From Fibrobacter sp. UWB13 (GTDB taxonomy: Bacteria > Fibrobacterota > Fibrobacteria > Fibrobacterales > Fibrobacteraceae): 64,000 bases of DNA. Positions 1 to 64,000 of this stretch are shown piece after piece; the stretch's first letter is position 1, and every line of letters starts with the position of its first letter. Position numbers and translations under genes: made by a program. The DNA is taken from contig NZ_FXAX01000001.1 in the NCBI RefSeq assembly GCF_900177805.1, positions 930,001 through 994,000 of the forward strand. Reading direction: 5' to 3'. The notes below the pieces were generated by a model that was given only the letters and a program-made list of their open reading frames with translations, was not told where the DNA came from and ran no database searches.

Positions 1-195
1 ATGAAATAGAAATACACTAGATAGAACAAAATGACGGTCCGGATTTTCCTTGGACAAAGCCAAGTTCTTAGCCTGGATTTCAGACCATAATTCATTATGA
101 TAGTCGATGCAGAACCAACCATCATATCTTGGTTCTGTGTTAAAGATTTTCTTGATGTCTTCTTTGTATTCATTTTCCAAATAATTTTTAATCAC
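1..195 (-). CDS. Hypothetical protein, C-terminus cut by window edge
   Basis: An open frame of 65 codons runs leftward from a GTG at 195 off the edge of the window with no stop. The start is supported by AAGGA seven bases before the GTG. The protein begins VIKNYLENEYKEDIKKIF and contains aromatic-rich stretches (DGWFCIDYHNELW). There is no signal peptide or membrane segment. I do not recognise the family. It is the last gene seen in the AT-rich accessory stretch and is separated from the gene to its right by two short hairpins. Confidence 0.6.
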   Translation of the reverse strand, partial: MIKNYLENEYKEDIKKIFNTEPRYDGWFCIDYHNELWSEIQAKNLALSKENPDRHFVLSSVFLFH

Positions 196-233
196 AATTA
201 TATCCTTGTAAAAAAGAAATAGATACAATAAAC

Positions 234-264
234 CCCACCCATATATTATCGTCAAATGGGTGGG
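234..264. terminator. Intergenic hairpin, weak terminator candidate
   Basis: Perfect 9-base inverted repeat CCCACCCAT (234-242) and ATGGGTGGG (256-264) with a 13-base loop. On the minus strand it is followed by a T-rich but interrupted tract. A second small hairpin (GCCTC 276-280 with GAGGC 289-293) lies just upstream, so the 105-base gap between the two leftward genes holds two hairpins in series. Confidence 0.35.
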
Positions 265-300
265 AATTGTAAAGAGCCTCGATTTCTAGAGGCAACCGAA

Positions 301-645
301 TTAATAATCTATTGTCTGACGAATCCATTGACGAAAACACAGTGACTTATTTTCGCTTTTAACATCAACAAAATCAGAGCAATCTATTTCGATATGAGTC
401 TTATTCGCATCAGAAGTCTTTGCCCTAACGATATTCCTGTTAATCGCACCCGCAGGAACAACGACCAACCTAATTTTCTGTTCTTCAGGATCATTCAGAA
501 TGATTTTCCATTCGTTCTGCAAGAACGAGAATTCCGAATTAATCCAATAAACGTCTTTTCCTTTATTTCGTGACGCAAACGTAATGTTGCCTTCAATGTG
601 GATTCCATTTTGACGAAGTAATTCGACAGCTTCTTTTTTATTCAT
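301..645 (-). CDS. Small hypothetical protein, 114 aa
   Basis: Soluble 114-residue protein beginning MNKKEAVELLRQNGIHIEG. The ATG at 645 is chosen because AAAGGGA lies at a good distance before it; a longer frame exists upstream but begins with TTG and would overlap the leader. The N-terminus looks like a short helix followed by a beta-rich region containing FASRNKGKDVYWIN and a hydrophobic strand KIRLVVVPAGAI. No family is recognised. It has its own consensus promoter at 793-821 and shares a leader sequence with the protease gene to its right, so it looks like an independently expressed accessory cassette. Base composition is AT-rich compared with the core genes after 5700. Confidence 0.65.
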   Translation of the reverse strand: MNKKEAVELLRQNGIHIEGNITFASRNKGKDVYWINSEFSFLQNEWKIILNDPEEQKIRLVVVPAGAINRNIVRAKTSDANKTHIEIDCSDFVDVKSENKSLCFRQWIRQTIDY

Positions 646-742
646 AGAATGATTCCCTTTTTGAAAAAAAATGAGTGAAAAAATGAATTTCGATGGATAC
701 AGAGAAAAACTCAAAAAAATCTATTTTTTCTCTATAAAAAAT

Positions 743-758
743 CAACAATTTCTATTAA
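743..758 (-). repeat. Leader 16-mer shared by two accessory genes
   Basis: CAACAATTTCTATTAA occurs here and again at 1572-1587, in each case just upstream of a leftward accessory gene (starts 645 and 1541) and followed by an A/T-rich run. The wider region 756-840 also matches 4951-5035 without gaps at roughly three quarters of positions, as judged by eye. Confidence 0.6.
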
Positions 759-792
759 ACAATTAAAAAATAAATTTCACAAAAGCTGTGCA

Positions 793-821
793 AATATAGT
801 AAAAAGCGCCCTATTTGTCAA
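793..821 (-). promoter_or_regulatory. Consensus sigma-70 promoter for the 301-645 gene
   Basis: Read on the minus strand: TTGACA (821-816), a 17-base spacer, then TATATT (798-793). Predicted transcription start is near 786, giving a leader of about 140 bases before the ATG at 645. The surrounding bases (GACC before the -35, TGC after the -10) also match the second accessory promoter at 4988-5016. Confidence 0.8.
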
Positions 822-899
822 GGTCAAGAATTGACATAAACAATAAAGGAGCAACCCTCTTTTTTTACGGAGAGTTGTTCCATACTTAATAGATTTCTG

Positions 900-1541
900 C
901 TATTTTCCAAGAATCAAGCAACGATTTGGAATATCCAGCAAGACCTTAAAATGACGAAGCCATTCGTACCCGATAATGCCATCTACATTACATTGTTCCA
1001 TTGCAGCTTCTATCGAATCCTTAGGGACACCATAATTCACGTCGATAGGAGATTCTGTTCCACATTCCGTTGGCAAAGAATAAATATCAGTTTCAAATTC
1101 CTTTTCTTCCCCGATAAAGAAATCCTTTATCTTACCAGCATAAGTCCCTTGAATCACAATACTCTTTGCCAAATAACTTGTTGCAGCTCCAGTATCCAGC
1201 AGCATCTTCCGTTTTTCGCCACCAATCTTTAAATATATAGCAAATAGACCACCTACCAAAGGAATCAAATCATATTTAGCTATCGGCGAATCAACTGTAA
1301 TATTTTCCCCAAACACAAGTTCGTTTTTCGGATAATCAATGAATACCCGCTGAGATATCGAATCCATTCCTAAAATTTGGTCAACGGTCGGGTCAACGAA
1401 CTTATTGACTTTAGGAAAAATCTCCCCCTGAACATCCTGCTCAGCAGAAATCGTTCGAACGCACCCTGTATCCAAAAGAACAACCCTTGCACCATCCTTA
1501 TAGACGATGCACCCTCTTTTTATTTCAAAATTGTATTTCAT
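900..1541 (-). CDS. Retropepsin-like aspartic protease with two DTG motifs
   Basis: 213-residue soluble protein. The ATG at 1541 is preceded by AGAGGT; the longer frame to 1577 lacks such a site. The second half has the signature of bacterial retropepsins: MLLDTGAATSYL with Asp116, then GIIGYEWL near residues 188-195 and a closing strand. The first half repeats this in short form: VVLLDTGC with Asp24 and QILGMDSI at 55-62, followed by the strand RVFIDYPKNELVFG, which mirrors the C-terminal end of the second half. Retropepsins need two such lobes, normally from two subunits; this chain could supply both. There is no signal peptide, so it should act in the cytoplasm. It lies 77 bases after the DUF285 gene and is probably the last gene of the operon starting at 4837. 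Substrate unknown. Confidence 0.75.
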   Translation of the reverse strand: MKYNFEIKRGCIVYKDGARVVLLDTGCVRTISAEQDVQGEIFPKVNKFVDPTVDQILGMDSISQRVFIDYPKNELVFGENITVDSPIAKYDLIPLVGGLFAIYLKIGGEKRKMLLDTGAATSYLAKSIVIQGTYAGKIKDFFIGEEKEFETDIYSLPTECGTESPIDVNYGVPKDSIEAAMEQCNVDGIIGYEWLRHFKVLLDIPNRCLILGK

Positions 1542-1571
1542 GTTTACCTCTTTTATAAAATTGCAATTTTC

Positions 1572-1587
1572 CAACAATTTCTATTAA
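1572..1587 (-). repeat. Second copy of accessory leader 16-mer
   Basis: Exact copy of the 16-mer at 743-758, located between the DUF285 stop and the protease start. No TTGACA is visible near this copy, so it looks like a leader remnant without its own promoter. Confidence 0.55.
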
Positions 1588-1618
1588 GTTAATAAAAAAA
1601 TACCTCTACCCCGCCTCT

Positions 1619-3898
1619 CTACTCATCATCTTCGTCAAACATTTCATCATTTTCGGCAATCATATCATCATCGTTATCAAACATATCCTCTTTATCTATA
1701 ACATTTGACATATCCCACTGACTGATGTCGCCTTTGAATTTTGAATATTGAAACATGCCGCTCATTTCCGTTACGTTAGACACATTCCATTGACTGATAT
1801 CGCCATTAAATTCGGAATTCTGAAACATATTTTTCATATTCTTCACATGAGATACATCCCAATGGCTAATATCGCCATTGAACTTAGACCATTCAAACAT
1901 GCCATACATATCTTTCACATTTGACACATTCCATTTACTAATGTCACCGTTGAATTCAGAGACCCAAAACATACCCATCATATTAGTCACGTTTGATACA
2001 TCCCACCCGCTTATATCGCCATTGAATTCAGTGCTGCCAAACATATTGTTCATATCCGTCACGTTCGATACATTCCATCGACTGATATCGCCATTAAATT
2101 TTGAGCTGACAAAAAGCCCTTCCATGTTCGTTACATTTGACACATCCCATTGACTTATGTCACCATTGAAATCAGAACCGCGAAACATATCCGTCATATC
2201 CGTCACGTTCGATACATCCCACCCACTGATATCGCCATTAAACTTGTTTCTCAATCGAGCTTCTTTAGTCCATTCCCCATACTCCTCATCGAGGATTTCT
2301 TCGCCGTAATCATTAAAAATTCGCTTAAACCCAAACAACTTGCGCATATTCGTCACTTGCGACACGTCAATATAATTCAGGTCACATTGCAAGCCCTTTC
2401 TTTCAATCGCCGCATCAATTATCTCCATAAGATTATAACAGTCGGTAGCAACAACTTTCTGGTTCCGTTCATCTATCCCATACCAGGACGGATAGCAATT
2501 CGCCCATTCCGTAGCTGAATCTTTAAACATATCATCCTTAAGCGTCTCATTTGATACAATCCACTGACTAATATCTTTGTTAAACACGGAATTAACAAAC
2601 ATCATACTCATATCAGTCACATTCGATACATTCCACCGGCCAATATCACCATTGAATCGAGAATTGACAAACACACTCCTCATGTCTTTCACGCACGACA
2701 CATCCCACTGACTGATATCGCCATTAAAAGAAGAGTAAAAAAACATCGCTTTCATGTCTGTCACATGGTGGACATCCCATTGACTGATATCGCCATAAAA
2801 ATGACTTCTTTCTAAAGCTTTTCTCTGCGATTCATCCAATTCTTCTTCGGGAATGATTTCTTCCGTTTCATAATCAAATGGACAAAAACCAAACAGCCAA
2901 CTCATATCCGTTACCTGCGACACATCGATAAAATTCAAGTCACATTCAAGACCGTTTCTTTCAATTGCCGCATCAATAAGTTCGATAAGATGATCACGAT
3001 CCCGAGCAACAACCTTATGGACCTGTTCATCTTTTCCATACCAAGATGGATAGCGATTGTTTTTTTCAATACCAGAGTTGAAAAACATACTATCCTTAAC
3101 CGTCTCTTTTGAAACATTCCACTGACTGATATCACCTGCAAATAGGGAATCTCTAAACATTCCCCTCATATCTGTCACATTCGACACATCCCACCCACTA
3201 ATATCGCCATTGAATTGTGAATGAACAAACAGATATCTCATATTCGTCACTTGCGACACGTCAACATAATTCAAATCACACTCTGAGCCATTTCTTTTAA
3301 TTGCGGCTTTAATAATTTCAATAAGATTTTCGCGGTTCTCGGCAACAATCCCATTTACTCGCTTACCCTTATACCAGGACGGATAACACATCGCCCATTC
3401 CGTAGCAGATTCGTCAAACATACAGCCAAAATCTTTCACATTCGATACATTCCAATGACTGACATCGCCATTGAATGGAGAATGAACAAACATGCCTCTC
3501 ATATCTGTCACACTAGACACATTCCAACGGCTGATGTCCCCATTGAACTTAGAACAGCTAAACATACACGCCATGTACGTCACATTAGACACATCCCAAT
3601 GACTGATATCGCCATTGAATTTAGACCTCCAAAACATGCTTCCCATATCCGTCACGTTTGATACGTTCCACCCACTAATATCGCCATTAAACTGAGAGAG
3701 AGCAAACATTTCTCTCATGCTCCACACATTTGACACATCCCATTTACTAATGTCGCCGTTGAACGGAGAATGGCTAAACAATCCACTCATATCTGTCACT
3801 TGCGACACATCAATAAAATTCAAGTCGCATTCATAACCATTTTCGTCAATGGCTTTACGGATAAGTTCAATAAGATGTTCTTTGTTTTTGGCGATCAT
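1619..3898 (-). CDS. BspA/DUF285-type repeat protein, 759 aa
   Basis: Four modules in a row. Each starts with a roughly 37-residue cap (for example [13 protein letters not shown] then [15 protein letters not shown]) and continues with a variable number of 24-residue repeats of the pattern F-NGDIS-W-(D/N)VSNVTDM--MF. I count 5, 2, 4 and 8 repeats, nineteen in total. The linkers between modules share the words SATEWA, CYPSWY or YPSWYG. DUF285 repeats form leucine-rich-repeat-like solenoids and are mostly known from surface proteins, but this one has no signal peptide or lipobox and ends in an acidic tail ([19 protein letters not shown]), so it is probably cytoplasmic. The start is supported by AAGAGGA before the ATG. 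It follows the 3947-4837 gene by 48 bases. DNA repeats of about 72 bp make length change by recombination likely. Confidence 0.85.
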
Positions 3899-3946
3899 AA
3901 TAAATCCTCTTGGATGTCTGGGAAATTTAAATTAAAAAAAGGGCGA

Positions 3947-4837
3947 CTAGCCCACTAGAGTGAGCTTGTCGTAGATATAGCAGATTTTTTCTTCAGTTCG
4001 GTTAGCTTTGTAGACCATACGGTCTTCGACCTTACCGATTCTGGTGGAGAAGTAGAGACCATCCTGTGTGAGCATTTGAGCGTAGTCCGATACTTTGTAA
4101 TCTCGCAGCAGGTTGGAGTTATTTTCGACGTACTGAACTTTTGATTCATAATGGTAGAAGTCGATGTAACGGTCGGGATTACAGAAATGAAGCAGACCGT
4201 TGCGAATTGGAGCGACTGAATCAAGCTTGGTTTTGAAGATGAAATGGACCAAAGACTGTTTCAGTTCGAACAAGTTTTTGAACGTTGGTTTTTTCGGCCA
4301 TGAGATGAACTGTTCGAAGATAGAATAGATCAACATCAGTTCTTTTTTGCGAGTGAGGCTATTTGTCGATGCATTCCAGAGACCTTCTTCTATATCGTAG
4401 TCGTCAATGTAATCTGCCCAACCTTCTTTGAAAGAAAGTGCCTTGCTATATTCACCGCAAGAAGTTTTACAAAAAGAAATACCCAAGCTCCACAACCAGT
4501 AGAAATGAGCAGCCAGCAGTAGTAATTTCTCCACTACCGGTTCGGATGTCGCTAGTTGCTTGATTTCTTTCGTGACCCGCTTAGCGATTAGTTGTTCAAA
4601 GCAAGCCTTTGTTTTATTGAGGACGGGCCCTCTAAATAAGTCAGAAAACCGATAGTCGCTTTCGTAGAATTCTATGGAGCCATCGTCGTTGAGTATTGCG
4701 GGTGCCGAAAAATCGATGGCGCGGTCTTCGACAAGAGTTTTTTTGATGAACGCATCGAACAATGCGTAGATGTATTCTTTATCCTCCTGCTTAAAGCGTG
4801 GAGAGTCATTTGTCTGTACAGCACAAGACATATCCAT
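3947..4837 (-). CDS. Hypothetical protein, possible McrB-like N-terminal domain
   Basis: 296-residue soluble protein, first gene after the promoter at 4988-5016. AGAGGTAA sits just before the ATG at 4837. I cannot assign it with confidence. The stretch NGLLHFCNPDRYIDFYHYES followed by KVQYVEN (about residues 208-235) resembles the pattern seen ahead of the AAA+ domain in McrB-type restriction GTPases (ALLHL-FPD-FE-I-S---K), but no Walker motifs follow, so if related it is a free-standing adaptor or substrate-sensing part. Helical middle region with LLLLAAHFYWLWSLG. The next gene downstream is the DUF285 repeat protein. Confidence is high that it is a gene and low on function. Confidence 0.7.
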   Translation of the reverse strand: MDMSCAVQTNDSPRFKQEDKEYIYALFDAFIKKTLVEDRAIDFSAPAILNDDGSIEFYESDYRFSDLFRGPVLNKTKACFEQLIAKRVTKEIKQLATSEPVVEKLLLLAAHFYWLWSLGISFCKTSCGEYSKALSFKEGWADYIDDYDIEEGLWNASTNSLTRKKELMLIYSIFEQFISWPKKPTFKNLFELKQSLVHFIFKTKLDSVAPIRNGLLHFCNPDRYIDFYHYESKVQYVENNSNLLRDYKVSDYAQMLTQDGLYFSTRIGKVEDRMVYKANRTEEKICYIYDKLTLVG

Positions 4838-4987
4838 AACTTACCTCTTTAATTAATGGATTAAAAGTCAAACAAAGATGTCAAGGAAAAACGACAGAGG
4901 GAAACAGGAAAACAATTAATTTTCCTTAAACCCTAAAACATTATTTTCATTAAACAATTATAAAATAAAACTCATAAAAGCCGGGCA

Positions 4988-5016
4988 AATATAGTAAAAA
5001 ATATGATTTTTGTCAA
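4988..5016 (-). promoter_or_regulatory. Consensus sigma-70 promoter of the accessory operon
   Basis: Minus strand: TTGACA (5016-5011), 17-base spacer, TATATT (4993-4988). Same architecture and flanks (GACC before, TGC after) as the promoter at 793-821. Predicted start near 4981, about 145 bases before the ATG at 4837. Confidence 0.8.
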
Positions 5017-5089
5017 GGTCATTTTCTGTCACTCCAGCCAGTTGACAAATTTAGGCAAAACAACGATACAGAAAAAAAAGGAGATTATT

Positions 5090-5650
5090 ATGAATTCTGC
5101 TACCGTTATTTTTTCTAACATGGGCGACACGGACACGTTGGTTCTCAAACACATCTGGAAAGACCTGCCGAACGTCAAGGTCATCGAGATCAACGGATTC
5201 AACGGGCCATGGTCAAAGAAAGTCGAACAAGCGTTGCTCACTGAAAAAGACACTATTATATTATGTGGGCACGGCTACCCCAGCGGACTCTTGTCACCAC
5301 AAACCCACGGCAATCCATTTATTATATCTGAAAAAAATGTACGCCACATCAAGGCAAAACGCGTTATCGGAATCTGGTGTTACGCATCGTCATTTGCCAG
5401 GAACATGAATCTCCACGGATTTTTCTCGTCGATGTTCATCAGCAACCCCACCGAGGCACACATCAACGGCTGCACCAAATCAAACGGCGAAACAATCACC
5501 CGCGAAGAAATTCTGTTCGGTCAACGTCTGAACAAACTCATCGCAAGCGACATCCCGATGAGCGAATGGAAACAGAAACTGATCGAGCAAGCCGACAAGT
5601 CGATAGACATTGTACGATTCAATTATAATGGTCTAACGTATCTGGAATAG
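5090..5650 (+). CDS. Small protein with clan CD (caspase-like) His/Cys pair
   Basis: 186-residue soluble protein; AAGGAG lies eight bases before the ATG at 5090, so the longer frame from 5003 is not used. The key segment is a hydrophobic strand ending CGHG (His61) and, 36 residues later, a second hydrophobic strand ending GIWCYAS (Cys97). A His-Gly after one strand and a Cys after the next is the catalytic layout of clan CD cysteine peptidases (caspases, gingipains, clostripain); the usual small residue before the Cys is Trp here. The N-terminal MNSATVIFSNMGDTDTLVLK looks like a first strand and helix. It could be a small peptidase or an inactive relative. It lies just beside, and divergent from, the accessory operon. 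Confidence 0.6.
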   Translation: MNSATVIFSNMGDTDTLVLKHIWKDLPNVKVIEINGFNGPWSKKVEQALLTEKDTIILCGHGYPSGLLSPQTHGNPFIISEKNVRHIKAKRVIGIWCYASSFARNMNLHGFFSSMFISNPTEAHINGCTKSNGETITREEILFGQRLNKLIASDIPMSEWKQKLIEQADKSIDIVRFNYNGLTYLE

Positions 5651-5679
5651 CAATTTTTATTATATTACATATTGCAATT

Positions 5680-6216
5680 ATGTTCCACCCGATCCGTCAT
5701 TTCATTACGATTACAAAACACCGAAACGAAGTCATTCGGCTTTGTATAAAGGCGGGTATCGGGTTACAGGGGCTATTCCACGATTTGTCGAAATACAGCC
5801 CTACCGAATTTATTCCTGGCGCGAAGTATTACACAGGCAAGGAATCGCCGAACAACGGCGAACGCCGCGAAACAGGTTACAGTCTTGCATGGATGCACCA
5901 CAAGGGGCGCAACAAGCACCACTTTGAATTTTGGTACGATTACGACATGAAGACGAAGAAAATCGTGCCGATGGACATGCCGGACCGCTACATCAAGGAG
6001 ATGTTCTGCGACCGCGTGGCAGCCTCCAAGACGTATAACAGGAAAGGTTACACGCAAGAGGCACCGCTCCTGTATTTGACGAAAAGCACCGCGCATGAGA
6101 AGATGACGGAAACGACTTACAAGAAGTTACTGTTCCTGCTCAAGAAACTCGCAAAGGATGGCGAAAAAGAAACGCTTAGGTTTATGCGGCATTGCAAGGA
6201 ACTGCCAACGGAATAA
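5680..6216 (+). CDS. DUF5662 family protein
   Basis: 178-residue soluble protein. Features typical of DUF5662: an early His-rich helix, the HD-like motif GLFHDLSKYSPTEF (about residues 31-44), then WMHHKGRNKHHFEFW (about 71-85), and a DRVAASKTY stretch. The conserved His and Asp residues suggest a metal site like that of HD-domain hydrolases, but the family's reaction is not established. It starts 29 bases after the caspase-like gene; no strong ribosome-binding site is visible, and an A/T-rich TATATTACATATT stretch precedes the ATG. It ends 74 bases before cvfB, with which it may be cotranscribed. Confidence 0.75.
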   Translation: MFHPIRHFITITKHRNEVIRLCIKAGIGLQGLFHDLSKYSPTEFIPGAKYYTGKESPNNGERRETGYSLAWMHHKGRNKHHFEFWYDYDMKTKKIVPMDMPDRYIKEMFCDRVAASKTYNRKGYTQEAPLLYLTKSTAHEKMTETTYKKLLFLLKKLAKDGEKETLRFMRHCKELPTE

Positions 6217-6290
6217 CTATATTTAATTATATCGCGGATGTCCGCGACGTTAACCCCACCCTGCGGGATACCAGAACGGAAAGGCAAATT

Positions 6291-7124
6291 ATGGAACTTG
6301 GAAGAATTAACCGCGCACGCGTCGAATCTATCACGCCTCAGGGGTATTACCTCGAACTTGAAACCGGCGGAAGCGTGCTCCTCCCCGGCAACCGCAACAA
6401 ATTCACACTCGTCGAAGGCGAAATCATTGACGTGTTCGTTTACACGGACTCCGAAGACCGCCCGATTGCAACGCTTGACAAGCCGCTCGCACAGGTAGGC
6501 GAATTTGCGGTACTTACCGTCAAGGAAGTCAACCGCGTTGGCGCATTCTTGGATTGGGGTCTCAACAAGGACTTGTTCCTCCCCTTCAAGCAGCAACTCG
6601 GCGAATTGCAGAAAGGCGACCGCTGCGTTGTCTTTGTGCTCGAAGACGAAAAGAGCGGACGCATCATCGCCACCGAAAAAATCAAGAGCTTTATCGATCC
6701 GGACACGAACGACTTGCATATCGGCCAGCGCGTGGAGCTCGCCGCTTACGAAGTCACACCCGACTATGTTGATTGCCTCGTGGATTATCGTTACACGGGT
6801 CGCCTCATGATGACGCCCGGCATGGAACGCATCTACATCGGCGATACGATGCCCGGATTTATCCAGCGCTTCACAAGCGACGGAAAGATTACGCTCAACT
6901 TAACTCCGATTGGCTACAAGGGCGTGATGAAAAGCGAAAGCCCCAATGCAGTCATGCAAAAGCTCGAAGCTGCGGGCGGATTCCTCCCCTACGGCGACCA
7001 CACAGACCCGGAAACGATCCGTCGTGAATTCGGCATGTCCAAGAAGACGTTCAAGAAGATTATCGGAACGCTTTTCCGCGAAGAAAAAATCGTGATTACC
7101 GAAGACGGAATTCGCGCAGTTTAA
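6291..7124 (+). CDS. cvfB: CvfB/YitL-type S1 RNA-binding protein
   Basis: 277 residues, the normal family length. ATG at 6291 is preceded by AAAGG; the longer frame from 6192 overlaps the previous gene and is not used. Beta-rich S1-like domains fill the first three quarters: MELGRINRARVESITPQGYY opens the first, and GAFLDWGLNKDLFLP marks the second (about residues 86-100). The C-terminal 70 residues, with REFGMSKKTFKKIIGTLFRE, form the winged-helix domain. In Gram-positives CvfB binds RNA and affects virulence-factor expression; in this phylum its role is probably general RNA metabolism. Followed by a bidirectional terminator. Confidence 0.88.
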   Translation: MELGRINRARVESITPQGYYLELETGGSVLLPGNRNKFTLVEGEIIDVFVYTDSEDRPIATLDKPLAQVGEFAVLTVKEVNRVGAFLDWGLNKDLFLPFKQQLGELQKGDRCVVFVLEDEKSGRIIATEKIKSFIDPDTNDLHIGQRVELAAYEVTPDYVDCLVDYRYTGRLMMTPGMERIYIGDTMPGFIQRFTSDGKITLNLTPIGYKGVMKSESPNAVMQKLEAAGGFLPYGDHTDPETIRREFGMSKKTFKKIIGTLFREEKIVITEDGIRAV

Positions 7125-7165
7125 AAATAATGGATTCCGTCGCTTCGCTTCGGGATGACTCTAAA

Positions 7166-7189
7166 AAAAAGCCGCGATTGCGGCTTTTT
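7166..7189. terminator. Bidirectional rho-independent terminator
   Basis: AAAAAGCCGC, loop GATT, GCGGCTTTTT (7166-7189). It serves cvfB from the left and the OmpA-like gene from the right. The bases just before it (7131-7160) hold a REP-like ATTCCG...CGGGATGAC repeat. Confidence 0.85.
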
Positions 7190-7249
7190 GCATTTTCAAG
7201 ATTCGCGCAGCTCAACAACCGCGCATCTCGATTATTTAGATCTCGTTTT

Positions 7250-7948
7250 TTAAAAATTCACTTCGTCGGCGTTGAGCACTTTAAGCTCAATGCGACGGTT
7301 GGCACGGCGACCCGCTTCTGTCGAGTTGTCACCCTTCGGGCGGCTCGGGCCGTAGCCCACAGCAGTCACGCGGTCGGCGTCAATGCCCTGTTCAATCATG
7401 TAATTGCGGACACTGTTTGCGCGGTCTTCGGAAAGCTGCTGGTTGAGTTCTGCGGAACCCTCGCTACTCGTATGACCTTCCACCTCAATCTTAGCCTTCG
7501 GATTGCGCTTGAGCCCTGCAATTGCAGCATTGAGAGTTTTCAAGGAGCTCGGCACAAGTTCAGCGCTGCCCGCCTTGAACGTCACACCCGTAAGTTCCGA
7601 ACGAGTATCGTCAAAAACAACCGAAATTCCACCCGTGCTTGCCGTGCGAGAAACATACGGAGTTTCGCCGCATTCGAACGGTCCCGTCAAACTTTCACAG
7701 AGAATCGTGTAAGAATCTTCACGCGGAATATGGAAGCTTGCTTCACCATAAACGTCCGTCGTGATGACCACCTTTTTTCCCTTGTTCTGACCCACAAACG
7801 TGAGCTTTTTCTTGGCATGCGGAACGTTATCTTCGTTCGTGTAAGTCACGTTCAACACGGCATGCGTCTTGTTCGGTGCGAGCTTGCCGGCAGATGCAAA
7901 AGATGCAGCCACCATAGCCGAAAGGGCAATACGGGAAATCATTCTCAT
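7250..7948 (-). CDS. OmpA-family peptidoglycan-binding protein
   Basis: 232 residues with an N-terminal signal peptide (MRMISRIALSAMVAASFASA). The ATG at 7948 is chosen because GGAG lies seven bases upstream. The middle (about 25-110) is a beta-rich domain of unknown type. The C-terminal 110 residues are an OmpA domain: FKAGSAELVPSS, IEVEGHTSSEGS, LSEDRANSVRNYM, VGYGPSRPKGDN and GRRANRRIEL carry the residues that bind diaminopimelate in this family. It should sit in the periplasm and tie the outer membrane to peptidoglycan. It diverges from the porin gene at 8072 and ends at the terminator shared with cvfB. Confidence 0.88.
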   Translation of the reverse strand: MRMISRIALSAMVAASFASAGKLAPNKTHAVLNVTYTNEDNVPHAKKKLTFVGQNKGKKVVITTDVYGEASFHIPREDSYTILCESLTGPFECGETPYVSRTASTGGISVVFDDTRSELTGVTFKAGSAELVPSSLKTLNAAIAGLKRNPKAKIEVEGHTSSEGSAELNQQLSEDRANSVRNYMIEQGIDADRVTAVGYGPSRPKGDNSTEAGRRANRRIELKVLNADEVNF

Positions 7949-8071
7949 TCTTGTACTCCAATGGATATTTTGTGAGGCAAAAATAAAAATTGATAGGCTT
8001 ACTTTCAAATAATCTTTAAATATTTTCCGAAATTTCTAGATTTGCGCTCGAAAAACTTACACGGAGATACT

Positions 8072-9124
8072 ATGAACTTCAAAAAAATGACAAGCGCACT
8101 TTTGGTTGCGGGCATGTGTTCTGCAGCCTTTGCAGCCGATGGCGAATTCAATCTCAGGGGTAATGTCCAGACTCAGGCAACCAAGATGATTGCCGACCAC
8201 GACAACAACCTGAGCTCTTTCTGGATCCGCGCCAACATTGGCGGTCTCTACAAGAGCGAAAACTTTGATGCACAAGTGATGCTTCGCATTTTCGCCCCGC
8301 AGTTCGGCAACAAAATTAAGGACGGCGATGGCAAGACCACTAGCTACGACAAGATTCTCGCAGACCTCTACTGGGCTAACTACAAGTGGAATTTTGACAC
8401 CTACAAACTCAACCTCAAAATCGGTCACTGGAAGACGGACTGGTCTCAGTCTACCCACTTCGGTACTTACATCGATAAGGACCTCACTGCCCGCGGCCTC
8501 TGGATGCGCGATTACAGCCACAATGCCGCTGAACTCGGCTGGCAGACCGGTTACTCGAACTTCACCGCCATGGTCGCCACAAGAGACAACAAGTTCAATA
8601 CGGGTTATATCCGCCTTGAAGAAGATCTCAAGTTCGATTTCCCGCTCGAAGCAAAACTCGCCTATCGCGTGAACGCTATTGACCCATTCCAAAATACAGC
8701 AGCCCTCACCCACCGCATTGCAACCTACTTGAGCTACAAGCCGCTCGATTTCTTGCGCGTTTATGGTGAATACGGCTATATCGTCACGCAGGAAGATGCC
8801 GTCAAGACGACAGCTCCCAACTACGTTGCTCCGGAATACAAGTACATGAAACCGGGTGACGCTTACCATCCGTTCTACATCGGTGCTGAATACACTCCGA
8901 AGAAAGATTGCTTCATGAACACTCTCATGAGCAGCCTCTACGTTGAATGGGAACACATCAATGACCGCGACGTTCTCTCTAACAACAAGGACGTCGATAA
9001 CTGGGCATGGACGGTGGCATGGGCAAAGAAGATTGCCAATTCCAAGCTCCAGTTCAGCGTATACAGCGGCAACGAAATCAGCGACGTTGGATTTGCATTC
9101 CGCTTGACCAGCACGATCAAGTAA
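8072..9124 (+). CDS. Porin-like outer-membrane beta-barrel protein
   Basis: 350 residues; GGAG precedes the ATG at 8072 by five bases. Signal peptide MNFKKMTSALLVAGMCSAAFA with a likely cut before ADGEF. The rest alternates short amphipathic strands rich in Tyr, Trp and Phe (for example LADLYWANYKWNF, LSYKPLDFLRVYGEYGYIV), typical of a 14- to 16-strand barrel. Substrate unknown. It is monocistronic: its own terminator follows at 9187, and the upstream 123 bases are shared with the divergent OmpA-like gene. Confidence 0.75.
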   Translation: MNFKKMTSALLVAGMCSAAFAADGEFNLRGNVQTQATKMIADHDNNLSSFWIRANIGGLYKSENFDAQVMLRIFAPQFGNKIKDGDGKTTSYDKILADLYWANYKWNFDTYKLNLKIGHWKTDWSQSTHFGTYIDKDLTARGLWMRDYSHNAAELGWQTGYSNFTAMVATRDNKFNTGYIRLEEDLKFDFPLEAKLAYRVNAIDPFQNTAALTHRIATYLSYKPLDFLRVYGEYGYIVTQEDAVKTTAPNYVAPEYKYMKPGDAYHPFYIGAEYTPKKDCFMNTLMSSLYVEWEHINDRDVLSNNKDVDNWAWTVAWAKKIANSKLQFSVYSGNEISDVGFAFRLTSTIK

Positions 9125-9186
9125 TAAACGCCAAAACGCGCGGGCATATTAACTAAACTGCGCAACGCTCGCTTAAAGCGTTTGAA

Positions 9187-9216
9187 AAGCCTGGGTAAAA
9201 CACCCAGGCTTTTTTA
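9187..9216 (+). terminator. Rho-independent terminator after the porin gene
   Basis: AAGCCTGGGT (9187-9196), loop of five, ACCCAGGCTT (9202-9211), followed by a T run. Confidence 0.88.
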
Positions 9217-9356
9217 GTTTTACAGAATCCTTCGCAGTAGCGCGCAAAACGAGTGTTGCGACGGGCTGCTTGCAGACCGGCATAACCGAGTGAAGCCGCT
9301 GACGCCGTAGGCGTCAACTCCGAGCTGGGGCCCCGCCCGCAAGACTTTCATATTAC
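9217..9356. other. GC-rich structured intergenic segment between two terminators
   Basis: No open frame. The segment contains the perfect hairpin TGACGCC-GTA-GGCGTCA (9300-9316) and several GC-rich complementary runs (CGGGCTG, GGGGCCCCGCCCG). It is bounded by a terminator on the left (9187-9216) and another on the right (9357-9391), so it could be a small RNA of about 150 nt or a dispersed repeat. No promoter was found. Confidence 0.3.
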
Positions 9357-9391
9357 AAAAAAAGCCTAACCTTTTCGGTTAGACTTTTTTA
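9357..9391. terminator. Rho-independent terminator
   Basis: Stem AGCCTAACC (9363-9371) with GGTTAGACT (9377-9385), flanked by A and T runs on either side, so it could work in both directions. One mismatch in the stem. Confidence 0.7.
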
Positions 9392-9411
9392 TACCCTGTG
9401 TCGCGGAAAGT

Positions 9412-9443
9412 AAAAACGACCAGCCTTTCGGTTGGTCGTTTTT
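9412..9443 (-). terminator. Terminator of tRNA-Glu
   Basis: AAAAACGACCAGCC (9412-9425) pairs with GGTTGGTCGTTTTT (9430-9443). Read on the minus strand it follows the tRNA directly and ends in a T run. Confidence 0.85.
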
Positions 9444-9444
9444 A

Positions 9445-9517
9445 TACCCCCAAGCGGACTCGAACCGCTGTTGCGGGAATGAGAATCCCGAGTCCTGGGC
9501 CACTAGACGATGGGGGC
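9445..9517 (-). tRNA. tRNA-Glu (anticodon CTC)
   Basis: Minus-strand cloverleaf: acceptor GCCCCCA/TGGGGGT (first pair G-U), D arm with CTAGTGG, anticodon stem CGGGA/TCCCG around the loop TTCTCAT, T arm GCGG-TTCGAGT-CCGC. The anticodon CTC reads GAG. CCA is not encoded. Promoter and terminator are both adjacent. Confidence 0.93.
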
Positions 9518-9528
9518 GAGTGCGGCAC

Positions 9529-9557
9529 ATTATAGCAATTTAAACTTTATCCGTCAA
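9529..9557 (-). promoter_or_regulatory. Promoter of tRNA-Glu
   Basis: Minus strand: TTGACG (9557-9552), 17-base spacer, TATAAT (9534-9529), about 11 bases before the tRNA 5' end. Confidence 0.88.
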
Positions 9558-9615
9558 CCAATAATTGAGTTTATTTGCTGAGGGTTGCTCTGCCGCATTT
9601 ACTAGAATTCGTCCG

Positions 9616-9703
9616 TAGTTATTAGAAGTTAGTCATTAGTGATTGATTTTAGAAATCATCTCTAATGACTACTGACCAATAACCATTAACTAAAGACTAG
9701 TCT
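9616..9703. repeat. Heptad-phase repeat array and hairpin at ppiD 3' end
   Basis: Degenerate 7-base units (ACTAGTC, TTTAGTT, AATGGTT, ATTGGTC, AGTAGTC on the minus strand). The array turns back on itself: AGTCATTAG (9631-9639) pairs with CTAATGACT (9662-9670), with further pairing inside. The TAG stop codon of ppiD (9697-9699) is part of the first heptad. Confidence 0.7.
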
Positions 9704-11628
9704 CTATAGAAGAGATCGAGGTTGCTCTGGACCGGCGTAGAAGCTTCGAGAGTCGTCACGTAGTCGTTGAAAGCAGTCATCACACCAAAGCGGTAGGAGT
9801 TGTCTACATCCTGCTTGATGGCGTCTTCGACTTCTTCGAGCTTCGGAGTCTTCTTGGAAACAACCTTGAGCATCACGGCACCGTTTTCAGCGACAACCGG
9901 AGCAGTCCATTCGCCAACCGTAGCCTTGCCAACAACCTTTGCGATCTGGGCATTGCCGTAGCCAAAGCCCGGAACAAAGCCATCGACAGAGGAATTCTTG
10001 GTTTCAAGTTCAACCTTTTCAATCTTGGTAGCAGTATCAGCCGGATTCCAAGCCTTGACCTGAGCAGCAACAGAGTTCAAGTAGATTTCGGCAGCCTTGC
10101 CAGCCTTCTGCTTGAGGAGAGTTTCCTTGATATCGCTGTAGTAGAGCGGGAGGCTACGTTCGCCAGCCTTGAAGGAACCAATCTTCTTGGCAATGACAAC
10201 CCACTTGTTGTTTCTGAGCACGCCAGAGATTTCGCTTTCTTCTTTCGGGAGGTTTTCGTTCGGCCATGCGAAAGAAGCGAGACCCTTGAGGTAACCAAAG
10301 GCTGCCATGTTGCCATCACGAGAAACCCATTCAGAAGTCTTGACTTCGAGACCGCGAGCCTGAGCTTCAGTCAGCAAGTCTGAGCCAGCATCAACATCCT
10401 TCTTGATGTTGGTGAGAATCTTTTCGAGGCTATCAATAGTGTTAGAAGAAGCCGTCACGGTGAGGAGGATGTGGCCAACCTTGACCTTTTCAACTTCACC
10501 CTTAGCGTTCTTCACATTGCCGTAAGACTTGATGATGTGGTAACCGAACTGAGAGCGGACCGGTTCAGAAATCTTGCCAGAGTCAAGAGCAAAAGCAACT
10601 TCTTCGAACGGCTTCACATAAGTGCCACGACCAACGAAATCATCGCTCAAGATACCGCCCTTTTCAGCACTGCCCGGATCTTCAGAAGAAACGCGAGCCA
10701 TGTCTTCGAAGGTCGTCGTAGAAGAGGAGTCGGTGAGCTGGTAGTAAAGCGTCATAGCGTATTCGCGGATGCTAGCGTCATCACCGGCGGTAGCTTCGAC
10801 CGGGATAGAAACATACTGGAACTGAGCAGCATCACTCTTAACAAAGAAGCTGTCGAGATGAGCGTTGAAGTAGCCAGCGACCATCACGCTATCCACGGAG
10901 TTGCTATCCACAACAAATGCAGAATTCGGGGCGACCGCCACCTGCAGTTCGTAATCCGTCATGCGGCGTTCGACACTCCACTTGGCTTCAAGAGAAGTCG
11001 GATGGACAGAAGCACCAACCAAGGTCTGGAGCTGACGAGCCGGAATGGTGTTGTTCTTCATTTCGTCTTCGAGCATGAGCATGGAGCTCCAGCGGTATGC
11101 AGCCGGAGTTTCAATCCAAGCATCGTAATCAGCCTTGTTGAAAGTCGTGTCCGTGAGGAACTTCGGCAAAGAGCTGAGGTATGCCTGAGAACGCTGGATC
11201 AAGTCATCCTGAGAAGTAGCCTGCTGCTGGATGGCATAGAGGCGAGCCTGAGCTTCCTGGACCAAGCGGGCACGAACGGCGTCGGAATTGCGCTTGAATT
11301 CGTTCTTGAGTTCGGCAACCGAGGCACTCAGTTCGGCCTTTTCGTACTGTTCGGCAAAAAGAGCCTGACGAACGAAGCTGGAGAACACCTGAGCGCGGAG
11401 CTGAGAGTACTGTTCGTCGTCCAAGTGCTGGTTCTGGTACTGATTCTGCACGATCATCTTCACGCGAGAATCAAAATCCGTATAAGAAATCTTGGTATCA
11501 TTGACAACGCCGATAGGATAGCTGCGGCCCTGGTCCGGAACACGGTCCATGGCGAGGAGACCGACGGCGATACCGGCGGCAAAGATCACAATTACCCACT
11601 TGGCTTTTTCATTAATCCACGTTAACAT
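9697..11628 (-). CDS. ppiD: PpiD/SurA-type peptidyl-prolyl isomerase
   Basis: 643 residues. The ATG at 11628 follows GGAG; the longer frame is not needed. One N-terminal membrane anchor (KWVIVIFAAGIAVGLLAMD, about residues 8-26) places the body in the periplasm. A SurA-like N-terminal chaperone domain with long helices covers about 45-250. The parvulin domain lies around 310-410: SSEDPGSAEKGGILSDDF, PFEEVAFALDSGKISEPV and FGYHIIKSYG are its conserved strands. A second, shorter domain follows. PpiD assists folding of proteins leaving the Sec translocon, fitting a genome full of outer-membrane proteins. The gene is isolated between tRNA-Glu and the divergent nadB. Confidence 0.88.
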   Translation of the reverse strand: MLTWINEKAKWVIVIFAAGIAVGLLAMDRVPDQGRSYPIGVVNDTKISYTDFDSRVKMIVQNQYQNQHLDDEQYSQLRAQVFSSFVRQALFAEQYEKAELSASVAELKNEFKRNSDAVRARLVQEAQARLYAIQQQATSQDDLIQRSQAYLSSLPKFLTDTTFNKADYDAWIETPAAYRWSSMLMLEDEMKNNTIPARQLQTLVGASVHPTSLEAKWSVERRMTDYELQVAVAPNSAFVVDSNSVDSVMVAGYFNAHLDSFFVKSDAAQFQYVSIPVEATAGDDASIREYAMTLYYQLTDSSSTTTFEDMARVSSEDPGSAEKGGILSDDFVGRGTYVKPFEEVAFALDSGKISEPVRSQFGYHIIKSYGNVKNAKGEVEKVKVGHILLTVTASSNTIDSLEKILTNIKKDVDAGSDLLTEAQARGLEVKTSEWVSRDGNMAAFGYLKGLASFAWPNENLPKEESEISGVLRNNKWVVIAKKIGSFKAGERSLPLYYSDIKETLLKQKAGKAAEIYLNSVAAQVKAWNPADTATKIEKVELETKNSSVDGFVPGFGYGNAQIAKVVGKATVGEWTAPVVAENGAVMLKVVSKKTPKLEEVEDAIKQDVDNSYRFGVMTAFNDYVTTLEASTPVQSNLDLFYRD

Positions 11629-11784
11629 AGAGACAACTCCATTAAAATTTTGTCGCTCGAAAAATAGCAAAAAAAAATGTTTGCATTTTATTTTATTGAT
11701 ATTGCAAGCCAAATATAATGCCGAAAAGCCCTATTTTTTCTATTTATTGGACATAAAAATACATCAATTCCTTTGGAGTATCTC

Positions 11785-13365
11785 ATGTACGATATTTTGG
11801 TTCTGGGTGCCGGCATTTCTGGATTGAGCGCCGCCCTCCACGCGGCAGAAAAAGGGTTCCACGTTGTCATTTTAACCAAAGGTGCAAAGCCGGACGGCTC
11901 ATCGAACTACGCTCAAGGCGGTATCTGCTCTGTCACCGAAAAAACAGACAAATTTGAATTCCATGTGGCAGACACCCTCGAAGCAGGTGCAGGTCTTTGC
12001 AAAAAGGACTCCGTGAAAATTCTCGTGAAGAACGGTCCCACGACTATCAAGCAACTCGTGAAGTGGGGTGTCCAGTTCACACCGTCCCCCGAGGACAAAA
12101 CGCAGTTTGACCTCCACCTCGAAGGCGGACACAGCCACCACCGCATTTTGCACGCCGCAGACCTCACCGGTAAAGAGATCATGCGCGCCCTCCTCTGCGA
12201 ACTTCACAAGCAAAAGAACATCGACTACCTTGAAAACTGCTACATCAAGGACTTGATTTGCGAAGGCGAAGGCAAGGACAAACGCTGCGTCGGTGCAAAG
12301 ATTATCCACCAGAAGTCCGGCGAAGTCGAAAGCATCTACGCCAAGGCAACCATCCTTTCGACAGGTGGTGCAGGCCGTATTTGGCAGTACACCGTCTGCC
12401 CGCCCGATAGCTGTGGCGACGGCATGGCAATTGCAGCCCGTGCAGGCGCAGCTCTCCAGGACATCGAGTTCATGCAGTTCCACCCGACTAGCTTGTACGC
12501 ACCGAAGTTCAAGAAGCCGTTCCTCATTTCCGAAGCGGTGCGCGGTTTCGGCGGTATCCTCAAGAACGACAAGGGCGAAGAATTCATGAACCAGGTGCAC
12601 CCACTGCACTCCCTCGCCCCGCGTGATATTGTCGCTCGCGCAATCCACAGCGAAATGCAGCGTCTCGGCAAGGACCACATGTTTATCGACCTCTCTGGCC
12701 GTACCCCGAAGGACATCAAGAGCCACTTCCCGCACATTTATTCTAAGTGCATGGATGCTGGCATTGACATCACGAAGGAATGGATCCCGGTCGTTCCGGC
12801 AGCCCACTACATGTGTGGTGGTGTTCTCGTCGATACTTGGTCCCGCACCGAAATCAAGGGACTCTATGCTTGCGGCGAAGTTGCTGCAACAGGCGTTCAC
12901 GGAGCAAACCGTCTTGCCTCGAACTCGCTTTTGGAAAGCGTAGTGTTTGCCATCCGCGCTGTCGATGATATCGAAAAGAGCGGCATCACTAAGGATAAAT
13001 TCACCGCACCCAAGTCCAAGAAAGAAACGGTCAGCTTCGCAAAAGCCGCCTACTGGCGCAAGCGCAAGAAGATGCTCCAGGACATGATGTGGACGCACTG
13101 CGGCATTGTCCGTACCGTCGCAGGACTCAACCAAGGTCTCAAGGTTATCGAAAGCCTCGAAGCCGACGTTGCAGCCGCTATCAAGAACAAAGAAACTGAA
13201 AACTTGCACTTCCTGGAATTCCTGAACGCCCTTCAGGTTTCCAAGATGATTCTCATCGCCGCCCTCCGTCGCAAGGAATCTCGCGGGCTTCACTACATCC
13301 TCGATTACCCAAATCAGGATCCGAAGACGAAGCACCAGAGCATTTACTTGAGCGACAAGAAATAA
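11785..13365 (+). CDS. nadB: L-aspartate oxidase
   Basis: 526 residues, normal length. GGAG lies six bases before the ATG at 11785. FAD-binding GAGISGLSAAL at the N-terminus, SNYAQGGI (about 38-45), the active-site segment GGHSHHRILHA, then AARAGAALQDIEFMQFHPTS and the C-terminal GANRLASNSLLE, all diagnostic of NadB rather than succinate dehydrogenase. It oxidises L-aspartate to iminoaspartate, the first step of de novo NAD synthesis in the cytoplasm. nadA and nadC are not in this window. A Ser/Thr kinase gene follows after 22 bases, apparently in one operon. Confidence 0.95.
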   Translation: MYDILVLGAGISGLSAALHAAEKGFHVVILTKGAKPDGSSNYAQGGICSVTEKTDKFEFHVADTLEAGAGLCKKDSVKILVKNGPTTIKQLVKWGVQFTPSPEDKTQFDLHLEGGHSHHRILHAADLTGKEIMRALLCELHKQKNIDYLENCYIKDLICEGEGKDKRCVGAKIIHQKSGEVESIYAKATILSTGGAGRIWQYTVCPPDSCGDGMAIAARAGAALQDIEFMQFHPTSLYAPKFKKPFLISEAVRGFGGILKNDKGEEFMNQVHPLHSLAPRDIVARAIHSEMQRLGKDHMFIDLSGRTPKDIKSHFPHIYSKCMDAGIDITKEWIPVVPAAHYMCGGVLVDTWSRTEIKGLYACGEVAATGVHGANRLASNSLLESVVFAIRAVDDIEKSGITKDKFTAPKSKKETVSFAKAAYWRKRKKMLQDMMWTHCGIVRTVAGLNQGLKVIESLEADVAAAIKNKETENLHFLEFLNALQVSKMILIAALRRKESRGLHYILDYPNQDPKTKHQSIYLSDKK

Positions 13366-13387
13366 ATCATTTTCTATATAGGGCAGC

Positions 13388-14437
13388 ATGGAAGAGGTCA
13401 AGGCAACACAGTCTCGAAAGAAAGTCAAGGATCAACTCCCGTCTAAAATTGGCGGATACAAACCAATACAAGCTCTCAATAGCGGAGCCATGGGTAGCCT
13501 GTGGCTCTGTAGAGACCCGTCCCTTGACCGACTTGTCGTCGCCAAAAGGCTCAATACAAACTTGAACCAGCAGGACATCTACATCAAGAGATTCCTGCAA
13601 GAAGGGAGCATCCTCGCCCACCTGAACCACCCGAGCATCATCCAGCCGTATGCCCTCTGGAAAGACAGCGACGGCAACTACACGATGTCGATGGAGTACG
13701 TACAAGGTTCAAGCCTCAAGGACTTGCTCCTCAGGAACAAGCGACCGCCCGTCTGGGTTGTCGAGACCATTTTGTACGAACTCTTGAGCGCCTTGAGCCA
13801 TGCCCACCGCAACAGCGTGACCCACCGCGACTTGAAGCCCGCCAACATGATGATTGACAAGGACGGACGAGTGCGCCTCCTCGACTTTGGCATTGCGCAC
13901 ACCGAAACCCCGCTCGAAATCGGCAAGGAACTTACGCAGACCGGTTGCATCATCGGGACCGCCGCCTACATGAGCCCAGAACAAATCATGGGGCAAAAGG
14001 TCAACTACGCAAGCGACCTCTTTAGCATCGGCATCATCGCAAGCGAAATGCTCATCGGCGAGAATCTTTTCCGCGGCAAGGACTTCGAGGAGACCCGCGA
14101 AAACATTCTCAAGATGAAGTTCAAGCTGGAAGTTTTCCCAAACGATGTTCCAAAACCGCTCCGCAAGTTCGTGTTGAAACTGCTCAACAAACGCGCCAGC
14201 AAGCGCCCCTCTTCAGCATGCGACGCCGCCAACGAACTCGCCGACCTCATGAGAGAATACCCGCGCGATATGACCCCCTACATCGCCGAATGGGCCGATA
14301 CCGTAAACGAAGACCAACCGATCGATTCCGTGATATCTCCGAAGCCGCAAAAAACTACATTTAAGTATGGAATAGGATTTATACTAGGAGTGATAGTTAC
14401 AGCCATCGCATTCATCGGTGTGCAGTTAGCTATCTAG
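13388..14437 (+). CDS. Hanks-type serine/threonine protein kinase with C-terminal membrane anchor
   Basis: 349 residues. Kinase domain about 20-285: glycine loop NSGAMGSLW, catalytic lysine in VVAKRL, HRDLKPANMM with the catalytic Asp, LLDFGIAH (DFG), activation segment GTAAYMSPEQ and a conserved arginine helix KRPSSACD. All catalytic residues are present. After a short acidic linker one membrane segment (YGIGFILGVIVTAIAFIGV) ends the protein with almost nothing outside, so it is a cytoplasmic kinase tethered at its C-terminus, without the PASTA sensor of PknB. The start has only a weak AGGG; TATATA lies seven bases before the ATG, which may indicate an extra promoter. Sits between nadB and cvpA, both same strand. 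Confidence 0.9.
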   Translation: MEEVKATQSRKKVKDQLPSKIGGYKPIQALNSGAMGSLWLCRDPSLDRLVVAKRLNTNLNQQDIYIKRFLQEGSILAHLNHPSIIQPYALWKDSDGNYTMSMEYVQGSSLKDLLLRNKRPPVWVVETILYELLSALSHAHRNSVTHRDLKPANMMIDKDGRVRLLDFGIAHTETPLEIGKELTQTGCIIGTAAYMSPEQIMGQKVNYASDLFSIGIIASEMLIGENLFRGKDFEETRENILKMKFKLEVFPNDVPKPLRKFVLKLLNKRASKRPSSACDAANELADLMREYPRDMTPYIAEWADTVNEDQPIDSVISPKPQKTTFKYGIGFILGVIVTAIAFIGVQLAI

Positions 14438-14459
14438 AGGTTTTTAGAGGATTTGTCCA

Positions 14460-15194
14460 ATGAATTGGATAGATATTACATGCGCAGCTTGCATACTCGT
14501 GTTCGGCATTCTCGGATTGTGGCGCGGGCTCTTAAGCAGTGTGTTTAAGCTGTGCGGTTGGGTAGCCGCTATCTTTGGTGCATATTTTGCACAAGGTTTA
14601 CTTGGGGATTTTTTTATACGTAATTTCGCCTTTGGCGACTTTGCGGCACGCCTCATCTGTACCTGCATCGGCTTTTTAGTGCCGTTCCTTCTGTTCTCGC
14701 TCATCGGACACATCGTTGGCGATTCTATCAAGGACACGATCGTCGGTAAAACGAACCGCATTTTGGGTATGTTGTTCGGACTCATCAAGGCAGCCCTTAT
14801 TTGCTTTGTCCTCCTGACCATTCTGCATTTGCTCCCCGTCGAAGGCAATCTCAAAGCCACCAGAAACGACGCCATCGCTTACAATGTCTATAAATCGACG
14901 CTTGAAACCATGGGCTATTCTTCAGACGAAGTCAATCTCCGCAAGATGGCAAAGGAAAAAGCAAGCGAACTTACTAAGTCGATTACAGACAAAACTATCA
15001 ACAAGGCAAAAGATACGGCAGAAGAAGCCGCAGACAGCGCAAAGACTGCCGTCAAGAATGCAGCCGACAGCGTAGCAAATAAAGTTAGCGAAACAGCCGA
15101 AAAAGCAAAAGACGCCGCCATCGCCGCTAAGGATGCCGCAGTAAAAACGTTTGAAAACGGAAAGAGTTCGTCTTCAAACGCTGCTAAAAAATAA
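14460..15194 (+). CDS. CvpA-family membrane protein with LEA-like Ala/Lys tail
   Basis: 244 residues; AGAGGA precedes the ATG. The first 130 residues hold four hydrophobic segments and the CvpA pattern (MNWIDITCAACILVFGILGLWRG in outline, then GRTNRILG-like KTNRILGMLFG). CvpA is linked to colicin V export and envelope stress. From about residue 160 the protein becomes a long charged helix rich in Ala and Lys with an 11-residue rhythm (TAEEAADSAKT, TAEKAKDAAIA), resembling group 3 LEA or histone H1 tails. The tail is on the side after the last membrane segment, presumably cytoplasmic. Third gene of the nadB-kinase-cvpA run; its stop is three bases from the stop of the converging amidohydrolase. 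Confidence 0.8.
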   Translation: MNWIDITCAACILVFGILGLWRGLLSSVFKLCGWVAAIFGAYFAQGLLGDFFIRNFAFGDFAARLICTCIGFLVPFLLFSLIGHIVGDSIKDTIVGKTNRILGMLFGLIKAALICFVLLTILHLLPVEGNLKATRNDAIAYNVYKSTLETMGYSSDEVNLRKMAKEKASELTKSITDKTINKAKDTAEEAADSAKTAVKNAADSVANKVSETAEKAKDAAIAAKDAAVKTFENGKSSSSNAAKK

Positions 15195-15197
15195 TCG

Positions 15198-16454
15198 TTA
15201 TTTAGAAGCGAGACGCGCAGCGCATTCGCGAGCATCGCGGAGGATTTCTTCTTCCCCATCGACATGGCGACCGCGCATCACGAACTTGCCGTTGCACATC
15301 ACAGAATCAATTGCACTTGAATTTGCAGAATAGACCCAGTTGCTATAGATATTGTAGCATGGCACCATACGCTCGTTGTTCAAGTCAATCAGCAAGCAAT
15401 CTGCGAGATAGCCTTCTGCAATGCGGCCGGCATTGATTCCAAAGAACTGCGCAACATTGCATGTAGCCATCTTGAGAGCATCTTCTGCCGGGAGCGTTTC
15501 TGCGGTTCCGAGATACTTCGCCAAAAGCGCAATCGTCTTCATTTCTTCTTGCATGTCGAGATTATTATTCGACGAATCGCCATCCGTGCCAAGACCAAGC
15601 TTCATGCCGTCCTTAATCATTTCGGCAACCTGCGGAATGCCGCTGTTCAGCTTCATGTTGGAGCACGGGTTCAGAATTGCGGTTGCACCCGATTCCGCAA
15701 AAATCTTGCGGTCAGACGCCGTGAAATGCGTGCAGTGCGCAGCCGAGAAATTCGAATTCAAACCGCCCAAACGTTTCCAGAATTCCACAGGCGTACAGCC
15801 GAACTGTTCCATACAATTCTTAATTTCGGTCATCGTTTCGGACAAATGCGTGTGAATCTTGTAATTCTCGGCATGAGCAAGTTCAATGAGTTCTGCAGTT
15901 TTCTCCTCGCCCACCGTGTAAATTGCATGCGGCATTACCACGAGCTGCACACGTTCCGATTCGCCCGTGTGATTCTTCAAGAAATCGACATTCGCCGCCC
16001 AAGCTTCTGGCGACATCAGCGGTTCCGCAAACGTAACGCCAATTGCCGCACGGATTCCCATCTCTTCGACAACGCGCATCGTCTGTTCACGATGCCAATA
16101 CATGTCCGTAAAAAATACCGTTCCCGACTTGATCATTTCGAGAACTGCAAGGCGGCTCCCAACAGCGATATCGTCAAGCGTGAGTTTCGCTTCTGTCGGC
16201 CAAATGTATTCGTTGAGCCATTTGCCAAGTTCCATGTCATCAGCAAAACCGCGCAACAGCGACATTGATGCATGCGTATGGCCGTTATAGAAAGCAGGCA
16301 TAATCGCGAAATGCGAACAATCAACGATTTCAGCGCCTTCGTAATCAGCAGGTTCCAGCGGACGCGTGACCTTTTCAAAGAGATTACCGACGATCAAGAT
16401 GTCGCGCTTGGCGCCATCAAAAAACACATTTTTTAGAACAATCTTTTTGTCCAT
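15198..16454 (-). CDS. Amidohydrolase, likely 5-methylthioadenosine/S-adenosylhomocysteine deaminase
   Basis: 418 residues. Metal-dependent amidohydrolase of the ATZ/TRZ group: zinc motif NGHTHASM with His59 and His61, THLSETMTEI for the third ligand region, and LGTDGDSSNNNLDM, close to the GTDG-(A/C)-SNN-LDM of MTA/SAH deaminases. It would deaminate methylthioadenosine or S-adenosylhomocysteine to the inosyl compounds in the cytoplasm, recycling methylation by-products. Guanine or other aminohydrolase activity is possible. Start: ATG at 16454 after AGGGGA. Downstream it meets cvpA tail to tail with no visible terminator. Upstream lies the repeat region with the MurC-like fragment. Confidence 0.82.
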   Translation of the reverse strand: MDKKIVLKNVFFDGAKRDILIVGNLFEKVTRPLEPADYEGAEIVDCSHFAIMPAFYNGHTHASMSLLRGFADDMELGKWLNEYIWPTEAKLTLDDIAVGSRLAVLEMIKSGTVFFTDMYWHREQTMRVVEEMGIRAAIGVTFAEPLMSPEAWAANVDFLKNHTGESERVQLVVMPHAIYTVGEEKTAELIELAHAENYKIHTHLSETMTEIKNCMEQFGCTPVEFWKRLGGLNSNFSAAHCTHFTASDRKIFAESGATAILNPCSNMKLNSGIPQVAEMIKDGMKLGLGTDGDSSNNNLDMQEEMKTIALLAKYLGTAETLPAEDALKMATCNVAQFFGINAGRIAEGYLADCLLIDLNNERMVPCYNIYSNWVYSANSSAIDSVMCNGKFVMRGRHVDGEEEILRDARECAARLASK

Positions 16455-16479
16455 TGCAATTTTCCCCTATTTTCGACAA

Positions 16480-16516
16480 GACCGCGCAATCCTAACACGA
16501 CCGCACGATCCTGATG
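16480..16516. repeat. Degenerate arms of the hairpin element
   Basis: GACCGCGCAATCC and GACCGCACGATCC lie back to back here. Both resemble the GACCGCAC arm of the element at 16592-16683 and 44282-44479, and GCGCA (16484) can pair with TGCGC. They look like worn remnants of the same element on the outer side of the duplicated gene end. Confidence 0.4.
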
Positions 16517-16586
16517 CGCTTAACGATTTTCCAAAAGTTGCTTTACCGAGCGAGCGAACTCTTGCAAGCTCGGATCTCTCGCGCCC
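16510..16586 (-). pseudogene. Displaced duplicate of the 3' end of the MurC-like gene
   Basis: Minus strand encodes GARDPSLQEFARSVKQLLEN-R then TAA, matching the end of the MurC-like gene (GARDPSLKEYACYVKQLLED-R, TAA) at 17 of 22 residues. The DNA copies 16510-16586 and 16684-16762 match at roughly three quarters of positions with one 2-base gap, including the bases after the stop (GCGCA-TCAGG). Most changed codons differ only at the third base (CCT/CCG, TTA/TTG, GAA/GAG, GTC/GTA, AAA/AAG, CGA/CGT), so the fragment seems to come from a gene that was under protein-level selection. It is separated from the intact gene by the hairpin element. Confidence 0.8.
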
Positions 16587-16591
16587 TGATA

Positions 16592-16683
16592 AGACCGCAC
16601 GAGCCCTTCGCCTTCATTAAACTTAATCAGGCTCGTGCTCTCGCCGACACGACTCGTTAATACGAGTCGCTTACGGCTCACAA
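16592..16683 (+). repeat. Hairpin element, single copy at the MurC-like locus
   Basis: Two hairpins in a row on the plus strand. First: GACCGCACGAGC pairs with GCTCGTGCTCTC around a 26-base loop. Second: GCCGACAC, stem GACTCGT, loop TAAT region, stem ACGAGTC, then TTACGGC, closing with TCACAA. The same framework occurs twice downstream of xerD with a different but still paired inner stem. It separates the MurC-like gene from a duplicate of its own 3' end. Confidence 0.75.
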
Positions 16684-16695
16684 CCTGATGTGCGC

Positions 16696-18123
16696 TTATC
16701 GATCTTCTAAAAGTTGTTTGACGTAACATGCATATTCCTTTAAGCTAGGATCTCTCGCGCCCATCAGCAAAATCGTGTCGCCTGGTTCTGCATATTCTAG
16801 CATTTTCTTGGCGCACTCGTTGCGGTCAGCAATGTAAATAGCCTCACAACCCTTGAGAATCAAGTCATCCGCGAGGTCGCCTGCGCTAATGTCACGCGTG
16901 ACCGTTCCGCCAGCATAATAGATTTCGCTGAAGAACATCACATCGTTCTTGCGGTCAAAATCCATATCCATCGGGCGAAGCGTCTTGGCGATAAAGTCCA
17001 CCAAGTCCTTGCGCAAGAATCGCGTCGGACCAAAGCCATGCGGCTGGAACCAAGCAATCACGCGGCCTTCGGTAAAGTCCTGGGCGCTCTTGATGCTCGC
17101 GGCAATTTTCGCCGGATTGTGGGCAAAGTCATCGACAAGCGTCACGCCGTTGAATGTCCCGAGAATCTGGTGACGGCGGAACACGCCCGGGAAAGACGAA
17201 AGCGCATCGGCACATGTGTGGAGCGAAACGCCCGCGCGAAGTGCGGCGGCTGTGGCGGCCAAAGCATTTTCCATATTGTGCTTGCCCGGCAGCGGAATTT
17301 CGAACTTCACAAGTTCATTGCCATGACGCACGCGGAACTGAATATGCGTTCCGACAGACTTAAAGTCAATTCCCTGAACGCTCACATAGCTTTCATAGCC
17401 AAAGTCAAATTCTCGACCGGCGCTAAACTTCTTTGCGAGCGGGTGCGCATCGTTCACAATCAAGATGTGACCTGCGCTCAAAACGTTCTGGCTAAACTTC
17501 AAGAAAATTTGTTCGAGCTCGGAGATTTCCTTGTGGTCTTTGTCGATGTTCAAAATGACGCCGATTTCCGGTTCATAGCGAACAAGTGTTCCATCGCTTT
17601 CATCGACTTCGGCAACGAGCCATTCGCCCTTGCCACTCACAGCATTTCCAATCTTGCCCTGAGCCTGCAAGTTCACGAGGCCAGCCCCCGTCATCACAGA
17701 TGGCTGGAGTCCCGCATATTCGAGAATGTGGTAAACCATCGCGGTCACCGTTGACTTTCCGCTCGTACCGCTAATCGCAATCGTGCGCGCTTCCTTGGAA
17801 ATCTTTGCGAGCATTTCGCTGCGGTGCATCACTGGGACGCCAAGTTCCTTCGCACGCTTCAAATCCGGATTCGAATCTTCGATAGCGGTGCTCACCACGA
17901 CGGCGGTAAGGCCTTCGACAACGCCGGAACCATCCTGCGCAAAGCACTTGATTCCGCAATCTTCGAGTTGGCTCATGACAAGCGGCTTTTCGGCATTTCC
18001 GTTCAGGAACTCGCCGAACTGACGGTCGCTACCGCTCACAGCAACGCCCTTGCCCACCAAATACTGCGCGATGGCACTCATGCCCACGCCAGCAACACCG
18101 ATAAAGAAGTAAGAATTAGTCAT
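16696..18123 (-). CDS. MurC-like Mur ligase
   Basis: 475 residues with the three Mur ligase domains: N-terminal Rossmann fold with GVAGVGMSAIAQYL (about 8-21), central ATPase with the P-loop SGTSGKSTVTAM (about 117-128) and VAEVDESDG, and a C-terminal domain with HNPAKI and FQPHGFGPTRFL. MurC adds L-alanine to UDP-N-acetylmuramate, and Mpl adds a recycled tripeptide to it. Here the P-loop reads GTSGKST where MurC and Mpl normally have GTHGKT(T/S), and the C-terminal motif QPHGFGPTRFL differs from the usual QPHRY-RT, so it may be a paralogue with another substrate; I leave the symbol open. There is no ribosome-binding site, because the start codon lies inside a heptad repeat array. Its 3' end is duplicated at 16510-16586. 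Confidence 0.8.
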   Translation of the reverse strand: MTNSYFFIGVAGVGMSAIAQYLVGKGVAVSGSDRQFGEFLNGNAEKPLVMSQLEDCGIKCFAQDGSGVVEGLTAVVVSTAIEDSNPDLKRAKELGVPVMHRSEMLAKISKEARTIAISGTSGKSTVTAMVYHILEYAGLQPSVMTGAGLVNLQAQGKIGNAVSGKGEWLVAEVDESDGTLVRYEPEIGVILNIDKDHKEISELEQIFLKFSQNVLSAGHILIVNDAHPLAKKFSAGREFDFGYESYVSVQGIDFKSVGTHIQFRVRHGNELVKFEIPLPGKHNMENALAATAAALRAGVSLHTCADALSSFPGVFRRHQILGTFNGVTLVDDFAHNPAKIAASIKSAQDFTEGRVIAWFQPHGFGPTRFLRKDLVDFIAKTLRPMDMDFDRKNDVMFFSEIYYAGGTVTRDISAGDLADDLILKGCEAIYIADRNECAKKMLEYAEPGDTILLMGARDPSLKEYACYVKQLLEDR

Positions 18124-18155
18124 TGGTCACTAGTCTTTAGTCAATAGTTATTAGC
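18115..18155. repeat. Heptad repeat array spanning the MurC-like start codon
   Basis: Plus strand in strict 7-base phase: ATTAGTC, ATTGGTC, ACTAGTC, TTTAGTC, AATAGTT, ATTAGC. The CAT at 18121-18123, which is the start codon of the leftward gene, is made by the junction of the first two heptads, so the first three codons (Met-Thr-Asn) are repeat-derived. Confidence 0.75.
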
Positions 18156-18218
18156 AATTCGAGACTTTACTGGATTCTTCGACTCCGCTACGCTTCGCTC
18201 AGAATGGCTCGTTTTCAT

Positions 18219-19496
18219 TTATTCCAACAGTTCCGGATCGATTGTGGGTTCGTATCCTGGTTCCACGAAATCTTCCGGGGCAATCCCCTTGCGGCGAGCA
18301 GCCTTCATCTGCTTGATGAGCTTGCGTTCGGCAGCAACGGCACGGCGCTTGGCGGCAGTCGCCTTTTTCTCGGCGAGGCGCTGAGCACGCGTCTTGCGTT
18401 CCTTCACAGGAGCAGCTTCATCCGGCGAGATTTCCAGCGGTTCTTCGTATTCGTCAAATTCATCATCTTCGTCAAAGCGAATCTGCGCATCGAAATCACG
18501 GAAACCTTCTTCTTCGTCATACACAGGCGCCGATGCCGGACATTCCTTTTTCAAGAGCTTGAGCACATTTGCAAACGGCTCTTCCATCGGAACCTTGAAC
18601 GTAAGCTTCTTGTTTGTGCGCGGATGGATGAGTTCAATCTTCACGGCCTGCAAAAGCTGCGCCGGAGCAATTTCAAGAACCTTCTCGGCCACCGGCTTCA
18701 TCAGAGGCGGCACACGGTTCAAGCTTTCATCGCGACCATCGTAGAGCGGATCGCCCACGACCGGATGGCCCGTGTAACGGCTATGCACGCGAATCTGGTG
18801 CGTACGTCCAGATTCCAACTGCAATTCTAAGAGCGTCGCAATCGCAAAGAACTGCTTCGCCACATAATGCGTACGGCTTTCCTTACCGCCCTTCACCACC
18901 GCCATCTTGAGACGGTTCTTCGGGTTACGACCAATCGGAGCGTCAATCGTTCCTTCAAGGTCACGCGGGCAACCCCACACAAGCGCATTGTATGTACGGT
19001 GGAGCGTGCGCGTTTCAAGTTGGTGCGCCAAATGCCTATGTGCGGCATCGTTTTTCGCGACCACCATAAGCCCCGGCGTATCCTTGTCCAGACGATGAAC
19101 AATACCCGGACGGAGCGGACCGTTCACGGTCGAAAGATTTTCCTTGAAGTGATACAGGAGAGCAGCGGCAAGCGTTCCCTTGCTCACGCCATTACCCGGA
19201 TGCACCACCAAATTGCGCGGCTTGTTGATGACCACGATGTCGTCATCTTCATAAACGATGTTCAGCGGAATATCTTCGGGTTCAAGTGTCGAAGATTCCT
19301 TCTCGATCATCTTTTCAACGACAACCGCCATTCCCGTTTCTACGCGGAAGTTCTTGGAGACTTTGCCACCGCCGACCTTGACTTCGCCCGCTTCGATCAG
19401 CTTCTGCACGTCTGTGCGGGAGACATTTTCCATAACGCCGACAAGGAACTTGTCGATACGTTCACCATTATGCTTTTCTTCTACGATGTAATTCAT
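18219..19496 (-). CDS. RluA/RluD-family pseudouridine synthase with long charged tail
   Basis: 425 residues. S4 RNA-binding domain at about 1-60 (GERIDKFLVGVM), then the pseudouridine synthase domain with NKPRNLVVHPGNG and HRLDKDTPGLMVVAKND; Asp137 in HRLDKDT is the catalytic residue. LESGRTHQIRVH completes the family pattern. RluD makes three pseudouridines in helix 69 of 23S rRNA; family members differ in target. The last 100 residues are extra: an acidic stretch (DEEEGFRDFDAQIRFDEDDE) followed by a basic helix (RAQRLAEKKATAAKRRAVAA), probably an RNA or protein tether. Start ATG at 19496 has no clear ribosome-binding site. Confidence 0.85.
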   Translation of the reverse strand: MNYIVEEKHNGERIDKFLVGVMENVSRTDVQKLIEAGEVKVGGGKVSKNFRVETGMAVVVEKMIEKESSTLEPEDIPLNIVYEDDDIVVINKPRNLVVHPGNGVSKGTLAAALLYHFKENLSTVNGPLRPGIVHRLDKDTPGLMVVAKNDAAHRHLAHQLETRTLHRTYNALVWGCPRDLEGTIDAPIGRNPKNRLKMAVVKGGKESRTHYVAKQFFAIATLLELQLESGRTHQIRVHSRYTGHPVVGDPLYDGRDESLNRVPPLMKPVAEKVLEIAPAQLLQAVKIELIHPRTNKKLTFKVPMEEPFANVLKLLKKECPASAPVYDEEEGFRDFDAQIRFDEDDEFDEYEEPLEISPDEAAPVKERKTRAQRLAEKKATAAKRRAVAAERKLIKQMKAARRKGIAPEDFVEPGYEPTIDPELLE

Positions 19497-19570
19497 TTTT
19501 AGGGATTTGGTTTTAGGTGGTTAGGTAATAGGAATTAGCGATTAGGTTTTAAGATATACCGCGTTTTAAA

Positions 19571-19645
19571 AGGTCATTAGTAGTTAGTCATTAGTTATTA
19601 GTTGAATAATCAAGCTTAAAAAACTAATGACTATTGACTAAGTCT
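19571..19645. repeat. Heptad repeat array forming a hairpin at lspA 3' end
   Basis: TTAGTCA, TTAGTTA, TTAGTTG units (19585-19605) face the reverse units AACTAATGACTATTGACTAA (19621-19640), so the array can fold on itself. The TAG stop of lspA (19638-19640, minus) is one of these units. Confidence 0.65.
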
Positions 19646-20207
19646 TAGCTTCCTTCTCCGCGTCTTTTTCTTCCTTAATTTGCTTATGCAATTTACGTAA
19701 GATCACGGGAGACAAAATCACAAGAGCAACGCCGACAGTCACGAACGAGTCCGCCACATTGAACGTTGGGAAACGGATCATAATAAAGTCCGGGAAATCA
19801 CAGTCGATAAAGTCCACGACCATCTGCATGCGCATGCGGTCAATGAAGTTTCCGACAGCACCGCCGAGAATCATCACGACGCCCAAGCGGCTCAAGTAAT
19901 CGCGCTTGTCGATGGACTTGTAGAACCATGCAAGTGCAAAAGCGGCAACAATCGAAATCAGCAAAAAGAACAGCCAAGGCGGCAAGAACGGCATCAAGTC
20001 TTGCGGACGGCTACTGAACGCAGCCCCCTTGTTGTACACAAGCTGGAAGCGCACAAGTTCACCAATCACAGGAATTTTCTCGTACGTAAAATTCCCTGCT
20101 TCGTCCGTAAAACGCGCCACCGCCCACAGCTTCGTCAGCTGGTCAGAAATAATGCTAAAAACAATCACCGCCACATGGAACGGCCACTTATTATAAAACT
20201 TTTCCAT
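19638..20207 (-). CDS. lspA: Lipoprotein signal peptidase (signal peptidase II)
   Basis: 189 residues with four membrane segments. Catalytic Asp123 in GGAVGNFIDRM and Asp153 in FNVADSFV, plus the N-terminal SDQLTKLWAV and the VYNKGAAFS signature. It cuts the signal peptide of prolipoproteins in the inner membrane; several lipoproteins with lipoboxes are encoded in this window. Start ATG at 20207 has AAAGGA before it and lies one base after the stop of the squalene-synthase-type gene, so the two are translationally coupled. The C-terminus adds a short charged tail (KEEKDAEKEAKT). Confidence 0.93.
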   Translation of the reverse strand: MEKFYNKWPFHVAVIVFSIISDQLTKLWAVARFTDEAGNFTYEKIPVIGELVRFQLVYNKGAAFSSRPQDLMPFLPPWLFFLLISIVAAFALAWFYKSIDKRDYLSRLGVVMILGGAVGNFIDRMRMQMVVDFIDCDFPDFIMIRFPTFNVADSFVTVGVALVILSPVILRKLHKQIKEEKDAEKEAKT

Positions 20208-20208
20208 A

Positions 20209-21291
20209 TTATCCTTTAATCTTCTTATAAGCTTCATCAATCCACTTGTCCGAATAGAAGTGCATCGACGTTTCCTTGACAATCCGCTTCACGGTATCAC
20301 GCGTGATTTTCACCTTCTTGTCCGAAGTGAACACTGACACGCCATTCCCGATCAAACTCAAGTTCTCCGCCGCCATAAAGAGCGGCCATAGGCAGAAGAG
20401 CCTCGTGCGCATCTTGATGTTCGGGATGAGCTTCGTATAGGCAATCGCATCGTCCAGATGATGCCAAGCCTTCTCGACAAGTTCCGAAAGCACTGCGCCG
20501 CATTTTTGAGCATCTGCCCCTGCAGCAAAAAGTTCGCTAGGATGCGCAAAGCCATGACGCTTGCAAATCTCTTCAGGGATAAAGCACACGCGGCGTCCAG
20601 AATCCTCGACACAGTCCTTCACGATGTTCACGACCTGCAAGGCAAGCCCAAAGCTCACGTCCAACTTCGAAAGTTCCGCCTCACGTTCCGCACTGATAAA
20701 GCACGTGTCTGCCGAGAATAGCTTGGTCAAGAGCTTACCGACAATGCCTGCCACATAGTAGCAGTATTCATCAAGTTCGCCCACGTTCGCAAGCGTGAAC
20801 CAGCCTGCTGAAAGCGCGGCTTCCTGACGGAGCGCAAACTTCGCCATGCCACCGCACATTTCAATCACAACATCGCAAACCGGCTTCTGGTAATTCCTGG
20901 GAAGCGACTTCAAAAGCGGCACCACAATTTCGGACTTAACGCAAAGATCCTTATTCGGGTCTTCAGAGCCATGCCAAGATTTAGGCAAGGCATCCACAAA
21001 CGTACGAATCTTTTCCGTTTCAAGTTCGCCCGTCTTGAACACATCGGCAAACAGCGCAAGCACGCGGTCCTTTTCGGTCGCCTTCATGTCCGGGTCATCT
21101 TCAACCGTATCGGCAATGCGCAAATAAAGGTATGCGAGCAAAATACTGCGGTGCAACTTGCCACGCAAAACCTGGATGTTCAGCGCAAACGTACGCGACA
21201 CCAACTGCAAGATATCCTCGGCGTACTTCCACGCCGCCTTGCCTTCGAGCACCTTCTCGCCCACATCCAAAGAATCCAATTTATCAATCAT
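20209..21291 (-). CDS. Squalene/phytoene synthase family enzyme
   Basis: 360 residues. The first Asp-rich motif DTVEDD (61-66) and a second one in VNIVKDCVEDSGRR (about residues 213-226), together with the FIPEEI following it, fit head-to-head prenyl transferases of the squalene synthase type. It would join two farnesyl diphosphates to presqualene diphosphate and squalene, or two geranylgeranyl units to phytoene. The spacing after the second motif looks more like squalene synthase, but no cyclase, HpnC/D/E set or carotenoid desaturase is nearby. Overlaps neither neighbour: it follows the 21297-21938 membrane protein by five bases and runs into lspA. Confidence 0.8.
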   Translation of the reverse strand: MIDKLDSLDVGEKVLEGKAAWKYAEDILQLVSRTFALNIQVLRGKLHRSILLAYLYLRIADTVEDDPDMKATEKDRVLALFADVFKTGELETEKIRTFVDALPKSWHGSEDPNKDLCVKSEIVVPLLKSLPRNYQKPVCDVVIEMCGGMAKFALRQEAALSAGWFTLANVGELDEYCYYVAGIVGKLLTKLFSADTCFISAEREAELSKLDVSFGLALQVVNIVKDCVEDSGRRVCFIPEEICKRHGFAHPSELFAAGADAQKCGAVLSELVEKAWHHLDDAIAYTKLIPNIKMRTRLFCLWPLFMAAENLSLIGNGVSVFTSDKKVKITRDTVKRIVKETSMHFYSDKWIDEAYKKIKG

Positions 21292-21296
21292 ATGAG

Positions 21297-21938
21297 CTAG
21301 TACACCTCAAACATTTCCGGCGGCACCTTTTTAGACGCGGCCATCGACTTTACGTACTTCCAAAAACGGCCATGGTCTTCGGCGTTGCGGAGCTTATGCG
21401 CATAGCTGAGTCCCGCGCGGTCACGCACGTTTTCATCCGACATCACAATACCCTTGCGCTGGATCCCATAATTCACCCAACGGTACTCCAGGTAAAAAGC
21501 CGACTGGAACAAGTCCGTGAGCTTGAGTTCCGTCCTGCGCTTCATCAAATAAGCGATCCAGACAAAAAGAAGCACGGACACAAATCCATAATAAGCATTA
21601 GTACCAAGCCCAATCTTTTGGAGAGTCCACACCACCGTGGCAGAGGTCACCACCGACGTTATCGCCGTAAACAGATAATCGCAGAAACGTAAAAAACTCA
21701 CGCGCCCCGGATTTTTCACAAATCCGCTCAACACGTAAGCCCATTTTTCGCCTCGATCGAGCTGATTTTTCAAAAAAACGACGTACGAGACATTCCTAAA
21801 CCAAAAATGGAGACCGACCCAAAGCAAAACAGGGGTCCAAAAAATGTATTCCACAAGTGTACTTATTACCATCATAGCAAAAATTAGAAAATTTGCAAAA
21901 TTTCGAGGATTCTCGCCAACGCACGGAGGCTCAAACAT
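21297..21938 (-). CDS. Membrane protein of unknown function
   Basis: 213 residues with three or four hydrophobic segments (VEYIFWTPVLLWVGLHFWF, SVVTSATVVWTLQKIGLG, YGFVSVLLFVWIAYLM) and a soluble C-terminal helical part ending PPEMFEVY. I do not recognise a family. It is the first gene of a leftward run with the squalene-synthase-type gene and lspA, so a role in isoprenoid lipid or membrane metabolism is possible. The start is uncertain: the ATG at 21938 and the ATG pair near 21875 both lack a ribosome-binding site. Confidence 0.55.
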   Translation of the reverse strand: MFEPPCVGENPRNFANFLIFAMMVISTLVEYIFWTPVLLWVGLHFWFRNVSYVVFLKNQLDRGEKWAYVLSGFVKNPGRVSFLRFCDYLFTAITSVVTSATVVWTLQKIGLGTNAYYGFVSVLLFVWIAYLMKRRTELKLTDLFQSAFYLEYRWVNYGIQRKGIVMSDENVRDRAGLSYAHKLRNAEDHGRFWKYVKSMAASKKVPPEMFEVY

Positions 21939-21995
21939 CGACGTTAATTTTCGTTTACAGAGAAGTAAGAAATTTTTTAGGTTTATTTCACTCCC

Positions 21996-22052
21996 AATCT
22001 ATCAACATTCCAAAGAATTAGCTAAATTTTAACGCCTAGTTGTTGATAGATT
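21996..22052. promoter_or_regulatory. 12-bp inverted repeat with two DnaA-box-like sites upstream of dnaA
   Basis: AATCTATCAACA (21996-22007) and TGTTGATAGATT (22041-22052) are perfect inverted copies 33 bases apart, ending 23 bases before the dnaA start. The core CTATCAACA matches the DnaA box TTATCCACA at seven of nine positions on both strands, so this could be an autoregulatory site. Confidence 0.45.
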
Positions 22053-22074
22053 ATTAATCGGATGAGGATTGAAG

Positions 22075-23400
22075 ATGCAGGTTGAATGGGAAAGATGCTT
22101 GAACTACCTCCACGGAATGCTGTCGGATACGGTATTCAAGACATATTTTGCACAGACCAAGCTTGTAAGCCAAACCCCAGGACACGCCGTTATCGCAGTG
22201 CCCCCCGGACTTGACGTCAAAGTCTATGCCGCTTACAAGGACCTGATCCGCCTCGCCTGGAAAGACGTTTCCCACGATGAGGCTCCAGTAGAATTTGAAT
22301 TCCAGCCGCAAGACGTTTACCAGCCGCAAGTAAGCACCTCCGACAACTCTTTCCGCGAATTTATCAAGCCGAGCGTTCCACTTTCTGGCAGCTTCCGTTT
22401 CGAAAACTTCGTTCCGGGTGACAAGGCCCAGCTCGCCTTCAACGCCGCCCTCGCCGTCGCCAGAAATCCGGATGGAACGCAGTACAACCCGCTATTTATT
22501 TATGGGTCTTCCGGTCTTGGCAAGACGCACTTGCTCCAGTCCATCGGCAACTACATTCTCGAAGAAGATCCGACCAAGCGCGTCATCTACCTCACGTCCG
22601 AAGACTTCTCACAGCAGTACATGAAGTGCCTGCAAGAAAAGCGCATCACTGAAATGTCCGACTTCTACCGCAACGAAGTGGACATTCTCTTGATCGATGA
22701 CATCCAGAACTGGACTGGCAAGTACGAAACGCAAAACGAATTTTTCTTGATCTTTAACGCACTGCACCAGGCAGGCAAGCAGATCGTGCTTACGTCTGAC
22801 GCTCCCGCAGCCGAAGTCAAGAACCTCTCCGACCGTCTCGTGAGCCGTTTCTCCTGGGGCTTAACCGTTGACATCCAGCCGCCTGACGTCGAAACGCGCG
22901 AAGCCATCCTCCACAAGAAGGCAGAAGAACGCCACCTCGAAATCAGCGACGAAGTCATCCGTTACCTTGCTGAAAATATTGCAAGCAACGTACGTTGCCT
23001 CGAAAGCGCCATCATCAAGCTCACGCTCCAGTCGAGCCTCATGAGCCACGACATCGACATGAACATCGCACAGAAGGTCGTCACCGAAATCGCCCCGACA
23101 CTCCGTCGCCGCGTAAGCCTTGACTCCGTGCTCCATGCCGTATCACAGCACTACGAAGTACCCGAAACCAAGCTCATCGAACCGGGCCGCGGCACCAAGG
23201 AAATCTCCAAGGCTCGCCAAGTCGCCATGTTCCTCATGCGCGAACTCTCCCCCATCAGCTTGCAGAGCATCGGTTCTCGTTTTGGCGGCAAGGACCACTC
23301 CACCGTCGTGCACGCCATCAAGAGCGTCAAGAAAGAGATGGAAACCGACCCGAGCTTTGCCCGCTTGATCGAAAGCCTCAAGAACACCATTCACGATTAA
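22075..23400 (+). CDS. dnaA: Chromosomal replication initiator DnaA
   Basis: 441 residues. GAGG lies before the ATG at 22075. Domain I at about 1-75, a short linker, then AAA+ domain with Walker A GSSGLGKT (144-151), Walker B ILLIDDIQ and sensor I region LTSDAPAAEV (usual reading LTSDRPP). The DNA-binding domain IV ends the protein with SRFGGKDHSTVVHAIKSV, the DnaA signature helix-turn-helix. DnaA binds DnaA boxes and opens oriC. dnaN, recF, gyrB and rpmH are not beside it, so this is not the classical dnaA-dnaN arrangement. Its upstream inverted repeat suggests self-regulation. Followed by a bidirectional terminator. Confidence 0.96.
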   Translation: MQVEWERCLNYLHGMLSDTVFKTYFAQTKLVSQTPGHAVIAVPPGLDVKVYAAYKDLIRLAWKDVSHDEAPVEFEFQPQDVYQPQVSTSDNSFREFIKPSVPLSGSFRFENFVPGDKAQLAFNAALAVARNPDGTQYNPLFIYGSSGLGKTHLLQSIGNYILEEDPTKRVIYLTSEDFSQQYMKCLQEKRITEMSDFYRNEVDILLIDDIQNWTGKYETQNEFFLIFNALHQAGKQIVLTSDAPAAEVKNLSDRLVSRFSWGLTVDIQPPDVETREAILHKKAEERHLEISDEVIRYLAENIASNVRCLESAIIKLTLQSSLMSHDIDMNIAQKVVTEIAPTLRRRVSLDSVLHAVSQHYEVPETKLIEPGRGTKEISKARQVAMFLMRELSPISLQSIGSRFGGKDHSTVVHAIKSVKKEMETDPSFARLIESLKNTIHD

Positions 23401-23438
23401 TACGCCTTCAGCGCAGTTATCAGCGTATCCTTTATACA

Positions 23439-23468
23439 AAAAGCCTCGGGTTAAACCCGAGGCAATTT
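23439..23468. terminator. Bidirectional terminator between dnaA and ddh
   Basis: GCCTCGGGTT (23443-23452) and AACCCGAGGC (23454-23463), with a T run on the minus side and a T-rich tract on the plus side. The two genes converge here. Confidence 0.85.
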
Positions 23469-23478
23469 CTTTTGCATT

Positions 23479-23507
23479 GTCACCCCGGACGAGTTCCGGG
23501 GTCACCA
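23479..23507. repeat. REP-like hairpin
   Basis: GTCACCCCGGA and TCCGGGGTCAC flank a short loop. It belongs to the group of intergenic hairpins in this window that carry GTCA or TGAC at an end. Confidence 0.5.
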
Positions 23508-23513
23508 TACCGA

Positions 23514-24497
23514 CTACAAGCAATGAGCTCTCAAATCTTCGTCGCTAAGCGTGCTGAGGTATGCAGGCGGAACGTCGAGAACAGTCTTGCAACCAGTCTG
23601 ACCATTAGCCTTCATACGGAGAGCAGCGCGGGCATAAGCCACGAGAACGCTCGTCGTGAATTCCGGGTTGGAATCGAGCTTGAGGCTGTATTCAATCACG
23701 TGCGTGTGTTCCTTGTTCATGCCAGTCTTGCCGGTACGGATCACGAAACCACCGTGAGCGAGGCCGCTGTGGTTCTTGTTGAATTCTTCTTCGCTGATGA
23801 AGTTGACCGTAGTGTCGTATTCATCGAAGTAGTTCGGCATCGTCTTGATGGCATTTTCGATGTATGCCTTGTCTGCACCTTCTTCAGCAACCACGTAAAC
23901 GAGACGAGTGTGCTTCTGACGAGTGGTGAGTTCCGGCATGGAACCGCTACGCACGGCTTCGAGAGCAGATTCCACCGGGCAGGTGTACTGCTTGGCGTTC
24001 TTCACACCCTTGATGCGGCGGACGGCGTCGCTGTGGCCCTGAGAAACACCCTTGCCCCAGAACGTGTAGTCCTTGCCTTCCGGAAGGATGGACTGAGCGT
24101 ACACGCGGTTCAGGCTGAACATACCCGGATCCCAACCGACAGAGATCATAGCAATCTTGTTTGCGCCCTTGGCAGCAGCGTCAACAGCAGCGAAGTGCTG
24201 CGGAATCTTGGCATGCGTGTCGAAAGAGTCGATCACGTTGAACATAGAAGCGTACTTCGGAGTGAGCACCGGCAGGTCCGTAGCAGAGCCACCGCAAATG
24301 ATGAGCACGTCAACCTTGTCCTTCCATGCTTCCATTTCAGAAACGTTCAACACCGGAACGCCAGCCGTCTGGATCTTCACCGTCGACGGATCGCGACGAG
24401 TGAAAACGGCGACAAGTTCCATATCCGGAGCCTGCTTCACAGCGCATTCCACACCGCGACCGAGGTTACCGTAACCGAGAATAGCAATCTTTGCCAT
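23514..24497 (-). CDS. ddh: meso-Diaminopimelate dehydrogenase
   Basis: 327 residues, normal length. ATG at 24497 has AAGGAC upstream. N-terminal NADP-binding motif GYGNLGRGVE, then CGGSATDLP, SFDTHAKIP, SVGWDPGMFSLNR and FWGKGVSQGHSDAVRRI, all characteristic of Ddh. It converts tetrahydrodipicolinate, ammonia and NADPH directly to meso-diaminopimelate, giving lysine and the peptidoglycan cross-linking residue in one step instead of the succinylase or aminotransferase route. Monocistronic, convergent with dnaA. Confidence 0.95.
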   Translation of the reverse strand: MAKIAILGYGNLGRGVECAVKQAPDMELVAVFTRRDPSTVKIQTAGVPVLNVSEMEAWKDKVDVLIICGGSATDLPVLTPKYASMFNVIDSFDTHAKIPQHFAAVDAAAKGANKIAMISVGWDPGMFSLNRVYAQSILPEGKDYTFWGKGVSQGHSDAVRRIKGVKNAKQYTCPVESALEAVRSGSMPELTTRQKHTRLVYVVAEEGADKAYIENAIKTMPNYFDEYDTTVNFISEEEFNKNHSGLAHGGFVIRTGKTGMNKEHTHVIEYSLKLDSNPEFTTSVLVAYARAALRMKANGQTGCKTVLDVPPAYLSTLSDEDLRAHCL

Positions 24498-24663
24498 AAC
24501 AATGTCCTTGTTTAAAATTTTTGCGTGGAAAATATAGGAAAGTCGGAAGTCGGAAGTAGGAAATATACAGAGAAATTCATGTAAAAATAGTAGGTATGAA
24601 AAACGTGCTCTAGAACACACAAAACACCCCTATAATACAATTCGGACTATAATTTTACAGAAA

Positions 24664-24693
24664 TTGTTACTAGAACGAGCAAAATGATATATT
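24664..24693 (+). promoter_or_regulatory. Possible promoter of the LolA-like/MMPL cluster
   Basis: TTGTTA (24664-24669), an 18-base spacer and TATATT (24688-24693), about 64 bases before the first start codon of the cluster. The -35 match is only partial. Confidence 0.4.
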
Positions 24694-24756
24694 TTTCTTA
24701 CAAAGAGCCAAGGCGATTTTCATAAACCGCCTTTAAATTTTTTGAAGGAGAAAAAT

Positions 24757-25545
24757 ATGAAAAATCATTTCTTGAGCGCTCTTAGCGCAGGTTTTCTGCT
24801 TTTCACAACTTGTTTCGCGCAGTCCGCGAATGAAATCGCCAAAAAAGTCCACGACTTGCCTTCCGGAAAAACATCGTCCGGACTAGTTTCTGTAACATTG
24901 ATTGATAAAAACGGCAAGACCCGTAACCGCGAATTAGTCTCTTACACCATGAAGGACGGCACAACCGACAAGACCGTTCTCATGTTTAAAACGCCGCGCG
25001 ACGTGGCTGGCATTAGTTACCTCACCTACGACTATCCCGACAAAGCCGACGGCTCCACAGTCGATAGCGACAGCTGGATTTATATCCCAGCCATGAAAAA
25101 GGTACGCCGCGTTTCTGGCTCCAACAAGGACGACGATTTCCAGGGAACCGACTTCACGTACGACGATCTCGGCACCCGCAGCCTCTCCAAGGACAACTTT
25201 GCCCTCCTTGGCGAAGAAAAAGTGAACGGAATCGACTGCTGGATTTTGGAAGCCAAGGCCAAAGACCCGAAGGCTAAAGTCAGCCGCCGAGTCACATGGG
25301 TGAACAAGAAGACCTTCGTCGTCCAGAAAGGCGAATACTACGACAAGCAGAACCGCCTGCAAAAAACGCTTACCGCAGACGATATCAAACAGGTGAACGG
25401 CTACTGGACCACGCTCAAGCAGACAATGACTAACGTCCAGACAAACCACAAGACCATCTACGAAGTCAAGAACCTCAAATACGATGAAAAGGTCAACGAG
25501 AGCTACTTCACTGTAAGCGCTCTTGAACGTGAACAGATTAAGTAG
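24757..25545 (+). CDS. LolA-like periplasmic lipid carrier (outer-membrane lipoprotein-sorting family)
   Basis: 262 residues; AAGGAG lies before the ATG at 24757. Signal peptide MKNHFLSALSAGFLLFTTCFA. The body is an antiparallel sheet of the LolA/LolB type: VSVTLIDKNGKTRNRELVSY, PRDVAGISYLTYDY, DSWIYIPAMKKVRRVSGS and DDFQGTDFTYDDL are the recurrent words of this family (pfam17131-like), which occurs next to MMPL transporters. It probably shuttles a hydrophobic molecule through the periplasm. The MMPL gene starts 21 bases later. Confidence 0.85.
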   Translation: MKNHFLSALSAGFLLFTTCFAQSANEIAKKVHDLPSGKTSSGLVSVTLIDKNGKTRNRELVSYTMKDGTTDKTVLMFKTPRDVAGISYLTYDYPDKADGSTVDSDSWIYIPAMKKVRRVSGSNKDDDFQGTDFTYDDLGTRSLSKDNFALLGEEKVNGIDCWILEAKAKDPKAKVSRRVTWVNKKTFVVQKGEYYDKQNRLQKTLTADDIKQVNGYWTTLKQTMTNVQTNHKTIYEVKNLKYDEKVNESYFTVSALEREQIK

Positions 25546-25565
25546 ATAGAAAAGGACGGCAAAAT

Positions 25566-27965
25566 ATGAAAGTCGAAAAATTCAACAAATTTTTCGGCAA
25601 GATCGGACAGGCGCAAATTCGCAACCGCTGGAAGATTCTTGCCGGATTGCTTATCGTCACGGTCATTTGCTGTTTAGGCTTGAGCAATTTTTCGCTAGCG
25701 CTTGGCGAAGAAGGCTGGTTCGGCAACTCAGATGAAATCACCATCAACACTAAAAAATACGAAGAAACCTTCGGAAACCTGAACGGGATTGGCGTTCTTG
25801 TCGTAAAGCAAGGCGAAGGCGATGTCTTTAGCGAAGACATGCTGAAAGTCATCGAAAAAATCGGCAACCGCATGCGTGATGAAATTCCGTTTGCAGACCG
25901 CCTGACCTCCATCGTCGAAGTCGATATTCCAGTCGGCAATGACGAAGGATTTTCGATTGTAAAGCCTTACGAAAACGGCATCCCTTCGGATTCCGCGGGG
26001 CTTGCAAAAGCACGTGATCTCGTGATGCGCGGGAGCGAAAAGACGAATGCGCTCATCAATTCGCTTGTCAGCGATGATGGCAAAGAAACGTGGATTTCCC
26101 TTTCGCTCCATCCGTTCAAAGGAAAAGAGCTCGAAGAAAAGTACGGTGGGGACAACACCGAAGTTTCAACAGACATCGGCTACAAGCTGATGAACATCAT
26201 CGAAAGCGAAGAATTCCAGAACAAAGGATTCAAGCTTTACGGTGGTGGTATGCCATACGACAGCGCTAACGAAGACCGTTATGAAGTTCCCGAATACGGT
26301 GTAAGAGTCCTCTGCAGCATTGTCGTGATGCTCTTGTTCTTGGCGATTTGCCTGCGCAACGTATTTGGCGTGATTGTTCCGGCTGTGGCAACGATCAGCG
26401 CAATCGCCACAGTTTTTGGAGCGATGTCGTTTTTTGGAGAAAAAGCAGACTCCGCTCTTGTGACTTTACCGGTTGTCCTTGGCATGGCACTTGCAGTTGG
26501 CTATTCCGTACACTACATCAAGATGTTCAAGTTGCATTTTAGACGCACGGGCAAACGCAAGGAATCCGCCATCAAGTGCGTCGAAGAATGCGGATGGCCG
26601 GTGCTGTTCACAGTTCTTACAACCATGGCTTCGTTTATCAGCTTCCTGTTTGTGAACATGAAGCCCCTCGAATGGATGGGCAAAACATCAGCCTTTATCG
26701 TGCTCGCAATTTACATCTATGTTACCGTGCTCATCCCGATTCTGCTTTCGTTCGGTAAGGACCGCGCGCCCAGAGCTACTCAAGTTAACGGCGCCACAAA
26801 ACTGGATCTGTCTTTTTCGAGATGGTCTAAGTTTGTCCACAACAGAAAGAAATCGTTCATTGTCATTAGCGCATTGGTTATTGCCGCATTCATTCCGGGG
26901 ATGTTCAAAATCACGGCACAGCTCGATTACCTGACCATCACGGGCGACAAGATGCCATACATTCAAGAAGTCAAAAAAATGTTGGCACAAAAACTCGGCA
27001 ATCAGTACAGCTACACGGTCATGATTTCTTACGATGAAGAAGGCGCTTTCAAGAAGCCCGAAAACATGAAAGCGCTTGTGCAGCTTGAAGATTATCTCGG
27101 CACACTTTCGCTCACCAAATGGTCGGGCGGAAAGGCTCGCGTTACCTCAGCGACAAGCATCTTGAAGGAAATGAACCGCGCCCTCAACGAGGGTAAAGAT
27201 TCGATGTACACCGTTCCCGAAGACGAATACGTTCTCGCACAGTTGATGGAACTTTCATCGATTGAAATGCATAACGACTTCAGCGATGTCATGGATGACG
27301 ATTTCAAGACAACCGTGGTCAGCGTGGACATGACGCAGTTCGCCACAGAAGAAGCCCTCGCCAACATGAATGCTTTGAAATCAAAGCTCGCCGAACTTTT
27401 CCCAGGCGCAAAATGCACCTTGCTCGGCGACATGATTCGCTATTCCGAGATGAGCAACCGCATTGTCTTTGGCGGCTTGAAATCCTTCGGATTCTCGCTC
27501 GTTATCATCGCCATCATGCTCGTCTTTGCATTCTCTAGCCTTAAGCTCGGTCTTATCGGCATGATCCCGAACGTAGCTCCGGTAATTCTCGTGGGTGGTG
27601 TCATGGGATATTTCAATTACGCCCTTGACTTCAGCACCATCACCGTGATGCCCATGATTTTAGGTATTGCCGTTGACGATACCATCCATTTGACAACACA
27701 CCTGAAAATGAAACACGAACAAATGGGTTCTAGCGAAAAGGCAATGGAAGTGACCTTCCGCGAAATTGGCGCAACGATGTTCCTGACGACCGTTATTCTG
27801 TGCTCCATGTTCAGCGTTTATCTGTTCAGCCCCATGCACTTTTTGGCGGTTCTTGGAGTTCTCATTATCGTCGGTCTTTCCAGTGCATTGGTTGCAGACT
27901 ACACCATTACACCAGCCCTTTTACACGTGGCTAAACCCTTTGGCAAAGAAAAGGAGGAAGTATGA
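25566..27965 (+). CDS. MMPL/RND-family transporter
   Basis: 799 residues. Two halves, each with one membrane helix, a large periplasmic domain and a bundle of five helices. First bundle around 245-400 (VRVLCSIVVMLLFLAICLRN to VTVLIPILLSFG), second around 635-790 (FGFSLVIIAIMLVFAF to GLSSALVADYTITPAL). The sterol-sensing-like motif ILGIAVDDTIHLTTHL with the paired Asp in helix 4 is in the second bundle; the first has VLGMALAVGYSVHYIKMF, lacking the Asp pair. The HpnN and MmpL relatives move hopanoids or other lipids out of the inner membrane. Ribosome site AAAGGA. Its stop overlaps the start of the next gene (ATGA). Confidence 0.88.
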   Translation: MKVEKFNKFFGKIGQAQIRNRWKILAGLLIVTVICCLGLSNFSLALGEEGWFGNSDEITINTKKYEETFGNLNGIGVLVVKQGEGDVFSEDMLKVIEKIGNRMRDEIPFADRLTSIVEVDIPVGNDEGFSIVKPYENGIPSDSAGLAKARDLVMRGSEKTNALINSLVSDDGKETWISLSLHPFKGKELEEKYGGDNTEVSTDIGYKLMNIIESEEFQNKGFKLYGGGMPYDSANEDRYEVPEYGVRVLCSIVVMLLFLAICLRNVFGVIVPAVATISAIATVFGAMSFFGEKADSALVTLPVVLGMALAVGYSVHYIKMFKLHFRRTGKRKESAIKCVEECGWPVLFTVLTTMASFISFLFVNMKPLEWMGKTSAFIVLAIYIYVTVLIPILLSFGKDRAPRATQVNGATKLDLSFSRWSKFVHNRKKSFIVISALVIAAFIPGMFKITAQLDYLTITGDKMPYIQEVKKMLAQKLGNQYSYTVMISYDEEGAFKKPENMKALVQLEDYLGTLSLTKWSGGKARVTSATSILKEMNRALNEGKDSMYTVPEDEYVLAQLMELSSIEMHNDFSDVMDDDFKTTVVSVDMTQFATEEALANMNALKSKLAELFPGAKCTLLGDMIRYSEMSNRIVFGGLKSFGFSLVIIAIMLVFAFSSLKLGLIGMIPNVAPVILVGGVMGYFNYALDFSTITVMPMILGIAVDDTIHLTTHLKMKHEQMGSSEKAMEVTFREIGATMFLTTVILCSMFSVYLFSPMHFLAVLGVLIIVGLSSALVADYTITPALLHVAKPFGKEKEEV

Positions 27966-29350
27966 ATAAGCAATCCTTTTTCACAACAGTCCCAGCCATT
28001 GCATTAGCAACAATGGTTAACCTTTATGCCCAAGAAACAACATATACAGGAAGCATCACTGCCAAAGCGGGCGTAAGCCTCGCCAATGCCCACAACCATG
28101 AAAACGACTTTACGCTAGGCCAGACGATTTTCGATGGCTCCTTCAAGACGTATTTTGACGAAGCTATGGTTTACGTCAACGGGCAATTGGTCCACGATGC
28201 TATCGGGAGCCAGTCTTCAAACGGAATGTCCGGATTCGTCGCCAACGACGGCTCTTTCGCTTTAAAATTGAAAGAAGCTTACATCGACTGGAAAAGCGGA
28301 ATGTTCGCGCTCCGTATCGGTCGCCAAATTGTCTCGTGGGGTAAAGCCGACGACTTCCAGATTACAGATGTCGTGAGCCCCTTTGACGAATCTAACGTTG
28401 TCGCATACGATTACAACGAAGCCAAGCTCGGCGTCGATGCAGCCCGTCTTTCTCTCTTGACCGACAAAGCTCAAGTCGATGCGTATTACATCCCGTTCTT
28501 TACGCCGAGCATTCTCCCATTCGCAAAGAAAAATCCGCTTCGTTCTAAAATATTCCCAGAAACATACAATGAATTCAAGCTTCAATATCCTGAGAGTCAT
28601 GAAGATCTTGAACTCCCTAGAAAGAACCTGAACAACAGCGAATACGCTCTCCGCGCCAGTTTCTACACGTCTGTAATGGACCTGTCACTTTATGCATTCT
28701 ACGGTTGGGACGATAAGCCGTTTATCAAATATACCCCAATGACATCCGAAGACATTGAATTCAACGAGCTTTATCATGACGGATTCAATGTTTCAGGGAA
28801 ATACAAACGCATGTCCATGGTGGGTGCCGATGCGGCAATTCCTGTAGGCGATTTTGTATTCCGCCTAGAAGCAGCCTACTTCCCCAATCGCCATATCCAG
28901 ACAACTCCTGAATATCAATTCGATCTATTTACCAGCAATAAAAATATCCAATCCAGCAAGCGAAACGACCAGTTTTTAAGCCTTGCCGGAGTCGATTGGA
29001 CATTTACATTTCCGTATATCGGAACCTGGACTGTGACCGCACAGTATATTTCGGACATTGTCTTCAAGTACAGAATTTACTTGGACCGCAAACAATACGA
29101 GCATCAGGTCGCTGGCAGTGTCGAAAAGTCGCTTTTGAACGAGACGCTTACCATTTCTGCATCAGGAGCGCTTGATTTATGCATGTGTTCCTCATCAAGT
29201 GAAATTGCAATCGATTACAGACTCACAGATGCCATCACACTCAGCATGATCGGAGACCTATTCTTAAAAGGCTCTGAAGGCAAAGACGGCACTTATGGCA
29301 TTTACCGTGATTTCAGCGGAATTACATTCAAAGGAAAAGTCATGTTCTAA
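27962..29350 (+). CDS. DUF1302-like outer-membrane barrel protein
   Basis: 462 residues with signal peptide MNKQSFFTTVPAIALATMVNLYA. The N-terminal third resembles DUF1302 proteins: KLKEAYIDWKSGMFALRIGR followed by QIVSWGKADDFQITDVVSP is the familiar GRQ-V-WG--D---I-D-(I/V)-NP pattern. The rest is strand-rich. DUF1302 proteins are found with MMPL and LolA-like proteins and may form the outer-membrane end of a lipid export route. Its ATG overlaps the MMPL stop, so translation is coupled. Confidence 0.8.
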   Translation: MNKQSFFTTVPAIALATMVNLYAQETTYTGSITAKAGVSLANAHNHENDFTLGQTIFDGSFKTYFDEAMVYVNGQLVHDAIGSQSSNGMSGFVANDGSFALKLKEAYIDWKSGMFALRIGRQIVSWGKADDFQITDVVSPFDESNVVAYDYNEAKLGVDAARLSLLTDKAQVDAYYIPFFTPSILPFAKKNPLRSKIFPETYNEFKLQYPESHEDLELPRKNLNNSEYALRASFYTSVMDLSLYAFYGWDDKPFIKYTPMTSEDIEFNELYHDGFNVSGKYKRMSMVGADAAIPVGDFVFRLEAAYFPNRHIQTTPEYQFDLFTSNKNIQSSKRNDQFLSLAGVDWTFTFPYIGTWTVTAQYISDIVFKYRIYLDRKQYEHQVAGSVEKSLLNETLTISASGALDLCMCSSSSEIAIDYRLTDAITLSMIGDLFLKGSEGKDGTYGIYRDFSGITFKGKVMF

Positions 29351-29367
29351 ATAATTTTATTATCATT

Positions 29368-29389
29368 GAGCACCCCCACAAGGGGGCTC
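29368..29389 (+). terminator. Short GC hairpin between two barrel genes
   Basis: GAGCACCCCC, loop ACAA, GGGGGCTC, just after the stop of the DUF1302-like gene. There is no T run after it, so it is more likely an mRNA-stabilising or attenuating hairpin than a full terminator. Confidence 0.45.
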
Positions 29390-29407
29390 TTGGTTAAAGG
29401 ATGTTTT

Positions 29408-30382
29408 ATGAATAAAATCATTTCGCTTTTGTTAATAACCGCTTGCAGTTCTGTACTTTTTGCGGAAGAAATATCGCAAAAGGAAAAATCGCCACTAGAA
29501 CTGTCGTTGTTAACAACGGCAGGATATTATCCTAAAACAGACCATAAAACAGGTTCATCGCACTTTTCTGGAATCAACGGAATTTACGATGGTGTCGAAC
29601 TCGTCACCGAATTTGATGCCACCTACACCATGCCGTTTTTAAACGGTTCCGATGAGCTTACCGCTGACAATCATTTAGCATTCAAACTTGGATTGGAACT
29701 CTCCCCCGTCACAGTAGCCCCTTTAGCTTCTGTGACATTTTCACCGATCGCATTCCTCGAATTCTCTATCGGCGGAACCATTGGCACAGGCTGGGGACTT
29801 ACCGATGACATACAAGGTCTTGCCAAACTTGATGAATCCAAGACCAAATACAAAGACCTAACGCCATTTGCGCACTGGTATCTTTATACTTGGGCAAGCG
29901 CCTGCTTTATGTTCGACTTGGCTGCCATCTGGGAAGGCGAATGGCATCACATCGTCACGACCGCTACATACAAAGCGGGTTACCAAAAAATGACGGGCAC
30001 AAAAGCAACCGTTTGGGGTTGGCGAAATTCCTACGGTTTTGCAAACGGATGGGTGTACGAACAAGAATATTTCCTGGGATACCAAATGCCACTCAAGGTT
30101 TCAATGGCTGGCATTGGAGCCTCTCTTTGGGGGAATTACCAGAGCAGCGATTACGGCAAATTTTCGAGCAATTACGAAGGCGACTTTATGACCATCGATA
30201 TTTGGCCCATGGTCGAAGTCAAGCTCAGCGATAAAGACCTGCTATATGTGCTAGCTGACTTTAGAGCCCGTCGCAGTTTCCTTGAAAAATACGATGACGA
30301 TGCACACGAACCGTTCATGACCACAACAGGTCGCGAATGGCTATTCTATGCCATTGGCGCGCAGTGGAAACACACGTTCTAA
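29408..30382 (+). CDS. Outer-membrane beta-barrel protein
   Basis: 324 residues. ATG at 29408 follows AAAGGA. Signal peptide MNKIISLLLITACSSVLFA. The mature protein is rich in alternating aromatic strands (FAHWYLYTWASACFMFDLAAI, WLFYAIGAQWKHTF) and ends in the C-terminal aromatic Phe typical of proteins inserted by the BAM complex. Family not recognised. It is the fourth gene of the LolA-like/MMPL cluster, after a small hairpin, so it may be expressed at a different level. Ends four bases from the converging dut gene. Confidence 0.65.
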   Translation: MNKIISLLLITACSSVLFAEEISQKEKSPLELSLLTTAGYYPKTDHKTGSSHFSGINGIYDGVELVTEFDATYTMPFLNGSDELTADNHLAFKLGLELSPVTVAPLASVTFSPIAFLEFSIGGTIGTGWGLTDDIQGLAKLDESKTKYKDLTPFAHWYLYTWASACFMFDLAAIWEGEWHHIVTTATYKAGYQKMTGTKATVWGWRNSYGFANGWVYEQEYFLGYQMPLKVSMAGIGASLWGNYQSSDYGKFSSNYEGDFMTIDIWPMVEVKLSDKDLLYVLADFRARRSFLEKYDDDAHEPFMTTTGREWLFYAIGAQWKHTF

Positions 30383-30385
30383 AAA

Positions 30386-30820
30386 TCAAATTCCTGTAGA
30401 GCCAAAGCCACCGCGGTCGGCGCCATCAAGCGCACCTTCCACGAACGTGATCGTCGGTTGGATTTCCATAATGCGGAACTGCGCAATGCGGCTCCCTTTT
30501 TCAATGGTAACATCACGGGTCGCATACACGGGCATTTTCCACCAGTCATTTGCGCCACTGTAGCTTGAATCAACCACGCCCACAGAATTTGCCTGCAAAA
30601 TGCCGAAGTTCTTGAACGTCGAACTGCGCGGAGCGATATGCGCTTCGTAGCCTTCAGGCAACTTCATCGCCACACCTAGATGAATTAGGCGGAACTCGCC
30701 CGCCTTGAGCGTCACCGTTTCTGCAGCGGCAAGGTCAATCCAGTCGGATTTGCCACCAACGTAAGTAAGTTTCGGAATCGATTCATCAAGATATTGGATT
30801 TTTATAGTCTTTGCAGTCAT
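30386..30820 (-). CDS. dut: Deoxyuridine triphosphatase (dUTPase)
   Basis: 144 residues, normal for the trimeric enzyme. All five motifs are visible: SDWIDLAAAE (I), APRSSTFKNFG (II), GVVDSSYSGANDWW (III), GSRIAQFRI (IV) and RGGFGSTG (V) at the C-terminus. It hydrolyses dUTP to dUMP, keeping uracil out of DNA and supplying thymidylate synthesis. The start at 30820 has no ribosome-binding site; TATATT ends exactly six bases before the ATG, suggesting a leaderless mRNA. Confidence 0.95.
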   Translation of the reverse strand: MTAKTIKIQYLDESIPKLTYVGGKSDWIDLAAAETVTLKAGEFRLIHLGVAMKLPEGYEAHIAPRSSTFKNFGILQANSVGVVDSSYSGANDWWKMPVYATRDVTIEKGSRIAQFRIMEIQPTITFVEGALDGADRGGFGSTGI

Positions 30821-30826
30821 GCGGTA

Positions 30827-30832
30827 AATATA
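30827..30832 (-). promoter_or_regulatory. -10 box of a probably leaderless dut promoter
   Basis: Minus strand TATATT, six bases before the ATG at 30820, which would put the transcription start on the start codon. No good -35 box is seen at 16 to 18 bases upstream. Confidence 0.45.
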
Positions 30833-30887
30833 ATATTCCCGAGATACATAATTCCGGGGGTGCCATACACAATTATATTTTTCATCA

Positions 30888-30910
30888 AACAATTTCGTTT
30901 CGAAATTGTT
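30888..30910. promoter_or_regulatory. Perfect 10-bp palindrome upstream of the fdtA-like gene
   Basis: AACAATTTCG, loop TTT, CGAAATTGTT (30888-30910). It lies between the divergent dut and fdtA-like starts, immediately before the -10 box of the latter, so it could be an operator over the -35 region. Confidence 0.5.
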
Positions 30911-30911
30911 T

Positions 30912-30920
30912 TGTTATATT
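30912..30920 (+). promoter_or_regulatory. Extended -10 promoter of the fdtA-like gene
   Basis: TGTTATATT is an extended -10 (TGn then TATATT, 30915-30920). The ATG follows after exactly six bases, so the mRNA is probably leaderless. Confidence 0.5.
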
Positions 30921-30926
30921 AAGGGC

Positions 30927-31355
30927 ATGGAATGGAACGAAGAACAGCTTAAAGAACCGCGTTTAATTGATATCCCGATCGCTCACGACCAGCGTGGCAA
31001 CTTGAGCGTTGTCGAAGGCGGCGAACTCATCCCGTTTGATATCAAGCGATTGTACTACCTGTACGATGTTCCGGGCGGAACGACACGCGGGGGCCATGCC
31101 CATCGCAAGCTCCGTCAGCTGATTATCGCCGCAAGCGGCAGCTTTGACGTGATTCTGGACGATGGCAAAAAGCGTTCCAAATATTCGCTGAACCGTTCTT
31201 ATCACGGGCTTTACATCCCGACAATGCACTGGCGCGAAATCGAGAATTTCTCTTCGGGCGCAGTTTGCATGGTACTCGCTTCCGAGCACTACGACAAATC
31301 CGATTACATTTATGAGTATGAAGATTTTGTGAAGGAAGCTACTTCACATATCTAG
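30927..31355 (+). CDS. FdtA/QdtA-type sugar 3,4-ketoisomerase
   Basis: 142 residues, a single cupin. The pattern GGHAHRKLRQLIIAASGSFD, VILDDGKK and YHGLYIPTMHWREIENF matches the WxcM-like family of dTDP-4-keto-6-deoxyglucose 3,4-ketoisomerases (FdtA, QdtA), with the catalytic His residues in GHAH. The product would be dTDP-3-keto-6-deoxyhexose, a precursor of 3-amino sugars in surface polysaccharides. No partner aminotransferase lies in the window. The start at 30927 sits six bases after TATATT. The 3' end overlaps the converging GNAT gene by 17 bases. Confidence 0.8.
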   Translation: MEWNEEQLKEPRLIDIPIAHDQRGNLSVVEGGELIPFDIKRLYYLYDVPGGTTRGGHAHRKLRQLIIAASGSFDVILDDGKKRSKYSLNRSYHGLYIPTMHWREIENFSSGAVCMVLASEHYDKSDYIYEYEDFVKEATSHI

Positions 31356-32304
31356 CGTTCACGCAGGGTTTCGCGCCGAGAGATTCCTTGAAGCGGATAA
31401 GAGTCTGATTTAAATAATCACCGCCATTTTCAGTAGAAATTCCCCACGAGAACTGTTTCATTTTCTCGCGAGCGGCTTCTCGCATAGCCCTCACATAAAG
31501 TGCAGTCGTAGGCTGGAACTTTGTATAATCCGGATTCGGGGCAATATATTGAGCGTGGATTGTCAATGTTCTTTCGAACACAAAGAGCATCATCGCAGCA
31601 ACAAGCGTTTCGCCATCCCAAATTCCCCTGAAACGTATATTTTCAGGAATGTGGATTTCCTTCAAGTCGAAAAGTTCCTGCAACGTATGGACCGGATGCA
31701 CATTGTGCTTCGCCTTGGAAATTTCCAGAAACCGGTAGAATGTTTCAAAATCTTCCGTCTTTCCAAGCGGGCGGTATTCCACGCCAATCCCTTCTGATTT
31801 TTTGAAAATGCGTCGACATTCCTTATTGCAATTTTCAAAGGGATCTTTATCGCAAGAGAGAGGTGTAAAGGAACTGAGTTCCGTATGGCGACTGTAGCCA
31901 AGGTGTTCCAACGTATATTCCAAAAGTTCCGGGCTTTCGACAGAAAAGAGCTGCGGTGTAATCTTAAGAGTCACGCCACTAAAATTTTTAGACAAATAGC
32001 GGTCGGCTTCGCTTAAAATTTCAGGCAGTCGCGATCCACTGTAAAAATCCTTGGAAATAACAGGACCGCCAAAAGTCGAGCCCGCATGCGATACAAAGCG
32101 GTTCCCTTCGACGACAACGCCCGGGAAATACGCAACAATCGTTCCACTTTTTTGGAGTGCAAAACTCGCATCGTTAAAACGACCTGCGGGATGGTAATTC
32201 AAAAAACGCCTAGTCTGCAAAAAGGTGCCATTCACCGATTCCGATTCCACGAAATGGTCAAATCGCTGGTCTAATTCAGGACTGTAAAGCAAAATTTCGT
32301 ACAT
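31339..32304 (-). CDS. FemAB-like/GNAT acyltransferase
   Basis: 321 residues, soluble. Two GNAT-like halves: the C-terminal half has the stretch IRFRGIWDGETLVAAMMLFV followed by ALYVRAMREAAREKMKQFSWG, as in the GNAT domain of FemAB/BioF2-like proteins; the N-terminal half has FVSHAGSTFGGPVISKDFY, also common in that group. Such enzymes transfer acyl or aminoacyl groups in cell-wall or surface-glycan assembly. Substrate unknown. It is the last gene of the leftward lipid A run, 18 bases after trmJ, and overlaps the end of the fdtA-like gene coming the other way. Confidence 0.72.
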   Translation of the reverse strand: MYEILLYSPELDQRFDHFVESESVNGTFLQTRRFLNYHPAGRFNDASFALQKSGTIVAYFPGVVVEGNRFVSHAGSTFGGPVISKDFYSGSRLPEILSEADRYLSKNFSGVTLKITPQLFSVESPELLEYTLEHLGYSRHTELSSFTPLSCDKDPFENCNKECRRIFKKSEGIGVEYRPLGKTEDFETFYRFLEISKAKHNVHPVHTLQELFDLKEIHIPENIRFRGIWDGETLVAAMMLFVFERTLTIHAQYIAPNPDYTKFQPTTALYVRAMREAAREKMKQFSWGISTENGGDYLNQTLIRFKESLGAKPCVNARYVK

Positions 32305-32322
32305 ACCATCTCCGGCGTTGCG

Positions 32323-33138
32323 CTACTTGGACTTCTGCGAATCCTTAGCTTCCGCTTTTTGAGCGGATTCTTGTTCAGCACTCTGCGCAGCCTGTTTTGC
32401 AGCCTTTTCAGCGGCATGTTCCAAGCGAGCAGGCTTGCCAGCCAAATTGCGGAGCAAACCGAACAGAGCAGAGAGTTCATTACGCGTCGGGTGCAAACGC
32501 TGCAAGAGCGTGTTGAGGAAGCTATCGCGCCATGCCTGATCGTGATACTGACCTGTGAGATAGCGGTCAAGGAACTTCTTGAAGCCATCAATCTGCTGAA
32601 TAGTAGCAGGACCCGTTTCGGCAACGCCTCGCGTTGTGCGCTTCGCGCGGCCCTCGCCGTTCGCGAGTGCCCCGGAACGACAAAGTTCGTACAAGCTAAT
32701 CGAAACAGCCTGTCCAAGATTCAAGCTCATGAGTCCCGGCACCGGAATTTCGCACTGGTACGTGCAAGCGTTCACTTCTTCAAGCGCAAGCCCACAAGAT
32801 TCACGACCGAACACGAGTGCAATCGTTCCATCTTCCGGGAGCATGTCAGACAAGTTCTGCACCATCGTATGCTTGATGGAACTTGCAAAAATGCGGCGGC
32901 TGTAAGCAACAGCGCAAGAGCAATCGCCAATGGCATCTTCGAACTTGTGGACGACCTTTGCGTTATCCAGAATGTCATGGCTGTTGGCGGCCGTATGGTA
33001 AGATTTGTCCAAGACTTTGTCGCGCTTCGGATAGACGATATAAAGTTCCGGCAATGCATAGCAATGCATGGCTCGTGCGACAAAACCCACATTATGCGGG
33101 TGTTCCGGTTCAACAAGTACTACTCTAAACTTTCTCAT
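32323..33138 (-). CDS. trmJ: TrmJ-type SPOUT tRNA 2'-O-methyltransferase
   Basis: 271 residues. N-terminal VVLVEPEHPHNVGFVARAMH is the SPOUT opening motif; LVFGRESCGLALEEVNAC and the knot motif VPGLMSLNLGQAVSISLYEL follow. TrmJ methylates the 2'-OH of nucleotide 32 in tRNA anticodon loops using S-adenosylmethionine. The C-terminal extension (about 165-271) holds a helical domain found in TrmJ plus a lysine/alanine-rich tail (EKAAKQAAQSAEQESAQKAE). Fifth gene after the lpx genes, three bases after the nucleotidyltransferase stop side. Confidence 0.85.
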   Translation of the reverse strand: MRKFRVVLVEPEHPHNVGFVARAMHCYALPELYIVYPKRDKVLDKSYHTAANSHDILDNAKVVHKFEDAIGDCSCAVAYSRRIFASSIKHTMVQNLSDMLPEDGTIALVFGRESCGLALEEVNACTYQCEIPVPGLMSLNLGQAVSISLYELCRSGALANGEGRAKRTTRGVAETGPATIQQIDGFKKFLDRYLTGQYHDQAWRDSFLNTLLQRLHPTRNELSALFGLLRNLAGKPARLEHAAEKAAKQAAQSAEQESAQKAEAKDSQKSK

Positions 33139-33141
33139 AAT

Positions 33142-34035
33142 TTAAACTTTCCAAACAAAACCGCGACCGCGGATCTCGTTTTCGATGGTCTCGCCAGGTT
33201 GAATTTCGGCACCTTTAAAAATCACAGAATGTGCAATTTTTACGCCTTCAGGAATGACAACGCCAGGTTCCACAACCGCTTCATTCTTGTCGCGACCACA
33301 TTCCACCAAACGCGCTTCCACTGCAGCCATAAGACCTTCAGGCGAACCCATATCAATCCATGTAGCATGCAACTGCGACATATCGACAAACGGCGCACGG
33401 CCTGCCGCAATTTCCTGTTTCCAGAATTCACGGATATCAAATTCGCCATCGCGGATTCTCGCAAGCGCTTCATCGCTGTACCACGAAATTCCAGAGAACG
33501 TCGCAGCCGTTCCCGTATCGGCTCCAAAACGTCCGGCAACACCAGCAAGGCAACCATCAGCCCCTACGCGGAACGTGTTTACCTTCGGGAAATCGACTGC
33601 CAGGAGTGCGGTCTCACAGCGGTTTGAGCCATCAGCCTTCCCCGCTTCGTACGCAGCTTGTGCATTCCGCACAAACGCACCCAAGTCAAAATTGCAGTAC
33701 GCGTCGCCATTCATAATCAAGAGGCCACCGCGATACCCTGCCGCATAAATCCGGCGCAACGGGCCTGCCGTTCCGAGGATTTCAGGCGTTTCGACCCAGA
33801 CTTTTTCAAAGCCAAGACGTTCGCCTTCGCTTACAATCTGGTCGGCCAGGTAATGTGCATTCGCGTGCAAGCGGACATCGCCAAGCGACTTTGCCCGCTC
33901 CATCTGGATTTCGAGAATGCTCTTGTCATAAACGCGAACCAACGGCTTCGGGATTTCCGACGTCAAAGGTCTCAGCCTTGTGCCAAGCCCAGCCGCTAGA
34001 ATCAACACGTTCAATTTATCGTCAGCTCGCGTCAT
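33142..34035 (-). CDS. Sugar nucleotidyltransferase (MurU/RmlA-like)
   Basis: 297 residues. NTP-transferase signature LILAAGLGTRLRPLT (about 11-25) with IPKPLVRV, then WVETPEILGTAGPLRRI and IMNGDAYCNFD for metal and nucleotide binding, HATWIDMGSPEGL near the end and a short left-handed-helix-like C-terminus (VVEPGVVIPEGVKIAHSVIF). The overall length and the GTAGPLRR motif are close to MurU and to mannose-1-phosphate guanylyltransferases. It could activate N-acetylmuramate-1-phosphate or a hexose-1-phosphate. AAGG precedes the ATG. It follows fabZ by 13 bases in the lipid A run. Confidence 0.78.
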   Translation of the reverse strand: MTRADDKLNVLILAAGLGTRLRPLTSEIPKPLVRVYDKSILEIQMERAKSLGDVRLHANAHYLADQIVSEGERLGFEKVWVETPEILGTAGPLRRIYAAGYRGGLLIMNGDAYCNFDLGAFVRNAQAAYEAGKADGSNRCETALLAVDFPKVNTFRVGADGCLAGVAGRFGADTGTAATFSGISWYSDEALARIRDGEFDIREFWKQEIAAGRAPFVDMSQLHATWIDMGSPEGLMAAVEARLVECGRDKNEAVVEPGVVIPEGVKIAHSVIFKGAEIQPGETIENEIRGRGFVWKV

Positions 34036-34048
34036 AACTCAGCCTTAA

Positions 34049-34486
34049 TTAGACCATTGCAGCGCTAAAGGAGGCGTTGCAGATAAGCGTTTCGCCCTGC
34101 CAGATTTCGCCAGTGTACTTGTAAATGCCATGGCGAGCCATCACGAGCGTAGCCTTGAGTGTCAAGTCCTGCGGCGGAATCACCGGAGCGCGGAAGCGGC
34201 AGTTTTCGACTCCCATGAATGCCGGGCGCTTGCCTTCGACATCAGCCTTCTTGGCAATCATCGTCAAGAGCGTTGCAGCCTGAGCCATGGATTCGATCTG
34301 AATCACGCCCGGGAGCACCGGATTGTTCGGGAAATGACCGTCAAAGAACTTTTCCTTGCCCGTCACGTGCCAAACAGCAACGATAGACGGCTGGTCACCT
34401 TCGGTGATTTCCTGAATTTCGTCCACGAAAGCAAACGGAGCCTTCTGAGGGAGGAGGGCATGTACTTGTTCTTCATTGTAAAGCAT
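34049..34486 (-). CDS. fabZ: 3-Hydroxyacyl-ACP dehydratase FabZ
   Basis: 145 residues, a single hot-dog domain. The active site HFPNNPVLPGVIQIESMAQA carries catalytic His51 and Glu65. FabZ dehydrates beta-hydroxyacyl-ACP in fatty acid elongation and competes with LpxA/LpxD for the hydroxyacyl-ACP pool. The first 14 bases overlap the 3' end of lpxC. In Bacteroidetes, LpxC and FabZ are often fused into one protein; here they remain separate but overlapping. AAGGTG precedes the ATG within lpxC. Confidence 0.93.
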   Translation of the reverse strand: MLYNEEQVHALLPQKAPFAFVDEIQEITEGDQPSIVAVWHVTGKEKFFDGHFPNNPVLPGVIQIESMAQAATLLTMIAKKADVEGKRPAFMGVENCRFRAPVIPPQDLTLKATLVMARHGIYKYTGEIWQGETLICNASFSAAMV

Positions 34487-35405
34487 AGGGTAACACCTTT
34501 TCTAAGATTGTTCTGTGGCTCAAGTGACCACCGTTGATGATTTCCAGACGAACTTTCGGGAGTGCAGGCTTTGCAAAGCAAAGGTCTCCCAACAGGTCGA
34601 GGATTTTATGACGAGCAGGTTCATCGGCAACTCTAAACACGGGAGCTACAGCTTCCGGAGAATTGTCGAGCAAGAGCCCACAGGATTCATCCACCCCGCC
34701 AAGCAAACCTGCCTTGCGGGCTTCGTCAAATTCGTTTTTTAAAATGAAAGTTCTCGCCGCAAAGACATTGTACAAGTCTTCTGCGGAGTAAATAGAAACA
34801 TTCGCCGCCGACTTAAAGACGCGACCGTTTTCGTTTCGTTCCAGGATGTATTCCACCTCAAACGCTTCGCTCGGCGTGATTTTCACGGAACCGTATGGAT
34901 TTTGAGCCTGAGCGGAATCCACGACATCCGTGCGGAACAAGTCCCATTCATCGTGCAAGGGAACGTCGTAAAAAGCGAGTTCTTCGGGCGCACCCACATT
35001 TCTGCGAAATTCGCTAAAGAACGGAAGCGCACTGCCGTCCATCAGCGGAACTTCAGCAACACAACCCTTGTCACCTTCTTCGTTGCAGGCGACATCCACC
35101 ACAAAGCGGCGAGACGGCCACATCAAGAATACTGGTGCAAGGTGTTCCGGAGACGCAAGCGTCAATGCGTGAGCGCCTTCGCCCGATTCATAAATTGCAG
35201 TACGGGCCACGCTGAACTTCAAATCCGTGAAGCACTTTGCGCAATCGGTACTGTAAAAAGAACGACCGCCCACACGCCATTCAACGCGAGGCTCCAGTTG
35301 CGGATTGTACTCCTGGACTTCAATTTTTACGTTCGCTTTGCCATAAGACAAAGACGCAGAACTAAATTCCCACTCACGCGGGCTTTTACGAGAATCTTTT
35401 TTCAT
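34473..35405 (-). CDS. lpxC: UDP-3-O-acyl-N-acetylglucosamine deacetylase LpxC
   Basis: 310 residues, a divergent LpxC. The zinc-site elements remain: PEHL with Glu87 and His88, EPARHKILDLLGDL with His266 and Asp270, and NGGHLSHRTIL near the C-terminus. Other parts of the N-terminal domain differ strongly from the E. coli enzyme. LpxC removes acetate from UDP-3-O-acyl-GlcNAc, the committed step of lipid A synthesis. It lies between lpxD and fabZ; its 3' end overlaps fabZ by 14 bases. The gene begins 23 bases after the lpxD stop. Confidence 0.85.
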   Translation of the reverse strand: MKKDSRKSPREWEFSSASLSYGKANVKIEVQEYNPQLEPRVEWRVGGRSFYSTDCAKCFTDLKFSVARTAIYESGEGAHALTLASPEHLAPVFLMWPSRRFVVDVACNEEGDKGCVAEVPLMDGSALPFFSEFRRNVGAPEELAFYDVPLHDEWDLFRTDVVDSAQAQNPYGSVKITPSEAFEVEYILERNENGRVFKSAANVSIYSAEDLYNVFAARTFILKNEFDEARKAGLLGGVDESCGLLLDNSPEAVAPVFRVADEPARHKILDLLGDLCFAKPALPKVRLEIINGGHLSHRTILEKVLPYALQ

Positions 35406-35428
35406 TTAGATAACGGGAATTTATAAAA

Positions 35429-36448
35429 TTATTTCTTGCCCATCATTCGGAGTTTCACGACGGAGCGGCGCCAGACGTCAATTTCTTCGGCCGGATAGCC
35501 AGCATAAACCTTGCCCGCCTTGAGGCTCTTGGTCACGCCCGCCTTGGCAGCGACTTTCACGCCTTTCCCAATCGTCAAATGCCCCGCCGACTGCACGCCA
35601 CCAGCAAATTCCACGTCATCTTCCATAATCACGGAACCCGCCACGCCAGACTGCGATGCCATCATGATGTTGTTCCCAAGGCGGCAGTTATGCGCCACTT
35701 GCACGAACGTATCGAAATGGCAATCATCGCCAATCACCGTCGGAGAGACAAAGCCTGCAGCGACCACGTCATTAGCGCTAAAGCTACAGCGGTTTCCGAT
35801 GCGGACTCCCGCCAAATGCGGCACCATACGACGCTTGCCCTCGTACTCGTAAAACCCAAAACCGCGAGGTCCCACGACAACGCCCGCCTGGAACACGCAA
35901 TCTTCGCCAATCGTCACACGCGGGTAAACAGTCACATTCGCTTCAAGAATCGTGCCTGCGCCAATCGTAGCGCCCTTCATCACCACGCAATTCGGGCCGA
36001 TGATAGCGTTCTCACCCACCACACCCTCGACAACTGCCGAAGCATGAACTTGTGCAGAAGCAGCAATTTTCGTTTCTTCAAAAACTTCACGACGTTCCAC
36101 AAATTCCTTCATGAACGTCACCATCGCATGGTACGGACTTTCAACCGGGCATACAAAATGCACATTCGGCAAGAGTTCCGAACGACCATCTACGCAATAC
36201 TTTTCGTACAAACTCGGCACAAAGAGGAGCCCTGCCGTAACGCCCGCAAAAGCACTTGCGCTCACGCCACCGGCATTCCCTGCAAGCCCCGTTTCTGTCT
36301 TGGCGTCGCCCGTCCAGAACGAGACATCGTGCGGTCCCGCCTGATCGAGCGAAGAGAATCCAGTCAGTTCAAAATTTAAAACGCCCTCGTTCGAAGGCAT
36401 TTTAAGATTCATCGTTTCAAGAATTTCAGATAAAGAAACCGAAAACAT
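35429..36448 (-). CDS. lpxD: UDP-3-O-(3-hydroxyacyl)glucosamine N-acyltransferase LpxD
   Basis: 339 residues. N-terminal uridine-binding domain (about 1-110), then hexapeptide repeats forming a left-handed beta helix (ENAIIGPNCVVMKGATIGAG onward) and a C-terminal helix ending RRSVVKLRMMGKK. The catalytic His253 is in VQVAHNCRLGNN. LpxD adds the second hydroxyacyl chain in lipid A synthesis, after LpxC. The start is the ATG at 36448, which overlaps the stop of the diacylglycerol-kinase-like gene as TAATG with GAGGAA just upstream; the longer frame to 36481 is not used. Confidence 0.93.
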   Translation of the reverse strand: MFSVSLSEILETMNLKMPSNEGVLNFELTGFSSLDQAGPHDVSFWTGDAKTETGLAGNAGGVSASAFAGVTAGLLFVPSLYEKYCVDGRSELLPNVHFVCPVESPYHAMVTFMKEFVERREVFEETKIAASAQVHASAVVEGVVGENAIIGPNCVVMKGATIGAGTILEANVTVYPRVTIGEDCVFQAGVVVGPRGFGFYEYEGKRRMVPHLAGVRIGNRCSFSANDVVAAGFVSPTVIGDDCHFDTFVQVAHNCRLGNNIMMASQSGVAGSVIMEDDVEFAGGVQSAGHLTIGKGVKVAAKAGVTKSLKAGKVYAGYPAEEIDVWRRSVVKLRMMGKK

Positions 36449-37413
36449 TATTCCTCTAGCGTGAGCATGTGAACTTGACATGCAAACTGAATGGTAACGT
36501 GGTTGCCCACCTTGCCACTTAAATCCTCGCCATCGAGCTGGATGTATTCATCATCCGCAAGTTCAAGCGTCAAAGAGCGTACTTTACGCGACTTGAGCAA
36601 GTTCTTCTTCAAGAAGTACCCGATGACCGGGATGTTCCCGACGGCAATCGCAAGCAAAAAGTTCAACATGTTCGGCACGCAAACCACTTCCAAATAGCCA
36701 TCCGCCATGTCGGACTTGAAGAACGGATTAGCACCGCTCGCAAAGCTCGGGATATTCCCAACAATGACCGTCGTATGCCCCGTCAAATCCACCGTTTCAT
36801 TGAGTTCCGGCGTATTGACGACCATCGAAATCTTTCCGCTTTTCAAGTGATAGGCACGGTCTGCAAAAAAGCGCTTGACGTAATGCAATTTATTTGCAAT
36901 TACGGAATTCGAGGAAATAACACCCGTGGCTCGGTCATGGTTAAAATCATGCGCAATACGGGCATCAATGCCTGCAGAGAAATAATTGGCAAGCGCAAAC
37001 TTGTCGTTCACCGTCCAAATGTCAAACGGTCTCGACTTCGCCATCAAGAGTCTGCGCACCAAGTACAAAAGCCCCTTATCGGCAAACGGCTTGTACAATC
37101 CAAGCACGCGAGCCAAGTCATTGCCAGTGCCCAACGGGATAAGCCCAATCTGAACTTTGTCCGCATACGCCGACACAAGCATCATCGAAAGCACCGACGA
37201 AACAGTTCCATCGCCGCCCACCGCAACAAGTTTTTCCGTCGAAGAAAGAGCCGTCAAAATTTGCTCTTCCATTCCTTCCTTGCGCGTGAATTCTGCCTTC
37301 CATTCGTCGGCCTTAAAATCCATAGACTCCATAATTTCAGGAAGAAATTTATGGATAACCTTTCCTTGTCCACCTCCACTCACCGGATTTATTAGGAAAA
37401 AGAACTTATACAT
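36448..37413 (-). CDS. YegS/DgkB-type lipid kinase
   Basis: 321 residues. N-terminal NPVSGGGQGKV for the nucleotide loop, VAVGGDGTVSSVL (GGDGT motif, about 65-77) and GLIPLGTGNDLARVLGL are diagnostic of diacylglycerol/lipid kinases (DAGK_cat). The C-terminal sandwich domain has DGEDLSG. It phosphorylates diacylglycerol or a related lipid with ATP at the inner membrane surface. The gene overlaps the carbonic-anhydrase-like gene by eight bases and lpxD by one. Confidence 0.88.
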   Translation of the reverse strand: MYKFFFLINPVSGGGQGKVIHKFLPEIMESMDFKADEWKAEFTRKEGMEEQILTALSSTEKLVAVGGDGTVSSVLSMMLVSAYADKVQIGLIPLGTGNDLARVLGLYKPFADKGLLYLVRRLLMAKSRPFDIWTVNDKFALANYFSAGIDARIAHDFNHDRATGVISSNSVIANKLHYVKRFFADRAYHLKSGKISMVVNTPELNETVDLTGHTTVIVGNIPSFASGANPFFKSDMADGYLEVVCVPNMLNFLLAIAVGNIPVIGYFLKKNLLKSRKVRSLTLELADDEYIQLDGEDLSGKVGNHVTIQFACQVHMLTLEE

Positions 37414-37921
37414 TTTTTAGAAGTTCATCCTTTGCGTCCAAGTAGTGTTCTACGCCAATCTTTACGTTTTTAATTTCTTCTGCCGTCAGTGTTCTAACGA
37501 TTTGCGCCGGAGATCCCACAATGAGGGAATTTTCAGGAAAATTTTTTCCAGCCGTTACAAGAGCGCCTGCACCGACAATGCAATTTTTCATAATAAGGGC
37601 ACCATCCATGATAATCGCGCCCATGCCCACGAGAACGTTATCTTCAATCGTGCAGCCGTGAAGCACCGCACCATGACCAACAGTCACCTCGTCGCCAATG
37701 TTCACACCGACACCCGTCGAAACATGGACACTCACATTATCCTGGATATTTGTACGCTTGCCAATTTTTATTTCTGCCAAATCGGCACGCAACACCGCAT
37801 TGTAGAAAACAGACGAATCATCGCCAATGCTCACATCGCCCACCAGGCATGCGCCTTCGGCGATAAACACGCGCTCGCCCACCTGCGGGGCTTTGCCTTT
37901 ATACTTAATTAAGGAACCCAT
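37406..37921 (-). CDS. Gamma-carbonic-anhydrase-family hexapeptide protein
   Basis: 171 residues, left-handed beta helix. The metal-binding His residues appear as VHVSTG and VGHGAVLHGC; FYNAVLRAD and NIQDNVSVH match the YrdA/PaaY/CaiE group. Family members are zinc carbonic anhydrases or thioesterases; the exact reaction is not known. It begins the eight-gene leftward run with the lipid A genes. No ribosome site; TAAATT lies six bases before the ATG, similar to the leaderless pattern at dut. Confidence 0.85.
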   Translation of the reverse strand: MGSLIKYKGKAPQVGERVFIAEGACLVGDVSIGDDSSVFYNAVLRADLAEIKIGKRTNIQDNVSVHVSTGVGVNIGDEVTVGHGAVLHGCTIEDNVLVGMGAIIMDGALIMKNCIVGAGALVTAGKNFPENSLIVGSPAQIVRTLTAEEIKNVKIGVEHYLDAKDELLKNV

Positions 37922-38036
37922 AGTTTCAATTTACAAAAATACATGAATAGATGAAACAGGATAATTTTTAAAAAAGCTTTGTTTTTCACCACCCCCAAAA
38001 GCCTTTTTTTGCTCAATATGTTCTATCTTATTGAAT

Positions 38037-39488
38037 ATGAACGAAATACAAGGGATTGATATCAAAAAGATTTTTGACGCTCAAGGAGAAAATCGCTGGA
38101 AAATAGCCCAGACGAGCGCCAAAGAGCGTATTCAAAAGCTAAAAAAGCTTCGCGAAGCCGTCGTGAAGTATCAAGAAGAGTTTTACGAAGCGGTTTGGCA
38201 GGACTTCCACAAGCCGCGTTTCGAAGCATGGCTCAGTGAAATTTTCCCGACCATCGAAGAAATCGACCACACCATCAGCCATCTGAAAAAATGGATGAAG
38301 GACAAAAGTGCAAGTCGCGTGTTCTTTTTGCCCACCTCCAAAAGCCGCCTCCACTACGAGCCCAAAGGTCGTGTGCTGATTTTTGCACCGTGGAACTATC
38401 CATTTTTGTTGCTTGTGAACCCGATTATTTCGGCGATTGCGGCAGGCAACGTGATTATGGCGAAGCCTTCGCACAAGACGCCGCACGTGAGTGAAGTTCT
38501 CGTGAAGATGTTTAAGGAGAACTTCCCAGAAAATGAAATTGCACTCATCGAAGGCGAAGGAGCTGAAATTGGAGACAAGTTATTAGAACTCCCGTTTGAC
38601 CACGTGTTTTTTACAGGGAGTCCGAAGGTCGGCGCACACATTGCAGAAATGGCAGCCAAGCACCACGCCAGCATCACACTTGAGCTTGGCGGAAAGTCCC
38701 CCACGATTTTGCTCCCCGGCATAAACGTCAAGAAGCATATCAAGCAGATTGCCTGGGGCAAGACTTTGAACGGCGGGCAAACCTGCATTGCGCCGGATTA
38801 CGCCCTTTGCCCAGAAGATAAAGTTCAAGAATTTGCAGAAGCTTTTGCCGAAGACATTAAACGCAGATTCGGCGATACCGAAGCCAAGCGTCACGAAAGC
38901 AAAGACCTTGTACACATCGTCGATAAGCGAGCCACAGAACGCCATGCTGCACTCATCAAGGATGCGATTGCCAAAGGCGCAAAGCAAGTCATCGGCGGAG
39001 TGAGCGATATCGAAAATTGCTACACGCCAATTACCGTACTCACAAACGTCACGCCCGACATGGAAATCATGAAGTCCGAAATTTTCGGACCGATTATGCC
39101 GATTATCGCCTACAAGAATCTTGACGAAGCGATTGCATTTGTACAAAGCCGCCCGAAACCGCTTGCGCTGTACATCTTCGGTACAAACAAACGCGATATC
39201 AATTACGTTTTGAGCCATACCACATCGGGTTCCACCTGCGTGAACAACACCATTATCCAAATCGAGAATTTGGAGGTTCCCTTTGGCGGTGTGGGCATGA
39301 GCGGTACAGGCAATTACCACGGATTTTTCGGATTCAAGACATTTAGCCATGAGCGCAACATCATGGAGCAAAAGGGATTTGATGCGGTGACATTTTTCCA
39401 CCCGCCCTACGGAATTGTTCCGGGTTATTTGCGTTCAAAAATTCAAAATTTTGCAGAAAAAGCTTTGCGCTTTTTAAAGTCAATGTAG
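38037..39488 (+). CDS. Aldehyde dehydrogenase family protein
   Basis: 483 residues. LILAPW-like VLIFAPWNYPFLL, FTGSPKVGAHIAE, LELGGKSPTILLPG with the catalytic Glu, and NGGQTCIAPDYALCP with the catalytic Cys. The C-terminus has two hydrophobic or basic stretches (VPGYLRSKIQNFAEKALRFLK), resembling class 3 ALDHs that attach to membranes, so long-chain fatty aldehydes are a plausible substrate. ATG at 38037 lacks a ribosome site; TATCTT is seven bases before it. The alcohol dehydrogenase follows after 10 bases. Confidence 0.88.
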   Translation: MNEIQGIDIKKIFDAQGENRWKIAQTSAKERIQKLKKLREAVVKYQEEFYEAVWQDFHKPRFEAWLSEIFPTIEEIDHTISHLKKWMKDKSASRVFFLPTSKSRLHYEPKGRVLIFAPWNYPFLLLVNPIISAIAAGNVIMAKPSHKTPHVSEVLVKMFKENFPENEIALIEGEGAEIGDKLLELPFDHVFFTGSPKVGAHIAEMAAKHHASITLELGGKSPTILLPGINVKKHIKQIAWGKTLNGGQTCIAPDYALCPEDKVQEFAEAFAEDIKRRFGDTEAKRHESKDLVHIVDKRATERHAALIKDAIAKGAKQVIGGVSDIENCYTPITVLTNVTPDMEIMKSEIFGPIMPIIAYKNLDEAIAFVQSRPKPLALYIFGTNKRDINYVLSHTTSGSTCVNNTIIQIENLEVPFGGVGMSGTGNYHGFFGFKTFSHERNIMEQKGFDAVTFFHPPYGIVPGYLRSKIQNFAEKALRFLKSM

Positions 39489-39498
39489 GAGGTAAAAC

Positions 39499-40719
39499 AT
39501 GGCATCTTTCTTTTACAGATTCGCCTGTCGCGCTTTCCAAAAAACATTCTTCATTGGCATACACTTTATGCCTTGGCGCGAGCCGCAGCTCATTCACGGC
39601 GCCGGGAGTTTGCAACAGCTTCCCAACCAGCTCAAAGCGAATAACGTAAGCAACGTTCTCCTCGTCACAGACGTATTCTTGGCACAAACAGAGCACTTCC
39701 AGAATATCAAAAAATACTTGGAAGAAGCAGGCATCAAGTATTCAATTTACGACCAGACGATCCCAAATCCGACGATTGACAACATCAATGACGCCGCCCG
39801 CATTTACCGCAAGAACAAATGCAACGGACTTGTTGCGTTTGGCGGAGGTTCAGCAATCGACTGCGCGAAGGGTGTGGGCATACGCATTGTAAGGCGTTGG
39901 ACACCGATTTCGTTTATGCGAGGGACGCTACGCGTTCTTCGCAAGATTCCATATCTCGTAGCCATCCCGACGACGGCGGGGACAGGAAGCGAAGCGACTG
40001 TGGCCGCCGTGATTTCTAATCCGCAGACACATGAGAAGTATCCGATTAACGATTTCGTCTTGATTCCGCGCCTTGCGATTCTCGACGCCAATATCACGCT
40101 CGACTTGCCCGCAAATCTTACGGCAACCACTGGCATGGATGCGCTCACGCACGCCATTGAAGCCTACATCGGCTACAGCAATTTCGGCGGAAGCGAAGAA
40201 GCTGCCATCACCGCAGGGCAATTGATTATCGAAAATATCCAGAATGCCTATCGCGATGGACACAATATCAAGGCTCGTGAAAACTTGCAGAAAGCGGCAT
40301 ACCTCGCTGGTTACGCATTCACTCGCGCTTACGTTGGCTACGTTCACGCCATTGCACATAGCCTTGGCGGTATGTACCACACGCCTCACGGGCTTGCAAA
40401 CGCAGTCATTCTGCCACACGTTCTAGAGTTTTACGGTGAAACCTGCGAAAAGCGTCTTGGAACATTTGCAAAAGCCATCGGTGCAGTTCCCTCGGAACTC
40501 GACAACCATGAAGCCTCCAAAGTCTTCATTATGCAGATTCGCGAGCTGAACCGTTCGATGGACATTCCGGAGCACTTGGAATTTATCCAAACCGAGGACA
40601 TTCCAAGACTCGCAAAGTCGGCAAGCAAGGAAGCAAACCCGCTTTACCCAGTGCCGAAAATATTAAATGCGAAAGAGCTCGAAACACTCTATCGCATTGT
40701 GAAAGGGACGAAGTTGTAA
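39499..40719 (+). CDS. Iron-containing alcohol dehydrogenase
   Basis: 406 residues; a strong AGGAGG precedes the ATG. Group III dehydrogenase: VAFGGGSAIDCAKG and PTTAGTGSEAT for NAD(P) binding, and the iron-site regions TGMDALTHAIEAYIG and HAIAHSLGGMYHTPHGLANA with the Asp and three His ligands. The N-terminal 25 residues are extra and hydrophobic (ACRAFQKTFFIGIHFMPW). Paired with the aldehyde dehydrogenase, it could convert alcohols and aldehydes of membrane lipid or fermentation origin. Ends five bases from the converging thioesterase, with no terminator between. Confidence 0.88.
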   Translation: MASFFYRFACRAFQKTFFIGIHFMPWREPQLIHGAGSLQQLPNQLKANNVSNVLLVTDVFLAQTEHFQNIKKYLEEAGIKYSIYDQTIPNPTIDNINDAARIYRKNKCNGLVAFGGGSAIDCAKGVGIRIVRRWTPISFMRGTLRVLRKIPYLVAIPTTAGTGSEATVAAVISNPQTHEKYPINDFVLIPRLAILDANITLDLPANLTATTGMDALTHAIEAYIGYSNFGGSEEAAITAGQLIIENIQNAYRDGHNIKARENLQKAAYLAGYAFTRAYVGYVHAIAHSLGGMYHTPHGLANAVILPHVLEFYGETCEKRLGTFAKAIGAVPSELDNHEASKVFIMQIRELNRSMDIPEHLEFIQTEDIPRLAKSASKEANPLYPVPKILNAKELETLYRIVKGTKL

Positions 40720-40724
40720 AACGA

Positions 40725-41156
40725 CTACTTTACTTGAAAGCGGTCTTTAATTTCTTGAGGGATGGCGAACGGTCGTCCCTTTTTCATATCCATGAGAACC
40801 CACTGCGTCTCGGATTCAAACACGACCTTGCCATCAGAAACGCGTTCAAAGCGGCACTTGCGTACGCTCGCGACCTTGCTGTAGCCAGCGACCCAAGTCG
40901 TACCACGGATTTCATCGCCCAAGAACGCCTGATTCTTGTATTCCACAAACTGCGTATGGATCATCCAACCGCAACCGAACTGGTACATGACATCGGTCGC
41001 ACCAACGGAATCCGAATGAGCAATCGAAATATCCTGGACCCACTGCACCGCCCACACATTGTTCATGTGCTTGTTTTCGTCAATCATCTCGGGCGTCACC
41101 TTGAAAAGCTTTTCAAACTTCATCGGATTTGCATTTTCTTCCATCACTACAGCCAT
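40725..41156 (-). CDS. Hot-dog acyl-CoA/ACP thioesterase (4HBT family)
   Basis: 143 residues, single hot-dog fold. GGAGG lies before the ATG at 41156. ENKHMNNVWAVQWVQDISIAH is the thioesterase helix with conserved Asn; GWMIHTQFVEYKNQAFLGD and GRPFAIPQEIKDRF match YbgC/FadM and plant FatA-like 4HBT proteins. It hydrolyses an acyl-CoA or acyl-ACP thioester; chain length unknown. Its leader contains a 7-base-phase repeat. Confidence 0.82.
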   Translation of the reverse strand: MAVVMEENANPMKFEKLFKVTPEMIDENKHMNNVWAVQWVQDISIAHSDSVGATDVMYQFGCGWMIHTQFVEYKNQAFLGDEIRGTTWVAGYSKVASVRKCRFERVSDGKVVFESETQWVLMDMKKGRPFAIPQEIKDRFQVK

Positions 41157-41199
41157 TATAAGCCTCCATTTGTTATAAATGTAACAAAAAAGTCTAGGC

Positions 41200-41233
41200 G
41201 ACAAACCAATGACGAACGACCTTTGACTAACTA
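41200..41233. repeat. Heptad-phase repeat upstream of the thioesterase
   Basis: CAATGAC, GAACGAC, CTTTGAC, TAACTAC follow one another in 7-base phase. It is a more degenerate member of the TGACTAA-type array family. Confidence 0.5.
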
Positions 41234-41325
41234 CCAAAATATTACGGTTTTTATTGCAATTATTCGCATAACATTCCCATTTTATGTTATTTTTCTTTGC
41301 GTTAAAACATTAAGTGAGAAAATCT

Positions 41326-43542
41326 ATGGAATGGAACGATTTCACGAGCCTGACCGCAGAAAACATGCAGGCAATTTGGGACTTCAAGACTAAAGACCCG
41401 TTTTCAATTTTAGGTATCCACCCGCTCGAAACCGATCGCGGGATCAAGACCGTCATCCGCACCTACCAGCCGCAGGCTAGCTTTATCCGCGGTGAATCGT
41501 GCGACGGCACTGAAGAATTTGACTTTGTGAAGCTTGGCGACACTGGATTTTTCGAAGCCATCCTCGACTTGGAATACAAGCCGTTCTTTTACAAGCTCAT
41601 CATCAAGCAGGGCGACGGCATCGAATACACGCTCGTCGATCCGTATGCTTTCTTGCCGGTCCTCAGCGACTTTGACCGCCACCTGATTGCAACAGGCACG
41701 CACTACGAACTTTACCGCAAGCTCGGCGCCAACCTCATCGAACACCAGGGTTTCAAAGGCGTACACTTCGCCGTCTGGGCTCCGAACGCACACGCCGTTT
41801 CTGTAGTCGGCAACTTCAACAGCTGGGACGGTCGCCGTCACCAGATGCGCATGCTCGGTGCAAGTGGCATTTGGGAAATCTTCATTCCGAATCTTGGTGA
41901 AAACGAACTTTACCGTTTTGAAATTCACGGTGCCGACGGGAACCTCCATGTGAAGGTAGACCCGCTTGCAAAGCTCGCCGAAGTCCGCCCGGCAACCGCC
42001 TCCATCACAACGCACCTCGACGGTTACGAATGGGGCGACGATCTTTACATGAAGACGCACTGGGCGACAAAGGTCTTTGGCGCTCCGATGAACATTTACG
42101 AAGTCCACGCCGGTTCCTGGCGTCGCGACCCGGCTAATCCGGACCGTTTCCTCAACTGGGACGAACTCTCCGAACGCCTCATCCCGTACCTCAAGGAAAT
42201 GGGATACACGCACGTGGAATTCTTGCCGCTCGCCGAACACCCGCTCGATGAATCCTGGGGCTACCAGGTCACCGGTTACTACTCCCCCACGAGCCGCTAC
42301 GGCACGCCGGACCAGTTCCGCCACTTTGTGGACCTTTGCCACCAGAACGAAATCGGCGTGATTTTGGACTGGGTTCCAGCCCACTTCCCGAAGGATGCAC
42401 ACGCTCTCGGACGTTTCGACGGCACCGCCTGCTACGAGCACGCCGACCCGCGTCAGGGCGAACACCCGCACTGGGGCACATACATCTTTAACCTCGGCCG
42501 TAACGAAGTCAAGAACTTCCTCATCGCAAACGCGATGTACTGGCTCAAGGAATTCCACTGCGACGGTCTCCGCGTCGACGCTGTGGCCTCCATGCTTTAC
42601 CTCGACTACGGTAAGGGTCCGGGCGAATGGGTGCCGAACAAGGACGGCGGCAACATCAACTATGACACGCTCGAATTCCTGAAGCACTTGAACAGCATCA
42701 TGGGTCGCTTGACCCCGCATGCCATCCTCATCGCCGAAGAATCGACAAGCTTCCCGAGCATCACTCGCCCGCCAGAGCAGGGCGGTCTCGGCTTCCACTA
42801 CAAGTGGAACATGGGCTGGATGAACGACTTCTTGAGCTACATCCAGCATGAACCGATCCACCGCAAGTACCACCACAACCAGCTTACGTTCAGCATGGTC
42901 TACGCTTATTCTGAAAACTTCATACAAGTTTTCAGCCATGACGAAGTGGTGCACGGCAAGGGTTCCATGCTCGGCAAGATGCCTGGCGACAACTGGCAGA
43001 AGTTTGCAAACCTCCGCCTCACCTACGCTTTCCAGTACGCACACCCGGGCAAGAAGCTCAACTTCATGGGCAACGAATTCGGTCAGTTCCGCGAATGGAA
43101 CGAAAAGCGTTCGCTCGACTGGCACTTGGTCAGCTGGGATAGCCACGGCAAGCTCCTCGAAATGATGAAGGTCTTAAACCACATCTACAAGGAAAATTCT
43201 CCGCTGTGGGAAATCGACCATTACTACACCGGCTTTGAATGGATTTGGTGCGACGATGCCGACAACTCCATCGTAAGCTTTGTCCGCAAGGATGACCATG
43301 GCAACATGATTCTCTGCGTGTTCAACTTCACGCCGGTTGTCCGTAACGATTACCGCCTGGGCGCTCCTGCTCGCGGTGCTTGGAAAGAAATTTTCAACAC
43401 CGATGCAGCCATGTTCGGCGGATCTAACGTCGGTAATCTCGGTGAAGTCTGGACGCAAGACATTCCGTGGCAGAATCGCCAGTGCAGCTTAAACATCAAG
43501 CTTCCGCCTCTTGCGGCAGTCTACTTCAAACTCGAAAGATAA
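41326..43542 (+). CDS. glgB: 1,4-alpha-glucan branching enzyme
   Basis: 738 residues, the length of the long GlgB type. N-terminal carbohydrate-binding domains (about 20-215; GVHFAVWAPNAHAVSVVGNFN), then the GH13 barrel: FLPLAEHPLDESWGYQVTGY, DGLRVDAVASM with the Asp nucleophile, LIAEEST with the acid/base Glu and FSHDEVVHG with the transition-state Asp. It forms the alpha-1,6 branches of glycogen, which Fibrobacter stores in quantity. Start ATG at 41326 has GTGAG upstream. Followed by a terminator. Confidence 0.96.
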   Translation: MEWNDFTSLTAENMQAIWDFKTKDPFSILGIHPLETDRGIKTVIRTYQPQASFIRGESCDGTEEFDFVKLGDTGFFEAILDLEYKPFFYKLIIKQGDGIEYTLVDPYAFLPVLSDFDRHLIATGTHYELYRKLGANLIEHQGFKGVHFAVWAPNAHAVSVVGNFNSWDGRRHQMRMLGASGIWEIFIPNLGENELYRFEIHGADGNLHVKVDPLAKLAEVRPATASITTHLDGYEWGDDLYMKTHWATKVFGAPMNIYEVHAGSWRRDPANPDRFLNWDELSERLIPYLKEMGYTHVEFLPLAEHPLDESWGYQVTGYYSPTSRYGTPDQFRHFVDLCHQNEIGVILDWVPAHFPKDAHALGRFDGTACYEHADPRQGEHPHWGTYIFNLGRNEVKNFLIANAMYWLKEFHCDGLRVDAVASMLYLDYGKGPGEWVPNKDGGNINYDTLEFLKHLNSIMGRLTPHAILIAEESTSFPSITRPPEQGGLGFHYKWNMGWMNDFLSYIQHEPIHRKYHHNQLTFSMVYAYSENFIQVFSHDEVVHGKGSMLGKMPGDNWQKFANLRLTYAFQYAHPGKKLNFMGNEFGQFREWNEKRSLDWHLVSWDSHGKLLEMMKVLNHIYKENSPLWEIDHYYTGFEWIWCDDADNSIVSFVRKDDHGNMILCVFNFTPVVRNDYRLGAPARGAWKEIFNTDAAMFGGSNVGNLGEVWTQDIPWQNRQCSLNIKLPPLAAVYFKLER

Positions 43543-43560
43543 TAGCGCATTCGCGCAGTT

Positions 43561-43585
43561 CTTAGTCACTAGTCATTAGTTACTA
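43561..43585. repeat. Heptad repeat array after glgB
   Basis: TTAGTCA, CTAGTCA, TTAGTTA, CTAG in strict 7-base phase, just upstream of the glgB terminator. Confidence 0.65.
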
Positions 43586-43595
43586 GAATTTCATT

Positions 43596-43630
43596 AAAAA
43601 GTCCCTGAATTTATTTCAGGGATTTTTTTT
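43596..43630. terminator. Terminator between glgB and a converging barrel gene
   Basis: AAAAAGTCCCTGAA pairs with TTCAGGGATTTTT, ending in a run of eight T on the plus strand and A-derived T run on the minus strand; bidirectional. Confidence 0.88.
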
Positions 43631-43632
43631 GC

Positions 43633-44247
43633 TTAATTCAATGTTACCGAGAACATGAGCATCACGGATGACGAACTAAAAACGCCATCGTCATCGGACC
43701 AGTATTTGCCATAATTATACGCGATGGACGCACCCAAAGCCAAGTGCTCACTCACCCACCAATCCTTGCCAAGATCGACATCAAAGCTAAAAGCCTTGAG
43801 TCCTGTATTCCCTGCATACTTGTGGCAATCAAGCTCATATCCGGTAACCCCTAGAGAGCCACCCAAAAACACATTATTCCATTGGGGGATATAATACGTT
43901 ACGCCTGCGCCTAAGTAGACGGAGCTCAGCACATAAAAATCATGGTCTACGTACGTCGGGAGCCCTTCACGTGCTTCGCGGAAATTAGAATACATCACAT
44001 AGCCCAAATTGGCATGCAACGCCAAGTCCTGCACAATGTAATAGCCCAGCTTGCCATGCAGTTTCATCCCAAAGCCATCAGCAATCAGAGATTCTGTGCC
44101 ATCCGCATTTTCAAAGGAGGCGTAGCCCAGGCCCACAGAAGCACTTGCAAATAGCCCGTTATGCGTATAGGGAGTCGAAAGCGGTCCAGCCCAAACAGCC
44201 GAAGCCATCAACACAACGAGCGACAATAAAGCAACGAGGCGATTCAT
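43633..44247 (-). CDS. Outer-membrane beta-barrel protein, OmpW/OmpA-barrel-like
   Basis: 204 residues. Signal peptide MNRLVALLSLVVLMASAVWA. The mature part is a small eight-strand-type barrel: SASVGLGYASFE, GKLGYYIVQDLALHANLGYV, VYLGAGVTYYIP, LFLGGSLGVTGYE-like NVFLGGSLGVTGYEL and LALGASIAYNYGKYW, ending MLMFSVTLN. Function unknown. There is no ribosome-binding site before the ATG. Its 5' region holds the tandem hairpin element downstream of xerD. Confidence 0.7.
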   Translation of the reverse strand: MNRLVALLSLVVLMASAVWAGPLSTPYTHNGLFASASVGLGYASFENADGTESLIADGFGMKLHGKLGYYIVQDLALHANLGYVMYSNFREAREGLPTYVDHDFYVLSSVYLGAGVTYYIPQWNNVFLGGSLGVTGYELDCHKYAGNTGLKAFSFDVDLGKDWWVSEHLALGASIAYNYGKYWSDDDGVFSSSSVMLMFSVTLN

Positions 44248-44281
44248 ACACTAATAATTTAGAAAAATTTCTTATTTGTTC

Positions 44282-44479
44282 GCCCGTGCGGTCTCTTGTG
44301 AGCCGAAAGAGCCTTGTATTAACAAGGCTTGTCGGCGAGAGCACGGGCCTAAAGCGCTTTACCTTCGACTCTTGCCTGTGCGGTCTCTTGTGAGCCGAAA
44401 GAGCCTTGTATTAACAAGGCTTGTCGGCGAGAGCACAGGCCTAAAGCGCTTTACCTTCGACTCTTGCCTGTGCGGTCTC
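44282..44479 (-). repeat. 92-bp tandem hairpin element downstream of xerD
   Basis: Two full units with period 92 (start points 44282 and 44374), plus a partial third made by the end of xerD itself. Each unit is a nested hairpin on the minus strand: GCCYGTGC, TCTC, GCCG, stem AGCCTTGT, loop TAAT, stem ACAAGGCT, CGGC, GAGA, GCACRGGC. Between units lie 25 bases identical to the last codons of xerD. In the left unit both outer arms carry the change (GCCCGTGC with GCACGGGC) relative to the right unit (GCCTGTGC with GCACAGGC), so pairing is kept. Confidence 0.85.
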
Positions 44480-45355
44480 CCTCGGATGGAAGCTACGATG
44501 TTCAACCTTGATAAAGTCTTTATCGACGTGCGTGTAAATCTGCGTGGTACTGATGTCTGCATGCCCGAGAAGTTCCTGCAAAACGCGCAAGTCCATGCCA
44601 GCCTCCAGGCAGTGCGTCGCAAAGCTATGGCGGAACGTATGCGGTGAGACTTGCTTGCTCAAATGCATCGTATGCTGCTGCACAATTTTCCACGCCCCCA
44701 TGCGAGTCATAGGCTTCCCTCGCGAATTGAGAATAATATTGTCAGCCGTCGGGTGCGTTAAGGGGCGCCCTTCATCAATCCATGCGCGGAGATTATCCTT
44801 CGCCTTGCTCCCGAGCGGTACAAGGCGCTGCTTATTGCCCTTGCCAATCGGCAAAAGCCATTCGTTCTCAAGATCGATTTGCGAGAGCTTTATACTAAGC
44901 GCTTCCGAAATGCGGAGCCCTCCACTGTACATGAGCTCAATCAGAGCCGTATCACGGAGTGGATTCCGACCATTTGCGGCACTTTCAAAAACGCTATCGA
45001 TTTCTTCGCGGGTCAGGTACTGCGGCAGGTAATGCCCGAGCTTCGGAGTCGCAAGCATCGATTCCGTGCTGTAATCGTACTCGCCCTGGTTTTGCATGTA
45101 CTTGAGGAACCCGCGCAAGCTCGAGAAATGCCTCGCAACCGATGTCGGAGAATACTCATCCTGCCCCGCCGTAAGCGTCAGGAACTCGTCCAGCTTTTCG
45201 GGCTTCAGCTCCTTAAGGTCAATGCCGTTATCGTCTAGCCAGGCTATAAAATGTCTCAAATCCTCCTGGTAACTTTGAATAGTTACCGGAGACAGGCTTC
45301 TTTCCACCCCGAGGTGCGAAAGAAAAGCGTCCAGACGGTTAGAATTGAGACTCAT
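44441..45355 (-). CDS. xerD: Tyrosine recombinase XerD/XerC
   Basis: 304 residues. N-terminal SAM-like core-binding domain (1-90) and catalytic domain with the full set: MYSGGLRISEAL (Arg), GKGNKQRLVP (Lys), SPHTFRHSFATH (His-Arg), LQELLGHADISTTQIYTHVD (His and the Tyr nucleophile). It resolves chromosome dimers at dif. The usual family ends at or soon after HPR; here FHPRE is followed by TAQARVEGKAL, and these last codons are the segment repeated in the downstream hairpin array, so the tail appears to be element-derived. XerD is favoured over XerC from ADISTTQIYTHV. Confidence 0.85.
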   Translation of the reverse strand: MSLNSNRLDAFLSHLGVERSLSPVTIQSYQEDLRHFIAWLDDNGIDLKELKPEKLDEFLTLTAGQDEYSPTSVARHFSSLRGFLKYMQNQGEYDYSTESMLATPKLGHYLPQYLTREEIDSVFESAANGRNPLRDTALIELMYSGGLRISEALSIKLSQIDLENEWLLPIGKGNKQRLVPLGSKAKDNLRAWIDEGRPLTHPTADNIILNSRGKPMTRMGAWKIVQQHTMHLSKQVSPHTFRHSFATHCLEAGMDLRVLQELLGHADISTTQIYTHVDKDFIKVEHRSFHPRETAQARVEGKAL

Positions 45356-45388
45356 AGCAGAAAAAATAAAAAAAATCGCCCTTTCCCC

Positions 45389-45417
45389 TTGCCAGTTTAT
45401 TCCGTTATTTCTATAAT
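45389..45417 (+). promoter_or_regulatory. Promoter of the tRNA-Lys cluster
   Basis: TTGCCA (45389-45394), 17-base spacer, TATAAT (45412-45417), 22 bases before the first tRNA. Confidence 0.85.
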
Positions 45418-45439
45418 TGTGCGCGTCCTAAGCGACTAT

Positions 45440-45512
<73 letters not shown>

Positions 45513-45642
45513 CTAGATACCAAACCGAAAGGCAAGGTATTGCAAATACAAAAGCGTCAGACAAAGCTAAGCGTCTAACGAACTTTGAAACTGCGGCTTT
45601 TGATTTTTGCAAAAAGACATTGCTGAAAGGCGACCAAATCAT
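45513..45642 (+). repeat. tRNA-Lys spacer, short form
   Basis: 130-base spacer that is almost the same as the next one (45716-45867) but lacks a block of about 22 bases. It contains a small hairpin (ATACC...GGTAT). The repeat of tRNA plus spacer shows the cluster arose by tandem duplication. Confidence 0.8.
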
Positions 45643-45715
<73 letters not shown>

Positions 45716-45867
45716 CTAAATACCAAACCGAAAGGCAAGGTATTGCAAATACAAAAGCGTCAGACAAAGCTAAGCGTTTTTGAAAGCGAAAGTGGAATCT
45801 AACGAACTTTGAAACTGCGACTTTTGATTTTTGCAAAGACATAGCCAAAAGGCGACCTAAGAATTTT
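45716..45867 (+). repeat. tRNA-Lys spacer, long form
   Basis: 152-base second spacer. Compared with the first it has an extra stretch of about 22 bases (TTTTTGAAAGCGAAAGTGGA part) between AAGCG and TCTAACG, and several substitutions toward the 3' end. Confidence 0.8.
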
Positions 45868-45940
<73 letters not shown>

Positions 45941-45943
45941 CTA

Positions 45944-45972
45944 AACACCATCTCAATGAGATGGTGTTTTTT
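45944..45972 (+). terminator. Terminator of the tRNA-Lys cluster
   Basis: AACACCATCTC (45944-45954), loop AAT, GAGATGGTGTT (45958-45968) and a T run. It reaches the stop codon of the converging gene at 45971. Confidence 0.9.
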
Positions 45973-47290
45973 AATACCGTAATCCCATGCAATGCCAGGT
46001 AATGCCAAACGAGACAAACGGTGAAAGCCCCTTCGCATGCCCGATATCCGAAATATTGATGTTCTGCATTCCAAGCTTTAAACGCACGCCAAAACGGTTC
46101 CCAATTCCACGTTCAAAGAAGCTATCGACAGGTTTCCCAATCAGCTTCGGGAACAGCGCCTCGACAAAAATGCCAAAGCCATAGCGGAAATATCGCTCGT
46201 GCTGGTATTCCGAATCTTGACTTCCTCGTTCAGGTGGGATTTCGATTGCCGAAAAACCGAGATTTCCCCAAACGCCACTCTCGATATAATCCGTTTTCAG
46301 CCACAAATATCCAAATTCCACGTGCGCACCAAAATCGCCCGTACCGCATGAATCGCACTTGGCATCAAGCTTACGGATACTCACCCCAAGCCCCGCAAAC
46401 CAATTGCGGTTATAAAGATTAAAACCAAAATCCAAATAAAAGACCGGATCAAAGTCTGGAAAATCCCCCGCTAAGAACGGACGCCCAAAATCGGCATACG
46501 CATTAAAACGCCCCCTCCCCTCGCTCTTAACAAGTTTTTGCGGCATTGAGCTAGGCTTATCGATATTCGCGGTCATCGAAGTCCGTGCGTTCTCCGCATT
46601 CAAATCAACATCATACTTCAATCGGTGTGGGAAATACTGAATTCTTTCAAAAATAGATGTATCGACCAAGGAATAACATTCTTCGGAATAGCCATCCATG
46701 AAGAAGATTCTCCTAACAGGCATCAACTTTTCTTCAGGCTCATTCAAACGGCTCATCATTCGCTGTGAAATTTTCCAGGACGTATCTTGCGAAATATCCG
46801 GTCCGACATACGCAAACGAAAATAGTTCCTTTTTCTCTTCACCCGGCTTGGGCGTTACCCACGTTTTTGTTTCTTTGTCATAAATTTTGTCTACACGAAT
46901 TTCATCGTGGATTAAGAAAAAGCCTTTCACATTCATTGCCGAATAACGTTGTTCAAACATCTGCTGGTACTTTTCAGGCGCCTGCATCAACAATTCATTT
47001 TGTCGTTTCAGCTTGTAGTCAGACCAGCCCATAAAAGATTGGTACACATCAGGAAAGTTCTTTTCGAATTCTGGATTGTACACTTCAAAATATTCACGTT
47101 GCAAGTATTCTCTTTGAATGAGCTTGCCATAATAAGCAACCGGGGCGGTTTCGAGCTTTTCAGCCACGGTTTGCATTTTTGAGAATTTATCTACAACTGA
47201 TTTAAATGAGATATGCCAATCATCAATTTCCCAATTGGCAAAAGAAACCGAAATAGAAATCAAAAGGAGTACAAGGCTACGCATTATCAT
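45971..47290 (-). CDS. Secreted envelope protein with C-terminal barrel-like region
   Basis: 439 residues. AAGGAG precedes a GTG at 47296 and the ATG at 47290; I use the ATG. Signal peptide MIMRSLVLLLISISVSFA. The first 240 residues are soluble and alpha/beta (DDWHISFKSVVDKFSKMQTV). From about 265 on it alternates aromatic strands (FNAYADFGRPFLAGDFPDFD, VFYLDFGFNLYNRNWFAGLG, FGAHVEFGYLWLKTDYI) and ends WHCMGLRY, as in an outer-membrane barrel. Family not recognised; possibly Fibrobacter-specific. Monocistronic, converging with the tRNA-Lys cluster. Confidence 0.65.
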   Translation of the reverse strand: MIMRSLVLLLISISVSFANWEIDDWHISFKSVVDKFSKMQTVAEKLETAPVAYYGKLIQREYLQREYFEVYNPEFEKNFPDVYQSFMGWSDYKLKRQNELLMQAPEKYQQMFEQRYSAMNVKGFFLIHDEIRVDKIYDKETKTWVTPKPGEEKKELFSFAYVGPDISQDTSWKISQRMMSRLNEPEEKLMPVRRIFFMDGYSEECYSLVDTSIFERIQYFPHRLKYDVDLNAENARTSMTANIDKPSSMPQKLVKSEGRGRFNAYADFGRPFLAGDFPDFDPVFYLDFGFNLYNRNWFAGLGVSIRKLDAKCDSCGTGDFGAHVEFGYLWLKTDYIESGVWGNLGFSAIEIPPERGSQDSEYQHERYFRYGFGIFVEALFPKLIGKPVDSFFERGIGNRFGVRLKLGMQNINISDIGHAKGLSPFVSFGITWHCMGLRY

Positions 47291-47397
47291 TTTCACGATT
47301 CTCCTTTTATTGAAGGTATTATTGATGGTTTGAATACAATAGACTTTTGGGATTAATATACACAAAGGACAGTTTCCAAAACCACGCTATTTACACA

Positions 47398-47430
47398 CAA
47401 AAAAAGAACTCCGCCGTTTCCGACGGAGTC
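47398..47430 (-). terminator. Terminator of the GH51-type gene
   Basis: Minus strand: GACTCCGTCG, loop GAAA, CGGCGGAGTTC, then a run of seven or more T. It lies 48 bases after the stop at 47478. Confidence 0.88.
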
Positions 47431-47477
47431 CTTTTCAAGATTTCGAGAATCTAGTTTGCGAACCTTAATTCATCGAC

Positions 47478-50400
47478 TTAGTTCAAAGTGATGAGAGTAA
47501 GAGTGCGCTTGCCGACCTTGATACCCTTAGAGATATCGACAGTCTTAGCCTTCTTGGACGGATCGTTTGCCCAGCCTTCTTTGAGCTTTTCAGAGCTCTT
47601 GTCGAGAGTCTGGACAGAAGCCTTGCCCTTGAAGCCCGGAATGTCAAGCTTGATGTCGAATTCGCTGTACGGGCTCTTGTTCACGAGGAGGAGCTGCTTC
47701 TTGTTGCCGTTTACAGTGTAGTAAGCGGTAAGGAGAGCGTCTTCGTCACCCTTGATGGTGGTCTTCATGAGCTTGCCACGGAGAGCGTCGGAAGCCATCT
47801 GGAATGCCCAGTAGCTCGGGCGCGGGCAGTTCATGCATTCTTCACCAGAACGGGTCAAGTAACCGTAGTCACCGCCTTCCGGAGTGATGTCGTTGTGAAT
47901 ATCCCAGTACTGAGCGTTGTCGACGTTTTCAGTAGCGAGCATACCGAGGTAGTCAGCGACGAACAAGCCGTTTTCGACAGACAAGGTCTGCGGACCCGGG
48001 TTGAAGTCAACAGAGTTCCATTCGGTGAGCCAGAGTTCGATCTTCTTGCTCTTGTTGAACTTTGCAGTCCACTTGTCCACGACCTTGTGCAAGCGTTCGT
48101 AGATTGCAGTGAGGGTCTGCGGAGCAGAGAGCATAGCGAAGTCGTTTTCTTCACCGAAGTGCTGCGGGTAGTGGTGGACGATAAGACCGTCAGCGATGTC
48201 ACCCGTTTCAGCAAGGACCTTTTCGTTCCAGTCGCCTTCGAGAACGCCGAGCACAGCCACCTTGATGGTCGGATCAACTTTTTTCATGGCTTCGATGAAC
48301 TTACGAGCGCGCTTACCATAGATGGTACCGCCGTCCTTACCATACTTTTCGTAATACGGATGCCAGTTACCGTAGATTTCGTTACCGATTTCCCAGTAGA
48401 GGATGCCGGCCTTCTTGTCGATGTTCGTGTGCTTGACCCAGTCAGCAGCTTCCTTTTCAGTGCCGGAACCGAAGTTCACAGTGAACATGGCGTTAGAGCC
48501 AGTCTTCTTCAACCATTCGAGGAATTCGTCGGTGTCGACCATCCAGTCGTGGTTGTCGAGGATTTCCTTCCAGTGGTCGTCATCAGCACGGAGACCACCC
48601 GGATAACGGATAATGCCGTGGTTGATGCGCTTTGCAAATTCACGAGTCTGAACCTTGAAGTTCTTGTTGTCGAGCATGTCGCCGTCCCAAAGGGCTGCGT
48701 TGATACCGAACAAGCCACCAGAGATTTCCGGGTTGAGAACTTCCTTTTCGCCCTTCACCAAGACCTTGATGACAGCCGGACGTTCCTTAGCCTTCACTTC
48801 GCGCTGGTTGGTCAAGCGGACGTTATCGATCTTGAAGCCACCGGCAGTACCTTCGCCACTCGGCTTGAAGTCGAGGTTGACAACACCCTTGAGGTCAAAG
48901 ATGCCGTTTTCGACAGCCTCAGGCGGCTGGTAGTACGGGAACTTGCCGAACGTGCGGAACGGAACGAGAAGGGTCGTCTTGCCCTTCGGAGCACCGACGT
49001 TGGAAACGAAGATTTCGTTGCCTGCATCCTGCACCTGGACGGTAATGGACTGCCAAGCCTTTTCGGAATAGACATCGAACATGATGCCCCAGTGCTTGGT
49101 CCAGTCGCGATCCGTTGCCGGGCGGCCAGTCTTCTTCATGTCAAACACCACATCGACCCAGTCGGCGAGGAGGTAATGTTCGACATTCAAGCAGTTGCTC
49201 TTGAATTCCGGGCAATTTTCGATCTTGAAGCGGAGCTGGGACTTCGGACCCATGGACGGTTCCCACTTGTCCTTAGCATACTTGCTTTCGAAATCCGTAA
49301 TGACGAGATCCGGAGCGTTGGACTTGAAGGAATCCCACTTGAGATCCGGGTCAACCCAGTCGATATTTTCAGTAAACGTAATCTGGTCAACGAAGACCGT
49401 CACAGGTGCCGGCTTGCCCGGTTCGCCTGCGTTTTCGCCCTTGCCGACAGAGAAACGGATTTCCTGAATCTTGTTCCACTGGATGTCCTTAGCGACTTCG
49501 GCCTGCTTGTTAGCGTCCCAAGCCTTACCCTTGTCCATGAAGCGCTTCAGAGGAATCTTGACGAGCTGCCAATCCTTGGAGACCTTGATCCAGTCATTGA
49601 GGCCAAGCTTGGTCTGGCTCTTCACGTCGTTGCCCTGGTTGTCGAGGATACCGACATAGAGCTTTTCGCCGCCGAGCTTACCCTTGATCCAGAAGTAGAG
49701 GCCGCCCTTGTTGCGGACCTTGGAAAGGTCGATGTACTTGCCTTCGCCAAGCGAGTAGGTCACGCCGGACCAGTCGTTGTTGTCGATGTACATGGCGAGC
49801 ACGTTCTTGTTGCCCGGAGTCTTGGACTGAGCTTCACGCTGAGCGGTGAGGCCACCATAGCTATAGGCAAAACCCTTGACCTGGTTGTCATAGAACGTAG
49901 CGAGCGTCTTGGCCTTGCCGTCGAGCTTTTCCGGGTTCTTTGGACCGTCAATGATATCATTGTTTTCGTCCCAGTAGACCATCTGCTTCTTCGGAGCAGC
50001 CTTCTTGTTACCCTTCACGATTTCGATGTTGTCGACCCAGACTTCGAATTCGCTTGCAGCGCTCTTGTCAATGGAGAAACGGATTTCAGCAATCTTGTCC
50101 CAGTCGATACGAGCCGGGAATTCGGACTTGCGGGTGTTGTCCCAGTAGAGACCACGGTCCGGGAAGTCCACGAGAGGAATGGAAACCTTCTTCCAATCCG
50201 TCGTCACAGCACCGCCTTCGATGTACTTGTTCATCGGAAGCACGACCTGAGTCTTCTTGCCATCAGAGACTTCTTCGTCGAGAAGACCGACCTTGACAGC
50301 TTCGCCACCATGCTTACCCTTGATCATGAATTCGACCTTGGAATCAAGCATGTACTTGTTCAAGTCGAAAAATTCATTGTAAAGGCAGATGGAAGCACCG

Positions 50401-50639
50401 GAGTATTCCTTCGGGTCCAGCTTGATGTTCAAGGCAGCCTTGGACTTGTAACCACCAGACTTGGTGATGGTGACACCCTTGCTCGTGCCGCCGTAAGAGT
50501 AATCGTATCCACCCGGACGGTACTGTTCATCGAAGAACTTGTACACAGCCAGATGCGGACGTTTCGGCTGAGCCATTGCAGCTGTAACGCTCAAGCCGAG
50601 GACGGCGAGCGAGGCAACTTTCAATGATTGCTTAATCAT
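47478..50639 (-). CDS. Secreted GH51-type endoglucanase with three N-terminal jelly-roll modules
   Basis: 1053 residues. AAGGA is eight bases before the ATG at 50639. Signal peptide MIKQSLKVASLAVLGLSVTAAMA. Three beta-sandwich modules of the CBM11/CBM30 type follow (about 30-215, 235-430, 440-625); each closes with a similar strand (VWVDNIEIVKG, VFVDQITFTE, FKIDNVRLTN). The catalytic GH-A barrel starts near 640: IRYPGGLRADDDHWK, ILYWEIGNEIYGNW with acid/base Glu754 and IELWLTEWNSVDF with nucleophile Glu873. A C-terminal beta domain ends KVGKRTLTLITLN. This architecture fits the F. succinogenes cellulose-binding endoglucanase Cel51A (EGF) and is expected to cut cellulose or xyloglucan outside the cell. 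No T9SS-type C-terminal domain is seen. Confidence 0.85.
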   Translation of the reverse strand: MIKQSLKVASLAVLGLSVTAAMAQPKRPHLAVYKFFDEQYRPGGYDYSYGGTSKGVTITKSGGYKSKAALNIKLDPKEYSGASICLYNEFFDLNKYMLDSKVEFMIKGKHGGEAVKVGLLDEEVSDGKKTQVVLPMNKYIEGGAVTTDWKKVSIPLVDFPDRGLYWDNTRKSEFPARIDWDKIAEIRFSIDKSAASEFEVWVDNIEIVKGNKKAAPKKQMVYWDENNDIIDGPKNPEKLDGKAKTLATFYDNQVKGFAYSYGGLTAQREAQSKTPGNKNVLAMYIDNNDWSGVTYSLGEGKYIDLSKVRNKGGLYFWIKGKLGGEKLYVGILDNQGNDVKSQTKLGLNDWIKVSKDWQLVKIPLKRFMDKGKAWDANKQAEVAKDIQWNKIQEIRFSVGKGENAGEPGKPAPVTVFVDQITFTENIDWVDPDLKWDSFKSNAPDLVITDFESKYAKDKWEPSMGPKSQLRFKIENCPEFKSNCLNVEHYLLADWVDVVFDMKKTGRPATDRDWTKHWGIMFDVYSEKAWQSITVQVQDAGNEIFVSNVGAPKGKTTLLVPFRTFGKFPYYQPPEAVENGIFDLKGVVNLDFKPSGEGTAGGFKIDNVRLTNQREVKAKERPAVIKVLVKGEKEVLNPEISGGLFGINAALWDGDMLDNKNFKVQTREFAKRINHGIIRYPGGLRADDDHWKEILDNHDWMVDTDEFLEWLKKTGSNAMFTVNFGSGTEKEAADWVKHTNIDKKAGILYWEIGNEIYGNWHPYYEKYGKDGGTIYGKRARKFIEAMKKVDPTIKVAVLGVLEGDWNEKVLAETGDIADGLIVHHYPQHFGEENDFAMLSAPQTLTAIYERLHKVVDKWTAKFNKSKKIELWLTEWNSVDFNPGPQTLSVENGLFVADYLGMLATENVDNAQYWDIHNDITPEGGDYGYLTRSGEECMNCPRPSYWAFQMASDALRGKLMKTTIKGDEDALLTAYYTVNGNKKQLLLVNKSPYSEFDIKLDIPGFKGKASVQTLDKSSEKLKEGWANDPSKKAKTVDISKGIKVGKRTLTLITLN

Positions 50640-50693
50640 AATGTGCATCCTTTTGTTGTTTTTTTTGAATTTAAATTACAAACTTGAAAATTA

Positions 50694-50729
50694 AAAAGCG
50701 CACACGTCAATCAATTTAACGTGCACGCC
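50694..50729 (-). terminator. Terminator of the DsbA-like gene
   Basis: Minus strand: GCGTGCACGT, 11-base loop, ACGTGTGCGC, then TTTTT. Located 12 bases after the stop at 50741 and before the GH51-type gene, so the two are separate units. Confidence 0.8.
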
Positions 50730-50740
50730 TGAAAACGTAA

Positions 50741-51475
50741 TTACTTCGCTTCCTTCAACATCTTTTCGACGAGTTCCGGGCTGAAGCGATCCTGACGCTT
50801 GCCGTTGATGTAGAAGTTCGGGGTACCCTGAACGCCGACCTTGACGCCCAACTGGAAGTCCTTGTCGATGCGAGCGCTCATAGCGGAATCGAGAACCATG
50901 TCCTTCTTGAACTGTTCGACGTTGAGGCCAATTTCCTTAGCGACAGCGAGGTAGACGGAGTCAGAGAGTTCGCGGGAGTGCGGTGCGAGAGCATAGCGGT
51001 ATTCCCAGAACTTGCCCTGCTTCTGAGCTGCGATAGAAGAAGCGGCTGCGGCCTTAGCATTGGAGTGGAAGCTAAGCGGGAAGTGCTTGTAGACGAACTT
51101 GATTTCGTTCGGGTACTTCTTGTTGAGTTCCTGCATGGTCGGAGCGATACGAGAGCAGTACGGGCACTGGAATTCAGTGAATTCGACAATCGTGAGCTTA
51201 GGATTCTTGGTGTTGCCAAAGACCGGGCTTTCATCATCCGGGATGTCCCAGACCTTGTTGTCAGCTTCCATTTCGGCACGAGCCTGTTCGAGGGAAATGC
51301 CGCGCTTGTCGAGAGCATACTTGATGATTTCAAATTCTTCCTTGACCTGCTTGAAATCCTTTTCGAGGGAATCGAGGCGAGCCTGCTGGTTGAACGAACC
51401 GCCAGCGGAAGCTTGGTTGCAAGCAACGAGGCCGGAGACTACAAGAGCCATAGCAATGAGAGATAGACGTTTCAT
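50741..51475 (-). CDS. DsbA-family thiol oxidoreductase lipoprotein
   Basis: 244 residues; AAAGGA precedes the ATG at 51475. Lipoprotein signal peptide ending LVAC (Cys19). A coiled coil covers about 30-60 (LDSLEKDFKQVKEEFEIIKY). The thioredoxin fold begins near 90 with IVEFTEFQCPYCSRI, active site Cys104-Pro-Tyr-Cys107, and the cis-proline loop is VQGTPNFYING. DsbA-type proteins of this subgroup (DsbA/BdbD, Fibrobacter 'thioredoxin domain' proteins) form or reshuffle disulphides in periplasmic proteins. The lipid anchor would hold it at a membrane. Confidence 0.88.
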   Translation of the reverse strand: MKRLSLIAMALVVSGLVACNQASAGGSFNQQARLDSLEKDFKQVKEEFEIIKYALDKRGISLEQARAEMEADNKVWDIPDDESPVFGNTKNPKLTIVEFTEFQCPYCSRIAPTMQELNKKYPNEIKFVYKHFPLSFHSNAKAAAASSIAAQKQGKFWEYRYALAPHSRELSDSVYLAVAKEIGLNVEQFKKDMVLDSAMSARIDKDFQLGVKVGVQGTPNFYINGKRQDRFSPELVEKMLKEAK

Positions 51476-51745
51476 TTTAGTCCTTTGAGTTAAAACTTTG
51501 GGGCACAATCAGCCCACGATGTGTGAGAAATATAATAACGAAAACTTACTTTGATTGGAGAAAATCATCAAAAAAGCATACACAATCGTCTCATCTGTAT
51601 CCATTAAAATCGATTGTAAAATCCGAATTTTTGACCATTTTTCACAAATCGAAGTCCGTAACTATAAGCAATTCAATAAGTTACAAAAGTGTGGTGGGTA
51701 AAAAACGTGACTAAAATCGCACGAAAAGAATTTACAATGTAGTTG
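51476..51745. other. Intergenic region without a supported gene
   Basis: AT-rich. On the minus strand TTATTATATTTC near 51530 could be the -10 of the DsbA-like gene. A 63-codon frame at 51523-51714 lacks a ribosome site and protein-like composition. Nothing else seen. Confidence 0.5.
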
Positions 51746-51805
51746 TTAGTCAATGGTCAGTGGTCATTGGTCAGTGGTCAATAGTAATTGGTCATTAGTC
51801 AATGG
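51746..51805. repeat. Clean heptad repeat array, 8.5 units
   Basis: TTAGTCA, ATGGTCA, GTGGTCA, TTGGTCA, GTGGTCA, ATAGTAA, TTGGTCA, TTAGTCA, ATGG in unbroken 7-base phase; consensus N-T-R-GTCA. It is the longest array in the window. Confidence 0.85.
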
Positions 51806-51860
51806 TATAAGTAACAATAGACAAATGTTATTGTCGCAAAGCTATCATCGAAAGACATTT

Positions 51861-51897
51861 AACTAATGACAAAAGGCGAACGACCAAGAACCAAACA
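51861..51897. repeat. Reverse-oriented heptad array upstream of metXW
   Basis: TAACTAA, TGACAAA, AGGCGAA, CGACCAA, GAACCAA in 7-base phase, the reverse-strand form of the array at 51746. The two arrays face each other across 55 bases. Confidence 0.6.
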
Positions 51898-51911
51898 TTT
51901 TACTATTTTTT

Positions 51912-53714
51912 ATGCATATGAGTGAATATTTGCATAAATCGTTTGGTCCCGTAATCCCCAAGGATTTCAACAAGGATTATGGTGAACAGGGCTTTTTGCT
52001 GGAAAGCGGCAAGACGCTCCCTGCCTTGACCATCCGTTACGAAACGTACGGCACATTGAACGCCGCCGGCGATAACGCCGTGTGGGTTTGTTCGCCGTTG
52101 ACCGCTGATGCGCACGCCGCCGGCTGGTACACCGAAAATGACAAGAAGCCCGGCTGGTGGGATGAACTCATCGGACCTGGCAAGGCTATCGATACAGACC
52201 GATTCTTTGTAGTTTGCAGTAACATCCTCGGCGGATGCAAGGGCTCTACTGGCCCAGCAACGATCAACCCGCGCACGGGCAAGCCCTACGGCAGCACCTT
52301 CCCTACCATTACGATAGGCGACATGGTACACGCCCAAAAGGAACTTGCAGACGGTCTCGGCATCAAGGAATTCTACAGCGTCATCGGCGGATCCATGGGC
52401 GGATTCCAGGCGATGAAATGGGCAATTTACTACCCGGAACAGGTAAAGCGCATCATCGTGATTGCTAGCTCGCCCAGATTCTCGAGCCAGGCGCTCGGCT
52501 TTGAAGTGGTGGCCCGCGATGTCATCACGCAAGACCCGAACTTCCACGGTGGCGACTATTACGAAGAAGGTAAGACAAGACCGGACATCGGCCTTGCGAA
52601 CGCCCGCAAGCTTGCGCACATCACATACCTCTCTGCAGTGGGCATGGAGAAGAAGTTCAAGCGCGCCCAGGACCAGGAAAACAGAAGCCACGCCGTCACT
52701 TACTCGACGCCATATGACTTGAACCTCCCAATTGAAAGCTACTTACGTTATCAGGGAACGAAGTTCGTCGATCGCTTTGATGCGAACAGCTATTTGCACA
52801 TTGCACATGCGACCGACGCATTCGACCTCGAAACGGAATACGGCAGCATCGAAAACGCCTTCAAGGGCATCAAGGCTGAAGTCCTGAACGTGAACCTTTC
52901 GACCGACTGGCTTTTCCCGCCGCACGAGAGCCGCCGCATTACAAGCGCACTCCTCAACACCGGCAAGACCGTGACGAGCCTCGAACTCGACACGCAATTT
53001 GGCCATGACGGATTTTTGATTGAAGTGGGTGAACTCGGCAAGGCTGTGGGCCGTTTCCTCGATTCAAAGATTATCCCGCAGAACGGAACGCAGGCAGTGC
53101 CTGTATTCCACGACCAGAGCGACTTCCAGCGCATCAGCAAGCTCGTGAAGGAAGGTAGCCATGTACTCGACCTCGGTTGCGGCAGTGGCGACTTGCTAGA
53201 TTACCTTATCCGCAAGAAAAACGTCACGGGCTTTGGCATCGAAAAGAACATCAAGGGAATTCTAGACTGCCTCGAAAAAGACGTACAAGTTATCCAGCGC
53301 GACTTGGATGAAAGTGGTCTCACGGACATCAAGGACGGAAGTTTCGACTACGCGATTATCAACCGCACGATTCAGGAAATCCGCGACCCGGTGGCCCTTT
53401 TGAACGAACTTTTGCGCGTTGCAAAGCAGGTCATTGTGACGTTCCCGAATTTCGGCCACTGGTCTGCCCGCGGAAGCCTGATGCTCCACGGTCGTATGCC
53501 GATTTCGAAGGAACTCCCCTACGAATGGTACGACACGCCGAACATTCGCGTGCTTACGCTCAAGGACTTCTATACGTTGTGTAACAAGGAAGGATTCAAG
53601 ATTGAAAACCTGCACTTCCAGAATGAACACAAGATAAGCAAGTTCCTGACCGCCATTGGTCTCCCGAACTTCGGCGCCGAACACGTCATCGCTACGATTT
53701 CGAAGAAGGTTTAG
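51912..53714 (+). CDS. MetX-MetW fusion: homoserine O-acetyltransferase with C-terminal methyltransferase domain
   Basis: 600 residues. N-terminal part (1 to about 385) is MetX, an alpha/beta hydrolase: CSNILGGCKGSTGPATINP, VIGGSMGGFQAM with nucleophile Ser161, LSTDWLFPP with the catalytic Asp and QFGHDGFLIE with the catalytic His. C-terminal part (about 400-600) is MetW: SHVLDLGCGSGDLLDYL, AIINRTIQEIRDP and VTFPNFGHWSARGSL. MetX acetylates homoserine for methionine synthesis; MetW is often encoded directly after metX and is needed for full activity in some proteobacteria. Here the stop between them is gone. No ribosome site; two in-frame ATGs (51912, 51918) are both possible. yicC starts two bases after the stop. 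Confidence 0.92.
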   Translation: MHMSEYLHKSFGPVIPKDFNKDYGEQGFLLESGKTLPALTIRYETYGTLNAAGDNAVWVCSPLTADAHAAGWYTENDKKPGWWDELIGPGKAIDTDRFFVVCSNILGGCKGSTGPATINPRTGKPYGSTFPTITIGDMVHAQKELADGLGIKEFYSVIGGSMGGFQAMKWAIYYPEQVKRIIVIASSPRFSSQALGFEVVARDVITQDPNFHGGDYYEEGKTRPDIGLANARKLAHITYLSAVGMEKKFKRAQDQENRSHAVTYSTPYDLNLPIESYLRYQGTKFVDRFDANSYLHIAHATDAFDLETEYGSIENAFKGIKAEVLNVNLSTDWLFPPHESRRITSALLNTGKTVTSLELDTQFGHDGFLIEVGELGKAVGRFLDSKIIPQNGTQAVPVFHDQSDFQRISKLVKEGSHVLDLGCGSGDLLDYLIRKKNVTGFGIEKNIKGILDCLEKDVQVIQRDLDESGLTDIKDGSFDYAIINRTIQEIRDPVALLNELLRVAKQVIVTFPNFGHWSARGSLMLHGRMPISKELPYEWYDTPNIRVLTLKDFYTLCNKEGFKIENLHFQNEHKISKFLTAIGLPNFGAEHVIATISKKV

Positions 53715-53715
53715 A

Positions 53716-54597
53716 ATGTCTATTATCTCCATGACCGGATTCGGCAAGAGCGAATCCACATTGCAAGGAATCACGTGCGTTATCGAAGTGCGTAGCGTGA
53801 ACAGCCGTTTCCTCGAAATTTCGAGCAAGATTCCAAAGAACTTCGCCTACCTCGAAAACGATTTCAAGGCACAAATCAAGGACAAGCTCGTTCGCGGTTC
53901 CGTGAACTTTTCGATTACGCTTGGCGCAGGCAACGCCGGGAACATTCCCGTTTGCTACAACGAAGCCGCTGTGGCAAAGTTCGTGGAAATCACGAAGGCA
54001 ATGCAGAAGAAGTACGGCATTGCAGGCGACATCAAGCTCGAACATGTACTTGCCATCCCTGAAGTTTTGCAGTTCACGGACGGCAACGGCGACAACGAAG
54101 TCTGGGAAAAGCACCTGAAGGCTGAACTCGACAAGGCTTTGGACGGTGTCATCGCCATGCGCGAAAAGGAAGGCGCGAACCTCGCCGTAGACCTTACCCG
54201 CCGCGTGATACACCTGAACGAAGTCATCGACAAAGTCGAAGTCCTCGATCCGCAGCGCATTGAAACGTGGAAGGTCAAGTTCCGCGAACGCATCAATACG
54301 CTCATGAAGGATTCCGAAATCGACGATGTCCGCCTGTTGCAAGAAGCCTGCATCATGGCAGACAAGCTCGACATCCACGAAGAAATCACGCGTTTCCGCA
54401 GCCACAACAAGCTGTTCCTCGACGCGCTCGCCAAGGGTGGCGCCCAGGGCAAGAACCTCGGGTTTATCCTCCAGGAAATGGGCCGTGAAGCGAATACGCT
54501 TGGCACCAAGTGCCAGAACGCCGAAATCGCAGCACTTGCCATCGAGCTCAAAAACGAGATTGAGTGCATCCGCGAGCAAAGCATGAACGTAGCGTAG
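53716..54597 (+). CDS. YicC-family endoribonuclease
   Basis: 293 residues. ATG at 53716, one base after the metXW stop and preceded by GAAGAAGG; the longer frame inside metXW is not used. N-terminal MSIISMTGFGKSE and IEVRSVNSRFLEIS, C-terminal FILQEMGREANTLGTKCQNAEI are the two YicC signatures. E. coli YicC is an endoribonuclease acting on small RNAs. In this genome it is translationally coupled to methionine synthesis genes, probably by chance of operon layout. Terminator at 54653. Confidence 0.92.
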   Translation: MSIISMTGFGKSESTLQGITCVIEVRSVNSRFLEISSKIPKNFAYLENDFKAQIKDKLVRGSVNFSITLGAGNAGNIPVCYNEAAVAKFVEITKAMQKKYGIAGDIKLEHVLAIPEVLQFTDGNGDNEVWEKHLKAELDKALDGVIAMREKEGANLAVDLTRRVIHLNEVIDKVEVLDPQRIETWKVKFRERINTLMKDSEIDDVRLLQEACIMADKLDIHEEITRFRSHNKLFLDALAKGGAQGKNLGFILQEMGREANTLGTKCQNAEIAALAIELKNEIECIREQSMNVA

Positions 54598-54652
54598 ATC
54601 AACACGCACGGAAATTCTCAACACTATTTCTCAACATGGATTTTTTATCCAT

Positions 54653-54680
54653 AAAAAGCCCTACGAAAGTAGGGCTTTTT
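54653..54680. terminator. Terminator after yicC
   Basis: AAAAAGCCCTAC, loop GAAA, GTAGGGCTTTTT (54653-54680). Confidence 0.9.
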
Positions 54681-54737
54681 GCTTCAAAACAATCTAACTT
54701 ATAATCAGAAAGAATAAAACATCCACACTCCAACAAC

Positions 54738-54771
54738 AAGCGTCTCGTGCAAATCGCACGGGACGCTTTTT
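54738..54771. terminator. Second terminator downstream of yicC
   Basis: AAGCGTCTCGTGC, loop AAATC, GCACGGGACGCTTTTT. One mismatch in the stem. Backs up the first terminator. Confidence 0.75.
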
Positions 54772-54787
54772 GGTAATGGTTAAAATG

Positions 54788-54815
54788 GAGATGCCCGATC
54801 AAGTCGGGCATGACA
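54788..54815. repeat. REP-like hairpin with CATGAC suffix
   Basis: GATGCCCGA, short loop, TCGGGCATGAC (54790-54814). Same layout as 59836-59862 and 63408-63432. Confidence 0.7.
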
Positions 54816-54824
54816 TGGTAAGAT

Positions 54825-55694
54825 TTACTTCTTTTTAGTGGATTTCTTTTTCTTGTCGGTCATCTTGACGCGGCGGGAGCCGGAGCGGATGCGTTCCCAC
54901 GGGGCAAAGGACATCGTCCCGAAGGTGAAACCGAAGAACCACACGTTAAACGAGAGCCAAAGAATGGCGGCACAGCCGATCCTCTTCCAGTCCACGACAA
55001 CGCTCATATCAATCACAAGCGCCGAAAGTGCGAGAAGCGAGGCTATAATCACGGGAGCAAGCATTCTCTTGCCCGCCTTCACGAGAGCGCCTGCAGAAGG
55101 CGTTCCTTCACCGAGTTCCTTGCCTGCAATCAGAGCACAGGCGACAACGCCCGAGAAAGCGATAGCGCTAAGCACAGCCCACATGAGCCAAGCCTTGCCA
55201 ATCATCAACGGGAACCAACTTACAAATCCCGTAAGCAATAGCCACGAAAGTGCAAACGGGAACAGCGCACAGGCAACGCTCCACTTGGCAAAAAGCACGA
55301 GCAAAAGTGCAACACCCGCAAACACGGCAAAGAAAATCAGGAGCAAGTCTTCGTCACCGCCCAAGGCAAACAGCGAACCCACAAAAGCAGCGAGAGCTAG
55401 CAAGCCGCCCACGCCACCGCGAACCCCGCCAAAGACGGAAAAGAGCACAATCATCGAAAGCGCTGCGACAAAGATGTACTGCGAAGAATGCCAAGCCGAA
55501 GCCACATTCGTAAAGTTCGCCACCCACATGCCAAGCGCTTCAGAAGCGCCCAACGGGAGAGAAGCCATCTGCTGCCAGCCTGTCGCGAGGAACGCCACAG
55601 AAAAGCCAACCATCAACAACACAAAAATCAGGCGAAAGCGGAGGGATAGTTCCAGAAGCTTTTGCACTTTGCCCGGTTTTTCACGTAATTCCAT
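54825..55694 (-). CDS. Polytopic membrane protein of unknown function
   Basis: 289 residues with about seven to eight hydrophobic segments and a basic C-terminal tail (SGSRRVKMTDKKKKSTKKK). GAGGT precedes the ATG at 55694. No family recognised; the Ala/Phe/Leu-rich helices carry few polar residues, so a transporter is not evident. It starts three bases after the stop of the PorU-like gene, so it is cotranscribed with it and may be linked to secretion or envelope assembly. Confidence 0.65.
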   Translation of the reverse strand: MELREKPGKVQKLLELSLRFRLIFVLLMVGFSVAFLATGWQQMASLPLGASEALGMWVANFTNVASAWHSSQYIFVAALSMIVLFSVFGGVRGGVGGLLALAAFVGSLFALGGDEDLLLIFFAVFAGVALLLVLFAKWSVACALFPFALSWLLLTGFVSWFPLMIGKAWLMWAVLSAIAFSGVVACALIAGKELGEGTPSAGALVKAGKRMLAPVIIASLLALSALVIDMSVVVDWKRIGCAAILWLSFNVWFFGFTFGTMSFAPWERIRSGSRRVKMTDKKKKSTKKK

Positions 55695-55697
55695 TAT

Positions 55698-58600
55698 TTA
55701 CCTCGAAATCAACAGTTTTTGTTTTTTAGTCCAAGTTTGAGTTTTAGAGCCGGAAGTCTTGACTTCGTTCCGTACTACATAGTGGTACAAGCCATTAGCA
55801 AGCAAACGACCGTAATTGTCCTTGCCATTCCAGTGCGTGACACCGGACTTGGCATCCTTAATGACCTTAACGAGTCTGCCATGCTGGTTGTAAATGAATA
55901 TCGTTACCCTCGAATCGGATTCAGGAGCGAGATTCTTGAAGTAGAATGTCGTGCCTTTTTTGCCGACCGGATTCGGGACGTTGAACACATCCGTGAGCCC
56001 GACCTGCAAAGACTCCGTAATCTGGAGATTGACGTACTTTATAGAGAGATTTCCAAGCACATCCAAGGCGCGCACCCTGAACGTATAGGTTCCCGGCGGG
56101 AACGCTTCCGTAGTCAACGTTTTGCGGGCAACAGCGCGTTTCGAAGACTGTTCCAGGAATGGAGCCGGATGGTACGGGGATTCCACACCGATGATATCAA
56201 ACGTGATACCTTCATCTGCCTGTTCGCGGTAATCCAAAGCGGTTTCATCTTCTATAACGACCTGCAAGCATGCCGGAGTCTGCATCTTGACAAACTGGTT
56301 ATTGGAGAACGAAGACGAAGAGCCCGCATAGCACGACTGGATACTAATCGACGGAGGCGTTTTGTCGTCCAGCGAGTCCGCATAATTCGAAATACCCGCA
56401 ATCTTAATATTCTGTTCGAGAGAGCGACCGATAGCCACATCATTTGAAGAATAAGCCCAAGCACGCAACTCCGCAAGAGTATCACCGATATTGAGCTTTT
56501 TCGGAGTCACAAATTCGGTTTCGAAACGGCCGCCGACAACTGGAATAACTTCGGAATAAATAAGAGCGCCATCGTAAAGAACAGGCGTCGTCACATCATT
56601 GACGGACGTAAATTTCTTTTCAAATCGACCTTCACGAAGCGTCAAGGAAATATTGCCCGAAGACATCCCCGATACCGTTCCGGACAACTTCATCTTGTCC
56701 AGAGCCATGATAGAATCCACCGGGTTATCAAATTTAATTTTCTTCTCGGCGAGCGGCATACGGATGACCGGTTCGCCAATATAGACAAAGTGTTCTGCAT
56801 TGTACATGCAATCTTTGTCGCACGCACCGCTATAAACGCTGTCTTTCGCCTTCATATAGGCAACCCCTAGGTAAATACCATTTTCGCCCAGTGCGCGACG
56901 AATAAAGTTATGGGCAAAGACTTCGTTCGAGCCAGCATACGTTTCGCGAGCAGCACCAATAGCGGCAATAGCACCAACATCCGAAGCCATCACAAAGGTT
57001 TCCGACAAAGACCTCGTATCGCCTTCATCAAAGCGCCCAACAGTGCAGGCAAAAGAATTCAGCACAGTGTACTTTTTCTTGTTGGATAGTTTCGACACGT
57101 ACGAATTTTTAAGCAAGCCTTCTGAAGCCCAAGCCACCTTTGAACCATGTCCAAAATACGTTGTCATCAAGGCGCCCTGGTTCATGACATTCAAGAAGTC
57201 ATTCATGGCATCCATTTTCTGCCCCGCCGCATCGAACACATAATCCAAGAGGTAAATCTTCTTGAGGTTCAAACGGAAACCCTGCGAAGCCGCAACTGCA
57301 TCGATAGCTCTTGCCAAAGTTTCTTGGTAACCCGTATGCTCGATAATATCTTTCTCAACAGAATTGCGATCGTCATCGGCAGCAAGCAAGAGCGTCGAAC
57401 GCCATTCACTTTGATCAAACCAATTCACTTCGTCGTAATCGCGAGCCTTACTGACGTAGCCATAGAATTCATCCACAGAAGAAACAGGCAAACGCCCTAA
57501 AGCCAAATCCAAATCGTACATTTTACCGCTACGCACGACTTCACCGGAATCGAGAGCGGCAAAGAAATCTTCCGTCACAGAAGATTCCTTTTCAAACGGA
57601 GGCATATAGTTCTTGCCATACTTGGCGTTGAACCCACGGTAGTCGTAATGACCGGAACCCGCCAACAACACAAAGCGCAAGTCCGGACAAACGCTACGGG
57701 CATAAGCGATATAGTTTCTAATCGCAATCGGCGAAAGCCTGCCTGCAGTATAATGCCTATAAATATTTTCGACAGCGACAACAGCCGTTTGAAGAGGGCT
57801 TGCAGACTTGTCACTAGAACGGAACACCGCCAAAGATTCGGCAGGCGCCAGGAATTCTTCGGGCGTAATGATGAGGTATTCCGTCTTCGAAGAAATTTGC
57901 GAAAGCTTCTGCACAACGTTCTGCGAGGCAAGCGGAATCCCCTCAATAGAGAGCGTCTTACGTCGATCCGCATTGCGGCGGTCCTTGCCATTCAAAAGCA
58001 AATAGCGGACATCATCATTGTAACCGATGCTATCAACAGCAACCCCGTTCGTAACCTTCAAGTACCCTACGGGAACATTGTCCTTGAACTTTACCAAGCG
58101 GAGATTTTCATTTTTGCCCACCGGGATGCGGACAATGCCAGTAGCAAAGCCCGGCAACATCCATTCCGCAGAATCTATAGAAACCGCAGTCGGATCCCAC
58201 TGGTAAGCGACAGAATAGCCATCAAAGCGGTCGTACTGGTAATCGTTGGGGTATATTGTCAATTCATATTCGTTCCCGGACTCTTTCAGGGAATAGACTT
58301 GCATTGCAAAATTGCAGCCCGGCAAAATAGTACCATCATTCCAGTAATCTTCTTGCGCTTTTAATCTCGAATGGAATTCGTCATTTACCCTCATTCCAAA
58401 ATGAATGAACTTAATTCTATCGGCATAACTAAAAGCTGTAGAGAATTTATAGCTTGTAGACTGGTCGACATCTTTAGAAGAACTCAAAGAACGGTACGGG
58501 AAAAATGAAACCGCAACAAAACCTTTACCGCCAGAAACAAGTCCCGGCAATTCCGTAGTCGGCATGTGCAAGCCCAGTTCCGAAGAGGAAACTACAGTCG

Positions 58601-59804
58601 TATCTTTTCGAGCATGCCAAACCCAGAACCATTCCTTACCGGTCGTCTTTTCCCAGTCAATGGACTTTCCATAATAAGTATCGCGCAACAGCACGTCTTT
58701 TTCGCCACGGACGTAACGGAGCCATTCAATATCCTTCGGCGTAGATTTCGGTTCGGAGAGTGTTTCTAGGCGGAGCCCCTTCCCCACTTGCTTGTATCCC
58801 AAAATAAAATGCTGGGTCGAGGAATACGGCGAATACGAATGGAAATACGCCATGCTCGTTCTAGGAGAGCTTAGCGGTTCTGCATCGATTCGTTTCCAGA
58901 AAGCGCTGCCATAGCCAACGAAATAAAGGGAGTCGCCATCATCGAAAATGCCGTTGGAATTGCGGTCATCGACTTTGATGGGCAGTTCAAGCAGCTGGTT
59001 CGGGTTACGGAGCTTGGAACCCGGAGCCATGTCCGCAAGCGTATCCGGCGAGACACCATACAGGCAGAGCTTGTCAACAGAAATTCCATCGAGCTCACTT
59101 TGGCGCACAACCTTCAAAAGCGAATTGCGGATTTGCTTAAAGTCGACCGCATACATGCCGTCTTCGGCAAATGTCGCCATGTTGTCGTCACCCACCACAA
59201 ATTCGGCGAGCTGCACCATATCATCAATTTCAGAGCGGGCTTCCTTGCGCAAGACTGCATTTGATCGCCCTGCAATACCAAATTGGGAGGCTCCCTTGGT
59301 ATTTTCCACACGCATGAGCGCACGGGCACCAGGATTTCGACCGCTGGCAGTAGCCGATGCAAACTTGACATTCAAGCGGAAATTCTCACGTAAAGCGATG
59401 GAGGCGCCCTGCTTCACATAAAGAGGTACCTGCACATCGATCATCCACACATTGTCCTTGAGGAACGGCGAAGACATCGTGATGGACTGTTGCTTTATCA
59501 AAACGGATTTGCAAAGCGATGAACCTAGCGGAGTAAGCTTGCTGTTCGTCACAGAGACCGAAGGCTTATCACCAGACGGCAGCGCCAAGCGATAATTGCG
59601 GAATGGAGCCCCATCCTTAAAAAAGGCATTTTCGGGATGGAATTGCTTTCCCGAACCGTCTTCACAAGACACTTCAAACGAGCTGAGGACTTCGTCGTCT
59701 AAAATAAACTGTTTCCTGGAATCTTCAATGACAGAAGACGCCAAGCTAGAAACTGCTGCACAGGCAACAAATAGAATCTGAAATTTTTTGATGATAGACT
59801 TCAC
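55698..59804 (-). CDS. PorU-like C25 (gingipain-type) peptidase, probable T9SS sortase
   Basis: 1368 residues. I choose the GTG at 59804: it starts a clean signal peptide (KSIIKKFQILFVACAAVSSLA), while the longer frame runs through a REP-like repeat. Domains: a beta-rich N-terminal prodomain region, then the C25 peptidase domain around 700-1050 with RLPVSSVDEFYGYVSKARDY, the His886-Gly in TTYFGHGSKVAW and Cys920 in VLNSFACTVGRFDEGDT, followed by Ig-like domains and a C-terminal FlgD-type Ig domain (VTHWNGKDNYGRLLANGLYH). In Bacteroidetes PorU has this length and layout and cleaves T9SS C-terminal domains at the cell surface. Second-to-last gene of a four-gene leftward run. Confidence 0.82.
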   Translation of the reverse strand: MKSIIKKFQILFVACAAVSSLASSVIEDSRKQFILDDEVLSSFEVSCEDGSGKQFHPENAFFKDGAPFRNYRLALPSGDKPSVSVTNSKLTPLGSSLCKSVLIKQQSITMSSPFLKDNVWMIDVQVPLYVKQGASIALRENFRLNVKFASATASGRNPGARALMRVENTKGASQFGIAGRSNAVLRKEARSEIDDMVQLAEFVVGDDNMATFAEDGMYAVDFKQIRNSLLKVVRQSELDGISVDKLCLYGVSPDTLADMAPGSKLRNPNQLLELPIKVDDRNSNGIFDDGDSLYFVGYGSAFWKRIDAEPLSSPRTSMAYFHSYSPYSSTQHFILGYKQVGKGLRLETLSEPKSTPKDIEWLRYVRGEKDVLLRDTYYGKSIDWEKTTGKEWFWVWHARKDTTVVSSSELGLHMPTTELPGLVSGGKGFVAVSFFPYRSLSSSKDVDQSTSYKFSTAFSYADRIKFIHFGMRVNDEFHSRLKAQEDYWNDGTILPGCNFAMQVYSLKESGNEYELTIYPNDYQYDRFDGYSVAYQWDPTAVSIDSAEWMLPGFATGIVRIPVGKNENLRLVKFKDNVPVGYLKVTNGVAVDSIGYNDDVRYLLLNGKDRRNADRRKTLSIEGIPLASQNVVQKLSQISSKTEYLIITPEEFLAPAESLAVFRSSDKSASPLQTAVVAVENIYRHYTAGRLSPIAIRNYIAYARSVCPDLRFVLLAGSGHYDYRGFNAKYGKNYMPPFEKESSVTEDFFAALDSGEVVRSGKMYDLDLALGRLPVSSVDEFYGYVSKARDYDEVNWFDQSEWRSTLLLAADDDRNSVEKDIIEHTGYQETLARAIDAVAASQGFRLNLKKIYLLDYVFDAAGQKMDAMNDFLNVMNQGALMTTYFGHGSKVAWASEGLLKNSYVSKLSNKKKYTVLNSFACTVGRFDEGDTRSLSETFVMASDVGAIAAIGAARETYAGSNEVFAHNFIRRALGENGIYLGVAYMKAKDSVYSGACDKDCMYNAEHFVYIGEPVIRMPLAEKKIKFDNPVDSIMALDKMKLSGTVSGMSSGNISLTLREGRFEKKFTSVNDVTTPVLYDGALIYSEVIPVVGGRFETEFVTPKKLNIGDTLAELRAWAYSSNDVAIGRSLEQNIKIAGISNYADSLDDKTPPSISIQSCYAGSSSSFSNNQFVKMQTPACLQVVIEDETALDYREQADEGITFDIIGVESPYHPAPFLEQSSKRAVARKTLTTEAFPPGTYTFRVRALDVLGNLSIKYVNLQITESLQVGLTDVFNVPNPVGKKGTTFYFKNLAPESDSRVTIFIYNQHGRLVKVIKDAKSGVTHWNGKDNYGRLLANGLYHYVVRNEVKTSGSKTQTWTKKQKLLISR

Positions 59805-59831
59805 GAATTCTAAAATAGTAAAAAACAGAAA

Positions 59832-59862
59832 TGGAAATGCCCGCTCAGCGGCGGGCATGACA
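59832..59862. repeat. REP-like hairpin with CATGAC suffix
   Basis: AATGCCCGC, loop, GCGGGCATGACA. Lies between the PorU-like start and the next gene upstream, inside the frame extension that I reject. Confidence 0.7.
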
Positions 59863-59890
59863 AATGGTAACATCTTTTTGGGTGTTAAAA

Positions 59891-60775
59891 TTAGGGTCTT
59901 GTAATGACCATTTCTAAAAATCCGTTGCCCGTTGTACGCATTTCAATCATTTCGCCGCTAGAAGCCTTGGCTTTAAAGACTGTTATATACTCCGGAGGGA
60001 CACCCTTAGAAAGAATCATCTCGATTTCCTTAGCCGAAATCATGGATTTTGCGTTCCACTTGTCCATATACCAGTGCCATGGCTGCCAGTTGAAAATGCC
60101 ACGGGTCGACTGCACAAAGGCACGGAGCATCATAGAATATTCATACTTCAAAAAACCGAGATAGTCGTTCACTTCGGTACGCTTTTCGACAATAGTCTTC
60201 TTTGCAAAATCGGGATCGTAACGGAGCGGGGTTTTATCGGGATTGTCATACGTAAAACGAATCATCTTGTCCAGCACAGAGATTTTCAAGTTCGGACGGT
60301 CGAGATGCACGAACTCCTTTTCAGAAATTTGTTTGTAATCTCTGAACACGACATCGGGAGAAAGGACCTTGTTGAGCTTCAGCTGAACCGGCTTACCATC
60401 GAGAGCCCCAAGTTCGTAAAAGACAATGACCTCGCCCGCCCCCTTCGGCAAGAGCACAGCAAGCAACGGCTTTGCGCGTTCGGTAATCGCCCAAATCATC
60501 TTCGGCTTGTTCGTCGAATTCAGAAGCGGGTCCAAGACCTTCATCACGGACGGATCACGAACGCCGTTCACGTCCCATTCCATCCACGTTCCCGTACCGC
60601 CGACAGAATCGAGCACGTCAAAAAGGCGCCCGCCTAAAAAGCCATCCTTCGCTTCGATAGCGCCATAGATTTTAGTCGAGCCCACCGACTTTGCTTTCGC
60701 AGAAGATGCGGGTGCAGCAAACGCAGAAGTCACAAGAATGGAAAAAAGCGCACAAACCGCAAGAAACTTACGCAT
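59891..60775 (-). CDS. Secreted protein of unknown function
   Basis: 294 residues with signal peptide MRKFLAVCALFSILVTSAFA. AAGG lies ten bases before the ATG at 60775; a GTG two codons earlier is possible. The mature part is alpha/beta with WMEWDVNGVRDPSVMKVLDP, GEVIVFYELGALDGKPVQLK, EFVHLDRPNLKISVLDK and a terminal VFKAKASSGEMIEMRTTG strand pair. I know no family. Located directly before the PorU-like gene and after a lipoprotein gene on the same strand, so a part in the same envelope process is possible. Confidence 0.65.
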   Translation of the reverse strand: MRKFLAVCALFSILVTSAFAAPASSAKAKSVGSTKIYGAIEAKDGFLGGRLFDVLDSVGGTGTWMEWDVNGVRDPSVMKVLDPLLNSTNKPKMIWAITERAKPLLAVLLPKGAGEVIVFYELGALDGKPVQLKLNKVLSPDVVFRDYKQISEKEFVHLDRPNLKISVLDKMIRFTYDNPDKTPLRYDPDFAKKTIVEKRTEVNDYLGFLKYEYSMMLRAFVQSTRGIFNWQPWHWYMDKWNAKSMISAKEIEMILSKGVPPEYITVFKAKASSGEMIEMRTTGNGFLEMVITRP

Positions 60776-60811
60776 AGACACTATACCTTGATTTGAAGTC
60801 CGAAAAAAGAA

Positions 60812-61531
60812 TTAAAAACCAATAGGCTCAAACAACGATTCGTCCAAACGCGAATACTGCAAGTGGTACTTTTTGTCGAGCCAGTAAAGGGCAAGCTTTG
60901 CACCAGTCCAGTTTTTCTTCGCAGCAGTCGCTTCGACACCCTTCGTGATGAGCGGGAGCGTTTCAATCAAGTCGAGTTTCCACTTGGTATCGTCCCAGTT
61001 AAAGAGCATAATCGGAACCTTCGGGCTTGAAGCAAGTCCAACACTTCCGCGGTCGTTCCTGACTTCGAACGGTCCCATTTTCACGTGGTCCACCACATCC
61101 AAAAAGCCGCTATCGTAAAGGAGCAAGTAAAGCATGCGGTAATCCGGCACGGTCCAGAGGTGTTCGCGTTCGTAAAGCCTGTAAAGCACGATGGCGTAGG
61201 CTTCGTAGAACTGGCATGTGTCCATAGCGGCGGCATCATAAGACTTGGCGTGGCTTTCGAGTTCATTAAGCCAATCTTCCGAAGGGTCCGTCAAGAAATC
61301 AAGCAAGATATCGTGCGGAGCGCGGTTTTTGACCGAGGACTTGAACAGTTCATACATCTCTTCGAGCATGACAAGCTTTTGGGATTCCTGGGCTTTGACC
61401 TTTGCGTCACGGACGGCTGCCGTCTCGGTTGGTTCACCCGCAGAGCCTTGAGAAGACCCGGCACAACCCGCCATAATTGCAAAAACGCTCACCAAAAGCG
61501 CTAGAACTATTTTATTTTTCAGAACATGCAT
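60812..61531 (-). CDS. Lipoprotein of unknown function
   Basis: 239 residues. Signal peptide with lipobox IMAGC (Cys23). The mature protein is largely helical (KLVMLEEMYELFKSSVKNRA, YEAYAIVLYRLYEREHLW) with a later strand region (GPFEVRNDRGSVGL). AGGTAGG lies seven bases before the ATG at 61531. The start codon shares the palindrome ATGCAT (61526-61531) with the start of the divergent release-factor-like gene. First gene of the four-gene run that leads to the PorU-like protease. Confidence 0.7.
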   Translation of the reverse strand: MHVLKNKIVLALLVSVFAIMAGCAGSSQGSAGEPTETAAVRDAKVKAQESQKLVMLEEMYELFKSSVKNRAPHDILLDFLTDPSEDWLNELESHAKSYDAAAMDTCQFYEAYAIVLYRLYEREHLWTVPDYRMLYLLLYDSGFLDVVDHVKMGPFEVRNDRGSVGLASSPKVPIMLFNWDDTKWKLDLIETLPLITKGVEATAAKKNWTGAKLALYWLDKKYHLQYSRLDESLFEPIGF

Positions 61532-62017
61532 CGCGATACCTACCTGAAAATGAATCTGGATGAACTTTTACGCGCCTGTTCCCTGAAAGGTTATCAGGGC
61601 AGCGGACCCGGCGGCCAGCATAGGAACAAGACCAATACCGGCGTTCATCTTTCGTTACAACAATATAATTTAGAAATTAAGTCTTCCGAAAGCAGGAGCG
61701 CAAAAGAGAACAAGATTCACGCCCTCCATCGCATGCAAATGGCGCTCGCCTTAAACGTTCGCGAAGAACCGCCCGCCGTCGAGATGAAATTCCCCGGGAG
61801 TAACGGGCATATCCAGCCGAGCAATCCGCAGTTTCCGCTGTTTGTGGCACACGTCTTTGACATCATGGCGACTAAAAACGGCGATACAAAAGCCGCAGCG
61901 GCGGCGTTCGGGCTGAGTCCGAGTGCGCTCGTGAAGATTTTACGGCAAGACAAAGCCTGTGCAGCGAAGTTGCAAGGAAATCGCGTCGAGAACGGGAAAA
62001 GTAAATTGCATTTGTAA
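61526..62017 (+). CDS. Peptide-chain-release-factor-like GGQ protein
   Basis: 163 residues. The RF1 domain motif GSGPGGQHRNKTNTGVHLSL carries the GGQ that triggers peptidyl-tRNA hydrolysis. It lacks the stop-codon recognition domain of RF1/RF2. The second half (KNGDTKAAAAAFGLSPSALV, KILRQDKACAAKLQ) looks like a helix-turn-helix, in place of the basic C-terminal tail of ArfB, so this is the 'peptide chain release factor-like protein' group, perhaps a rescue factor. The ATG at 61526 overlaps the divergent lipoprotein start; an in-frame ATG at 61550 is an alternative. No ribosome site for either. Confidence 0.8.
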   Translation: MHRDTYLKMNLDELLRACSLKGYQGSGPGGQHRNKTNTGVHLSLQQYNLEIKSSESRSAKENKIHALHRMQMALALNVREEPPAVEMKFPGSNGHIQPSNPQFPLFVAHVFDIMATKNGDTKAAAAAFGLSPSALVKILRQDKACAAKLQGNRVENGKSKLHL

Positions 62018-62046
62018 AATGCGGCTGCGGGATGCGCGCGGAATGA
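62018..62046. repeat. Degenerate REP-like sequence
   Basis: ATGCGGCTGCGGGATGCGCG then GGAATGACA: a worn copy of the hairpin family ending in ATGACA. Confidence 0.35.
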
Positions 62047-62161
62047 CAAATACAATCGCGCGGAATCTAGTTTAGAAAAATTTACAGAAATTTAGCGGAA
62101 TATTTGGAGCAAACTTGCGTGTTATATACGTGTAGGACCAACCATTATATCAGGAGGTTAT

Positions 62162-63400
62162 ATGAGTCCTACAACAAAAAAACACGTCTGCCGTTGTGCG
62201 GCTACGGCTCTTACTGCTCTTGCACTCTGGAATTGCTCTGACGAATCCAAGGCAGAGGCGCCCATCACCATCGAAATCGGCGAAACCGCGAACGTTGCGC
62301 TCAAGCTGGACTATACCGAAACACCCTTGCTCGATAGCCTTGTGCTGGACTGCTATGGCACGGATACGGTCCACCTCGTGCATTCCATCGAAAAGAAGTC
62401 GTTTAATCTCGACCTTTTCCCGGGTGACGACTGGACTTTTGAAGCGAAGCTCTACGCGAACGGTGCTTTGATGCAGAAAGGCGAAGTCACGACAGCCCTC
62501 GAAGCAGGTTCCGCCGTGAACTTGAACATTCCGATGCATGCGCTTGTCGGTTTTGTCTACGTGAAAATTCCTATCGGTTTCGGGAACCCTGCTGGTATCA
62601 AGAAAGGCGAAATGAAGCTCACCAGCGGAGACGAAACGTTCACCTACCCCATGGTGTTCGATTCGGACAACGTCACATTCACCAGTGACAACCTCAAGCT
62701 CGACCGAGAATACCACATCGCCATCTCGATGCAGGACGAAAGCGGAAAGACTATTTTCAGCATGGAAGACGACTTCACGCTTGACGAAAACACGCCTATT
62801 CCGAATTTCCAGATTGAATCGCTCCGCAGCAAGATAGCACTTGCCATCGACATTGCGAAGGACGTGAATTTGCAGGTATCGCTCAAGCTACCCGCCATGA
62901 AGCGTTCGCCAACCACAAATGACATCGTGGTCAGCGAGTTCTTTGTGCAGCCCAAGGATTCTACGCAGTACACGTTCGTGGAATTCTACAACGGCAGCAC
63001 GGACACGCTCGTTTTGGACAAATGCACGCTCGGGAAAACTTCGAACGTGAGCGGTGCGGCAGAAATCGCCACCATGACGTTCCCACCCAACGAAGTGCTT
63101 GTCGTTGGTAGTAGAGAAACCGCAGACATTGCAGGCATTTACAGGTACACCGAAAGCATGCCGCAATTCGGCAAGACTTCGGGTTCGATTGTGTTGCAGT
63201 GCAACGGGAACGTTCTCGACTCGCTCTATTACGGCAAGGCGGATACGCTCCACGTGACTCCGCTCCCCATCGGGTCTTCTTCGGCGGCGGTACGCAAGAG
63301 TACACAGCTCAATATCGGGTTGTGGAACAAGCGTAATGAACCGGATTCCTGGTGCACGGACACGCCTACGCCGGGCGTGATTTCCGCCTGCGGGAATTAA
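62162..63400 (+). CDS. Lipoprotein with C-terminal lamin-tail-like domain
   Basis: 412 residues; strong AGGAGG before the ATG. Lipoprotein signal with lipobox ALWNC (Cys25). Residues 30-240 are beta-rich repeats of about 60-70 residues (VALKLDYTETPLLDSLVLDC, DSDNVTFTSDNLKLDREYHI), similar to Ig-like folds. From about 255 the pattern IVVSEFFVQP, QYTFVEFYNGSTDTLVLDKC, FPPNEVLVVGSRET and SWCTDTPTPGVISACGN fits a lamin-tail domain (LTD), found in bacterial surface proteins. Role unknown, probably structural or substrate binding at the outer membrane. Terminator at 63437. Confidence 0.75.
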   Translation: MSPTTKKHVCRCAATALTALALWNCSDESKAEAPITIEIGETANVALKLDYTETPLLDSLVLDCYGTDTVHLVHSIEKKSFNLDLFPGDDWTFEAKLYANGALMQKGEVTTALEAGSAVNLNIPMHALVGFVYVKIPIGFGNPAGIKKGEMKLTSGDETFTYPMVFDSDNVTFTSDNLKLDREYHIAISMQDESGKTIFSMEDDFTLDENTPIPNFQIESLRSKIALAIDIAKDVNLQVSLKLPAMKRSPTTNDIVVSEFFVQPKDSTQYTFVEFYNGSTDTLVLDKCTLGKTSNVSGAAEIATMTFPPNEVLVVGSRETADIAGIYRYTESMPQFGKTSGSIVLQCNGNVLDSLYYGKADTLHVTPLPIGSSSAAVRKSTQLNIGLWNKRNEPDSWCTDTPTPGVISACGN

Positions 63401-63403
63401 AAA

Positions 63404-63434
63404 CGCCGATGCCGGAATAAATCCGGCATGACAA
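63404..63434. repeat. REP-like hairpin with CATGAC suffix
   Basis: GATGCCGGA, loop ATAAA, TCCGGCATGACA, three bases after the lipoprotein stop codon. Confidence 0.7.
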
Positions 63435-63436
63435 AC

Positions 63437-63465
63437 AAGGTCGTCCCGTTTTGGGGCGACCTTTT
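63437..63465. terminator. Terminator after the lamin-tail lipoprotein
   Basis: AAGGTCGTCCC, loop GTTTT, GGGGCGACCTTTT; one mismatch in the stem. Confidence 0.8.
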
Positions 63466-63470
63466 ACAAG

Positions 63471-63523
63471 ATGGCGATGCCGGAATGGTTCGGCAGGCTC
63501 ACCAACCTTAGTGCGGCATGACA
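63471..63523. repeat. REP-like element, long-loop form
   Basis: GATGCCGGAATGG at the left and TGCGGCATGACA at the right, with a 25-base insert between the arms. Together with 63404-63434 it forms a pair of the same family around the terminator. Confidence 0.55.
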
Positions 63524-63527
63524 ATGC

Positions 63528-63986
63528 TTAGGCGTGGATTTGGGAGCTGGCGCGTTCGATATCGAACAGGCGACGCAAGTTTTCGGCCTTGGCCGGTTCG
63601 CGTTCTTCCGGGAGCGTGAGCGGACCCATGTTGATGGCAACCAAGATTGAACCCGGATAGTTGTTCACGCGCTTGATGAAATCGCTGACGGAAACACCTT
63701 CGGTGTAGAAGTCCACGACGAACGTATCCCAGTCGTCTTCTTCGAGCTGCTGCAGAGCTTCTTCTTCGGTCTTCACGGCCTTGAAGTAAGCGCCCACGAG
63801 CAAGTCCGAAAGGACTTCGAGGCAGGCTTCACGGCGGACATCGTCTTCTTCCCAAATCAGGATGCGACGGTCGCTGTAGTCACGGACTTGCGGGACAAAG
63901 TTTTCTTCGGCGTTCAATGCATCGAGCATCGCACCGTTGGCTTCGTCCATTTCTTCATCATCAAAATTATCGATTTCTTTAGCCAT
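63528..63986 (-). CDS. Response-regulator-receiver-like protein with acidic N-terminus
   Basis: 152 residues, no output domain. Residues 1-38 are acidic and probably disordered (NFDDEEMDEANGAMLDALNA). From 40 on it follows the receiver fold: RILIWEEDDVRREACLEVL with the acidic pocket (Asp48, Asp49), then DTFVVDFYTEGVSVSDF with Asp92 in the phosphoacceptor position, and SILVAINMG. The conserved Thr/Ser and Lys of canonical receivers are not clear (the strand after SILVAINMG lacks an obvious Lys), so phosphorylation is uncertain. TATATT is six bases before the ATG and there is no ribosome site, suggesting a leaderless mRNA. Confidence 0.72.
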   Translation of the reverse strand: MAKEIDNFDDEEMDEANGAMLDALNAEENFVPQVRDYSDRRILIWEEDDVRREACLEVLSDLLVGAYFKAVKTEEEALQQLEEDDWDTFVVDFYTEGVSVSDFIKRVNNYPGSILVAINMGPLTLPEEREPAKAENLRRLFDIERASSQIHA

Positions 63987-63992
63987 AGTTAA

Positions 63993-63998
63993 AATATA
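63993..63998 (-). promoter_or_regulatory. -10 box of a probably leaderless promoter
   Basis: Minus strand TATATT, six bases before the ATG at 63986. The -35 region lies beyond the window. Confidence 0.45.
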
Positions 63999-64000
63999 GT

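Follow-up and report, generated by a model that had tools for sequence, protein, structure and literature searches.

Seven-base tandem repeats fill part of the intergenic region between a DsbA/thioredoxin-like gene and metX-metW in Fibrobacter sp. UWB13, and the locus raises the question of what such arrays are, how widely they occur and what could build or maintain them. The window analyzed here is a stretch of 64 kb (C1:930001-994000) from a genome of 3.80 Mb in 10 contigs, and positions given without a contig prefix refer to this window. Matches to the Fib_succ_major domain, 82 in number, agree with the genus Fibrobacter.

Heptad arrays in the 64-kb window

The focal element (51740-51894) has a left arm of about nine heptads, (TTRGTCA)n, on the plus strand at 51740-51806, which scored 78.8 bits with a periodic profile and was reported at period 7 by TRF. 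Its right arm, (TGACYAA)n at 51851-51894, is degenerate and weak, with a periodic profile score of 27.1 bits on the minus strand. Self-match across 51741-51805 was 45/65 at lag 7 and 40/65 at lag 14, while other lags gave 4-20/65. The neighboring genes are divergent, with the DsbA/thioredoxin-like gene on the minus strand and metX-metW on the plus strand, and the metX start lies 17 bp past the end of the right arm (51894). The whole element has a predicted RNA fold of -35.6 kcal/mol (z -3.1); the central core described below is absent from it. We would like to note that 51912-53714 (+) is a single open frame matching both MetX (residues 25-385) and MetW (403-589), an apparent MetX-MetW fusion.

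All seven arrays listed in the first-pass annotation were recovered at or near the places it gave. The pair at 9616-9710 is convergent, with a left arm at 9616-9645 (+) and a right arm at 9662-9710 (-) that overlaps, through the TAG of a heptad, the stop codon of a minus-strand gene at 9697-11628. Similarly, a left arm at 19572-19603 (+) faces a right arm at 19619-19641 (-) that provides the TAG stop of an lspA-like gene (minus strand, end 19638), and this pair has a predicted DNA fold of -12.4 kcal/mol (z -5.2). Single arms were found at 18115-18154 (+, about 5.7 heptads), at 41204-41239 (-) upstream of glgB, and at 43557-43586 (+), where a sense arm lies 14 bp past the glgB stop codon and is followed at about 43599-43630 by a hairpin that has a T run and resembles a terminator. 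An array of a second heptad family, AAGTCGG/AAGTAGG, at 24540-24565 (+) had been missed at first pass. When both strands of the window were scored against four copies of TTRGTCA, 27 positions reached at least 21/28, and none in ten second-order Markov shuffles exceeded 20. At gathering scores, Rfam returned only tRNAs for the window, and the heptad elements match no known structured RNA.

Several other features of the window were recorded. Other extragenic palindromes (TTCGACTCCGCTACGCTTCGCTCAGAATGG; GTCATTCCCG...CGGGAATC; GTCACCCCGG...CCGGGGTC) lie at 18160-18210 and, in the genome G105, at C1:493758-493926, in intergenic sites of the kinds that heptad elements also occupy. The gene at 1619-3898 (-) encodes a 759-aa protein of PARCEL-type repeats (NCBIfam Mbov_0838, Liste_lipo_26) and carries DNA tandem repeats of 72 and 216 bp. 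Between the genes at 43633-44247 and 44441-45355 is a 92-bp tandem repeat (44282-44479, 2.2 copies, 98% identity). A row of three tRNA genes with equal covariance scores occupies 45440-45940 (+), and 55698-59873 (-) encodes a PorU-like type IX secretion sortase of 1391 aa.

Abundance and periodicity across the genome

Three tandem copies of TTRGTCA with at most 3 mismatches matched the whole genome 369 times, compared with 4 matches for the reversed pattern. Array statistics were taken from an 864-kb sample (23% of the genome, with 22% of its sequence non-coding), in which genes were called with a simple coding-potential caller and gene starts are approximate. The periodic profile found 78 arrays in this sample, 77 of them outside genes, in keeping with the non-coding character proposed at first pass; the heptad profile reads T(0.66) T(0.96) A/G G(0.98) T(0.93) C/T A(0.66). 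A reversed-control profile gave 7 matches, mostly resembling true arrays read backwards.

A consensus-free test applied locally to intergenic regions of this genome detected period 7 in 37/342, and periods 5, 6, 8, 9 and 10 in 1, 0, 0, 0 and 1, respectively. Consensus-free segments numbered 94 at period 7 and 0-7 at periods 5, 6, 8 and 9. The first-pass annotation had described a strict period of 7 and proposed that an excess of it should appear elsewhere in the genome by autocorrelation of intergenic DNA. The strict period and the excess are both borne out by the local test, whereas autocorrelation of pooled intergenic DNA showed no period-7 signal, because the arrays form too small a share of that DNA for the pooled check to see them. 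The genome has more than 100 small non-coding intergenic elements made of 7-base repeats, and the original observation was correct and broader than its author stated.

Arm architecture and the central hairpin

The arrays are polarized arms, and the elements consist of one or two such arms, which at a slightly lower threshold form 54 clusters in the 864-kb sample. Head-to-head pairs able to fold had been remarked upon at first pass; all 22 pairs of neighboring opposite-strand arms converge and none diverge, their spacing is mostly 21-31 bp, and their stems fold in predictions. In each arm the G-richer strand, read 5' to 3', leads from the gene boundary toward the intergenic middle. A separate observation concerns single arms, which in contig coordinates are 24 plus and 6 minus, an imbalance that the sign of GC skew does not explain.

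A third to half of the arm pairs contain a central GC hairpin with a covarying stem. Its core reads TTTATAATC-GCGGC-NNN-GCCGC-CAAACTTTAAA, with a 3-nt loop, and generalizes across elements to TTTATAATC-GCNNC-NNN-GNNGC-CAAACTTTAAA; all 9 of the 9 intergenic core matches in the 864-kb sample adjoin heptad arrays. For 34 distinct cores, picked by flanking bases and arms and kept if at least 4/5 stem pairs formed, 98% of stem cells pair, a percentage that is partly selected; sliding the partner abolishes the pairing signal, and the stems show 18 double-sided changes compared with 5.1 in shuffles. Around the core, in this genome and its relatives (n=47), the sequence is G-rich on the left and C-rich on the right in 30 cases, the reverse in 0, and mixed in the rest.

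Complementarity between the arms within one element is lower than between arms taken from different elements, with 0/5000 permutations as low, and the negative sign of this test suggests the removal of perfect palindromes. Fold-back copying of an arm from its partner was ruled out, as same-element arms are less alike than different-element arms. Within the heptad, positions T2, G4 and T5 change less between orthologs (16/386) than the other positions (47/515). Judged from these sequence comparisons, the covarying core and the slower change at T2, G4 and T5 suggest that there may be selection for a structure or a binder.

Position relative to genes

Outer arm ends that face a stop codon lie at most 20 bp from it in 32/37 cases, with a median distance of 1 bp, and those that face starts are within 20 bp in 9/38. 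Inner arm ends of the same genome were near stops in 2/18 cases and near starts in 0/14. For consensus-free arrays of the relatives, 41/50 outer ends and 8/86 inner ends lie at stops, and among the matches listed for named genomes of other phyla the counts are 54/79 and 7/67. Arms contact the stop codon itself in 26/46 cases, where uniform placement would give 9.8. Genes touching a sense arm use a TAG stop in 17/32 cases versus 129/531 (p 7e-4), and in about a dozen genes touching sense arms the TAG of the heptad itself serves as the stop codon.

Clusters are flanked by the different gene orientations in about the proportions seen for all intergenic regions, and therefore the elements show no preference for 3' ends and no clear avoidance of divergent promoters; divergent gene pairs flank 9/54 clusters and 79/367 regions.

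Turnover at orthologous sites

Among relatives about 87-90% identical to this genome, and with small ortholog numbers, the same intergenic site may hold a like array, nothing, or another heptad family, and the word is sometimes switched beside genes that are 97-99% identical. At C1:1200538, UWB13 has TTAGTCA arms with the core, G064 has AGTAGGA arms, and G105 has nothing. At C1:787911, where the gene end is 98-99% identical, UWB13, G064 and G067 carry three different sequences right after the stop, two of the TTRGTYA word type and one of TTAGAAC, and at C1:756858 the array has been exchanged for another, with the stop codon on one side of it and the terminator on the other both conserved. Gene tips are also overwritten. 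Comparing array lengths between relatives, as had been proposed at first pass, gave a difference of 14 bp, exactly two whole heptads, at C1:1299537. G105 has a clean empty site for a 98-bp element, with no target duplication visible at this one site. Additionally, G064 has an array at 9/11 sites where UWB13 has one, compared with 8/51 elsewhere.

Arrays in relatives and in other phyla

Within the genus, TTRGTCA matches range from 0 to about 190 per genome, and relatives carry other heptads in the same layout, including AGACGAG and, around the same core, TTAGGNN, AGTAGGA, AATTCGG, GATAATT, ATTACGA, GTTRTGA and more. G004, of the same phylum and another family (f7), has 25 matches to a TTRGTMA variant; no other genome surveyed beyond the genus was array-rich. 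Among the matches listed, named genomes with the TTRGTCA word belong to cyanobacteria, Bacteroidetes (Mucilaginibacter), Planctomycetes and others. The first-pass annotation had compared the arrays in form to cyanobacterial heptamer repeats, and the likeness extends to the word, as TTRGTCA itself occurs in Nostoc, Tychonema, Microcoleus and others among these matches. Arm pairs in cyanobacteria and others among the matches listed are convergent in 41 cases and divergent in 2. Unrelated bacteria share the layout, some of them with other 7-letter words.

Possible origins of the elements

Our preferred reading, to which we give a probability of roughly 0.42, is that the elements are non-coding, fast-turning-over intergenic sequences in which 7-base repeats form either a single arm or two; the sites would persist, other arrays would be the source from which their arms are rewritten, and selection would act at gene borders. 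Its starting points, the architecture, polarity, stop-codon contact, presence or absence, and differing heptad types at orthologous sites, were observed directly. The rewriting would draw mainly on arrays elsewhere in the genome, through recombination or template switching, while the intergenic site stays in place, and slippage would alter the number of heptads. Spread would halt at coding ends and promoters, where selection would remove worse outcomes, and near-perfect palindromes would probably be removed as well. Less firmly, the elements may lack gene-specific function. The preferred reading is favored by heptads that resemble the genome pool (likeness inside arrays of 4.861/7, compared with 4.823 +- 0.041 for random pool draws, p 0.175), by stop contact, by word switching and by the background-like orientation context; core covariation and the slower change at T2, G4 and T5 count against it. 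No direct event of donor-to-recipient copying between arrays was traced. Given the polarity, either the rewriting itself or a protein reading the repeats should be directional. Several phyla have one polarity with heptads that are unrelated, and unbiased recombination or template switching is therefore insufficient by itself.

Since polarity needs a directional step, the main rival is a mobile element with polar binding sites. Here the elements would be non-autonomous (foldback or MITE-like), the heptads tandem binding sites of a trans-acting transposase, the convergent arms inverted ends, and the heptad families the property of different transposases. The clean empty site in G105, the fixed inward polarity of both arms, the conserved, covarying central hairpin and the patchy numbers across species all fit this explanation, but we consider it unlikely, as arm length and outer ends vary with no conserved terminus seen, the single clean site examined shows no target duplication, types replace one another at the same place, and gene tips are overwritten. 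A Y1/RAYT transposase (PF01797) is also absent from the array-rich genomes G067, G077, G102, G103 and G105, and RAYT/Y1 was rejected as a candidate for want of association with array-rich genomes. Placement of the sense arm right after stop codons, predicted folding of the stems and slower change of the core heptad positions could instead point to an element selected for a function at transcript ends or gene borders, either an RNA hairpin protecting or terminating the mRNA or an insulating DNA site. We regard this as distinctly doubtful: divergent pairs, which have no 3' end, carry about their share of elements, ordinary terminators come after several arrays, an element's two arms do not match, many relatives lack arrays at the same genes, and in Xanthomonas Rehm et al. 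identified no role in gene regulation (PMC4692102). Intrinsic terminators were rejected on the background-like orientation context and the separate T-run hairpins after several arrays. Rho sites (YC every 7 nt) are not a general feature, being absent from TTAGTTA and other families, and neither are all-frame stop-codon arrays, as TTGGTCA and AATTCGG lack sense stops.

A replication-slippage origin had been suggested at first pass, and in its full form it would make the arrays ordinary microsatellites, with period 7 favored by polymerase geometry and with polarity and position as by-products. Slippage alone would give internally uniform arrays, a property of the cyanobacterial arrays (5.95 versus 5.39 shuffled) but not of those in this genome, and it therefore fits poorly. 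As sole cause it was ruled out, because heptads within an array are as unlike as those of the pool. The two-heptad difference at C1:1299537 agrees with slippage as a contributor; the consensus common to more than 100 sites, the inward polarity and the switching of heptads at one site, together with the missing homogeneity, speak against it as the main source, and we consider the ordinary-microsatellite account improbable. Even less probable in our view is a directional repeat-writing system, present in several phyla, that would lay strain-specific 7-nt words inward from gene borders and rewrite sites, with a strain-dependent template or binding protein determining the word. Finally, telomere-like end healing, in which a 7-nt template would add heptads to both 3' ends of a broken region before joining, would yield G-rich arms that point inward and are independent of each other, and would also account for type switching and the overwriting of gene tips. 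Nevertheless, it appears highly improbable: Ku is absent in 41 genus genomes, the RVT_1 reverse transcriptase is absent in UWB13 and in the array-rich G064 and G103, and the conserved central hairpin is left unexplained.

Relation to known heptamer repeats

Heptamer repeats have been reported piecemeal in Calothrix, Helicobacter, Xanthomonas, Nostoc and Beggiatoa, with separate explanations offered: G-quadruplexes, translational regulation and slippage. Mazel et al. are said to have described STRRs in 1990 as tandem heptanucleotides of heterocystous cyanobacteria; original STRR words aside, the Fibrobacter arrays are alike in form in being tandem heptanucleotides. The cyanobacteria among the matches listed have the TTRGTCA word and the same arrangement as Fibrobacter, which does not imply common descent.

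The closest match is the mostly intergenic heptamers GGGAATC / GGGGA(C/T)T that Rehm et al. (2015; PMC4692102) described in Xanthomonas and Nostoc. In Xanthomonas these form about 180 arrays with 70-75 convergent pairs per genome and lie near stop codons when on the coding strand and upstream of genes when on the non-coding one, and their length and sequence differ between close relatives (PMC4692102); a polymerase-geometry hypothesis for period 7 is cited in the same work (PMC4692102). They resemble the Fibrobacter elements in period 7, mostly intergenic site, convergence and stop proximity, but the word differs, divergent regions are under-represented for them and not clearly so in Fibrobacter, and the central covarying hairpin and same-site heptad switching set the Fibrobacter elements apart. 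TTRGTYA has no run of three G, and therefore forms no G-quadruplex as proposed for the Xanthomonas/Nostoc word. MacGregor (2015) described TAACTGA intergenic direct repeats, patchy over phyla, in Beggiatoaceae, cyanobacteria and Bacteroidetes, mostly as 2-6 perfect copies that lie immediately before start codons and point at them, with one inverted case in 170 (PMC4679880). TAACTGA is not a rotation or complement of TTRGTYA, and it neither supports nor contradicts a G-rich polarity because, with one C and one G, it is not strongly skewed. REP/BIME sequences are likewise palindromic repeats outside genes, in some cases with a GC stem-loop, and are tied to RAYT transposases (PMC3733652, PMC3116915); in contrast, the Fibrobacter elements have 7-bp tandem arms, no GTAG/CGTC tag was seen in them, and they show no Y1 transposase link. 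The literature searched, with most subscription journals outside it, held no paper on such repeats in Fibrobacter.

Convergent, stop-hugging heptamers were already described in Xanthomonas (PMC4692102), and the Fibrobacter elements therefore belong to a known kind. They extend this convergent and still unexplained kind with non-quadruplex words, a covarying core and word switching. One layout, with the G-richer strand inward from the gene border, stop-codon contact and convergent pairs, is common to the Fibrobacter words, to TTRGTCA in cyanobacteria and Mucilaginibacter and, by report, to GGGAATC in Xanthomonas. As this layout is common to different words, word-specific explanations are unlikely and one general process is indicated; our results imply that a polarized, fast-working and so far unexplained process builds or maintains the elements. 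Fibrobacter, where one and the same site can carry different words in close strains, is a good test ground for it.
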